Shown here piece after piece: positions 1 through 38,500 of a stretch of 38,500 nucleotides of DNA; the stretch's first letter is position 1; each line of letters begins with the position of its first letter. The stretch spans positions 1 to 38,500 of the IMG/VR virus record IMGVR_UViG_3300046471_000227; one strand, 5' to 3'. Below the pieces are notes generated by a model. That model was given only the letters and a program-made list of their open reading frames with translations. It had not been told where the DNA came from and searched no databases. The stretch comes from a virus. Position numbers and translations under genes: made by a program.

Positions 1-1071
1 ATGGATTTGCTAACGCCCCTGTTCCCCGCAGACAAACTTCATCAGCATTTTAAATCCATTACCGATCAGCGGCCTGGTAGGGAATACGCAAGGAACGAGT
101 TGCTGCGCTGGCTTGCAGGGTTTCCCGATAGGGATAAGAAGTTTGTTAAGGAGTTTCAGACAACTTTCAATTCAAGTTTTTGGGAGATTTATCTTTACGC
201 GGTTTTTTGTGATTATGGCTTCTCGTTCGATTGGAAATTTCCTGCGCCAGATTTTCTATTGGCGGCAAAAGATTTGGCTTTTACAGTAGAGGCTACAACT
301 GCTAATCATGCGGAAGGAGAAACGCCTGAATGGGAAGGGAGGTTAGCTCCGGACTCTTTCGATAATATTGATTTTAATGAGCTGAACCGTGTTGCGATCA
401 TCCGGTTAGCGGGTGCATTCAAGTCAAAGTCTGATAAATTTCGAGAAAAATATTGTAATCATAAGCACGTTCAAGGGCGGCCTTTTGTATTAGCCTTAGC
501 GCCTTTTGAGCAGCCAAAGTTTAATCTTCAGGCTTATCGCGCCATTGAGGCTTTATTGTTCGACTACTATGTGGACGAGGCCGAGTACTCTGCCAACCCG
601 GAGAAATTTCCCAACGGTCCTGAGGGGCGTTCACTAGGCTGCGTTGAGAAGAATAATGGTACGGAAATCGAACTTGGTTTTTTTAATAATCCTCGTTTCA
701 AACATATTAGTGCCGTGATTTTTAGTAATTTGGCGACATGGGGAAAGGTCGACGCGATGGCTGGGAATCCGTTATCGATGATTGCTTCAATTAGATCTTT
801 TCCTGATGAGGGGTTGCGTCGCGAAATGTGTAAGGGTAATGAAAGCTCCGAAGTCATAACAGACGGTCTGCGGATCTACCATAATCCTTTTGCGACATAC
901 CCGTTGCCGTTGGATGTTTTCCGAAGAAAAGGGGTTGTACAAATGTGGGCGGATGTTGAGGCGTACGAATTGCACAGTGAACAGACAGATAACTGCTTGC
1001 AGTCTAGGACAGCCTTTACTGCACTGGTCGTGCCGGATAATGATCCGGCATTTGCTACCCCGGCCAGTTAG
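1..1071 (+). CDS. hypothetical protein, possible PD-(D/E)XK-like nuclease fold
   Basis: A 356-aa protein I do not recognise. It begins with ATG on base 1 of the window, so an earlier start cannot be excluded. No signal peptide or membrane segment is visible. An early segment (about residues 60-100) has a Glu in a helix (FWEIYLYAVF), then PDFLL and a strand ending in VEATT. This spacing recalls the E / PD / (D/E)xK core of restriction-like nucleases, but the final Lys is absent, so the match is only suggestive. The gene is clearly richer in A+T than the phage structural genes, as transferred cargo often is. It points toward the integrase gene and ends 23 bases before the integrase stop. It could therefore be host DNA at the junction or phage cargo beyond int. 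Confidence 0.75.
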   Translation: MDLLTPLFPADKLHQHFKSITDQRPGREYARNELLRWLAGFPDRDKKFVKEFQTTFNSSFWEIYLYAVFCDYGFSFDWKFPAPDFLLAAKDLAFTVEATTANHAEGETPEWEGRLAPDSFDNIDFNELNRVAIIRLAGAFKSKSDKFREKYCNHKHVQGRPFVLALAPFEQPKFNLQAYRAIEALLFDYYVDEAEYSANPEKFPNGPEGRSLGCVEKNNGTEIELGFFNNPRFKHISAVIFSNLATWGKVDAMAGNPLSMIASIRSFPDEGLRREMCKGNESSEVITDGLRIYHNPFATYPLPLDVFRRKGVVQMWADVEAYELHSEQTDNCLQSRTAFTALVVPDNDPAFATPAS

Positions 1072-1094
1072 TTCAGGGCGTTCTCGCTGCATGC

Positions 1095-2162
1095 TTACTT
1101 GGTCGGTTTAACTATCTCTCCGACGCGACGGTAAACCTTCTTGGTCATCTCCTCTGTTGAATGGCCTAGTAAGCGGCTTGCATCCTTGATGTCTGCAATT
1201 TCACTGCCGGCCTTAGGTCGGATGTCCCTGAACTGAAACTTCCGAATCGTGATGGCCAGCTCGCCGTCACCGTCGGTCGCAGCTTTGGTCGCGGCTCGAT
1301 CTCGGGCTTCGTCCCAGCGATTGCGCAACATGTTGTAGCTCATGCGTAGGCCAGCCTGGTTGGTGATCAAGACCGAAGTTTTGGTGCCGGCTTGAACCCG
1401 CCGATCAAGCAGGCCATTGATGAAAACGCATAGGTCCGTTTCGTTGTCGCCGTCGTAGAGGCGAATCCGCAGACGCTTTTCCGTCTTGCCCTGGCCAACC
1501 ATCAAAAAGCCATGATTGATATCGGTTGTCGACGCCTTCAGTACGTCAGCGGGGCGCTGTCCTGTCAGATATGCCAGATCCATCGCATCCTTGAGATCCT
1601 GCCCGGCCTGTTCGTATACCGCGTTCCAGATGATATCGCCGGCGTAGAAGTCCCGAGGCGTCTCCTTGTTGCGGCGCAAGCCGAAGCAGGGGTTGGCCTT
1701 GTCGGTCAGGCCCCACTCTCGGGCGAAGGTGAACATGGTTGAAAGCAATGCTATCTCCCGGTTGGCTCGAACCTTGGCCGTGCGCGCATCTCGATACTGA
1801 GCAATTACCTGTGGTGTGATCAAATCGATCGGGGCTGATTCAAATGCATTTCGAAGCTGCTTGAGACCCTTGAGGTAGTCGCTTTGCGTACCAGGCTTAA
1901 GGGTCGGAATCACTTTCTTTTCGTAATCGTCAAAAAGCCGGCCCATCAAGTGGGCCGGTTTGGGTGTCGCTTTACGATCAAGTCGTGCCCATTCGATCTT
2001 GGCTTCGTCGAGATCCCCTCCCAAGGGGATCTCGACGCGATTGCCGTCGGCATCTCTGCCGTTGTAGTAGTAGCCCACCCAGATCTGGCCGTTTTTCCTT
2101 TTTCGGGTGCGGCGGATCATCCTTGGTGGCAGATCTCGGTTTGCTGGTTTCTTCTGGCGCAT
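1095..2162 (-). CDS. int: phage tyrosine-recombinase integrase
   Basis: A 355-aa integrase that catalyses site-specific insertion and excision of the prophage. The N-terminal part (about 20-60) is a basic arm-binding domain. A SAM-like core-binding domain follows (about 70-160), then the catalytic domain. Catalytic residues visible are Arg203 in TGQRPADVL, Arg315 in the box reading RDIR in place of the usual HxLR, His334 in LLGHS, and the nucleophile Tyr344 in KKVYRR. Replacement of the first His of the HxxR box is tolerated in this superfamily. The gene is last in the leftward early operon, with its ATG 2 bases after the stop of the DUF4224 gene. Its 3' end marks the left side of the recognisable prophage. 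Confidence 0.95.
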   Translation of the reverse strand: MRQKKPANRDLPPRMIRRTRKRKNGQIWVGYYYNGRDADGNRVEIPLGGDLDEAKIEWARLDRKATPKPAHLMGRLFDDYEKKVIPTLKPGTQSDYLKGLKQLRNAFESAPIDLITPQVIAQYRDARTAKVRANREIALLSTMFTFAREWGLTDKANPCFGLRRNKETPRDFYAGDIIWNAVYEQAGQDLKDAMDLAYLTGQRPADVLKASTTDINHGFLMVGQGKTEKRLRIRLYDGDNETDLCVFINGLLDRRVQAGTKTSVLITNQAGLRMSYNMLRNRWDEARDRAATKAATDGDGELAITIRKFQFRDIRPKAGSEIADIKDASRLLGHSTEEMTKKVYRRVGEIVKPTK

Positions 2163-2164
2163 TG

Positions 2165-2419
2165 TTAGCTCACGCGGGATAGGTCAAGGGTCCAGGTTTC
2201 AGCGACAGCATTCGTTGCTGAGGGCTTTACTCCGGCAAGCTTTAAGCGGGCGTAAACTCGGCCCACAATGGGGCGCTGAGCGCCAGTGAGTACGTATTCC
2301 CATTCGTTTCGGGTTAGCCACTGACGCTGGAAAAATGGTGTTTTATAGCCGGTGATGGTTGCCAGTTCATCTTCCGAAAGCGTCTCGCTCGCCGCCTGAG
2401 GCTGGTTTTCTCGCCTCAT
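2165..2419 (-). CDS. DUF4224 domain protein, candidate excisionase/directionality factor
   Basis: An 84-aa protein with the pattern LSEDELATITGYKTPFFQR followed by QWLTRNEW, which is the DUF4224 signature of small phage proteins commonly encoded just before integrases. The motif looks like a compact helix-turn-helix. The position directly upstream of int, with 2 bases between them, suggests a role as recombination directionality factor or int regulator; this is inferred from context. Its ATG overlaps the stop of the preceding 62-aa ORF as ATGA, so it is probably translationally coupled. Confidence 0.85.
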   Translation of the reverse strand: MRRENQPQAASETLSEDELATITGYKTPFFQRQWLTRNEWEYVLTGAQRPIVGRVYARLKLAGVKPSATNAVAETWTLDLSRVS

Positions 2420-2604
2420 GCTTGTTCCAAAGAGAACGGGTCTCGTTGCTGTTGATATTGTCCGGAAGCCGCATTTAGTGTTTCCAAGAGGTAACTAGCT
2501 GAGTGCCCTGGGGGCTGCACACTGTCACGGCTATCGCGGTTCTGGACGCTAGCCATAGCGCTGTCTATCTCTGTACCGCCTTCGCTTGGTCTTTGTGCTT
2601 GCAT
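2416..2604 (-). CDS. small hypothetical phage protein
   Basis: A 62-aa hydrophilic protein rich in Gln and Ser, with no domain I recognise. The start is supported by AAGGAG seven bases before the ATG at 2604. Its stop overlaps the start of the DUF4224 gene (ATGA). It lies 59 bases after the primase-helicase stop in the same leftward operon, so it is very likely expressed with the replication and integration genes. Confidence 0.65.
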   Translation of the reverse strand: MQAQRPSEGGTEIDSAMASVQNRDSRDSVQPPGHSASYLLETLNAASGQYQQQRDPFSLEQA

Positions 2605-2663
2605 GGTGTTTCTCCTTTACTCATCCCGGCTACAGCGCCGAGTGTTCCTTTGAATGCAGCGTG

Positions 2664-5387
2664 TCACGCCCGCTTAAAAATCCAGCAGCGCACAGTAGAG
2701 CTCCGTCTTGGCGCTCCGTCGATTACGGCTTGGGAAGCGCGAACTGCGCTGTACACCGCCTTATTGGTTTCCACCCACTTATGGCTACGGCTGTTCACCA
2801 GCAGCCCGCGCAGCGTTTTGAGATCGGCCAGATTCTGCCGGTGAACACTGGCCATCTCCGCAAATTCGTTGAGGTTGACCGCAATAAGTTTGGGGTCAGT
2901 ACTGTGATTGACCTGCGGGCCTTCGCCGAGACTTTCGAGGTATTCGTAGACCTCCCAAAACTCGGCAACGAGCGGATGATCTGCGCTGATCGCGGCTTGT
3001 CGCTCGAGCGCCATACCCATCAGCGCTTGTTGTGTTGTGGCTACCTGGTTGTCGTCGAGCGGGCACACCAAACGCAGGCAATCCACCAAAGCCATCAACT
3101 GGCTGTGATTTTTGATAATCCGTTCCACGCGGATCTCTTTGAGCTCGCGCAACTGCCGCTCATGAACAAGCACGCGCTCTGCAAATCGGGTCATCACTTG
3201 AGCCTCTGCACGCACCGCCAGCAGCAAAAAATGACTCAACTGCTCAACCGGGATCAGGTTCAGATTGTCAGCGGCCGCGCGACTCTCATTGGTGACTTCC
3301 GGGCGCGAAAAATGCGATTTGATAATCCGCGTCAGGATCGCTTCCGATGCACTGACATCGGCGTTCTGGCTAATCGCAATCGCCCCACGAAACGGCGGCT
3401 CGTAAGTCTCGTTTCCGCTGGTTTTCATGCCTTTGGTACCGAGCGTGCCGCCGCCGTAATAATCCTTCAACTCGTCCCAGTCGAAGCCTTTGGCGTGCGC
3501 CTTGTCTGGTTCATTTCGGTCGCCCTCGATCAGCACCACCGGCATGTTGGAGACTTGGCCCATCGCCCGCTGACGCCCGGCGCGCGTCGATTTCGACGGA
3601 TCAAAACCCTCATGTTCGCGGCCGAGCAGCTTCCACAAAAAAGTCAGCAGCGTGGTCTTGCCGGCGCCGGCCTCACCGGTGACCTCCAAGAAGGGAAACG
3701 ACTTGTAATTCGCGCGAATCTGTTCAGCGAACAAGGAGCCAAACCAGAAGGCGAGGGCGACAACCCCCTTTGCGCCGAAGCACAGCCAAAGCATCGGCAA
3801 CCAGTCAGTCCGGTACTGCTTGCTGTCGCGCTGAATGTGCATGGTGATCGACTTCTGCAGCGTCTTGAGCCGCAGCTTGCCGAACTCGAAAAAGTCCTCC
3901 TTGTTCACCGCGCTGACGATGCCGCCGCGTACTGCGAGATCGCCGAACACGTAGCAACTGTGTTGCTTGCTGTAGCCGACGAAGTCGATTGTCTCGACGG
4001 TCTTCAGGCCGAACAGTTGATCCTTCATGATCTTGTCAAGCTGCTTGCTGCTGCCGGTGAAAACCGCGCCGGCCGCCATCCCCAGCAGACGTTTCTTGAA
4101 CTCGCTGGCGGCCGCGACCTGACCACCGGTGAAAGTGTTTTTGACGCTGCCACTGTCATGGGGAAAGTCGACGCGAAAGTAGTACCAGGATTCATCGGTG
4201 ACTTCGTTGCGCTGAAAGTACAGGGCATGCGGGTAGCAGTTGGCGATCTCGACGACACCGCCACATTGCCGCAAGGCTTTTTGCCGGCGCTGGCCTTCGC
4301 TGAGCAACTGGTCTTCGTGTAGATCGGAAGTTTCCAGCGCATGCATCGCCCTGCTGAACTTCTCCAGATCCATCCTGAACCAGTACAAGCGGCTGTCGAA
4401 ACCGAAGTGAAATTCATGGCGCTCGCGCCAGTCGTACATCAACACGCCTTTCTCTGAGGCGCTTTCGGCAATCAGCATGGAGCCGTGGTAGCGAGCGGTT
4501 GCGATGTCTTTTTTGATCTGCTCGGTACGCTGATTTTCATCATCGATAAAAGCCCAGCGCTGATGCAAATCGTTCCAGTCAACTTTGCGGCTATCCGACT
4601 GCGGGATTTGCGCCGCCTCGCATTCGTAACCCAGCGCGCGAGCCTGGCGCACCCAACGCTTGGTGTATTTGTGCGCGCCCGGTTCGTTATCCAGTGCCCA
4701 AACCAGCTTGGGCAATTTGCCGCCGCGCTGTCGCGCGAGTTCTTTTAATGATTCCTCAGGGAAAGCGTTGGACGACATCGCGGACGCTGCCGCGATGCCG
4801 TTATGCACCAGAGCGATCGCGTCGAAAATGCCCTCGACAATCCACAGCTCTTTGACTTCCAGCAACTCGATACAGGGCGGGTACCACCAGACACCACGCG
4901 GACTGTCGCCGGGCTTGAATCGCGCTTTCATCTTGCCGAACCGGTGCGGCCGATCGATCAAGCGCTCCCAGTAGCCGCCCTTTTCCAATGCAAAGCGAAC
5001 CGTCACGCTGCCCGCGTTCAACGCTTCAGAGAAATAGGTTTCCTGAGTAAACCAGCCCTTAATCAGTTCGAAGCGAAAGCCCCGGGCGAACTCAAGATAG
5101 GCCCGAGCCGTCGCCAAGGGAAATTGCTCAGAGGAAGGCGCACGCTTGCTCCAGTCGTCGAACAAGTCTTCGTAGATGTCCTTGAGATGCCAGCGCTGCG
5201 CACATTTGTTTTCTCGTCCGCAGATGAGCAGCCATGGCTCTGAATAGCGCGTGTAGAGTTCCTTTTTTCCACACGCGGGGCATTTGCCGCCCCGCAGATA
5301 ATCGGTGCTCAAGCGGCGCTGGAGCCCATAGTCATCCTTGAGGCGCAGCAGCACGTCAGCATGCAGGTTGCTGGCAAACGCGCTCAC
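2664..5387 (-). CDS. phage replication primase-helicase (zinc finger, TOPRIM, P-loop ATPase)
   Basis: A 907-aa replication protein that should make RNA primers and unwind DNA at the phage origin. Visible parts in order: a zinc-binding element at Cys36, Cys39, Cys56 and Cys62; a TOPRIM core with Glu185 in WIVEGIFDA and the acidic ALDNE around 231-235; and a C-terminal P-loop ATPase with Walker A GEAGAGKTT near 571-579 and a Walker B-like MPVVLIEGD near 615-623. The start is GTG, overlapping the previous stop as GTGA, with GGGGAAG upstream. In this phage type the large primase-helicase takes the place of the P2 A-type replication initiator. It is the largest gene of the early operon. Confidence 0.9.
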   Translation of the reverse strand: MSAFASNLHADVLLRLKDDYGLQRRLSTDYLRGGKCPACGKKELYTRYSEPWLLICGRENKCAQRWHLKDIYEDLFDDWSKRAPSSEQFPLATARAYLEFARGFRFELIKGWFTQETYFSEALNAGSVTVRFALEKGGYWERLIDRPHRFGKMKARFKPGDSPRGVWWYPPCIELLEVKELWIVEGIFDAIALVHNGIAAASAMSSNAFPEESLKELARQRGGKLPKLVWALDNEPGAHKYTKRWVRQARALGYECEAAQIPQSDSRKVDWNDLHQRWAFIDDENQRTEQIKKDIATARYHGSMLIAESASEKGVLMYDWRERHEFHFGFDSRLYWFRMDLEKFSRAMHALETSDLHEDQLLSEGQRRQKALRQCGGVVEIANCYPHALYFQRNEVTDESWYYFRVDFPHDSGSVKNTFTGGQVAAASEFKKRLLGMAAGAVFTGSSKQLDKIMKDQLFGLKTVETIDFVGYSKQHSCYVFGDLAVRGGIVSAVNKEDFFEFGKLRLKTLQKSITMHIQRDSKQYRTDWLPMLWLCFGAKGVVALAFWFGSLFAEQIRANYKSFPFLEVTGEAGAGKTTLLTFLWKLLGREHEGFDPSKSTRAGRQRAMGQVSNMPVVLIEGDRNEPDKAHAKGFDWDELKDYYGGGTLGTKGMKTSGNETYEPPFRGAIAISQNADVSASEAILTRIIKSHFSRPEVTNESRAAADNLNLIPVEQLSHFLLLAVRAEAQVMTRFAERVLVHERQLRELKEIRVERIIKNHSQLMALVDCLRLVCPLDDNQVATTQQALMGMALERQAAISADHPLVAEFWEVYEYLESLGEGPQVNHSTDPKLIAVNLNEFAEMASVHRQNLADLKTLRGLLVNSRSHKWVETNKAVYSAVRASQAVIDGAPRRSSTVRCWIFKRA

Positions 5388-5623
5388 CGGTAAAACTTCC
5401 CCCCGAGCCCGTGGGCGAGCGCCACAATCAAATGCCGCATGCCCGACATCATCGGGATTGCCGCAAGTAACGCATCGTGGCGCCGGTCAATAGGGATCGA
5501 GCTGAAACGCTCCTCGTACCAGTGTGTCTGGAACTGCGCCGCATACTGCGAGCGTATGGCATTGAGTAGCAGCTCGGTTTCGACGCGAGTCAGAGTGCTG
5601 TTGATGCTGACGTTATCTTCCAT
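5384..5623 (-). CDS. small hypothetical phage protein
   Basis: A 79-aa protein of unknown function, mainly helical, with an RRHDALL segment and a hydrophobic C-terminal stretch (MMSGMRHLIVALAHGL). I chose the ATG at 5623 because GAGG sits five bases upstream. A longer reading from 5659 would add 12 residues, but there AAGGA abuts the start codon. Its stop overlaps the GTG of the primase-helicase (GTGA), so translational coupling is likely. Confidence 0.7.
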   Translation of the reverse strand: MEDNVSINSTLTRVETELLLNAIRSQYAAQFQTHWYEERFSSIPIDRRHDALLAAIPMMSGMRHLIVALAHGLGGKFYR

Positions 5624-5700
5624 GAAAACCTCGAATTTTAGGCAAAGCGCATCCGTCATTCCTTAGAGCGGGAATGCCGGGTGTTAAAAGGGATAGGTGT

Positions 5701-5949
5701 TTAGAGCGTGTTGGCGACGCCGTCAGTGCTAACTGAGTGCTTGGCGCATTGCATATCGGTCCAAGCCAGATGCACCAACTTCGCGGCAAGGCTGGCGGGT
5801 ACTTCCAGGCCAACCATCAAATGGCGCTCAGCACGGCTGAACAAGCGATCTGAGTCGACCAGGTACTCAGCGCGATGCCGCAACAAGTAAGCGCGGGCGG
5901 CGTCCTGCATGCAGGTGCGGTAGTCGGGAGCCAAATGGATGGCGTTCAT
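5701..5949 (-). CDS. small hypothetical phage protein
   Basis: An 82-aa protein with no recognised domain. It is predicted to be largely helical, with ARAYLLRHRAEYL and ERHLMVGLEVPASLAAKLVHLAW segments. Its ATG overlaps the stop of the Ogr-like gene as ATGA, which supports both the start and operon membership. Its stop is 77 bases before the start of the next small ORF. Confidence 0.75.
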   Translation of the reverse strand: MNAIHLAPDYRTCMQDAARAYLLRHRAEYLVDSDRLFSRAERHLMVGLEVPASLAAKLVHLAWTDMQCAKHSVSTDGVANTL

Positions 5950-6236
5950 TGTGCGGCCTCCATTCCTTGAGGCGGAATCAACGACAGTTGATTGTCATCG
6001 GGCTGCATGGCTGCTCGACGCAAAGCCACGCAGGCCAAGGGGAGCTGCACGGCAGGGTTCGCCATGCCACTCGGGCTCATCTCATGCGTCATCTCAAACT
6101 CAGCCCGCACGGACCAACCGCAGGCTTCATTGAGGCATTGAAGATAAGCGACTCGTAGAAAAATATGAGTGCCTTCGCTGGTGCGTATTCGCATCCGGGA
6201 ATGGCAATGGGGGCAAACCAGTTTGTAAGTGCTCAA
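5946..6236 (-). CDS. ogr: Ogr/Delta-type zinc-finger activator of late transcription
   Basis: A 96-aa member of the Ogr/Delta family, which activates the late operons of P2-like phages by binding upstream sites and contacting RNA polymerase alpha. The N-terminus carries CPHC...C-x4-C (CLNEAC), the family zinc ligands, followed by the typical AYLQCLNEACGWSVRAEFEMTH core. I place the start at TTG 6236, giving MSTYKLVCPHC, because AAGG lies nine bases upstream and the family starts this way; an ATG at 6245 would sit right on that AAGG. In P2 ogr is beside D, but here it is in the early operon between the Cro-like gene and small ORFs. Its likely targets are the three TGTA-N11-TACA sites at the late operon heads. 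Confidence 0.9.
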   Translation of the reverse strand: MSTYKLVCPHCHSRMRIRTSEGTHIFLRVAYLQCLNEACGWSVRAEFEMTHEMSPSGMANPAVQLPLACVALRRAAMQPDDNQLSLIPPQGMEAAQ

Positions 6237-6278
6237 TGGCGGCATCCTTGCGTTAATGAACGATGGTGAAGCTCTGTC

Positions 6279-6488
6279 TCAGGTCCTGATTGTGCCGAGC
6301 TTGATGCCCAGCAACACGGCGGCGTTGTGTGCTTTACCGCGAAGTCCTTTCTTGCGGCCATTGAGCAAGTCACTGACCAAATTGCTGTTCAGATCGTTAC
6401 GGCGGCAAAACTCAGCAAGACTGATGCCCTTTCGAACCAATTCCGCTCGGGCTTGCTCGGTTGTGAGTGGGGCGGGCATAGTGTCCAT
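6279..6488 (-). CDS. Cro-like DNA-binding regulator (BcepMu gp16 family)
   Basis: A small DNA-binding protein of about 69 aa with the helix-turn-helix pattern LVRKGISLAEFCRRNDLNS followed by LLNGRKKGLRGKAHNAA, typical of the BcepMu gp16 phage family. It is divergent from the CI-like repressor and heads the early operon, so it is the Cro/Apl-like arm of the switch. Upstream ATG (6518) and TTG (6527) codons are in frame, but a good promoter (TTTACA, 16 bases, CATAAT) overlaps them. The true start is therefore probably ATG 6488 or 6479. No strong Shine-Dalgarno is visible at either one. Confidence 0.75.
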   Translation of the reverse strand: MDTMPAPLTTEQARAELVRKGISLAEFCRRNDLNSNLVSDLLNGRKKGLRGKAHNAAVLLGIKLGTIRT

Positions 6489-6516
6489 TCGTGTGCATTC
6501 GTGTTGGTTTGACTTC

Positions 6517-6544
6517 ATTATGCCCAAATAATTGGGCCTGTAAA
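6517..6544 (-). promoter_or_regulatory. early leftward promoter with embedded operator
   Basis: On the minus strand, TTTACA (6544-6539) is separated by 16 bases from CATAAT (6522-6517), a good sigma-70 match. The spacer and its edges contain the inverted repeat GCCCAA-ATAA-TTGGGC at 6522-6537. An operator placed between -35 and -10 of the early operon promoter and just upstream of the repressor gene fits repression by the CI-like protein, its Cro-like partner, or both. A direct repeat of CATTCGTGT lies in the leader (6486-6494 and 6496-6504). Confidence 0.6.
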
Positions 6545-6554
6545 GGGTGAAAGC

Positions 6555-6929
6555 TTGAAAAGTTGTGCATCTCCGGAAGACTTGGACGTTGGAGTGGGTG
6601 AGCGATTGCGCGAAGAAAGAACGCGCTTAGGGCTCAACCAAGATGCCTTTGCACAGCAGGGCGGCATCACTCGCAATACCCAGGGCAGCTATGAAAAGGG
6701 CGAACGCAACCCGGATTCCGCCTACCTTACAGCCGTGGCCAAGGCCGGAGTGGACGTGCTTTACGTCTTGACCGGTGCGCGTTTACCTGCAGCTGCCAGT
6801 GGCCTGAACGCGGCTGAAGATCAGCTTCTTCAGCAATTCCGAATCTTGTCTGACTATGACCAAAAAGCTGTGCATCGCATCGTAGGTGCCATGGCCGAAG
6901 TCACCCACCTTTCCGCTGCCAAGAAATAA
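6555..6929 (+). CDS. CI-like HTH (XRE) repressor
   Basis: A 124-aa XRE-family repressor that should keep the lysogenic state. The helix-turn-helix spans about residues 15-70 (RLREERTRLGLNQDAFA, then TRNTQGSYEKGERNPDSAYL), followed by the common VDVLYVLTGAR segment and a helical C-terminus. It has no LexA-type peptidase domain, so induction cannot use RecA-stimulated self-cleavage of this protein. The start is TTG with AAGGGTG upstream; there is no in-frame ATG before the HTH. It diverges from the Cro-like gene across the operator at 6522-6537. Confidence 0.9.
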   Translation: MKSCASPEDLDVGVGERLREERTRLGLNQDAFAQQGGITRNTQGSYEKGERNPDSAYLTAVAKAGVDVLYVLTGARLPAAASGLNAAEDQLLQQFRILSDYDQKAVHRIVGAMAEVTHLSAAKK

Positions 6930-7073
6930 CTCGTCGACATTTAGAACATTCGTTACGACGGATTTCGTTTTGATTTTCCACGCTCATGAGTAACGTTGCC
7001 TCTGCAATGCACTTAATGGAGTAGTGGGCATTTGGATCAAGATGAAAACGAGAACATACGCACGGAACAACCC

Positions 7074-7196
7074 ATGTGCGAAATCTCTGAGTTAACCCAA
7101 GAAGAGTGGAATCTTCTTACATGGTATAGAGCGATGTCCGAAGCGGATCGTGGATACATAAGCCATATATCGCAGGTGCTTATTCACAAACCGTGA
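7074..7196 (+). CDS. small hypothetical protein (40 aa) downstream of the repressor
   Basis: A 40-aa ORF with ATG at 7074. A TTG at 7032 would give 54 aa with GGAG further upstream. Its LTWYRAMSEADRGYISHI helix resembles the C-terminal helix of the repressor (LLQQFRILSDYDQKAVHRIV), a segment common at the ends of Pseudomonas XRE regulators. It lies on the repressor strand, 144 bases downstream, and a terminator-like hairpin follows. Function unknown; the ordered composition and the terminator make it a plausible real gene. Confidence 0.45.
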   Translation: MCEISELTQEEWNLLTWYRAMSEADRGYISHISQVLIHKP

Positions 7197-7264
7197 CCTT
7201 TGAGATCAATGTGAACGACCTCAACCTTGACGATTGATTGGATTGAAATGAAAAACCCAAAAGG

Positions 7265-7290
7265 AAGCCCGGCCCTGCGTCGGGTTTTTT
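7265..7290 (+). terminator. rho-independent terminator
   Basis: A stem AAGCCCG / CGGGTTT (one G-U pair) with a nine-base loop runs into six T residues. It would end transcription of the repressor and the 40-aa ORF. Confidence 0.65.
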
Positions 7291-7367
7291 GCCTTTGGAA
7301 GAAGGGCGCCAGTCACTAGCGCGCCCAACCACCATTCAAATACTCACAATCGCAGATGTTCGAGACG

Positions 7368-7661
7368 CTATTTTGCGGCTTTCACAATCATTGGTCTGGT
7401 TCTGGGCGTAACGGCTTTCACGACATCATCAAGTACCGCTTTCCCCATCACGGTAAAATAATGCGCAGCCCAGGCATGGCGATCAGTGTCTTTCACGAAA
7501 GCCGCGTCTTCGGCGAAAGACTTGGCCAGGCAAAGGAAATTCGAGGCTTGGGCCAGCGCATCTTTAACCGGAACGCCAGCACTGACGTGGAACAGCGGAT
7601 TGTCACCGCAGTAAATGAAAGGGGTGTAGCCGATGGTTTTTTCTTCGACTTCTTCGATCAT
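7368..7661 (-). CDS. DUF3077 domain protein
   Basis: A 97-aa protein of the DUF3077 family, which is found mostly in Pseudomonas. The TIGYTPF, LFHVSAGVPVKDAL, ASNFLCLAKSF and WAAHYFTVMGKAVLDD segments are typical. Function is unknown. The frame stays open upstream to 8042, but ATG 7661 has GGAGG six bases before it. The upstream translation is Arg/Ser-rich and crosses a strong RNA structure, so it is not likely to be protein. The ATG overlaps the stop of a 31-aa upstream ORF (ATGA). It is a single leftward cargo gene. Confidence 0.85.
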   Translation of the reverse strand: MIEEVEEKTIGYTPFIYCGDNPLFHVSAGVPVKDALAQASNFLCLAKSFAEDAAFVKDTDRHAWAAHYFTVMGKAVLDDVVKAVTPRTRPMIVKAAK

Positions 7662-7753
7662 TGACCACCTCCACAGGTGGAGAGGTGTTGAATGACGAGT
7701 GAGGTACTGCATACAGGGTGAGGCGGAACGTATATTGCCGCAACTTTGTGCAT
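7658..7753 (-). CDS. 31-aa upstream ORF, possible leader peptide of the DUF3077 gene
   Basis: ATG at 7753 is preceded by AAGGAG at seven-base spacing. The frame runs 31 codons and ends in TGA, overlapping the DUF3077 ATG as ATGA. Its C-terminus (CGGGQ) is encoded by the Shine-Dalgarno of the downstream gene. The peptide resembles nothing I know. The perfect SD and overlapping stop suggest translational coupling rather than a functional protein. Its SD can pair with 7836-7847. Confidence 0.4.
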   Translation of the reverse strand: MHKVAAIYVPPHPVCSTSLVIQHLSTCGGGQ

Positions 7754-7881
7754 GGTCTAACTCCTTGACATAGGGAGCTACCACTTTCGTTTCCAAGCGA
7801 ATGGGTGGCAGCTGTACGCAGGTTGGAAACCGGGAGTCAAGGAGACCGGCACGCCCTAAAGGCGTCCCACGCACAGCCGCC
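7754..7881 (-). promoter_or_regulatory. structured 5' leader of the DUF3077 gene
   Basis: Read on the minus strand, GGCGGCTGTGCGTGG (7881-7867) pairs with CCTGCGTACAGCTGCC (7822-7807) in about 15 pairs including G-U. The stem encloses an inner ACGCC/GGCGT hairpin (7851-7865) and GGTT/AACC (7821-7831). CTCCTTGAC in this loop region is the exact complement of GTCAAGGAG (7769-7761), which holds the SD of the 31-aa ORF. The sequence therefore supports a cis-regulatory RNA able to hide that SD. A GTTTCCAAGC element occurs at 7789-7798 and again at 7951-7960. Confidence 0.5.
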
Positions 7882-8152
7882 ATAACACAAGTGTGCAGTC
7901 GTAAAAATACGCTGACGCATGTGAGGGGGCGCTGTTGCGTGACTCGACGGGTTTCCAAGCCCGGTCGCTGAAATGTGCAGCGACGTCTGGAGAATATTCC
8001 GGCGAATCGAAGGCTAGCAAGGCGCTTGCCTGCCAAAAGCACCTAAGTCGTGCTTACTTACGCAACTCGCGGATTTTGCCTACAACTTCGATTCGAGTCA
8101 CTCGATATTCTGATTGCCGAGCCAAATAGGCGGTGGGGCTTTGGTCAAAAAA

Positions 8153-8176
8153 CACCACCTCCCGGTCCGGGTGGTG
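8153..8176. terminator. bidirectional terminator-like hairpin
   Basis: CACCACC pairs with GGTGGTG around a C/G-rich loop. Six A residues lie on the left and GTTGTTTTT on the right, so it could end transcripts in either direction. It separates the DUF3077 unit from hicAB. Nothing else was recognised in the rest of 7882-8262. Confidence 0.5.
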
Positions 8177-8245
8177 GCGTTGTTTTTATCGAAGGCTTGC
8201 TTCACGTAGCTGCGGTCAGACTGCGGGTACCAAATTTTTGTGCGG

Positions 8246-8259
8246 TATCATGATATAAT
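8246..8259 (+). promoter_or_regulatory. palindrome and TATAAT before hicA
   Basis: TATCATGATA (8246-8255) is a perfect palindrome overlapping TATAAT (8254-8259), only three bases before the hicA ATG; GGTAT/ATACC arms flank it. It is a plausible HicB operator. If TATAAT is the -10, the transcript would begin in or just past the start codon, which is unusual. No SD precedes hicA. Confidence 0.35.
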
Positions 8260-8262
8260 ACC

Positions 8263-8517
8263 ATGAACAATAAACAGCTCAGTACGCTCAAAGCCATATT
8301 CTCCAAGCCTGTACCCAACTCACTCGAATGGGCTCGAATCGAGGCCCTTTTTGGTGCAGCGGGTGCCCAGACTATCGAAGGCAATGGTTCCCGAGTGCGT
8401 TTTGAATTGAATGGCGTGGTTGCCACCTTTCATCGACCCCACCCAGACAAAGAAGCAAAGCCCTACCAAGTGCGTGACGCGCGGGCTTTCCTTGAGCAAG
8501 CAGGAGTCATCCCGTGA
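8263..8517 (+). CDS. hicA: HicA-type toxin (mRNA interferase)
   Basis: An 84-aa toxin of a type II HicAB system; HicA proteins cleave mRNA. The family features seen are SLEWARIEALFGAAGA, the NGSRVRFELNG strands, and the catalytic-type His in VATFHRPHP, followed by PYQVRDARAFLEQAGVI. It overlaps hicB by four bases (GTGA). It lacks a clear SD, so translation may be weak, which would suit a toxin gene. It probably stabilises the prophage or acts in phage defence; this is inferred. Confidence 0.9.
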   Translation: MNNKQLSTLKAIFSKPVPNSLEWARIEALFGAAGAQTIEGNGSRVRFELNGVVATFHRPHPDKEAKPYQVRDARAFLEQAGVIP

Positions 8518-8846
8518 ACGTAATGAACTACAACGGCTATGCCGCCCGAATTGAGTACAGTGATGAAGATGGCCTATTTGTCGGCCACATCGCCGGTATC
8601 AAAGATGTCGTTGGCTTCCACGGTGAGTCGGTCGCCGAACTGCGCAAAGCTTTCCAAGAGGCCGTAACTGACTACCTCGAAACCTGCGCCAAGCTGGGCC
8701 GTGCCCCCCAAAAACCCTATTCGGGTAATCTCAGCTTACGCCTAGCGCCGGCACTCCATGCGACAGTCGCCGTGAAGGCACAGCTAGCTCACAAAAGCAT
8801 CAATCAATGGGTGGCTGACGTCCTAGATCGCGAGGCGCACGCCTGA
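8514..8846 (+). CDS. hicB: HicB-type antitoxin
   Basis: A 110-aa antitoxin that neutralises HicA and represses the operon. The N-terminal domain shows the RNase-H-like HicB pattern (YSDEDGLFVGHIAGIKDVVGFHGESVAELRKAFQEAVTDYL). The C-terminal part (LSLRLAPALHATVAVKAQLAHKSINQWVADVL) is a ribbon-helix-helix or Arc-type DNA-binding segment. It starts with GTG overlapping the hicA stop; an in-frame ATG lies two codons later. Confidence 0.9.
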   Translation: MNVMNYNGYAARIEYSDEDGLFVGHIAGIKDVVGFHGESVAELRKAFQEAVTDYLETCAKLGRAPQKPYSGNLSLRLAPALHATVAVKAQLAHKSINQWVADVLDREAHA

Positions 8847-8982
8847 GGTCATCACCATGCGTGCGCCTATCAATACCGGCGAACTCCACGCATGGTCTTT
8901 GACGTACATCTTTCAGCCACTAAAAACTCGATCCGCGTCAACCAACGATAATGTGCTACCGCATGCACGCCTTCACTATCGC

Positions 8983-9741
8983 TCAGGATCTGCCAAGTAC
9001 CACAGCACCGATAGCAATGATAACTATCGCCCCTCCGGCGATTGCATTGATTCGCGAAATCCTGCTGTTCCGGATCTGTTGCGCAGCAAGCGTTGATACC
9101 TGTGTCTCTACTCTTGCAATCAATGTGGCGAGATCGGAAACGTTCTCGGATTGTTTGTCTATTTTCTCTCCCAAAGCGCGAATCAATGGACTGATGTCAG
9201 GTGCGGCGATGGTTGAGGGCGTGGTGCCTATAGGCTCTATTTTGCCTTGCGAGGCGTCCTTCTGCTTAACGGCCTTAGTTCGATCCCCCGCAACAGCGAT
9301 GAAGCTGGCGCCCGCCCCAGCACAAGCGAGGTTGATGAAGTACAAAGTAGCATTGAGCCATTTGGTGATGGCGCCAAATAATTGGACGTAGGTCAGTTCG
9401 ACATGCTCACTGGCCCAAGCACTAAGCCCGAAAGAGAGAATCTGATCCTTCACCATTTCCTTGTTACTCTCCAAATTTAGGAAGGCCAACATAGGTTCAA
9501 TCGTGATCGTGTTCATCAAAGCTGTAATCACGGCTAACCCTACCAAGGCGATTCCTTTTTGCATCGGTCCTATTGGCGCGGAGGTGATCAGAATGAATAA
9601 AGTCAAACCACCCGTTACTAGCGAAACCCCCGCAACGACTGGTTGTCCGGACGCAGTGTATTGAAGTGGCAGATACCACCAGACGAAAGCAGCGGCGGCG
9701 AGCAAAAGTATTCCCACTACCCAAAAGATAGCTTTACGCAT
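8983..9741 (-). CDS. polytopic membrane protein of unknown function
   Basis: A 252-aa inner-membrane protein. Hydrophobic segments lie at about residues 5-25, 35-55, 62-82 and 125-150, and there is a final one at about 228-248 (INAIAGGAIVIIAIGAVVL). A hydrophilic, partly coiled-coil stretch (about 180-220, LGEKIDKQSENVSDLATLIARVETQVSTLAAQQ) precedes the last helix. GGAAGG lies ten bases before the ATG. It stands alone in the accessory block between hicAB and the SOS cassette. A multi-pass protein in this position could serve superinfection exclusion, but the sequence does not show it. Confidence 0.75.
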   Translation of the reverse strand: MRKAIFWVVGILLLAAAAFVWWYLPLQYTASGQPVVAGVSLVTGGLTLFILITSAPIGPMQKGIALVGLAVITALMNTITIEPMLAFLNLESNKEMVKDQILSFGLSAWASEHVELTYVQLFGAITKWLNATLYFINLACAGAGASFIAVAGDRTKAVKQKDASQGKIEPIGTTPSTIAAPDISPLIRALGEKIDKQSENVSDLATLIARVETQVSTLAAQQIRNSRISRINAIAGGAIVIIAIGAVVLGRS

Positions 9742-9908
9742 TTATTTTAACCTTCCAGTTGGTAAGCGTAGGTCGACGGCCGATCATGGCCGTGACTAAA
9801 ATTTGTGGCAGCGAGTATAGGCTTGCGCTAAAGGATACCGTGAACAGGCCGCCTATTGCTTACCAGAGCATCGGGCTCAAAGTCGGCGGCAAAAGAAGAG
9901 GGATGTGA

Positions 9909-10595
9909 TCAGATAGGAAGGATTAACTGTGGTCCCTGATTGCGTACATTCCCAACCGCTCGATCCACCGCAAACCATTCAAAGTCTTCCGTAGGTCTGC
10001 ACATTGTCATAGCGATTTCCGCAGCCCTTTGTGGATCCAGTCCCGGTTCTAACCACTCCCGAGCCACTGCGGGCTCCAATACCAATGGCCGGCGATCATG
10101 AATGTCGACCATGCCCTGATCGCTGGCTGCGGTGATGATGACGTACCCGTCCTCGTCGTTCAGTTCCAGCCCCGGTGTCACTTGGGCTAGTGCGCCAAAA
10201 AACATCGGCGCCTGGCTTTTCAAACGAATGAAGTAGGGCAGCTTCTTCTTCGGATCGTCCGGATCTTTCACCCATTCAAACCAGCCATTGGCAGGTGCGA
10301 TCGCGCGACCGTTTGGCCAAAGCTGTTTGAAAAACTTGCCAGTGGTTACGGTTTCCACACGCGCGTTGATCGGGTCTGGTCGCTTACCCTTCGCCCAAAA
10401 CGGTGACCACCCCCAGCGCACCTTGTCGACGCTTAAACCAGCATCCACTGATCGAATAATTTCGACTCGAGTAGTGGGAGCTACGTTGTAGCGGTCGATG
10501 GCCCAGAGATCGTACCCATTGATGGCCAACTGTTGAGGAGCCAGTTCTTTCAGGTAGTGATCCATCGACTCGTAAATCGAATAACGTCCACACAT
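9909..10595 (-). CDS. SRAP-family DNA-protein crosslink protein (YedK/HMCES type)
   Basis: A 228-aa SOS response-associated peptidase domain protein. The family crosslinks covalently to abasic sites in single-stranded DNA through Cys2. Visible here are MCGRY at the start (Cys2), INARVET (Asn78), PANGWFEW (Glu107) and DIHDRRP (His166), which are the usual active-site residues. It is full length for the family. It is transcribed away from umuDC across the LexA-type palindrome at 10653-10676, so one operator can control both sides. Confidence 0.92.
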   Translation of the reverse strand: MCGRYSIYESMDHYLKELAPQQLAINGYDLWAIDRYNVAPTTRVEIIRSVDAGLSVDKVRWGWSPFWAKGKRPDPINARVETVTTGKFFKQLWPNGRAIAPANGWFEWVKDPDDPKKKLPYFIRLKSQAPMFFGALAQVTPGLELNDEDGYVIITAASDQGMVDIHDRRPLVLEPAVAREWLEPGLDPQRAAEIAMTMCRPTEDFEWFAVDRAVGNVRNQGPQLILPI

Positions 10596-10652
10596 GGTGT
10601 CACCCGTCGAAATGTCCTACATACCTCATTGACTGCGTGAAGCTCCGCGAGT

Positions 10653-10676
10653 TTTACTGTATGCGCATACAGTAAA
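10653..10676. promoter_or_regulatory. LexA (SOS) box
   Basis: A perfect 24-bp palindrome whose core is CTGTATGCGCATACAG, matching the LexA consensus CTG-N10-CAG. It lies 20 bases before the umuD-like ATG and about 58 bases from the SRAP start, between the divergent genes. It should make both units DNA-damage inducible through host LexA. Confidence 0.9.
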
Positions 10677-10696
10677 TTCCTCGTCAGGTTCGCATC

Positions 10697-11128
10697 ATGA
10701 GTGTCACCATCCTCGGCCCGCTGTCGGAGGGGGGCGAAAAGCTCCCGCTATATTCCTTTCAAATTCCCGCGGGTTTCCCTTCTCCGGCGGCCGATCACAT
10801 CGAGAAGCACATCTCACTGGACGAGATTTTTGAGATCCGCGCTCCCCATGTATACCTGGCCAAGATCGAAGGCGACAGCATGGAAGGAGCAGGAATATTT
10901 TGTGGGGACATGGTCGTTGTCAATCGCAGCCTGACCGCAGAACATGGCGATATTGTCATTGCCGGCCTCAACTCCGAACCGGTCTGCAAGCGCCTACATT
11001 TGCGCGACAGCGGCATTATTCTCATGTCAGCCAATACCAAATACCCGCCACGCTATGTGATGGAGGGCGACGAGTTGGTTATCTGGGGAGTGGTGACGTA
11101 CAGCGTGCGCGATCATGCCAAATCGTGA
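10697..11128 (+). CDS. umuD: UmuD-like translesion polymerase accessory protein (S24 family)
   Basis: A 143-aa LexA-like S24 peptidase. Self-cleavage would occur at Ala25-Gly26 in the IPAGFPSPAAD motif. The catalytic dyad is Ser61 (GDSMEGAG) and Lys98 (VCKRLHL). The cleaved form assembles with UmuC into DNA polymerase V for mutagenic bypass of lesions. The length matches UmuD. It directly follows the LexA box and overlaps umuC by 14 bases, forming a two-gene SOS operon carried by the prophage. Confidence 0.95.
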   Translation: MSVTILGPLSEGGEKLPLYSFQIPAGFPSPAADHIEKHISLDEIFEIRAPHVYLAKIEGDSMEGAGIFCGDMVVVNRSLTAEHGDIVIAGLNSEPVCKRLHLRDSGIILMSANTKYPPRYVMEGDELVIWGVVTYSVRDHAKS

Positions 11129-12395
11129 GCCTGTTTTTGCCCTCATTGACTGCAACAGTTTCTACGCAAGCTGCGAGCGCGTCTTTCGACCAGACCTGGC
11201 AAAGACGCCGATCGTCGTTTTGAGCAACAACGATGGCTGCGTCATCGCACGCAGTTACGATGCGAAACCCTTTGTGAAAATGGGCGCACCTTACTTTCAA
11301 ATCAAAGATGTGTTGCGCCAGAACGGCGTCCAGGTATTCAGCAGCAACTACGCGCTATATGGCGACATGAGCGAACGGGTCATGAGCATCATCGAATCCA
11401 TGGTGCCCACCGTCGAGGTGTACAGCATTGATGAGGCCTTCGCCGATCTCACCGGCATTCCGGGAGACCTGACCACCTTCGGCCGAGCAATTCGCGCTGC
11501 CGTCTATAAAGGAACGGGCATTCCGGTTGGCGTTGGCATTGCACCGACCAAAACCCTGGCAAAGCTGGCTAACCATACGGCCAAACGTTTGCAAGCGCAC
11601 ACCGGTGGCGTTGTCGATATTTGCGATCCGATCAAGCGCGACTGGGTTTTGCGGAATACTGATGTCGCGGAAGTCTGGGGCGTGGGCCGGCGAATGAAAG
11701 CTCACCTCGACGCTATGCAAATCAAGACAGCGATGGACTTGGCGAAAACTGATCCACGGACGCTCCGGCAGAAGTTTAGCGTTGTGATCGAAAAGACCGC
11801 GCGTGAATTAGCGGGTACTTCCTGCCTGGAACTCACCGATGCCGAGCCGGCCAAGCAAGAGATCTGCAGCAGCCGTATGTTCGGCAAGCGCCTGACAACC
11901 ATCGAGCCCATCAAGGAAGCGGTGGCCACCTACGTGGATCGAGCATCGGAAAAGCTGCGGGCGCAAAACTCACTGTGCAAAAAAATCCGCGTCAGCATTC
12001 GCACCGGCATGTTCAGCCCAGAGGAAGCCAAGTATGCCAACGGTGCACTTGTTGAATTACCTTACCCGACCAACGATGTGAGACTGCTGACGAAGGCCGC
12101 GACCGAGGCTATCAATCGTCTATTCCGCCCGGGCTTTAAATACAGCAAGGCAGAAGTGTTGCTGATGGATCTGCGAAAGCCGGGAGAGTTTACCGATGAC
12201 CTTTTCGCTCAGTCGCAACCCGCAGCGGCAGAAAAGGTTATGGGAATCTTGGACGAGATCAATCAGAGGTGGGGGAGAGGGACGCTGCGAGCGGGTAGCG
12301 TGCCGGCAGACCCTGATTGGGGGATGCGGCGAGAGATGATGAGCCAAAGTTTTACCACGAAGCTTGATCAGCTTTGGATTGTGAAATGCTGTTAG
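11115..12395 (+). CDS. umuC: UmuC-like Y-family DNA polymerase
   Basis: A 426-aa catalytic subunit of an error-prone DNA polymerase V. Motifs seen are FALIDCNSFYASCERVF at the N-terminus (metal-binding Asp), VVLSNNDGCVIARS, YSIDEAFADLTG (catalytic Asp-Glu) and GVGIAPTKTLAKLANH. The little-finger domain follows, and the C-terminus ends in the usual DUF4113-like region (RRGTL-like WGRGTLRAGS, MRREMMSQSFTTKLDQL). It is full length and intact. The start overlaps the umuD-like gene. Expression should follow the SOS box upstream. Confidence 0.95.
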   Translation: MPNREPVFALIDCNSFYASCERVFRPDLAKTPIVVLSNNDGCVIARSYDAKPFVKMGAPYFQIKDVLRQNGVQVFSSNYALYGDMSERVMSIIESMVPTVEVYSIDEAFADLTGIPGDLTTFGRAIRAAVYKGTGIPVGVGIAPTKTLAKLANHTAKRLQAHTGGVVDICDPIKRDWVLRNTDVAEVWGVGRRMKAHLDAMQIKTAMDLAKTDPRTLRQKFSVVIEKTARELAGTSCLELTDAEPAKQEICSSRMFGKRLTTIEPIKEAVATYVDRASEKLRAQNSLCKKIRVSIRTGMFSPEEAKYANGALVELPYPTNDVRLLTKAATEAINRLFRPGFKYSKAEVLLMDLRKPGEFTDDLFAQSQPAAAEKVMGILDEINQRWGRGTLRAGSVPADPDWGMRREMMSQSFTTKLDQLWIVKCC

Positions 12396-12426
12396 GTGCT
12401 GCGCAGGTCTGACCGCATATAAACTG

Positions 12427-12450
12427 AAGCAGGGGCCTAAGCCCCTGCTT
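12427..12450. terminator. hairpin between umuC and the 33-aa ORF (copy A)
   Basis: A perfect 10-bp stem, AAGCAGGGGC / GCCCCTGCTT, with a CTAA loop. It lies 31 bases after the umuC stop and 7 bases after the stop of the opposing 33-aa ORF, so it probably terminates both. Confidence 0.7.
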
Positions 12451-12457
12451 TACCACA

Positions 12458-12559
12458 TCAAATATCCCTAGCCAGGATAACCAAGCGAACTGACCAGTAA
12501 ACGGCCTGCAGCGCTCGGATCATCTCTTCAGGAAGGTACCGATTTAGTAGTAGCTTCAT
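12458..12559 (-). CDS. 33-aa peptide gene, copy A of a duplicated module
   Basis: ATG at 12559 with GAGG eight bases upstream encodes a 33-aa peptide ending just before a strong hairpin. It aligns without gaps to the 33-aa peptide at 14304-14405, with 15 of 33 identical residues by my count. The shared motif is Y-x-P-E-E-x-I-R-A-x-Q-A-x-Y-W followed by RLV. The peptide is basic at the ends with an aliphatic/aromatic helix in between, so membrane association or an amphipathic helix is likely. I do not recognise the family. The conserved length, motif, SD and adjacent terminator support a real gene. A type I toxin is one possibility but is not shown. Confidence 0.6.
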   Translation of the reverse strand: MKLLLNRYLPEEMIRALQAVYWSVRLVILARDI

Positions 12560-12649
12560 GTGAGTAACCTCAGAAGGTTAGTAAAAACCGTTACCTAGTA
12601 AAAAAGTAGCGGAGTTTCCCACTCAGTCTGGTAGCTCGCTTCGCTAGAT

Positions 12650-12760
12650 TCGTACACCGTTACTTAGCAATATTCGTAATTAACGTTGTTTAGCTAAACC
12701 AGGATCGTAATTAATGGTGTTTAGCTAAACTAATATCGTAACTAACGGTATTTTGACGAG
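12650..12760. repeat. 31-bp tandem repeats with GTTTAGCTAAAC palindromes
   Basis: Two full 31-bp units beginning TCGTAATTAA (12674-12704 and 12705-12735) are flanked by partial units at 12650-12673 and 12736-12760. Each full unit holds the perfect 12-bp palindrome GTTTAGCTAAAC (12688-12699 and 12719-12730), spaced exactly 31 bp or about three helical turns apart. This array lies between the 33-aa gene and the divergent candidate RNA, as an operator or iteron array would. Confidence 0.75.
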
Positions 12761-12819
12761 TTATCTTGCTTGACGAGCCAGTCACAGAGCCATAACCTTC
12801 AAATTGTCTAGGTTCAAAG

Positions 12820-12920
12820 ATGTATAGCTGTAAGTGGTTGATCAAGATGCTACCACAAGATTTCCGCAAGGAGATCAACCTGAAAGCGTCTACACGAAGC
12901 CCGCCCCGTGCGGGCTTCGT
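12820..12920 (+). ncRNA. candidate small RNA, copy A, with terminator
   Basis: 12852-12885 (ACCACA...GATCAACCTGAAA) is conserved with 14640-14673, although the reading frames are not. Both copies end in a strong terminator stem; here it is ACGAAGCCCGC / GCGGGCTTCGT (12894-12904 and 12910-12920) followed by CATTT. Nucleotide conservation without protein conservation suggests an RNA gene transcribed away from the 33-aa ORF. The 5' end is not known, so the start given is arbitrary. Confidence 0.4.
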
Positions 12921-12922
12921 CA

Positions 12923-13249
12923 TTTCGGAAGCTAGAACCTATACATACCTGGTGGGTGTCAATTTGTCTAACGCACAGCCTGCGGGGGCTTGGCGGGGAT
13001 TCGAGTTTTGCAAACCTATAGGTGTACAAAACTTTATTATTTTTCCTATATTCAAGAAAAGCCGACGAACGGTTATGGCCAACTAGGCACATGTGCCTAA
13101 AACATCAAATAGTTGTTTTTTTGCATATGGAAGGATAATAGCGAGATCAACGAAAAATCGAAGGTTTGTACATAGAAACGCTATTGTATTTGGCTGACGT
13201 GTCGCTGGTTTGGCTCTACCAATGGTGCAGCAACCCCTCAGTGCACTGG
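12923..13249. other. intergenic stretch with a 16-bp perfect palindrome
   Basis: No convincing gene. TAGGCACATGTGCCTA at 13084-13099 is a perfect palindrome, followed by an A/T-rich stretch. A CCTATAGG palindrome is near 13014. The remainder is featureless downstream sequence of the HNH gene. Confidence 0.5.
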
Positions 13250-14209
13250 TCAATTTTCGACGTTTTCAAATCGTGCTGCGTATTGCAGTAGCTCTAAATT
13301 GATCCGGTCTGCTTCTGGCGAAAAGTGTGCGTCACGATGACAGTTCGGGCAGAGCGCCACGCAGTTCCAGACCTGATCCCCCATTTTTATCCCTAGGATG
13401 TGATGGACATCCAGAAAGGAGTCGTAGGCGCGCTCGTTTGAGCAGCCCTGCCTTTCGCACGTATCGGTGCGATCAAGTACAGCTTCTCTAACCTTGCGAT
13501 CACGCGGGAACTCGGCACGAAGAACGTATCGTTGCACTGGTGCCCCATTTCCGAGATTGGAGTAGTCGGACGGAGGCGTGCAGTCATCAATGGCGTCCTG
13601 ATCGGTCCTTGGCATCATAATGGGCAGCTTCGTCAAATCGGCAACCCCTTCCCAATTCCAAAGTACGTCAGCGACGCGGTGTGCTTCGGGTGTTCTTGTG
13701 TCCATTAACCAGATAGTAGGACTGCTACCGTTTTTGGAGTGGTTCTTCCTCATGTTTTTCATCTGGCCGCTGTCGATCAATTCTTGGCTAACTCGGGCTT
13801 GGGCGTCGAAGATGCCTTTCATTTGACCGCTGGGAATCAACGCTGCGAAAACGATAAATGCACCATCTCGCTGTAGAAGCAGGTTATGGGTTATCTCCAG
13901 ATCGAGATCGCGCTGCATTGTTTTTTCCAAGGTCGCGTTCCAATCACCATGGACCAACCGGGCACTGAGCTGTGCGGCGGAATAGCTCAAATCCTTGGCG
14001 CTACGTCGACGCCAGCAAAGGCGCACGCGAATTTTCATTCGTTCACCCTGCGGTGATTTAGCGGAAATGAGTTGATTGATCGCTGAGCCAGAAACCTTCA
14101 GGGTTTCACGAAGATGCTGAAAACCATGAGTAGCCAGGAATGGCACAACTGATTCTCTAGTGATTTTCTCTGCATGGATGCTTTCTTCGGTACGGAATGG
14201 GCGTTTCAA
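13250..14209 (-). CDS. HNH endonuclease
   Basis: A 319-aa protein with a C-terminal HNH nuclease domain. Structural zinc ligands are Cys251/Cys256 and Cys287/Cys290 (CVALCPNCH). The HNH residues appear in FLDVHHI (268-270), Asn282 and His291/His295. The N-terminal 230 residues carry no domain I recognise and may bind DNA or modified bases, as in McrA-type restriction enzymes; that is inference. The start is TTG at 14209 with AAGGAG eight bases upstream. It is a single gene, isolated upstream by the terminator at 14273-14300, and it sits between the two copies of the 33-aa peptide/RNA module. Confidence 0.88.
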   Translation of the reverse strand: MKRPFRTEESIHAEKITRESVVPFLATHGFQHLRETLKVSGSAINQLISAKSPQGERMKIRVRLCWRRRSAKDLSYSAAQLSARLVHGDWNATLEKTMQRDLDLEITHNLLLQRDGAFIVFAALIPSGQMKGIFDAQARVSQELIDSGQMKNMRKNHSKNGSSPTIWLMDTRTPEAHRVADVLWNWEGVADLTKLPIMMPRTDQDAIDDCTPPSDYSNLGNGAPVQRYVLRAEFPRDRKVREAVLDRTDTCERQGCSNERAYDSFLDVHHILGIKMGDQVWNCVALCPNCHRDAHFSPEADRINLELLQYAARFENVEN

Positions 14210-14272
14210 CTCGAAGTCTCCTTTTCGTTAGCTGGGCACACCACCGCTCACAGATTAGGAGCGATTCCAACG

Positions 14273-14300
14273 AAAACGGGGACCTTTCGGTCCCCGTTTT
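14273..14300 (-). terminator. strong terminator after the 33-aa ORF (copy B)
   Basis: A perfect 12-bp stem, AAAACGGGGACC / GGTCCCCGTTTT. On the minus strand the loop is the stable tetraloop GAAA, followed by CGTTGG. It starts three bases past the stop of the copy-B peptide gene. Confidence 0.85.
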
Positions 14301-14303
14301 GCG

Positions 14304-14405
14304 TTACACCTGTGGAATTATTCGAACTAAGCGAATCAGCCAGTAAGCAGCTTGAAACGCACGGATCAACTCTTCCGGGATGTACTTTTGAATGAAGGAT
14401 CGCAT
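14304..14405 (-). CDS. 33-aa peptide gene, copy B of a duplicated module
   Basis: ATG at 14405, with GGAG about 11 bases upstream, encodes a 33-aa peptide of the same length as copy A (12458-12559). It shares the core Y-I-P-E-E-L-I-R-A-F-Q-A-A-Y-W and RLV. The C-terminus is hydrophobic (RIIPQV). The untranslated sequence before both starts is also related (AACCYTCTGRGG-like). It ends immediately before a very strong terminator, typical of a short monocistronic gene. Family and function are unrecognised. Confidence 0.6.
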   Translation of the reverse strand: MRSFIQKYIPEELIRAFQAAYWLIRLVRIIPQV

Positions 14406-14599
14406 TTAGGCGAATTCTCCAGAGGGTTGCGGAATTTGCTTCGTTGAAAACAACGGAGCAGTTATGTTCCACAATGCACAGCGAAGAAGTTATCAACTTT
14501 ATCGACCAATTAATCGGCGTTATTAACGCGTTAGTTATCGGTTTCGGGTATAGCACCCTGTTGACGGCTCGTTCGCCTGTCCATACCCTTCGAGGTGCG

Positions 14600-14708
14600 A
14601 GCTACAAAGTGGTACGGCTACACGTGGAGACTGGAGATTACCACAGGGATTCCTTAGGGGATCAACCTGAAAATATCTGCCTCAAGACCCGCCATTGCGC
14701 GGGTCTTG
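14600..14708 (+). ncRNA. candidate small RNA, copy B, with terminator
   Basis: 14640-14673 matches the conserved block of copy A and ends in a terminator stem CAAGACCCGC / GCGGGTCTTG (14683-14692 and 14699-14708) followed by CCGTTTC. It is divergent from the copy-B peptide gene, as in copy A. The 5' end is arbitrary. A 120-aa frame starting at 14444 crosses it but reads through the terminator, so it is unlikely to be protein throughout. Its early part (from ATG 14474) would encode a hydrophobic segment VINFIDQLIGVINALVIGFG, which cannot be fully ruled out as a peptide. Confidence 0.35.
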
Positions 14709-15297
14709 CCGTTTCTGGAGGGTATGGGCCAGCATCGGTGATGGCACAACCTCGACATTCAGCGGCTTTCAACCGTTCATCACAAAAAAAAGGTCAACAG
14801 AAGTAAACACATTACGGCACCTTCCAATATCACTTGGCTATCAAGTCTTTCCGACGGACGGTAGCTCATGTAGTGAAGTATATTTCACCTGCTGCAAAAA
14901 AATTGCGCCATATGCAAAAAGTGCAATTTTGCTATTGACGCAATATTTGCGCTAAGCACACTTCTTACTCTGTTTATAGAGTGGCCTTTAGCTATTGGGG
15001 AAGTCCTCCGCTGAAGGTTTACCATATAAGGTAAACCGTTCTTTTAAATCGAGCTTGAGGTTAGGGCACAAACGATCTGGCCGCGCTCATCATTTCTTTT
15101 ATGTATTCACTTCTTTGTTGCCCGACCGTTTCTTACAGAAAAATCCATGAGTTGGCAAAATTTCGTCCAATTGCCTGCTTCAGCAGAAGCCAAAAACGAC
15201 GTTAATCCAGAACGGGCCTACAGATCGCCACCGAGTAACTTGCTAAAAAATGCCCTCCTACGGCGAGTCGCCATAGGCATAAGAAAAGGATTTTCTA
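14709..15297. other. long intergenic leader with dyad arrays
   Basis: No convincing gene. Three successive GCAA...TTGC dyads lie at 14894-14906, 14923-14932 and 14940-14950, around a TTGACG at 14935-14940. A perfect inverted repeat GGTTTACC-ATATAA-GGTAAACC is at 15016-15037. A 67-aa frame at 15147 lacks an SD and overlaps the next gene. These elements probably control the gene at 15298. Confidence 0.45.
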
Positions 15298-15585
15298 ATG
15301 CCCTACGTCCTATCCTTCGAAGTAAATACCCGTTACGAAATGCGTGTTGATTCAGTGAGCGAGGCCATCGCCTGCTATGACAAAACCTATCGTATGATCG
15401 GCGGTTGGTTAGAAAAATATGGTGCAAGCGCCGAGCTTCGTTGCATGGATACGGGAAGAGTCCTTCAGTTGTATCGCGGAATTAGGGTTATGGAAGCTGC
15501 TCGGGAGATTGGGGAGTGGGTTGAATGGGTGGCGAGAGACGAATCCTGGATTCGATGGTGGATGAAATCTAATCGCGATAATTGA
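15298..15585 (+). CDS. hypothetical protein
   Basis: A 95-aa protein I do not recognise. AAGGA lies seven bases before the ATG. It is rich in Trp near the C-terminus (IGEWVEWVARDESWIRWWMKS) and has an N-terminal strand/helix region. There is no signal peptide. It has an unusually long upstream region with inverted repeats, and a strong hairpin at 15607-15636 follows. It converges on dcm. Cargo gene of unknown role. Confidence 0.65.
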   Translation: MPYVLSFEVNTRYEMRVDSVSEAIACYDKTYRMIGGWLEKYGASAELRCMDTGRVLQLYRGIRVMEAAREIGEWVEWVARDESWIRWWMKSNRDN

Positions 15586-15606
15586 CCATTATTTCAGGTG
15601 CGAATT

Positions 15607-15636
15607 GCGCGTTGTAGCTCCGGTGGTACAACGCGC
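15607..15636. terminator. bidirectional terminator-like hairpin
   Basis: A perfect 10-bp stem GCGCGTTGTA / TACAACGCGC with a 10-base loop and TTTCC on the right. It lies between the convergent 15298 gene and dcm and could serve both. Confidence 0.65.
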
Positions 15637-15648
15637 TTTCCATTCACG

Positions 15649-16500
15649 TCAGCTGACGCTGATCAACCGCCTAGCTATCCACTCCGCCACCTGCGTAACA
15701 ACGGCATTTCCGGCACCAAAAGCCTCCGCAAGGTTTGCCGCATCCAGTCCGAGGCAAAGCCCATCATCTTCAGCCGCTCGCTGCCGCTCAGCCATCTGAT
15801 CCCATCCGTTCGCGTGAGCGACGAGAGTGGTACAGCCCATAGCGATCTGTGAGGCGGCTCTGTCCGCGAGTAGAGTATTGGCAGCCCAGGCATCCGCTGG
15901 GCGTGGCCAGTGCTGCGATTGAGACGCTGGAGGTATTGCATCCACTGGCGCGGCGTCAGCCAGGAACTGGAAGGGGGGCATTTGTCGATAACCGGCGACC
16001 AGGAATATTCGACGACGTTGCTGGGGGACTCCGAAATATTGAGCATTAAGCACTCGCCAAAATCCCACATACCCGCAGTCCGCAAGGGCCCGGATGACTG
16101 TTTCAAAGTCGTGGCTATCGTTGACAGCGAGCAGGTTAACGACGTTCTCAAGCACCACCCAGCGAGGTTGAATTTCCTTGAGGATTCGTATGACTTCCCA
16201 AAACAATCCGCTGCGCTCGCCGCGTAGTCCTCGGGTATCTCGGTTGCTTTCTCGGGCGCCGGCGATGCTGATGTCCTGACAGGGGAAGCCTGCCGTGAGG
16301 ACGTCGACAGAACAGAGGTTGTGTGCGCCGCAGTGGCGCACGTCTTCAAATTGCTGTGCATGGGGAAATCGGTCGGTAAGCACAGCCCGGTTGATGGGGT
16401 TGAGTTCGACTTGCCAGGCGCTGCGGTATCCCGCGTTTTCAAATCCGACATCAAAGCCTCCTATGCCTGCGAACAGGCTGCCAAGGGTGGGGTGGGGCAT
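15649..16500 (-). CDS. dcm: phage C5-cytosine DNA methyltransferase
   Basis: A 283-aa C5-cytosine methyltransferase, transferring methyl from S-adenosylmethionine to DNA cytosine. Motif I is SLFAGIGGFDVGFENAGY (8-25). The catalytic Cys74 is in GFPCQDIS. ENV (118-120), QQRRRIFLVAG (160-170) and the C-terminal GNAVVTQVAEWIARRL complete the order. The target-recognition region between is short, so the enzyme is compact but appears intact. No partner restriction gene is adjacent, so it probably protects phage DNA from host restriction. It overlaps com by 40 bases and is last in the leftward F operon, so expression should be late and may depend on Com. Confidence 0.93.
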   Translation of the reverse strand: MPHPTLGSLFAGIGGFDVGFENAGYRSAWQVELNPINRAVLTDRFPHAQQFEDVRHCGAHNLCSVDVLTAGFPCQDISIAGARESNRDTRGLRGERSGLFWEVIRILKEIQPRWVVLENVVNLLAVNDSHDFETVIRALADCGYVGFWRVLNAQYFGVPQQRRRIFLVAGYRQMPPFQFLADAAPVDAIPPASQSQHWPRPADAWAANTLLADRAASQIAMGCTTLVAHANGWDQMAERQRAAEDDGLCLGLDAANLAEAFGAGNAVVTQVAEWIARRLISVS

Positions 16501-16661
16501 TCAGGAACTCGTTGTTCTGGATGCTCGCGGCACTCTGGGGGGAGGCTCGGGGCCTTCAGGTGGTTGAGTGTCCGGCAGCGCGGACACTTGATTTGTAATT
16601 CAGTGAAGCCGCTGGCGGCGGCGAGTTTTCGGCAGCATTGGCCGCAGCGTATGTCCTGCAT
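16461..16661 (-). CDS. com: Com-family zinc-finger translational regulator
   Basis: A 66-aa protein of the Com family. The N-terminus has IRCGQCCRKLA...CPRCRTLN, four Cys forming a zinc finger. In phage Mu, Com binds the mom mRNA and opens a stem that blocks its start. Here the downstream gene is dcm, whose start lies inside the com 3' end. The com start is 18 bases after the D stop, so com-dcm ends the D-containing late operon. Com acting on dcm is inferred from the overlap and the hairpin before dcm. Confidence 0.88.
   Translation of the reverse strand: MQDIRCGQCCRKLAAASGFTELQIKCPRCRTLNHLKAPSLPPECREHPEQRVPECPTPPLAACSQA
16501..16519 (-). promoter_or_regulatory. hairpin abutting the dcm start (candidate Com target)
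   Basis: On the minus strand, CAGAAC-AACGA-GTTCCTG can fold with one bulged base, ending one base before the dcm ATG. There is no good SD outside it. This resembles the occluded start of Mu mom that Com opens. Confidence 0.35.
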
Positions 16662-16679
16662 GAAATCGTCCTTGATGGG

Positions 16680-17948
16680 TCATGTTGTGTCTCGTCGGAT
16701 CTTTTTCCATTCGCGATCCGCTGCACGCTTTGCTGTGTTTTCAGTGGCGTACAGCCAACATAAGCGTTTTGGTTTGCGCTGGTCGCCGGCCGTTACCGGT
16801 TTCTGCACACCGGTTTTCTTGTCTCGGTAGTACGCGATGACGCCTGTGAATTGTTCGTTGTTCTCCTGCGCCAATTCCTCGACCGTGTCATCCGGTAATT
16901 TGCTTTCAAGTTCCAGGCTGACGATGTAGCCGCTTTCCGCGCTGAGGGAGTGCTGCACGTTGCCGCCGTACCAGATGATTTCGTCGATTTCTGGTTTCAC
17001 GCCTTCGAGCGTGTAAGTCAGCTCCGGGATCAGATCTGGTCGACCTACCGCCAGCGTGTAGCAGAGCGTCGCGCTGCCGCGTTGCAGTCGGTTGAATTCG
17101 GCGCGCGCGGCGCGCAGGGCCGACTGCCGGTCGCTGTACGTATGGCGCAGATCCTTGAGGTGTTCGCCGCCACCTGCGATGGCTTGTTGTTTCTCGGCGC
17201 TGTTCACGTCGTAGAAGTAGGCGCGCACGCCGTCGTAGCTGTCTCGGTCGGTTTGCAGGTAGCGGTGTTGGTCGCCGTCGGCGCGGGTCAGGGTGATGTG
17301 AGGCAGGTCGGCACCGCTGGCGGTCTTGCCGCCGCCGGCCGGTAGGCACAGAAGGCAGCCAGCCTTGACGGTGACGACGGCGTCGAATTCCTCGCCTATA
17401 CGACTGATCAGATTGGCATCGGATTCGTTGGCCTGGTCGAGCTGCAGGATGGTTAAACCGTCTAGTGTGCCGGCAATGGTGGCGGTCAGGCCGTTGCCCA
17501 GGGCGATGTCTCCGAGCACGTCGCCGAGGGTGGTGTTGCTCCAACTGCGTTCGCGTTTTGTTTTCAGGCGCTTGCGCAGGTCGGCGGATCGAGCGCGGAT
17601 GGTCAGCACATCGGGGCTGCCAGTGTGTCCGGTTTCGTCGACGGTGTAGGTGCCTTTGTCGACTAAGCCGGTATCGCTCCAGCCCAACCACAGGCGAATG
17701 AGTGCGCCTGTGGGCGGGATGGCGAGCAGGCCGTCGTGGTCGCTGAGAGTGATGCTGAGCTGGTCGGCTTCAATGCCGCGATTGTCGATGAGGTCCAGGC
17801 TCATCAGGCGCAGACTGATCATCCGGGCAATGTCGTTGCCGTCCACGGTGATGCGGAACGTCGGCACTGGGTAAGCTGCTTCCCGCTGGATACGTAAAAG
17901 GGCCTTGTCCAGATAACCGGTGACGCGGGAGAGGGCGGCATCGATCAC
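16680..17948 (-). CDS. D: tail protein gpD (late control D family)
   Basis: A 422-aa baseplate hub/tail protein of the P2 gpD family, related to VgrG/gp27. It forms the tail-tip hub with the spike. The family shows in the N-terminal PTFRITVDGNDIARMISLRLMSLDLIDN and in the ADQLSITLSDHDG and LIRLWLGWSDTGLVDKGTYTVDETGHTG segments. It is somewhat longer than P2 gpD (387 aa). Its ATG overlaps the U stop. It is the last structural gene of the F operon, followed by com and dcm. Confidence 0.93.
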   Translation of the reverse strand: MIDAALSRVTGYLDKALLRIQREAAYPVPTFRITVDGNDIARMISLRLMSLDLIDNRGIEADQLSITLSDHDGLLAIPPTGALIRLWLGWSDTGLVDKGTYTVDETGHTGSPDVLTIRARSADLRKRLKTKRERSWSNTTLGDVLGDIALGNGLTATIAGTLDGLTILQLDQANESDANLISRIGEEFDAVVTVKAGCLLCLPAGGGKTASGADLPHITLTRADGDQHRYLQTDRDSYDGVRAYFYDVNSAEKQQAIAGGGEHLKDLRHTYSDRQSALRAARAEFNRLQRGSATLCYTLAVGRPDLIPELTYTLEGVKPEIDEIIWYGGNVQHSLSAESGYIVSLELESKLPDDTVEELAQENNEQFTGVIAYYRDKKTGVQKPVTAGDQRKPKRLCWLYATENTAKRAADREWKKIRRDTT

Positions 17949-18385
17949 AAGAGCGCCCTCATGATGCTGATGCCCACGCTGGTCCCAGCGCCGATCAGGT
18001 CGATGCGGTCGTCATCGATGCGCTTGAGGCTCACCGTGAATTCAATACGCCGGGGTGTGCCGTCACGGAAAAACAGGGTCTTGGTTACGCTCAGGCTTTC
18101 GATGATCCACAAACCGTAGATCCGCCCGCTGCCTTCGACCATCGGCCATGCCTTGCCGGTGTTGGCCATCAGCCGCAATGCATCTAGGCTGAGCGCGCTG
18201 CCGGCCAGTTCCGGCAGGATGACGCCGGGCAGATTGATCGAGTCGTCACCCCTTCCCAAAAACTGCCGAGCCGGTGCCGAGCCGACACGGTTGCTGCTCG
18301 CGTGGCGCCACTCGGTCTGGCGTTGCAGGGCTTGGTAAGCAGCGGTCGAGAGGCTGAAGACGAACATGCCCAAGGCAAGCATCAT
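17945..18385 (-). CDS. U: tail protein gpU
   Basis: A 146-aa P2 gpU-type tail protein with FVFSLSTAAYQALQRQTEWRHASSNRVG and the C-terminal FTVSLKRIDDDR typical of the family. I start it at ATG 18385, which has GGAG eight bases upstream overlapping the T stop. The frame is open further upstream only as a shadow of T. The length matches P2 gpU (159 aa). Confidence 0.92.
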   Translation of the reverse strand: MMLALGMFVFSLSTAAYQALQRQTEWRHASSNRVGSAPARQFLGRGDDSINLPGVILPELAGSALSLDALRLMANTGKAWPMVEGSGRIYGLWIIESLSVTKTLFFRDGTPRRIEFTVSLKRIDDDRIDLIGAGTSVGISIMRALL

Positions 18386-18390
18386 GGGCG

Positions 18391-20949
18391 TTACTCCAGG
18401 TCGGCCAAACGGCTGCGTTGACGGGCTTCTTTCTCGTACTGGACGCGGGTCATCTCGGCGCGTACCGCACGACCAATCGCCAACGGATCCATGCCCGGGG
18501 CAGTGTGGATGTTGATCTCGTAAGTGTCGTGGCTGTCGTGATTCGAAGGCGTAGAAGGTTTGAGCGGAGATCGCTTGTCGACGGTCAGCGATTGGCTTTT
18601 CCCGCCTGGCATAACACTGATCGCTTTGGCTGTGTCGTTGAGTTGCCAAGCCAACTCACTCAGCACGCCGATCGGTTGACGCCGATGACGCTCCAGTCCT
18701 TGAGCGAGGCCGGCCATGGTGAAACCGCCCAACTCGGCAAAGACGCGGGAAGGGCTGTTGATACCGAGCTTCTCCTTGAACCAGCCAATGGTGGAGTCGC
18801 CGATATCGCCCATGACATTTCTCAGCTCACCGATGCCGGCCTTCAGCCCTTTCACCAGCCCGTCGATGATCATCCCACCGAACTCGGTAAACCGGCCGGG
18901 CAGTTCAATGCCGAGGTATTTCATGACGGCAGCGAAGGCTTGGTAAAGCAAACCCACGGGGCTGAAGTTGATCAAGGTCTTGAGGATGCCGGTCGTACCA
19001 CCGTTGAAACCTGCTTTGATCTCTTTCCAAGCATCGGTGAAGTAGAGCTTCACGGCGTCCCAATTTTCGTAGAGCAGATAGGCGGCGCCGGCAATGGCGG
19101 TGATGGCCAAGCCTATGGGATTCAACATCAGCGCGCGCCCGATCAGCAGCAGCGCTTTACCCACAAACGGCAGTACCTTGCGACCAAGACTCCACAACAG
19201 GCTGATCAGGCTGGGCAGGCGAATCCCCAAGCTCAGGAATATGAGTCGTAGCGCCACAAAGGGCAGCATGACACCGGCAACCGTCACCATCAGGCCGCCG
19301 AGTACCACCGCTAGCCCCGCGATGATTGCTAAGGTTTTTACAATGGCGGCCGCCAGTTCTGGATGCTCGGCAGCCCAGCTTTTTACACCGCGAATAACCT
19401 TCGCTAGGGATTGGATCAGCGACCGTAAAGGCCCGTCCTGCTGATCCTGCAATTCAATGCCCAGATCCTGCCAGGCACTGCCTAACGTCATCAGGTCGCC
19501 TTTTAAATTGTCAGCCATGACTTTGGCGGTGCGAGCGGCTTCGCCTTGGCTTTCACGCAGGCTGGCAATCAGTTTTTGCAGCTCGCCATTGCCGGCCTGA
19601 TCCACCAATTGGGCCATGCCTTTGACGGCTTCTTCACCGGCAATGGCCTTGAACAGCCCACCTTTTTTCGCAGTTCCCAAGTCTTTGGTTTTGTCGTGAA
19701 TCTCTTTGAGGATGTCCGGCATTTTCCGCAAGTTGCCGTGAGCGTCAGCAGTGCGGATCTGCAATTGTGCGAGTGCTTTTTCAGCAGCTTTGGGCGGCGC
19801 TGCCAAGCGGTTCATGATCGAACTCAGGGCCGTGCCGCCCATGCTGCCTTGAAGTCCAGCATCGCCCAGTTTGCCCGCCATCGCGGCGGCGGTTTCCAGC
19901 TCGACGCCGTAGGTCCTGGCCATTGGCGCGGCGTATTTCATGGTTTCGCCGAGCATCTGCAAATTGGTGTTGGAGCGAGTAAACGTGCCGACGAGTACGT
20001 CGCCGAGTTTGCTCATATGCTCAGCATCCATGCCGAGTCCGGAGAGAATGTTTGAAGCGATATCGGCGGTCTGGGCCAATTCAGTCCCGCCGGCAGAGGC
20101 GAGGTCGAGCATGCCGGGCATGGCGGCTTTGATCGCTTTCGGCTGGAAGCCGGCCATGCCCAGAAACCCCTGAGCATCGGCGGCTTGGCCGGCAGTGAAT
20201 TGTGTGGAGCTGCCCAACCCTCGTGCCTGTTTGCGCAGATCCGATAGCTCGGGAGCGTTTTGTTCGAAGCGGGTGATCGCTTGCACTTTGCTCATGCTGG
20301 CGTCGAAGTCGATGCCGGGCATGACCATCTTTGCGCCGGCATACAGCGCCGTGCCTCCGCTCGCGGCCGCTGCCGTGCCTTTTCCAGCCATTGAACTGGC
20401 GACATCTCGCTGATTTTGTAGTGAGGCACGGGCCGCTGCCAGCCTGCGCTGTTGAGCTGCCAATGCCGCCAAACGTCGGGTCTGCTCAGTGATGCTTTGA
20501 TTAGTAGCATCGGTTTGCTCACGCAGGCGACGTTCGTGCTGGCTGAGATTTTTGGTACTGAGACCGGCGTCGTGCAGCCGAGTACGAAGTCGCTGTAGCT
20601 GCTCGTTGTTGTGCTGGTGTTGTTGCTTGAGCTTCTGCGCTTCACGGACGGCATTGCGCAAATCTTGCGTCATTGCCTTGGTCGGCGCGCCAGTGGCGGC
20701 CATTTGCTGACTAAACGTTCTGACTTTGTTGCGTGCTGCTTGCAGCGCCTGAGCCGTCAACTCGGCCGCCGCACGTTGCGAGCGCCAGGTGCTCAAATCC
20801 TTCTGCTGCGAGTTGAGTGCCTTGAGCTTTTCGCGGGCGTCCTTCAAGGCACGGGCTGCGCCGATGCTGCTGTTGTTGATCGCCCTCAGTGGCCGAGTGG
20901 CCTGATCGATGGCACTCAGCAGTACGCGCAACTTCAGATCATTCGCCAT
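18391..20949 (-). CDS. T: tail tape measure protein gpT
   Basis: An 852-aa tape measure protein that sets tail length and may help DNA cross the membrane. Residues 1-200 are long coiled coil rich in Gln, Arg and Ala. A tail-tape-measure core follows (GIDFDASMSKVQAITRF, LGSSTQFTAGQAADAQGFLGMAGF, ANILSGLGMDAE). Hydrophobic membrane-like segments lie near 540-620 (AAIVKTLAIIAGLAVVLGGLMV). The start ATG 20949 has GGAG at eight bases; GTG 20958 is an alternative. The start overlaps the E' reading frame. Confidence 0.94.
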   Translation of the reverse strand: MANDLKLRVLLSAIDQATRPLRAINNSSIGAARALKDAREKLKALNSQQKDLSTWRSQRAAAELTAQALQAARNKVRTFSQQMAATGAPTKAMTQDLRNAVREAQKLKQQHQHNNEQLQRLRTRLHDAGLSTKNLSQHERRLREQTDATNQSITEQTRRLAALAAQQRRLAAARASLQNQRDVASSMAGKGTAAAASGGTALYAGAKMVMPGIDFDASMSKVQAITRFEQNAPELSDLRKQARGLGSSTQFTAGQAADAQGFLGMAGFQPKAIKAAMPGMLDLASAGGTELAQTADIASNILSGLGMDAEHMSKLGDVLVGTFTRSNTNLQMLGETMKYAAPMARTYGVELETAAAMAGKLGDAGLQGSMGGTALSSIMNRLAAPPKAAEKALAQLQIRTADAHGNLRKMPDILKEIHDKTKDLGTAKKGGLFKAIAGEEAVKGMAQLVDQAGNGELQKLIASLRESQGEAARTAKVMADNLKGDLMTLGSAWQDLGIELQDQQDGPLRSLIQSLAKVIRGVKSWAAEHPELAAAIVKTLAIIAGLAVVLGGLMVTVAGVMLPFVALRLIFLSLGIRLPSLISLLWSLGRKVLPFVGKALLLIGRALMLNPIGLAITAIAGAAYLLYENWDAVKLYFTDAWKEIKAGFNGGTTGILKTLINFSPVGLLYQAFAAVMKYLGIELPGRFTEFGGMIIDGLVKGLKAGIGELRNVMGDIGDSTIGWFKEKLGINSPSRVFAELGGFTMAGLAQGLERHRRQPIGVLSELAWQLNDTAKAISVMPGGKSQSLTVDKRSPLKPSTPSNHDSHDTYEINIHTAPGMDPLAIGRAVRAEMTRVQYEKEARQRSRLADLE

Positions 20950-21396
20950 CGACGACACTCCGCAACCTGGCGCGCTCGCGCCAGTCCATCAGCTCTTGCA
21001 GGCCCAGCGAATCCATGTCCGCTGGCGCCCAATGAAAGACCACCGCCAAGTCAGCCATGGCGTCCTCTACGCAACGAGGCAGACATCCGTCTTCGCCGAC
21101 TTCTGCAACAAAAAAGCGGAAATCTTGCTGCCACAGGCCAGCAGATCCGCCGGGTCCATGCCGGCGGCTTCCGGCGCGGTAATGCTGGGTGAAGTGATGC
21201 GCGGCAGGATCTTGATCAGGGTTGCCACGTCCAAATTCAGCAACTCGATCAACTGGACGCCACGCAGTTCGCCCGATTGGGGTTTGCGCAGAGTGAGCAT
21301 ATCGATCGTGGTTTTGCCGCGAGTGATGGGCGTGTCGAGGATGACGCCGTTGTCATCGGCAGAAGGGGTGGTTTCGTTCGTTTCGGTAGTCTGCAT
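20939..21396 (-). CDS. E+E': gpE+E' tail assembly fusion made by -1 frameshift
   Basis: Within E, the sequence GCTTTTTTGTTG holds the slippery heptamer T_TTT_TTG at 21115-21109 in the right frame. A -1 slip there continues into a frame ending at TGA 20941-20939. Its product contains ADLAVVFHWAPADMDSLGLQELMDWRERAR, clearly the E' half of P2-like phages. P2 uses the same T_TTT_TTG signal. The fusion is a tail assembly chaperone acting with the tape measure protein. Recorded as a programmed frameshift, not a mutation. Confidence 0.88.
21067..21396 (-). CDS. E: tail assembly chaperone gpE
   Basis: A 109-aa P2 gpE-type protein, the zero-frame product that chaperones tape measure and tail tube assembly. 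The core ILDTPITRGKTTIDMLTLRKPQSGELRGVQLIELL is typical of the family. I start it at ATG 21396; a TTG at 21408 is in frame but weaker. It precedes T, as expected. Confidence 0.92.
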   Translation of the reverse strand: MQTTETNETTPSADDNGVILDTPITRGKTTIDMLTLRKPQSGELRGVQLIELLNLDVATLIKILPRITSPSITAPEAAGMDPADLLACGSKISAFLLQKSAKTDVCLVA

Positions 21397-21421
21397 GGGA
21401 GTGTCCAAAAGTTGGGGAAGG

Positions 21422-21937
21422 TCAGAGGCCGATCGCGGCGCGCTGCTTTTCGAGCATGTCCACGCCGTTCACTTTCTCGATGAAATTGAGCAGATCGATC
21501 TCGATGATTTCTTCGTTATCGACGATGAGCTTGTAGTAGGAACAAGTGGTGGTGATGCTGTGTTCGGTGTCTTCGCCGGGTTGGTTGTCGCCCATTTCGA
21601 TGGTCTCGTGGCGGCCGCGCATGACCACTTCCACAGCGCTGACGTCGCCGGTGTCATCCTGCTGGAAGGCACCGGCAAAACGCAGGGCGATACCTGAAGC
21701 GTTCACGACGCCGAACTGGCGCAGAGCGGTCAGATCCAGCCCGCCGGTCTTCCATTCGAATTGGATGCCGTCATCGGAGAAGCCCAGATCAGCCTTGACC
21801 GGGCCGTTCATGCCGCCGCCGCGATAGCTCTCCATTTTGCGGCCTAGCGGCGGCAGGGTGACGGACTTGACCACGCCAACGTAGCTGTTGGCATCGTTGA
21901 ACAGGTTGAGGTTTTTCAGTTTGCGCGGCAGGGCCAT
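21422..21937 (-). CDS. FII: major tail tube protein gpFII
   Basis: A 171-aa tail tube protein of the P2 FII family, which polymerises into the inner tube of the contractile tail. It begins MALPRKLKNLNLFNDANSY and contains VTLPPLGRKMESYRGGGMNGPV, both typical. The length equals that of P2 FII (172 aa). It follows the sheath gene by 15 bases. Confidence 0.95.
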   Translation of the reverse strand: MALPRKLKNLNLFNDANSYVGVVKSVTLPPLGRKMESYRGGGMNGPVKADLGFSDDGIQFEWKTGGLDLTALRQFGVVNASGIALRFAGAFQQDDTGDVSAVEVVMRGRHETIEMGDNQPGEDTEHSITTTCSYYKLIVDNEEIIEIDLLNFIEKVNGVDMLEKQRAAIGL

Positions 21938-21952
21938 GGCGCCGTTCTCCGG

Positions 21953-23122
21953 TTAGCGGTTGATCTGGCTGGCGAAGTTGATGAGGTAACGGTCGGTGAT
22001 GCGTTGGCGCAGTGTCAGGTCTTCCAGCGGCGGGATCGGGGTGTAGTCGTAATCCAGCCAGAGCTTGCCGGCCTTGAGCGTGTCTTTGGTGTTGATGTCT
22101 TCGGGATACCAGCAGGCCCCGCCGACCAGATAACCCGCCGCGACCTTGGTGCGAAATTCGGCATTGACCGCCTCGATCATGTCGCGCACCAATGAGGCGT
22201 GCATGGGCTTGTCCATGGCCCACATCTGCGCGCCGGCCATGGTGTCGGCCAGAACTTGCGCGGTGCGGGTGTAGTTTTCGAAGGCGAATTGCGGGTCATC
22301 ACTGCAAGTGCGGCTGCCCCAGAAACGAAAGCCGCCCTCATTGATCAGCGTGGTGACTTCGTGGCCGTTGAGGTAGTTGGCATCGGTCGCCGGGTTTTGC
22401 AGATCCCAGAACACGTCCGCGTTGATGCCGGTAACTCCATTGACGGCGACGTTGGATAAGGTTTTGTGCCAGCCGGTTTGCTGATCGATCTTGGCGCGCA
22501 GACCGAGCGCATTGGCCACCGCGCTCGCGTGGGCAGTCTTGCTGGTGGCGATGTTCCCGTTGAGGAAATCAGGCCAGATGACCATGGCTTCCCGCGCCCC
22601 GAAGTTGCGACGGTAAGCAACCGCCTCTTCTTTGGTCTGGCAACCCCAGGCGCTGATGTAGGCGAATGCGCGCAGTTGTTGAGCGAGCGATGTGAGGGCG
22701 GTGGCCACGGGCAGCGAGTCGAGTCCGGGCACGCCCAAAATACGTGGCACCAATCCCAATCGTGACTTGGCAGCAAGCAGCGCTTTCATGCCGGTGTATT
22801 TGCCGGTTTCGGTGGTGGTGCCAATCAATGCGCTGGCTGTTTCCGCTTCGTCCTGGCCTTCCTTTACGCGCACGACGATCACATAGGGTTTGGTCTGGTT
22901 GGCGATGGCTTGCAGGCTGACGGCCAATGTACCTTTTTCACCGGCCTTGCCAATGGCGCTCTGAACGCTGCTGATCAGCACAGGCGTGTCCAGTGGGAAG
23001 GTCGTTGTATCGGCATCATCGGCGGTGCAAACCATGCCGATGACGGCGGTCGGGATCGTGCGGATCGGGCGTGAGCCATCGTTAAGTTCGATGACCCGGA
23101 CACCGTGAAGATAATCGGACAT
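21953..23122 (-). CDS. FI: tail sheath protein gpFI
   Basis: A 389-aa contractile tail sheath protein. MSDYLHGVRVIELNDGSRPIRTI at the N-terminus, a middle region with WGSRTCSDDP, and the C-terminal WLDYDYTPIPPLEDLTLRQRITDRY are family hallmarks. The length is close to P2 FI (396 aa). It is the first gene of the F operon, with a TGTA-N11-TACA late-activator site centred 87 bases before its ATG and an inverted repeat CCTGTGC/GCACAGG in its leader (23131-23162). Confidence 0.95.
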   Translation of the reverse strand: MSDYLHGVRVIELNDGSRPIRTIPTAVIGMVCTADDADTTTFPLDTPVLISSVQSAIGKAGEKGTLAVSLQAIANQTKPYVIVVRVKEGQDEAETASALIGTTTETGKYTGMKALLAAKSRLGLVPRILGVPGLDSLPVATALTSLAQQLRAFAYISAWGCQTKEEAVAYRRNFGAREAMVIWPDFLNGNIATSKTAHASAVANALGLRAKIDQQTGWHKTLSNVAVNGVTGINADVFWDLQNPATDANYLNGHEVTTLINEGGFRFWGSRTCSDDPQFAFENYTRTAQVLADTMAGAQMWAMDKPMHASLVRDMIEAVNAEFRTKVAAGYLVGGACWYPEDINTKDTLKAGKLWLDYDYTPIPPLEDLTLRQRITDRYLINFASQINR

Positions 23123-23198
23123 GGAAGCGGCCTGTGCGGTGAGCGTGAAGTCGATGCACAGGTTGCCGCTGGAGGATGATTACGTCGCGCAGTGGTCG

Positions 23199-23218
23199 TT
23201 GTAGTCAGGTTGGATACA
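23199..23218. promoter_or_regulatory. candidate late activator (Ogr-type) site, F operon
   Basis: TTGTA-N11-TACA upstream of FI. Two more elements of the same form head the V and O/P operons (27789-27809 and 33322-33342). P2 late promoters carry a related TGT...ACA dyad bound by Ogr. Confidence 0.6.
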
Positions 23219-23228
23219 GCACGCAGCT

Positions 23229-23795
23229 CTACCGGCGTCGATGCTGGTCAGGAGGTGTTGGCCAATCGATGACGTAGGGGAACTGTTCCTTCTGTTCGAT
23301 TCGGTTGAGCTCAACGCTGTAGCGCATCCACGTTCCCAGCCATTCCTTTTCGGAGTCCGTCGCGCTACCGAGCTGCTGAGCGTATTGCAGCGGGGCAATA
23401 CGCAGCTGTGCTTCGCGTAATAACTCGTCTCGATGATCGAGAGCCTGCATGGATTGAGTAGCGCGTTGAGACGTTACGTCGAGATTCCACTTGCCGCTGT
23501 TCCAGATGAAATGTTCGCCGGGCCGAGGTTGGCGAGTGAAGCCTTCGGGTAGATCCCCAAGCGTGTGCCAGGTGTGTTCACTGCCGTCGTCAGTCCGAAA
23601 GACTGATCCGCGCAAGTCTCGAATCTGCTGAGGTTTGCCATCAATCATGGCCCAGACGTGTTGGAGCTTCGCAGGTGCAAGCGCCGTCGACAGTGGCACT
23701 GCGTTACCGGGCACTTGCGGGCCAAAACCGGGAATGGGAGGAAATGTTACGGGGCCGGATAATGCGCCGGCGTCGTCTATCAAATAGGTAATCAC
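23229..23795 (-). CDS. tail fibre assembly chaperone
   Basis: A 188-aa fibre assembly protein, needed for trimerisation or attachment of tail fibres. The C-terminal half (SQRATQSMQALDHRDELLREAQLRIAPLQYAQQLGSATDSEKEWLGTWMRYSVELNRI) is the common Tfa-type helical region with WPTPPD at the end. It starts with GTG, with GAGG five bases upstream, directly after the fibre gene. It is the last gene of the V operon. Confidence 0.9.
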   Translation of the reverse strand: MITYLIDDAGALSGPVTFPPIPGFGPQVPGNAVPLSTALAPAKLQHVWAMIDGKPQQIRDLRGSVFRTDDGSEHTWHTLGDLPEGFTRQPRPGEHFIWNSGKWNLDVTSQRATQSMQALDHRDELLREAQLRIAPLQYAQQLGSATDSEKEWLGTWMRYSVELNRIEQKEQFPYVIDWPTPPDQHRRR

Positions 23796-23802
23796 TGGAA
23801 CC

Positions 23803-25305
23803 TCAAATCATCTTGATACAGCCGGGGTAGGCAATGTTTCGTGGACGGGTTTCGGAGTCGCCTATACGGCCGATGTAGGGGGGCGAAAAGTTGTGAGAAA
23901 CGATGTGCTGCAAACTTGCGCTCCCGCGCGCCACCGATGCAGGGACCAAGGAAAGATGGTCGCCGGTACCTTCGCCGAGCGAAGCAGAATGGGTGTGTTG
24001 TTCGAACGCGTCAGAAGTCCATGAGCCGGGCACTCGTCCCGCGACTTTCCAAGTACCGGGGCCTTCTGATTCAGATTTTGATGAAACGACGATTTCCCAG
24101 TCCTTCACCGCAATTATTTTGGTGCCACGCGCAAAGGTCCCGCCTTCAAATGGCATCCCGGGTATGAGCGTTGTTTGCGCTCTTACCTCAGTGATGACGG
24201 GGCTGCCTATTGTGGCGATGCCGGTAAGTGTGGTTTTTTCGACGTAGCGACCTTGATCGAGCACCCTTAGAAATTCCCCTCGCGCCTCCGGTGAGCGAAA
24301 CGTTTTCTTTTCGTCTCCACTGCTCCATGCGCCTTCCATGCGTTGCTCTTTGTCCGGATAGAGCATTCCCGAGCGCTGAGCGTGATCCCATAGCCACGGC
24401 CATTCATCTCGTTTGAGCAACTGACCGTTTAAAGCGCCATAGCCACCTGGGTTGAACACCGTGGTGGTTTCAAAAACCGGGCGCCCCAAAGGCGTGCTGT
24501 CGAAGCGGCCGACGGGCCACCAACTGCCGGCGCCGTCGCTGCGCAAATGCCACCAATCGCCTGCTCCCATCAACACGAGAAACGGGTAGCCCGAGGGCTT
24601 GAGATGAGTGTGAAATTTCAGGGTATCTTTCTCGGAGGCTTTAACTGTTAACCGATGGATGCTGTTGTCTTTGCGGTGGACGATGACGTCGCGTGTGCCC
24701 AAGGCCGCGTTGGCGGAGGGGAGCTCAACGGACAGTGGGGCAGCGCTGGCATCAATCAAAACGATGCCCAGCTCTTTGGGCTTCAGGCTTCTTGAAGACG
24801 ATACGGATGTAAATATCGGCCCGGCACGGACCGAGCGATCAACATAGTCACGGGTAGCCAGCACCACCGACGGATCAATTTTCAGCTGAATATTTGCCGT
24901 GCCGCTGGTGATGATGTGCATCCGCACCACCTGGTTACGACCGGACCCTTGGACGAGCAGTGGCTTGTAGCTTGGCGCGACGTTGGCAACTGCCGAGAAC
25001 ACGCCATCATCGTCTTCGAGTGCCAGTTCGCGAATCCACCAGCCACCCACATCCGGAGGAAGTACCAACTCGGCGATGAGGACGTTTTCGTCGGTCGCTG
25101 AAACGTACAACTGGTTGAGTTGGGCGCGGTATCGCTGATTGATCAGCTTGGTTTGCGTCTTACTGGGCGCAGGGTCGGTGCCGTTGGCGTCACCGATCAG
25201 CATATAGCTCGGCTGCCACGGAACGCCGAGGGCGTCGCAGTTGGTTTTCTTGGCTGCGCCCAACATCGTGAGCATGCCGCCGAAAATAGAGTTCTGATCA
25301 ACCAT
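23803..25305 (-). CDS. H: tail fibre / collar protein (gpH type)
   Basis: A 500-aa receptor-binding tail fibre. The N-terminus (MVDQNSIFGGMLTMLGAAKKTNCDALG) is the phage tail-collar fibre domain that attaches to the baseplate. The middle has DYVDRSVRAGPIFT. The C-terminus has tail-collar-like features (LGRPVFETTTVFNPGGYGALNGQLLKRDEWPWLWDHAQRSG, TRPRNIAYPGCIKMI). It is short compared with P2 gpH (669 aa), so host range may be narrow. I start it at ATG 25305 by family; an ATG at 25317 is in frame. It overlaps the I stop. Confidence 0.9.
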   Translation of the reverse strand: MVDQNSIFGGMLTMLGAAKKTNCDALGVPWQPSYMLIGDANGTDPAPSKTQTKLINQRYRAQLNQLYVSATDENVLIAELVLPPDVGGWWIRELALEDDDGVFSAVANVAPSYKPLLVQGSGRNQVVRMHIITSGTANIQLKIDPSVVLATRDYVDRSVRAGPIFTSVSSSRSLKPKELGIVLIDASAAPLSVELPSANAALGTRDVIVHRKDNSIHRLTVKASEKDTLKFHTHLKPSGYPFLVLMGAGDWWHLRSDGAGSWWPVGRFDSTPLGRPVFETTTVFNPGGYGALNGQLLKRDEWPWLWDHAQRSGMLYPDKEQRMEGAWSSGDEKKTFRSPEARGEFLRVLDQGRYVEKTTLTGIATIGSPVITEVRAQTTLIPGMPFEGGTFARGTKIIAVKDWEIVVSSKSESEGPGTWKVAGRVPGSWTSDAFEQHTHSASLGEGTGDHLSLVPASVARGSASLQHIVSHNFSPPYIGRIGDSETRPRNIAYPGCIKMI

Positions 25306-25921
25306 GAGGGTAAACATCCAGTTCGTCGAGGGTGTAAAGGCTCACGCCGCTGTGGCACCGGACTGATACGTCTATATCCGGGTTGTTCCACGGGTACACG
25401 TCGATATCGTCGCCGTCGTAAACAGCGAAACCAACGAAGGCGTCGAGCCGGGTTTCAAGAATGATGTCGAGGCCGGTGAGGTGGCGGGTGAGGGGCTTGG
25501 CGTCGTCGATCAGCCAGACCAGTTCCTGATACATCGCTTCGGTGATGCCGGAGGCGAGGACGCCGATGCGCAAGACAAAGGTACCCGGTGTGCCGGTCGG
25601 AACGGTCTGCCACCATTCTGCGACTTCGATCAGATAGCCCAGCGGTTCCACCACTCGACGCAGTGCGCCGATGGTGCCCTTGTGGGAGTGCACGTAATAC
25701 GCGGCGCGGCAGGCGGCACGCTTGGCGGCTTCTGACCATTTGCTGTCCCAGCGATCCACCGAAAACGCCCAGGCCAAATACGGCAGGAAGGGCAGGGGAC
25801 ACTGGTCTGGGTTGTAGAGCGTGCGCAACGGAATCGGCACGCGCTGGATTTCTGCCAAGGCCTGCGCGGCTTGGCGTTCCAGTGGCGTCGAGTTGCCGGG
25901 TAGCAGTGGCTGGTAGGTCAT
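25298..25921 (-). CDS. I: baseplate protein gpI
   Basis: A 207-aa P2 gpI-type baseplate protein linking wedge and fibre. LLPGNSTPLERQAAQALAEIQRVPIPLRTLYNPDQCPLPFLPYLAWAFSVDRWD is diagnostic. I start it at ATG 25921, which overlaps the J stop as ATGA; upstream open frame is a J shadow. It is slightly longer than P2 gpI (176 aa), with a C-terminal extension (VRCHSGVSLYTLDELDVYPHG). Confidence 0.94.
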   Translation of the reverse strand: MTYQPLLPGNSTPLERQAAQALAEIQRVPIPLRTLYNPDQCPLPFLPYLAWAFSVDRWDSKWSEAAKRAACRAAYYVHSHKGTIGALRRVVEPLGYLIEVAEWWQTVPTGTPGTFVLRIGVLASGITEAMYQELVWLIDDAKPLTRHLTGLDIILETRLDAFVGFAVYDGDDIDVYPWNNPDIDVSVRCHSGVSLYTLDELDVYPHG

Positions 25922-26832
25922 CACTCGACCCCCAATTTCAGTTCCACGCTCGTGCAATACGGCGCCTGGTACTTGGTGGCGACGATGTCCTCCCATTCTT
26001 CCAGCACTACTTTGCGCACGCCCTCGACGTGCAGCGCGGCGTGCACGATGGATTCGGAAACCTCCAGTGCCAGGCGTCGGCGCTGATGCACGAACTGGAG
26101 CAACTGGGCTTCGGCTGCTGCGAGGACCAATTCGGTTTCAGGGCCGTTGCTCAGTGGGTAGATCCTGGCTCTGATCTGGTAATTGATGATCTCCGCGCCC
26201 TGGACCGTAAGCCGATCGGCGACAGGGCGGCGGTCGTCATCGCTGAGGTACGTTTTAACTTTGTCGAGCAGTGCCGGCAAGGCAGTGCCGTCGCCGAGCA
26301 CGGATTGCACGGTGACCACAGCTTCGGCCGGCGCCGGGCTTTCGGCAGTGGCATCGGCGACCTGGCCGTCAGCGGATCGGGCGTGAAAGATGTAGCTGTT
26401 GCGCGGACCGGCGGTGCTGAGGCCCTCCCATGCCATTTGCGCACGCTCGCGCAGGCTGTCGTCGCTTTCCATCAGCTTGGGGAGCGGAGGCACGGCGGAC
26501 GGGTTCGCTGCCTGAATCACCAGGCGTTTGACGTTGAAATTCGCTGCCAGATTCTCAAGGTCGGTGCCCTTGGCCAAGGCCAGCATGTTGGCGACCGATG
26601 CCTCGTTGACCCGCTGACGCCAGACGGTTTCGCGATAGGCATTTTCCTCGAGCAATTTGGTCAGCGGCTCCGACTCCATGTTGAGGCGCGCGGCGATCTC
26701 TGCTTGCTCCTCGGCGGGCCAGAGGCTGACGGCGTAGGCCTTGCGCTCGGCGAGAATCTGTTCGTAGTCGATCTGTTCGACGATCTGCGGCGCCGGCAGT
26801 TGGCCGAGGTCGATGGCGACGAAAGTGTTCAT
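25921..26832 (-). CDS. J: baseplate wedge protein gpJ
   Basis: A 303-aa baseplate J-like protein, part of the wedge around the hub. LPAPQIVEQIDYEQILAERKA and the AEMLARLNMESEPL-like region mark the family. The length equals P2 gpJ (302 aa). It overlaps W by four bases (ATGA). Confidence 0.95.
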   Translation of the reverse strand: MNTFVAIDLGQLPAPQIVEQIDYEQILAERKAYAVSLWPAEEQAEIAARLNMESEPLTKLLEENAYRETVWRQRVNEASVANMLALAKGTDLENLAANFNVKRLVIQAANPSAVPPLPKLMESDDSLRERAQMAWEGLSTAGPRNSYIFHARSADGQVADATAESPAPAEAVVTVQSVLGDGTALPALLDKVKTYLSDDDRRPVADRLTVQGAEIINYQIRARIYPLSNGPETELVLAAAEAQLLQFVHQRRRLALEVSESIVHAALHVEGVRKVVLEEWEDIVATKYQAPYCTSVELKLGVE

Positions 26833-27173
26833 ACACTGCCCCCCAGTTGCAGAGGAACGCTAAGGCTCAGCGGCTGATTGTTGTCGACGATGGTGCCTTC
26901 GAATTCCAGCGACGCCTGGCCCTGAAGGTTCGCGCCGATGAACTGGATACGGCTGAGGCTGATACGGGTTTCCCAGCGCATCAGGGCCATGACGGTGGCG
27001 GCGTAGACCTGCAATCGGGTGAAGTCGTTAAACGGCTGATCCACCAGCTCGGGAAGCAGGCTGCCGTATTCGCGGCGCATGACTCGGGTGCCGATACGAG
27101 TAGTCAGGATGTCGGTGATCGACTGGGCGATGTGCTCGACCAGGCCGAGTGCTGCGCCGGTTTCTCGGTTCAT
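26829..27173 (-). CDS. W: baseplate protein gpW (gp25-like)
   Basis: A 114-aa gp25-like wedge protein that initiates sheath assembly. LVEHIAQSITDILTTRIGTRVMRREYGSLLPELVDQP is the gp25/GPW signature. The length matches P2 gpW (115 aa). Its start overlaps the V stop (ATGA). Confidence 0.96.
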   Translation of the reverse strand: MNRETGAALGLVEHIAQSITDILTTRIGTRVMRREYGSLLPELVDQPFNDFTRLQVYAATVMALMRWETRISLSRIQFIGANLQGQASLEFEGTIVDNNQPLSLSVPLQLGGSV

Positions 27174-27742
27174 TCCGGTTTCCCCGTCTTCGCACCGCCA
27201 GGCATGACACCGCCGTGCATGTGCTTCACCAGACTTATGCCGGCCGCGATGACATCTTCGGACACGGTGACCAGACCAGTGATGTTCTGGTTGCCGGTCT
27301 GGGTGTAGTCGCCGTCATGGGTGATCGGGCCGACGATGTGGATGCCGCCGGTGCTGATCAGGTTGGTGGTCGCGCCTTCGGCCAGTGTGGCGTTAAGTTG
27401 ATGCGCGATGCTGTCGTACTCGATGACGGTGCCGTCGCGGTAGGTGCAGCGGTGCAGGCCTTCGCGGTTACCGTTGGCCGGGATGTTGTCGCTGAACAGG
27501 CCGGTAAGGACGATGCCGTTACCGAGTTGGCCGGATGGGCTGAACAGCATGATCTGCTCGCCTTCGGTGGGCGGGTTCCATTCGCGGTCGGCGCCGGCAC
27601 GCGCGGCAACCCATGGGAGCCAGCCGGTGGTCAGGGTTCCGGTTTTGACCTGCACGCGCGGGGGCTTCATCTGGACGGCAGCGATGGTGCCGAGGCGGAT
27701 GAGGTTTTCGATCAGGCGGGCGAGGGTGGCTAAGTCGTTCAT
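27170..27742 (-). CDS. V: baseplate spike protein gpV
   Basis: A 190-aa baseplate spike that punctures the outer membrane. An OB-fold N-terminal part (IAAVQMKPPRVQVKTGTLTTGWLPW, WNPPTEGEQIMLFSPSG) precedes a beta-helical shaft and the iron-coordinating-type HMHGG near the C-terminus (VKHMHGGVMPGG). I start it at ATG 27742 by family; no SD precedes it. An in-frame ATG at 27784 would add 14 residues across an 18-bp palindrome. First gene of the V operon. Confidence 0.94.
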   Translation of the reverse strand: MNDLATLARLIENLIRLGTIAAVQMKPPRVQVKTGTLTTGWLPWVAARAGADREWNPPTEGEQIMLFSPSGQLGNGIVLTGLFSDNIPANGNREGLHRCTYRDGTVIEYDSIAHQLNATLAEGATTNLISTGGIHIVGPITHDGDYTQTGNQNITGLVTVSEDVIAAGISLVKHMHGGVMPGGAKTGKPE

Positions 27743-27756
27743 GGTGCTGAGGATGA

Positions 27757-27774
27757 GTTCACGTGCACGTGAAC
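27757..27774. repeat. 18-bp perfect palindrome upstream of V
   Basis: GTTCACGTGCACGTGAAC is perfectly self-complementary. It lies between the V start and the candidate late-activator site at 27789-27809. It may be an operator or an RNA hairpin in the V leader. Confidence 0.6.
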
Positions 27775-27788
27775 GCACTTCCATAGCG

Positions 27789-27809
27789 TTGTATGCTTCC
27801 TCGGTACAA
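27789..27809. promoter_or_regulatory. candidate late activator (Ogr-type) site, V operon
   Basis: TTGTA-N11-TACAA centred 57 bases before the V ATG. It has the same form as the sites at 23199 and 33322. Confidence 0.65.
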
Positions 27810-27844
27810 ATTCTTTGTCGCGAAGTAGGCTATTAGGAGTGTTT

Positions 27845-28543
27845 ATGTCGAGAGCGGATAGCTCACCACGTCTTTATCGGATCATGGACTTCACGAAAGC
27901 AGTAAAGATTTTCGAGGGTGAAGAGTTGTATTTTGCGAATCCTCGCACTTGGGAAGATCCATACGAAAATCACATCAAACATTCAAGGAATCACGCGGTA
28001 TTTGCTCAGTGTTGGAGCCGTACACCGATTTCGGATGCAATGTGGCGGATCTACTCTCATAACGGGATGGGAGTAAGAATATCTACTACTGAAAATAAGC
28101 TACGGGCGGCATTGGAAGAGGCGGCAAAAGTAAAAAACTATCGATATAGAGTTGAAGAGGTTGAATATAAAACGCAGATTAGCCTGCTTGCTGAATCAAG
28201 AAAAATTGCGGCGGACTTGAATGAATCTTTCTCAATGTCTCGTGCAGTGGATGCTCTATATATGAAGCGGGATGCATTCGAGCATGAGGATGAATGGCGA
28301 GCCACTTTGTATTCGAGGTCGGCAGTAGCAACCAAAAATCAAAATGGATTTACTGTGCCTATAGATCCTCATGAGTTCATTGACCGAATTCTTCTAGATC
28401 CAAGAGCGCCGGAAGAGCTTATAAATGCATTCAAATACTACTTTAAAGATTATTATGGCTACAAACGTTCGGTACAACGGTCGGCGCTTTACCGATCTCC
28501 TGAGCCAATTCAAATTGAAGAGTTTGATCCGGATCAATTGTAA
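27845..28543 (+). CDS. DUF2971 domain protein (cargo between S and V)
   Basis: A 232-aa protein with the DUF2971 pattern: LYRIMDFTKAVKIFEGEELYFANPRTWEDPYEN, then FAQCWSRTPISDAMWRIYSHNGMGVRIST. The family's function is not established; members often travel with mobile elements. AGGAG six bases before ATG 27845 supports this start over 27815. It is AT-rich compared with its neighbours and is on the opposite strand. The place between S and V is where P2 carries its moron orf30. Its stop overlaps the S stop region by 10 bases, convergently. Likely lysogenic conversion or phage defence; inferred. Confidence 0.85.
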   Translation: MSRADSSPRLYRIMDFTKAVKIFEGEELYFANPRTWEDPYENHIKHSRNHAVFAQCWSRTPISDAMWRIYSHNGMGVRISTTENKLRAALEEAAKVKNYRYRVEEVEYKTQISLLAESRKIAADLNESFSMSRAVDALYMKRDAFEHEDEWRATLYSRSAVATKNQNGFTVPIDPHEFIDRILLDPRAPEELINAFKYYFKDYYGYKRSVQRSALYRSPEPIQIEEFDPDQL

Positions 28544-28995
28544 GTGAGATGTGTCAGCAAAAGATTGTGAATCAAATCTAAATCTGTATCAGTGAAGCCT
28601 AGTACTTCTCGTTGTTCGTATTGCACGTCCGGTGCGCCACGTTCTGCATGATCCCTCAATCCGTACTGATGCACTCTGGCAATCCGGGCGACACGCCCGG
28701 TAAAGCTCACACTAATAGCGTCGCTGTCTCCATGTACCTTCAGAAAGCTGGCAGTGCGCAGCTTTTGAAACATCTTCACTTTTCGCTTTACTCGGCCCTG
28801 TTTTCCACGCAGGTTGCGCTGTTTGCGCGGTGCGTACTTGCTGCCGTCCGGGTTTTGTTGAGCAATGATTCGTTGTTGTTGACTGCGCCGCAACGCCTGG
28901 CCAGCGCTTCGGGCCAGCTTGTTGCGCGATGCTGGCTCAAGCTGCCCGAGCAATCCCGCAGCCCAGCCTTCTAGCGCTTCCAGTCGATTGGTCAT
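28534..28995 (-). CDS. S: tail completion protein gpS
   Basis: A 153-aa P2 gpS-type (phage virion morphogenesis) protein needed to finish the tail. NRLEALEGWAAGLLGQLEP, the basic QQQRIIAQQNPDGSKYAPRK segment and RVARIARVHQYGLRDHAERGAPDVQYEQREVLGF are family features. I start it at ATG 28995, overlapping the R stop (ATGA). It is the last gene of the O operon. Confidence 0.94.
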   Translation of the reverse strand: MTNRLEALEGWAAGLLGQLEPASRNKLARSAGQALRRSQQQRIIAQQNPDGSKYAPRKQRNLRGKQGRVKRKVKMFQKLRTASFLKVHGDSDAISVSFTGRVARIARVHQYGLRDHAERGAPDVQYEQREVLGFTDTDLDLIHNLLLTHLTYN

Positions 28996-29468
28996 TTCGG
29001 CAGAACCCACTCGCTGCCGGTGCCCTGAGCGCCGGGTATCCAGTTCGGATCAAGGAAGTCGGCAGCTCGCTGCGGTTCTCCCAGATGGCGGATGGTGGTA
29101 TTGCCTTGGTCATCCTTACCTACCACCACGCGTTCGGTGAGTGGCAACTTCAGGCTCATATCGACCTTACTGTTGTCGAGAATGTCAGCCTCGAACTGAA
29201 TGCCGTCTGTGGCCCTGCTCAGGTTCTCCAGCAACTCAGACTGGTGAACGCTCAGCCAACCCAGCAAAGGCAACATAACGCTGTCGGGGTGGCCGGCGAA
29301 GTCGGTGAGGATTACCTGCAGGTCAAAGCTGTACTCGAACGACAGCGTCCGCGCGGCGGTGCAGCGGATCTTGCCGTTATCGATGAAGATCAACAGTCGG
29401 TCGGGGTTGTGCTTGAGTTCGGCCACGGTGGCGAGCAGGTGGGCTTTCAGGCTGTCGGGCTTGTTCAT
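28992..29468 (-). CDS. R: tail completion protein gpR
   Basis: A 158-aa P2 gpR-type tail completion protein. It begins MNKPDSLKAHLLATVAELKHNPDRLLIFIDNGKI, with FEYSFDLQVILTDFAGHPDSVMLPLLGWL in the middle. The length matches P2 gpR (155 aa). In most relatives endolysin and spanin genes lie between the holin and R. Here only 25 bases do. Confidence 0.94.
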   Translation of the reverse strand: MNKPDSLKAHLLATVAELKHNPDRLLIFIDNGKIRCTAARTLSFEYSFDLQVILTDFAGHPDSVMLPLLGWLSVHQSELLENLSRATDGIQFEADILDNSKVDMSLKLPLTERVVVGKDDQGNTTIRHLGEPQRAADFLDPNWIPGAQGTGSEWVLPK

Positions 29469-29493
29469 GGCTGGGCCTGATGATGTTGGTAAA

Positions 29494-29808
29494 TCATGTC
29501 CGCTTTACCTTGTGGGCGAAGAACTTCTTGGCTGCAGTACGGGTGCCTTCAACGCCCAACAGGCCGATCACACCTCCGAAGAAAGGTGCGGCAGAGACCG
29601 GAATCCCTAGCAATGGCAGTCCATGACTGGCGGAAAGGGCGAGCGCGCCGCAGAGGGGAGCTTCAATCAGCATGCGGCGCACGGTGCCGCCGCCGTAGAT
29701 CACGCGCAGGCTTGCGATGACCACGGCCAGCAGGCCGGAGTAAATGGCGGGCCAGTTCTGTTCGAGCCAAGCGGCGAACCAGGCCCAAGTATCGGGACGG
29801 TCAGGCAT
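29494..29808 (-). CDS. phage holin
   Basis: A 104-aa membrane protein with three hydrophobic segments: WPAIYSGLLAVVIASLRVIYG, APLCGALALSASHGL and AAPFFGGVIGLLGVEG. It ends in a basic tail (KKFFAHKVKRT). This matches lambda-S-type holins of Pseudomonas P2-like phages. It would form inner-membrane holes to release an endolysin. The start at ATG 29808 is by family; upstream in-frame ATGs lack an SD. No endolysin follows, which is anomalous. Confidence 0.85.
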   Translation of the reverse strand: MPDRPDTWAWFAAWLEQNWPAIYSGLLAVVIASLRVIYGGGTVRRMLIEAPLCGALALSASHGLPLLGIPVSAAPFFGGVIGLLGVEGTRTAAKKFFAHKVKRT

Positions 29809-29862
29809 CTGTTTCATTCCATGGTTCAGCGTGGTTGGACTCAATAGCGCGGTGCGGGCGGT

Positions 29863-30075
29863 TCAGTCCCATAGGTTCACCATCTGCCGTTGCGGGGCGG
29901 CTGATTGGACTTCGGGCATTTGCACCAGAAGGCCTTGAGGCAAAGTCGGGCCGTGGTCGCAGAGTCCGGGGTTGGCTTCGAGCACTGCTTCGGTCACGCC
30001 GGCGGTGCGACCGTAGTGACGCCAGCACAGTGCATCGACGGAGTCGTTTTGCTGGGCGCGGGTGCTGACGGTCAT
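29863..30075 (-). CDS. X: tail protein gpX
   Basis: A 70-aa P2 gpX-type protein with a LysM-like fold, a baseplate/tail component. STRAQQNDSVDALCWRHYGRTAGVTEAVLEANPGL and the PQGLLVQMPE segment are characteristic. ATG 30075 overlaps the L stop (TGATG). The length matches P2 gpX (67 aa). Confidence 0.94.
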   Translation of the reverse strand: MTVSTRAQQNDSVDALCWRHYGRTAGVTEAVLEANPGLCDHGPTLPQGLLVQMPEVQSAAPQRQMVNLWD

Positions 30076-30539
30076 CAAATCAACTCCACGGTGGTGCGGC
30101 CGAGGCCGAGGAAATCGCGCACGGCCCAGCGCTGGTCGCGGCGCAATTCGTCGATGCTTGGGGTCAGGTCGTCGGCGTTCTGGTTACCGCTGTTGGTGCT
30201 GTCGTAGGAGCGGTAGCGTTCGCAGATTTCGGCGCCGGTCGCGGCATAGATCGCCCGCTGATAGAGATGAACCAGTTCAGACTTCTCCTCGATTTGCTCG
30301 GCCGGTACGTCCATGAGGGTGGCGTAGCCTTCGGCCTCTTTGGCTCGGCGCCACTCGGCGAACTCACGGTTCACGCTGATGGCTGCGGCGATGGTCGCCG
30401 TTTCAAGTCGGATTGGCGTGACGCTCGAGTCGATGCGCAATGTTCCGCGCACGTCGTCGAGATCGATCGAGGGCCAGAAGGGGTCGGTGTTGATATGGCC
30501 ACTGGGCGACGTGGTGCCGCTCGCTACGAATCCGTTCAT
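30075..30539 (-). CDS. L: head completion protein gpL
   Basis: A 154-aa head completion/connector protein of the P2 gpL family. DPFWPSIDLDDVRGTLRIDSSVTPIRLETATIAAAISVNREFAEWR is diagnostic. It follows M by about 100 bases and overlaps X. Confidence 0.94.
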   Translation of the reverse strand: MNGFVASGTTSPSGHINTDPFWPSIDLDDVRGTLRIDSSVTPIRLETATIAAAISVNREFAEWRRAKEAEGYATLMDVPAEQIEEKSELVHLYQRAIYAATGAEICERYRSYDSTNSGNQNADDLTPSIDELRRDQRWAVRDFLGLGRTTVELI

Positions 30540-30643
30540 GAATCTGCGCTCTGCGATAGGTCGCCGGTGGTCGAGGCTTCACGTTCAGGACGAGTGTCCT
30601 GGCCGATCCGCCCCGAGCCGGCGGGGTGCGTGGGGACGCTCAG

Positions 30644-31342
30644 TTAGCTGCCAGCGGCAGCGAGTTTGTTGAGCAGGCGTTCAGCCCGCTCCAGATCTTT
30701 TTTGCCACCGCAGGCGTCGTGCAGGTCGATGGCTTTTTTTAGCAGGTCTATGCCGGCCTGTACTTGGCTTGGTTGCCCGGGGTGCTCATCGTTTATGCCT
30801 TCCAGCGTTACGCGCCCCATGGCGAGGAACAGCTTTGCGCGGGCCTGATCGGGCATGTCCTCGGCGTCGGTGAGGTCAGCAGTGCGGTGCAGAATCGCCA
30901 GGTCAAACGATTCGCCAACTTTGAGCGCCTTGAGCGCGACGGTGGCGACTTCTTCCGCGACCAGACAGCCGGTGGTACGTTCGAATCGGTCGGGCATGAT
31001 CAATTTGTGTTTGAGCACGTAGTCGGCAATGCCGAGGGCACCGCTGAAGTCTTCGGCGTCGATGCGCCAGACCATGATGGTGGTCAGCACTTCATCCTGT
31101 GCGCCTTTGCCGCCCTCGAGCACGCCTTGCACGTAGGGGATGTAATTGGGCAGCAAGTGACGCTTGAGTTCGGCTTTGCCCTGATTGGATTGCACCTGTT
31201 TGAGGCGCAGACGGTCTTGCAGCAACTGATTGAGCTGATGTTCGTAGGCCGTGGCGCCGGCCATGGTTTGAGTGGGGTTCGCCGCTGCCGCTTCAATGGC
31301 GGCACTGACACGGACAAAATGGCGACGGCAGGGATTGGTCAT
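30644..31342 (-). CDS. M: terminase small (endonuclease) subunit gpM
   Basis: A 232-aa terminase endonuclease subunit of the P2 gpM family, which cuts cos. The family region includes LKRHLLPNYIPYVQGVLEGGKGAQDEVLTTIMVWRIDAEDFSGALGIADYVLKH. It acts with gpP on the cos candidate near 37370. It follows N by 10 bases. Confidence 0.95.
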   Translation of the reverse strand: MTNPCRRHFVRVSAAIEAAAANPTQTMAGATAYEHQLNQLLQDRLRLKQVQSNQGKAELKRHLLPNYIPYVQGVLEGGKGAQDEVLTTIMVWRIDAEDFSGALGIADYVLKHKLIMPDRFERTTGCLVAEEVATVALKALKVGESFDLAILHRTADLTDAEDMPDQARAKLFLAMGRVTLEGINDEHPGQPSQVQAGIDLLKKAIDLHDACGGKKDLERAERLLNKLAAAGS

Positions 31343-31352
31343 GGTGTCCGCC

Positions 31353-32360
31353 TCAACTCACGGTGATGTTTTCGGCCATGGCCGCGCAGCCCAGGTCTTC
31401 GATCACATAGCTTTCATTCACCGATTCGAAGTTCTCGATGCGGTCGCGTTTGGCGTTGTCGACGACGGTGCGTCGGCGGGTGCCTTCCTGCCAGTAGATC
31501 GACAGGTTGTCGAGGCGAGTCACCAGCAGGCCGTTGGGAGGGAAGTGCGGCACGCGCACGGCCGGTAGATTGCCCAGGCGCTTTTGGCTGGTGACGATAT
31601 CGGCGGCCAGCATTTCGGTAGGCGCTTGGGTTTTGTTGATGATCGGGAAATATTTGTCGGCCAACAGTTGGCGGCCGCAGATGACGACCAGATCGGTGTC
31701 TTCCTGATACCACGGGTCGATGAATTCGTTGACCATGCTGACAACCAGGGCGTCGATGTTTTCGAAATCCTTGCCAGCACCGATTTCAATCTTGCCGCTG
31801 CCGGTCGCGACCTCGGCCATGACTCGAGCTTCGTTCTCGATGCGCATTTTTTGCAGCCAGCCGATGTTGACGTCCTGCAACAGCGGATTGGTTGCAGGGT
31901 TTGAGGTGGCGGCGCGACTGGTGCCGTTCCAGCCGATCATGATCCGGTTGAGTGCCTGGGCTTTGATGATCGCGTCGCGGATACGCGCCTGGAAGTCTTT
32001 GAACTTCGCCCACTGATCCAGCTTCTGGTAACGCAGGCCGGTATCGAAGTTGGTTTGCGTGCAGGTGTACCCGCGGTTGTCCAGGCTGCTCGGGTCACGG
32101 GGTTCTCGATCCTTCACAGTGGTGTCGGTGGTGCTGGCAATGGTGCCGTCGATACCGATGCCGATCTTCTCGCCAGACTGCTCGGAAACGCCGTAAATAT
32201 TGATCGCGCTGAGGAACGCGCTGGATTCCTGAATGCGGGTTTCCAGCGTCTGGGCAACGCTCGGCGCGGCGGTGAACTTGGTGGTGACGTCGCTCACGCC
32301 ATGCAGTTGGGCGAGCTGTTGCAGGTACGCGTTGAAGAGAACGCGTGTGTCGTTGCGCAT
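31353..32360 (-). CDS. N: major capsid protein precursor gpN
   Basis: A 335-aa HK97-fold major capsid protein precursor of the P2 gpN family, processed by gpO. MRNDTRVLFNAYLQQLAQLHGVSDVTTKFTAAPSVAQTLETRIQESSAFL and the SIYWQEGTRRRTVVDNAKRDRIENFESVNESYVIEDL end are typical. The length is close to P2 gpN (357 aa). Confidence 0.96.
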   Translation of the reverse strand: MRNDTRVLFNAYLQQLAQLHGVSDVTTKFTAAPSVAQTLETRIQESSAFLSAINIYGVSEQSGEKIGIGIDGTIASTTDTTVKDREPRDPSSLDNRGYTCTQTNFDTGLRYQKLDQWAKFKDFQARIRDAIIKAQALNRIMIGWNGTSRAATSNPATNPLLQDVNIGWLQKMRIENEARVMAEVATGSGKIEIGAGKDFENIDALVVSMVNEFIDPWYQEDTDLVVICGRQLLADKYFPIINKTQAPTEMLAADIVTSQKRLGNLPAVRVPHFPPNGLLVTRLDNLSIYWQEGTRRRTVVDNAKRDRIENFESVNESYVIEDLGCAAMAENITVS

Positions 32361-32403
32361 GGTGGTCGTCCTTGGTTATTCGGGGCTGTGGCGGGGCTGT
32401 CTA

Positions 32404-33234
32404 TCAGCAGTCGGTCACTACCGAGTGGTCACCGCCGGTTACCGGAGGGCGCGTCTTCTGATTGGGATTTTGAGTGGTGGAGAGCAGGGTCTTCAGTTCG
32501 GTGAAGTCTTTGCTGAGTTGATCCAGTCGGGTTTGCAGGCCTTTTGCAAATTTCTGCTCCGCAGCCATTTGGGCGGGCAGATCCTTGACATGTTCGGCGA
32601 TGGTTTCGACTGCTTGGCTGATATGAGCGAACTCGTTGTCATCCTTGCTTTGCTTGCCGCCGAGCAGGTTTCTCACTGTGCTGAGCAGATGAGCACCGAT
32701 GCTCGGTTTTTCTTCGACTTCCTCGAATGTCAGCTCGGTTTCCAGCGCCTCGGTGAACATCGAGGTCGCGGAATAGTGACGATCCTTGAACGGGCTGACG
32801 TCCGGTTTCTGGGCCGAGAACGACAGCACGTCGGTGCCAAGGCTGGCCGGTGAATCTGTCACACCGAGACCTACGATGTAAGCCTCACCGGTATCGGCGA
32901 AGCTGTCGTCGATTTCGATTGAGGTGTAGATCTTCTGTTTTGCTTTGTTCATGGCGATCAGGTCGGGCGTCGGCTCGACCTGAGCAAACAGAGCCAGTTT
33001 CTTTTGGCCGTTTATGTCCACTTCTTCGGTTTTCACCGCCAATACATCGCCGTAGGCCTTGAATGGGCTGTCGGGTAGCAAGCTGCGGAAATGCTCAAGC
33101 CAGATCCGCGCGCCGTAGGTGGATGGGTTGAAGTTCTTCGCAGCCTGTTCCAGCCAGTTGCGTTTGATGGTGCGCTTGTCTGAGGTAGCGCCCTCGACGG
33201 CGACGCGGAACCAGTTGCTGCGGAATTTCTTCAT
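32404..33234 (-). CDS. O: capsid scaffold and protease gpO
   Basis: A 276-aa scaffold/protease of the P2 gpO family. The N-terminal serine protease domain has FNPSTYGARIWLEHFRS (His) and GLGVTDSPASLGTD (Ser). The C-terminal half is a helical scaffold with Gln/Lys coiled coil. I start it at ATG 33234 (MKKFRSNWFRVAVEG) with GAGG nine bases upstream. First gene of the leftward O operon, divergent from P. Confidence 0.94.
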   Translation of the reverse strand: MKKFRSNWFRVAVEGATSDKRTIKRNWLEQAAKNFNPSTYGARIWLEHFRSLLPDSPFKAYGDVLAVKTEEVDINGQKKLALFAQVEPTPDLIAMNKAKQKIYTSIEIDDSFADTGEAYIVGLGVTDSPASLGTDVLSFSAQKPDVSPFKDRHYSATSMFTEALETELTFEEVEEKPSIGAHLLSTVRNLLGGKQSKDDNEFAHISQAVETIAEHVKDLPAQMAAEQKFAKGLQTRLDQLSKDFTELKTLLSTTQNPNQKTRPPVTGGDHSVVTDC

Positions 33235-33321
33235 GGCGGGAAACCTCATTTGCTTGGGCGCTGAATGCCTGCGATGAGGGGCATGGTCGTGACGCGCGCG
33301 AGTTGCGGCAATGAGGCGGGA

Positions 33322-33342
33322 TTGTAGGGAAGGGCGGTACAA
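33322..33342. promoter_or_regulatory. candidate late activator (Ogr-type) site between O and P
   Basis: TTGTA-N11-TACAA in the 154-base gap of the divergent O and P operons, centred 57 bases before ATG 33389 of P and 98 before O. One symmetric site could serve both directions. Confidence 0.65.
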
Positions 33343-33388
33343 GAGGCGGCGCTATTGAGTCGTCGGTATGGGCGGCAGCATCGCGGCC

Positions 33389-35146
33389 ATGACTACGACC
33401 GCACTGTTGTCCATCGATCCCCGGCGCCAATCCAAGTTTCTGTATTGGATGGGGTGGCGCGTCTGCGAGATTGCGGAGGCTACGGGCGAAAAGGAAAAGA
33501 CGCTACATAGCTGGAAGGCGCGCGATGAATGGGACCGGGCCGACAACGTCGAGCGCATCGGCGGGGCGCTGGAAGCCCGGTTAGTGCAACTGATCCTCAA
33601 GGAGGGGAAAAGCGGCGGCGATTTTAAAGAGATTGATTTGCTGCACCGGCAGTTGGAGCGGCAGGCGCGTATCCAGCGTTTTCAGGGCGGTGGTACTGAA
33701 ACTGACCTCAACCCTAATCTAGCCAAGCGCAACGCCGAGCCGAAGAAGAAGGCCGTCAAGAATGAGATTGATGAAGACCAGATCGAGCTGCTGCGCGAGG
33801 CCTTCATTGATGGGTGTTTCGACTATCAGAAGGACTGGTACCGCGCCGGGAATCAACGCACCCGCGTCATTCTCAAGAGTCGGCAGATCGGCGCGACTTA
33901 CTACTTCGCCCGCGAGGCGTTCATCGATGCGCTGGAGACCGGGCGTAACCAGATTTTCCTGTCGGCCTCGAAGAACCAGGCTTACTTGTTCCGAGGGTAC
34001 ATTCAGGCGTTCTGCCGCGAGATTATCGGCGTCGAGCTGACTGGCGATCCCATCGTTCTGCCAAACGGCGCCGAGCTGTTTTTCCTCGGTACCAACGCCC
34101 GCACTGCCCAGGGCTATCACGGCAATTTCTACTTCGACGAGTTTTTCTGGACGTTCAAGTTCGAGGAGCTGAACAAGGTCGCCTCGGGCATGGCGATGCA
34201 CAAGAAGTGGCGTAAGACCTATTTTTCCACGCCGTCGAGCATGGCCCATGAGGCCTACACATTCTGGACGGGCGAGCGCTTCAATAAGGGCAAGCCCGCC
34301 GCGCAGCATACGAAGGTTGATGTGTCCCACGGCGTGCTCCAGCAGGGCCGGTTCTGTGAGGATCGGTTGTGGCGGCAGATCGTCACGATTCTGGACGCGG
34401 AGCGGGGCGGTTGTGACCTGTTCGACATCGAAGAGCTGCGCCGCGAATACAGTCCCGAGGCGTTCGCCAACCTGCTGATGTGTGAGTTCGTCGACGACGG
34501 CGCGAGCATCTTTCCGCTGACCTTGTTGCAGTCGTGCATGGTGGACAGCTGGGTCGAGTGGGCCGAGGACTACAAACCCTTCGCCATGCGGCCGTTCGGC
34601 GACCGTCAGGTCTGGATCGGTTACGACCCGGCTGAGACTGGCGACTGCTCCGGCATGGTAGTGGTTGCGCCGCCGCTGGCGCCGGGGGGCAAGTTCCGAA
34701 TCCTCGAACGACATCAGTTCCGAGGCATGGACTTCGCCGCGCAGGCCGAATTCATCAAGAGCGTCTGCGACCGCTACTGGGTGACGTACATCGGGATCGA
34801 TGTCACCGGTTTGGGCAGCGGCGTGGCCCAACTGGTGCGCCAGTTCTTCCCAGCGGTGACCACCTTCAGCTACTCGCCCGAAGTCAAAACCCGCCTAGTA
34901 CTCAAGGCCTATGACGTGATCCACAAGGGCCGGCTCGAATTCGATGCCGGCTGGACCGACATGGCCCAGTCGCTGATGGCGATCCGCAAAACCGTCACCG
35001 CCGGCGGACGCCAGTACACCTACACCGCCGGCCGTAACTACAACACCGGCCACGCCGATCTGGCCTGGGCACTCTTTCACGCATTGCACCACGAACCGCT
35101 TGAGGGGCAGACCACTGCCAACACTGGGCGCATGGAGATTTATTGA
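33389..35146 (+). CDS. P: terminase large (ATPase) subunit gpP
   Basis: A 585-aa packaging ATPase/nuclease of the P2 gpP family. An N-terminal helix-turn-helix (YWMGWRVCEIAEATGEKEKTLHSWKARDEWD) is followed by a P-loop variant LKSRQIGATYYFAREAF, a Walker B GNFYFDEFFW, and the RNase H-like nuclease with IGYDPAETGDCSGMVVV. The length equals P2 gpP (590 aa). I start it at ATG 33389 by family; ATG 33368 is in frame. Neither has an SD. It overlaps Q as TGATG. Confidence 0.95.
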   Translation: MTTTALLSIDPRRQSKFLYWMGWRVCEIAEATGEKEKTLHSWKARDEWDRADNVERIGGALEARLVQLILKEGKSGGDFKEIDLLHRQLERQARIQRFQGGGTETDLNPNLAKRNAEPKKKAVKNEIDEDQIELLREAFIDGCFDYQKDWYRAGNQRTRVILKSRQIGATYYFAREAFIDALETGRNQIFLSASKNQAYLFRGYIQAFCREIIGVELTGDPIVLPNGAELFFLGTNARTAQGYHGNFYFDEFFWTFKFEELNKVASGMAMHKKWRKTYFSTPSSMAHEAYTFWTGERFNKGKPAAQHTKVDVSHGVLQQGRFCEDRLWRQIVTILDAERGGCDLFDIEELRREYSPEAFANLLMCEFVDDGASIFPLTLLQSCMVDSWVEWAEDYKPFAMRPFGDRQVWIGYDPAETGDCSGMVVVAPPLAPGGKFRILERHQFRGMDFAAQAEFIKSVCDRYWVTYIGIDVTGLGSGVAQLVRQFFPAVTTFSYSPEVKTRLVLKAYDVIHKGRLEFDAGWTDMAQSLMAIRKTVTAGGRQYTYTAGRNYNTGHADLAWALFHALHHEPLEGQTTANTGRMEIY

Positions 35147-36159
35147 TGACCGAACAACTCGCCAACCAGACGTTGCCCGCGACCTTACCCGCCACCGGCG
35201 CCGGAACTCAGGTGTTTTCCTTCGGCGAGCCGACGCCGGTGCTGGGTGGACGGGAGGTTTTCGATTACCTGGAGTGCTGGTTCAACGGGCGGTGGTATGA
35301 GCCGCCTCTATCGCTGGATGGGCTGGCCCGGTCGGTGGGGGCGAGCGTGCATCTGCATTCGGGGCTGATGTTCAAGCGCAACCTGTTGAGCAAGACGTTT
35401 ATCCCGCATCCGTTGCTGTCGCGGGCTTCGTTTGAGCAGTTCGCCTTGGACTTTCTGTGCCTGGGCAATGGCTATTTTGAGGGGCGGCATTCGCGATTGG
35501 GCGGGGTTCGCAAATTGGAAACACCGTTGGCCAAGTACATGCGCGCTGGGCCGGATGGTCAGTTTTACCAGGTGCGAGGGTGGAAGGATGAACACGCCTT
35601 TGAGCCGGACAGCATTTTTCATCTGCGTGAGGCAGATCTGCATCAGGAGATTTACGGGTTGCCGGAGTGGATCAGCGCTTTGCAGTCGGCGCTGTTGAAC
35701 GAGTCGGCGACGTTGTTCCGGCGCAAGTATTACGAGAACGGGAGCCATGCCGGGTTCATCTTGTATATGACAGACGCGGCGCAGACCGAGGCGGACATTG
35801 ATGCGTTGCGCAAGGCATTGAAGGAGTCGAAAGGGCCGGGGAATTTCCGGAATCTATTTGTTTACTCACCGACCGGCAAAAAAGACGGGATCCAGCTGAT
35901 ACCGGTGAGCGAGGTGGCGGCGAAGGATGAATTCAACTCGATCAAGAATCAGACGCGGGATGACGTGTTGGCGAGCCTGCGGATTCCCCCGCAGTTGATG
36001 GGGATCGTGCCGCAGAATGCGGGTGGATTTGGGTCAATTAGGGAGGCGACAGAGCTTTGGGTTATAAATGAGCTGGAGCCAATTCAGGCACGCATGTCCC
36101 AGCTTAATGAATGGCTGGGACATGATGTTATGGAATTCCGTGCTTATGGACTAGGTTGA
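35146..36159 (+). CDS. Q: portal protein gpQ
   Basis: A 337-aa portal vertex protein of the P2 gpQ family. GREVFDYLECWFNGRWYEPPLSLDGLARSVGASVHLHSGLMFKRN and YYENGSHAGFILYMTD are diagnostic, with GIVPQNAGGFGSIREATELWVINELEP near the end. The ATG overlaps the P stop. The 3' end becomes AT-richer and runs 16 bases into the convergent DUF4145 gene, so cargo insertion may have replaced the last codons. Confidence 0.95.
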   Translation: MTEQLANQTLPATLPATGAGTQVFSFGEPTPVLGGREVFDYLECWFNGRWYEPPLSLDGLARSVGASVHLHSGLMFKRNLLSKTFIPHPLLSRASFEQFALDFLCLGNGYFEGRHSRLGGVRKLETPLAKYMRAGPDGQFYQVRGWKDEHAFEPDSIFHLREADLHQEIYGLPEWISALQSALLNESATLFRRKYYENGSHAGFILYMTDAAQTEADIDALRKALKESKGPGNFRNLFVYSPTGKKDGIQLIPVSEVAAKDEFNSIKNQTRDDVLASLRIPPQLMGIVPQNAGGFGSIREATELWVINELEPIQARMSQLNEWLGHDVMEFRAYGLG

Positions 36160-36851
36160 GGCGCTACCTGAGAGGCTTTCCTCTCAGCGTCTTTCTCCAC
36201 CGCTACGGCCTTAATTCTTGCCATTTTTTCCTGACGCTGATGCCTCTTCATATACCACTCTTCGAAAAGACTCTCAATTAGCTGAACTAATAATCCCGCT
36301 TCATCTTCATCTACCTCGATTATCGTATCGATGTCCTTTTCCATGTGAGCACCGATATTGCCCAGCTTTCGCAATGAGTCTATGGCTTCAAAGGTTTCCG
36401 GGTCGAGTTTATCTTGTATCGCGTCAATTTCCTTAAAGAGAGTGGCTTCTTTGATATTCCAAAAATCTCGAATCATTCCTTGCAGGCATCGACGAGATAA
36501 GGTGGCAGCCGCTTTGGGAGACCTTGTCAAAATTGAGCAGGCTTCGGTGTAATCCTGAATGATGGGTCGAGGAATGTAGTCCGGATACGGTCTTGCATTA
36601 CTATCTGGAGTGAGTTTCCATTCTTTTACGCGCGAATAACTCCATTGGTGGGTTTTAAGAGTTCTTTGGAGTTGAGTAGCAACTATCTCTACCTCTTTGC
36701 ATTCAATATTTGGGCAGACGGTAACTTTTATCCTTATTGATTGTTCGTTATTTTTGTATCCGTGCTTAAAGTCTACGTCGTCAACTAGGTAGTTTGCATT
36801 GCCTATTGTCGCGTTCTGGTTACAGAACGGGCAGCGCCAATTGAAATTCAT
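36144..36851 (-). CDS. DUF4145 domain protein with N-terminal zinc finger
   Basis: A 235-aa protein. The N-terminus has CPFC...CPNIEC, four Cys for a zinc ribbon. The middle carries the DUF4145 pattern (DYTEACSILTRSPKAAATLSRRCLQGMIRDFWNIKEATLFKEI, LRKLGNIGAHMEKDIDTIIEVDEDEAGLLVQLIESLFEEWYMKRH). DUF4145 occurs alone and fused to restriction or defence proteins; its activity is unclear. It is AT-rich, on the opposite strand to Q, between Q and the cos candidate. This is a cargo position equivalent to the P2 tin/old region near cos. Confidence 0.88.
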   Translation of the reverse strand: MNFNWRCPFCNQNATIGNANYLVDDVDFKHGYKNNEQSIRIKVTVCPNIECKEVEIVATQLQRTLKTHQWSYSRVKEWKLTPDSNARPYPDYIPRPIIQDYTEACSILTRSPKAAATLSRRCLQGMIRDFWNIKEATLFKEIDAIQDKLDPETFEAIDSLRKLGNIGAHMEKDIDTIIEVDEDEAGLLVQLIESLFEEWYMKRHQRQEKMARIKAVAVEKDAERKASQVAPQPSP

Positions 36852-36912
36852 AAATTCTCCCTTTTTTTTTGATGTTTCATTTTTTTGCAGGCTGCAACTG
36901 ACGCATCAGTAG

Positions 36913-37248
36913 CGTACACCTCCCACACAGGTTTGTTCCAGCACCTGTCGCCCACAGCAACGTCGGGACAACGAGATTAATTCGCTCGAATTTTTCGCTC
37001 CAACTCTTCAGCAACGAAGGTTTGAAATCAGTCCCCACGCCCGCTCATTCTTCCCTCTCTCTGGACTGATCCCGCCAGATAAGGCCGGTGTAAAACTAAG
37101 CCAACTCGATGAATGGGCAGCAGATCGACATGGACGCTACCATTTTGGTCCAGAAGTCGTATTCGTTGACGGTCGACCGCCACTGCTGCGCTCTGATTGC
37201 CAAGGGCTAGTGGACTGCAAGAGATTCACGCACTGTACGGACTGGTGA
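36913..37248 (+). pseudogene. start-less open frame, possible gene remnant
   Basis: An open frame of 111 codons between stops without ATG; only a late GTG is in frame. It reads like real protein in the second half (LIPPDKAGVKLSQLDEWAA, then RHGRYHFGPEVVFVDGRPPLL). I do not recognise it. It may be the 3' remnant of a gene lost between the DUF4145 gene and cos, or a gene with a distant start removed by frameshift. Confidence 0.35.
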
Positions 37249-37369
37249 CTAGTACAAATTTCAAGTCGAAACGAGAACGCGAGCGTGAGGCCATGAGCCG
37301 TTTGGAAGTGTGGTGATTTGGCCTGCGACACGGCGCGGCGGCAAGACCTATCCGCACCTGGCGCGTGCC

Positions 37370-37388
37370 GTCGTCCCCCCACCTCGCC
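37370..37388 (-). other. candidate cos site
   Basis: On the minus strand, GGCGAGGTGGGGGGACGAC resembles the 19-base P2 cohesive end as I recall it (GGCGAGGCGGGGAAAGCAC): the first 12 bases differ at one position. Orientation relative to Q is as in P2, since reading inward from cos one meets the Q 3' end. cos close to the attachment end is known in phiCTX. Not proven. Confidence 0.5.
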
Positions 37389-38164
37389 TGCGGGCTAAAT
37401 GGATCTTTTTTTCCGCAGACCTGCATCTGGCCGAGCGCACCCACGGCCGGGAGCTGTAGTGATGGATTCGAGGGCCAGAAAGCCTGCGGATCCCTGCGAA
37501 GGGTGGGCCGTCTGACAGGGCAGATCCGGCGGATTTGGGAGGTCGGTAGAAGAATCCATCCGATGCCTGTTTTTCAACAGCGTCGGAAAAAAGTAATGTG
37601 GTAATTCGAATATTGGAACACCGGCGAAAGCCCCGGATTCATTGGCTTTGCTGGCTTACCTCAAAAAGTAATTTTGAGTAATGAAAAAGGTAATGTGACG
37701 GTAAGTAATTGATTTATAAGGGATGCATAAAAAGGAATATTACTTCCTTAAAAGGTAATTATCTTACCTCTACATTACTCAAAAATTACTTAGTGCCGAT
37801 CCTTCGCAGCCCAGTGAAATCAAGGCTCTCAGCCAGATCGACCATTCGGCTTACCCAAATTACCTTTTTCCGATGCCTTTCCCGAAAAAGGGAATCACCT
37901 ATAAGCCGGTACAGCCGATGGCCGCGCTACTCACTGACGCGGATGATGAACGGACACTCATAGGCAGGTCGTTTTTTGCCCGTACGAAAACGCTTGTAGG
38001 AAGCGCTGGGGATTGGAGCGACGGGCTCTCCACATGCAGATGCCTGGCGTTATGTTGGCCACGTGCAGACTGGAGTTGGTAGTTAGTCGAGGTCAGGCTA
38101 TACGTTTGGCAGGGTGCCCAGATATCGTGGCCCTAACATTATTTCTCTAAAACGGAAAATCGCA
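37389..38164. other. non-coding prophage end / junction region
   Basis: No convincing complete gene. The phage-host junction probably lies here, but I could not find a repeated att core matching the int side (1072-1094). A frame from 37760 to 38082 (ATG 37873) contains ordered-looking sequence (PNYLFPMPFPKKGITYKPVQP) and may be another remnant. It holds the GTAAT cluster. Confidence 0.4.
37593..37863. repeat. GTAAT/ATTAC motif cluster with an imperfect long inverted repeat
   Basis: GTAAT or its complement occurs 11 times in about 270 bases: 37593, 37601, 37668, 37678, 37690, 37705, 37739, 37755, 37774, 37785 and 37859. About 0.5 would be expected at random. Many are preceded by A-tracts. AAGTAATTTTGAGTAATG (37666-37683) matches the complement of 37774-37792 with one extra T. 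It could be integrase arm sites or another repeat-binding element. Confidence 0.65.
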
Positions 38165-38500
38165 ATGGCTCTGGCTTCCGTAGCACCGTATGCGTTCAAT
38201 ACCAACGAATTATTGACGCTTGGGCTTGCCGCATATGCGGCCGTGGTTTCCACCTTCGTTCTAGGCTGGGACGCTTACAAGTGGCTAGCTTCTGGCGCGA
38301 AGATCGATATGTCCGCTACGACTGGGGTGAGGATCTACGGCGGTCCAGTTGAGGACCAGAATACATACATCTCCATAACAGCGTGGAATGTCGGAGACCA
38401 ACCCACGACCATCACAAATTTGGGAGGTATGTATTTTGATTCCTGGTGGCGGGCATACGTTACGCGCTGGAGGCCGTCCGAGACCTTCATAATCAACTAA
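38165..38500 (+). CDS. hypothetical protein with an N-terminal membrane segment
   Basis: A 111-aa protein. A single hydrophobic segment near the N-terminus (LLTLGLAAYAAVVSTFVLGWDAY) is followed by a soluble beta-rich part (TYISITAWNVGDQPTTITNLGGMYFDSWW). I start it at ATG 38165, with GGAAA upstream; 38114 is an in-frame alternative. It ends exactly at the window end with TAA. Probably a host gene or flanking cargo; function unknown. Confidence 0.65.
   Translation: MALASVAPYAFNTNELLTLGLAAYAAVVSTFVLGWDAYKWLASGAKIDMSATTGVRIYGGPVEDQNTYISITAWNVGDQPTTITNLGGMYFDSWWRAYVTRWRPSETFIIN

Follow-up and report, generated by a model that had tools for sequence, protein, structure and literature searches.

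A DUF3077 gene behind a probable C4 antisense RNA module in an apparent P2-like Pseudomonas prophage

The leader of a DUF3077 gene in an IMG/VR virus record is very probably part of a phage C4 antisense RNA module of the P1 immI and Gifsy-1 isrK type, with DUF3077 as cargo. The stretch analysed, 38,500 nucleotides long and called the window below, resembles a Pseudomonas prophage of the P2-like kind, with Ogr, a tail sheath, a gpD-like hub and a terminase. On its minus strand the elements follow each other in the order a1b1, C4, a2b2 with the SD box, a 31-aa upstream ORF (uORF), an ATGA overlap and the DUF3077 gene (7368..7661, 97 aa). The family of the latter, named already in an earlier reading made from the letters of the DNA (the sequence-only reading), agrees with a Pfam match (PF11275, E 4.6e-29). 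An apparently unknown leader becomes in this way a testable antisense circuit.

The Rfam scan assigns the leader at 7801..7887 (minus strand, as are all elements of the module) to the C4 antisense RNA family RF01695 with 74.6 bits, above the curated cut-off of 45. In the whole window only this family and c4-a1b1 (RF03163; 7944..7997, 49.4 bits, cut-off 46.7), representing the upstream copy of the target, exceed their cut-offs. An isrK-like stretch (RF01394) at 7902..7984 scores 35.2 bits, below the cut-off of 50 that is passed by three relatives of the locus (L044, L046, L048). The c4 and c4-a1b1 motifs were listed by Weinberg et al. 2010 (PMC2864571), and Citron and Schuster, as cited in PMC8198154, discovered C4 in phages P1 and P7. 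Judged by its sequence, the leader can be recognised as a version of the antisense RNA known from these two phages; it is thus a described element, although the sequence-only reading knew of none in front of this gene family. The proposed stem of about 15 pairs (7881-7867 with 7822-7807) exists and is slightly longer: the main stem of C4, the P1 helix, has 17 pairs (7882-7866 with 7822-7806) and encloses two smaller hairpins. None of 200 dinucleotide shuffles folds as well as the leader (z -3.4).

Relatives of the DUF3077 protein were fetched from viruses (9) and genomes (60), and 40 of the loci were scanned for C4. In 37 of these 40 it lies just upstream in the same orientation; this recurrence, together with the match to a curated family (E 1.6e-14), indicates that the leader structure is more than chance. 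The exceptions are L012, where only the 3' half of C4 stands next to an intact target, and L069 and L070, where C4 is found elsewhere on the opposite strand. The loci have two architectures. In type A, to which the window belongs, C4 covers the SD box of a uORF overlapping DUF3077. In type B (L011, L013-L015 and others) it covers the SD box of DUF3077 itself, and there is no intervening small ORF.

The stem, the loop complementarity, the SD box, the 31-aa ORF and its ATGA overlap were all present when the sequence was checked. The b' loop CTCCTTGAC (7836..7844) is a perfect 9-mer complement of the uORF SD box GTCAAGGAG (7761..7769), and this complementarity, noticed in the sequence-only reading, corresponds to the b'-b2 contact of the C4 system. 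The second contact, a'-a2, is present too: the a' segment GTTTCCAA (7823..7830) is complementary to TTGGAAAC at 7789..7796. The a2 target was assigned from sequence and pair counts, the b2 target from sequence and covariation with b'. Between the two targets, GTGGTAGCT (7776..7784) can form pairs with the main stem of C4, namely with its 3' arm (AGCTGCCAC); in the relatives 87.7% of cells of this pairing are paired, with weak covariation.

The sequence-only reading had made its proposal depend on compensatory changes among homologues, and these are found in the helices and in the contacts alike. In a set of 30 distinct sequences, pairing is kept at 99.4% in the C4 helices, where 5 pairs have changed in both partners, and at 91.2% in the C4-target contacts, where 7 pairs have done so; these counts are inflated by the relatedness of the sequences, and the ribosome constrains the GGAG core in any case. 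In the helices, both-sided changes fall mostly in P2, the main stem showing chiefly one-sided ones. The covariation of the contacts, 0.197, exceeds that of shuffles (0.118) and that obtained after sliding (0.062 at most). Both-sided changes affect five of the nine pairs of the b'-SD contact and one pair of the a'-a2 contact, the latter in 8 sequences. A clear covarying case is L061, with the loop CTCCGTGAC and the target GTCACGGAG. In a minority of relatives the b'/SD match is short or imperfect (longest Watson-Crick run 5).

The energies of pairing point in the same direction. With 25 distinct loops, the mean for cognate b'/target duplexes is -12.7 kcal/mol versus -9.1 for non-cognate ones, and none of 20,000 permutations was as good. 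For the inner part of C4 in the window, the duplex with the a2b2 target has -28.5 kcal/mol, that with a1b1 -22.8, and that with a control stretch of DUF3077 -15.9. RNAcofold did not display the C4-target contact, since the fold of C4 itself dominates.

Members of the C4 family are expected to be processed from a precursor by RNase P. By analogy with P1/P7 and Gifsy-1, we infer transcription, processing, action in trans, repression and a decoy role for this locus as follows. a1b1, C4, the a2b2 target, the 31-aa uORF and DUF3077 would all be part of a single minus-strand transcript, from which C4 RNA would probably be cut out. The b' loop would pair with the uORF SD box, and a' with the site just upstream of it. 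This would stop translation of the uORF and, by ATGA coupling, that of DUF3077, whose own SD box is predicted to be hidden by a hairpin. C4 could pair with the a1b1 copy as well, which may titrate it as a decoy and so relieve repression. The mechanism of C4 has been published (PMC5320573, PMC8198154), and the members from P1 and P7 are processed from a precursor and act in trans (PMC5320573). The earlier suggestion that the leader RNA can hide the SD box of the upstream ORF, and hence may control the coupled translation of DUF3077, is upheld at the level of sequence.

A scan of the region with the sigma-70 consensus returned no promoter match. About 75 nt upstream of a1b1 there is a block TTGTAGGCAAAATCCG (8070..8085, minus strand) that is kept in phage and chromosomal relatives (alignment of 74 loci). 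One possibility is that it is part of a promoter or operator, or it may be something else. In the P1-type operon the promoter is repressed by the phage repressor of the C1 type; what the window offers in this respect is the block just described, the empty consensus scan and a repressor-like gene at 6555-6929 (plus strand).

The uORF of the window (7658..7753, ATG at 7753) ends in a stop codon sharing an ATGA with the DUF3077 start (7661). A uORF of 31-38 codons is present in all 23 type-A loci examined; the overlap is 4 nt in 19 of them (ATGA, once GTGA) and 8 nt in 4. Its amino acids vary, its position and overlap are kept, and the 31-aa product of the window has no family match. The predicted hairpin that would bury the DUF3077 SD box (GGAGG, 7672-7668) is at 7666..7687. 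Across 23 loci this box has a mean probability of 0.07 of being unpaired, which rises to 0.15 when the upstream sequence is shuffled; this hints modestly at translational coupling. Apart from this, a 224-codon GTG-start frame (7368-8042, minus strand) crosses C4 in frame with DUF3077, and automatic annotation might call the two one gene. Annotated CDSs of the phages phiAH14b and U10 likewise lie over C4-like DNA.

An alternative explanation is that the C4-like domain acts in cis only, forming a pseudoknot with the downstream SD box, so that on and off states would belong to one RNA and there would be no free C4. Such a contact could form, as antisense and target are on the same predicted transcript, approximately 65 nt apart. 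However, family members from P1 and P7 are processed and trans-acting (PMC5320573), and a copy of the a1b1 target upstream of C4 makes little sense under strictly cis regulation, which makes this explanation improbable. To the sequence-only reading the two pairings looked like mutually exclusive or pseudoknotted states; an antisense RNA and its target, acting in trans and possibly also in cis, describe them better than two exclusive forms of a single switch. It is more doubtful still that a decayed, non-functional relic of C4 stands next to DUF3077. C4 is so numerous in Pseudomonas that some copies must be relics, and L012 has kept just half of it beside the target; on the other hand, the b'/SD match of the window is a perfect 9-mer, compensatory change keeps helices and contacts in the relatives, and the uORF overlap occurs in all type-A loci. 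Finally, a riboswitch or thermosensor, where a ligand or temperature would select between two exclusive structures, has in its favour only the apparent alternative pairings of the first reading and is hardly credible: the Rfam scan found no riboswitch or thermometer family in the window, the b' loop, which a sensor must conserve, changes together with the target, and both readings were rejected on these two grounds. Thus, of the three kinds of leader suggested initially, the sRNA-controlled one is favoured and the other two are left without support.

The preferred reading, a C4 module with DUF3077 as cargo, can be compared with three known systems. The immI operon c4-icd-ant of P1 and P7 has the same C4 fold (RF01695), the a'/b' segments, and the a1b1 and a2b2 copies of the target. 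In both cases the target overlaps the SD box of a short ORF that precedes the main gene and, in the window by analogy, would be coupled to it, and the 31-aa uORF holds the position of orfX/icd of P1 and of orf45 of Gifsy-1. The cargo is, however, no homologue of Ant. Thus the module appears to work like immI and yet is not filed as immI, since its main gene is DUF3077 and not the antirepressor Ant. The isrK-orf45-anrP region of the Salmonella prophage Gifsy-1 (PMC4825925) shares the small uORF, its AUGA overlap with the next gene and a variable peptide; there too, the overlap and position of orf45 relative to anrP are kept and the amino acids are variable (PMC4825925). An upstream a1b1/isrK-like element is another common feature, although in the window it is below the isrK cut-off. 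The difference is that DUF3077 replaces anrP as cargo. IsrK activates in trans, which the upstream element of the window might also do. The Group 1 C4-like sRNAs of A. baumannii (PMC5320573) resemble the Pseudomonas ones in having many copies per genome and variable segments that specify the target. Their targets were left open in that study, whereas many of the Pseudomonas copies have an evident target in the DUF3077 or DUF6124 gene beside them.

The structural model of DUF3077 shows a simple hairpin of helices (mean pLDDT 84). Foldseek found no match to this model in PDB at E <= 0.001, a sequence profile search of PDB returned nothing usable (best E 0.075), NCBIfam gave one match far below the cut-off, PADLOC gave nothing usable, and tblastn in the INPHARED phages yielded no match. 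The phage anti-activator Aqs1, considered as a structural match, has E 2.9 only and is not evidence. PHROGs contains no antirepressor family for the main gene, and Pfam gives DUF3077. A phage repressor-like gene is located beside the module (6555-6929, plus strand), and in phage PAJU2 an annotated anti-repressor Ant is directly downstream of C4. From this position beside a repressor-like gene and the arrangement in PAJU2 one might guess that DUF3077 acts like an antirepressor, which is speculation by analogy.

Among 149 genomes of the genus Pseudomonas, C4 was found in 138 and DUF3077 in 117. Six of them (G009, G050, G053, G065, G104, G123; all listed matches on one contig each) contain 24, 30, 35, 37, 42 and 55 copies of C4, scattered along the chromosome. 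In view of this number and scatter, it is unlikely that all copies are in prophages. Among the matches listed for these six genomes, at least 22 of the 26 strong DUF3077 genes are preceded by C4 on their own strand at a distance of no more than 600 bp. Downstream of 37 C4 loci, which are the best-scoring ones and not a random sample (among L076-L083 and L092-L120), the encoded proteins include DUF3077 (15), DUF6124 (13) and Bro-N (4).

These data indicate that C4 RNAs are far commoner in the chromosomes of Pseudomonas than one would expect from a role in phage immunity alone. Tentatively, with slightly more doubt than confidence, we propose that C4 of Pseudomonas has spread beyond phage immunity and serves as a built-in silencer of chromosome-wide genes for small helical proteins (DUF3077, DUF6124), with tens of copies per genome and loop and target specificities that vary between copies. 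DUF3077 and DUF6124 would then gain a shared control mechanism. In the literature outside subscription papers we found neither a link of C4 to DUF3077 or DUF6124 nor a mention of DUF6124; DUF3077 is named there in one paper, a furfural-tolerance study. The coupling of C4 to DUF3077-type genes across Pseudomonas thus seems previously undescribed. The genome-scale pattern raises the question of the role of the silenced small proteins and merits follow-up.

Several other features of the window may be mentioned. A HicA/HicB-like pair adjoins the module (8263-8846, plus strand). Further along the same strand the phage carries an S24 peptidase and, after it, a Y-family polymerase (10697-12395), a pair resembling UmuDC/RulAB. 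A C-5 cytosine DNA methylase is encoded amid the tail genes (15649-16500, minus strand). Finally, 20 bases at 32707-32726 (minus strand) match the beginning of the DUF3077 coding sequence at 95%, probably by chance.
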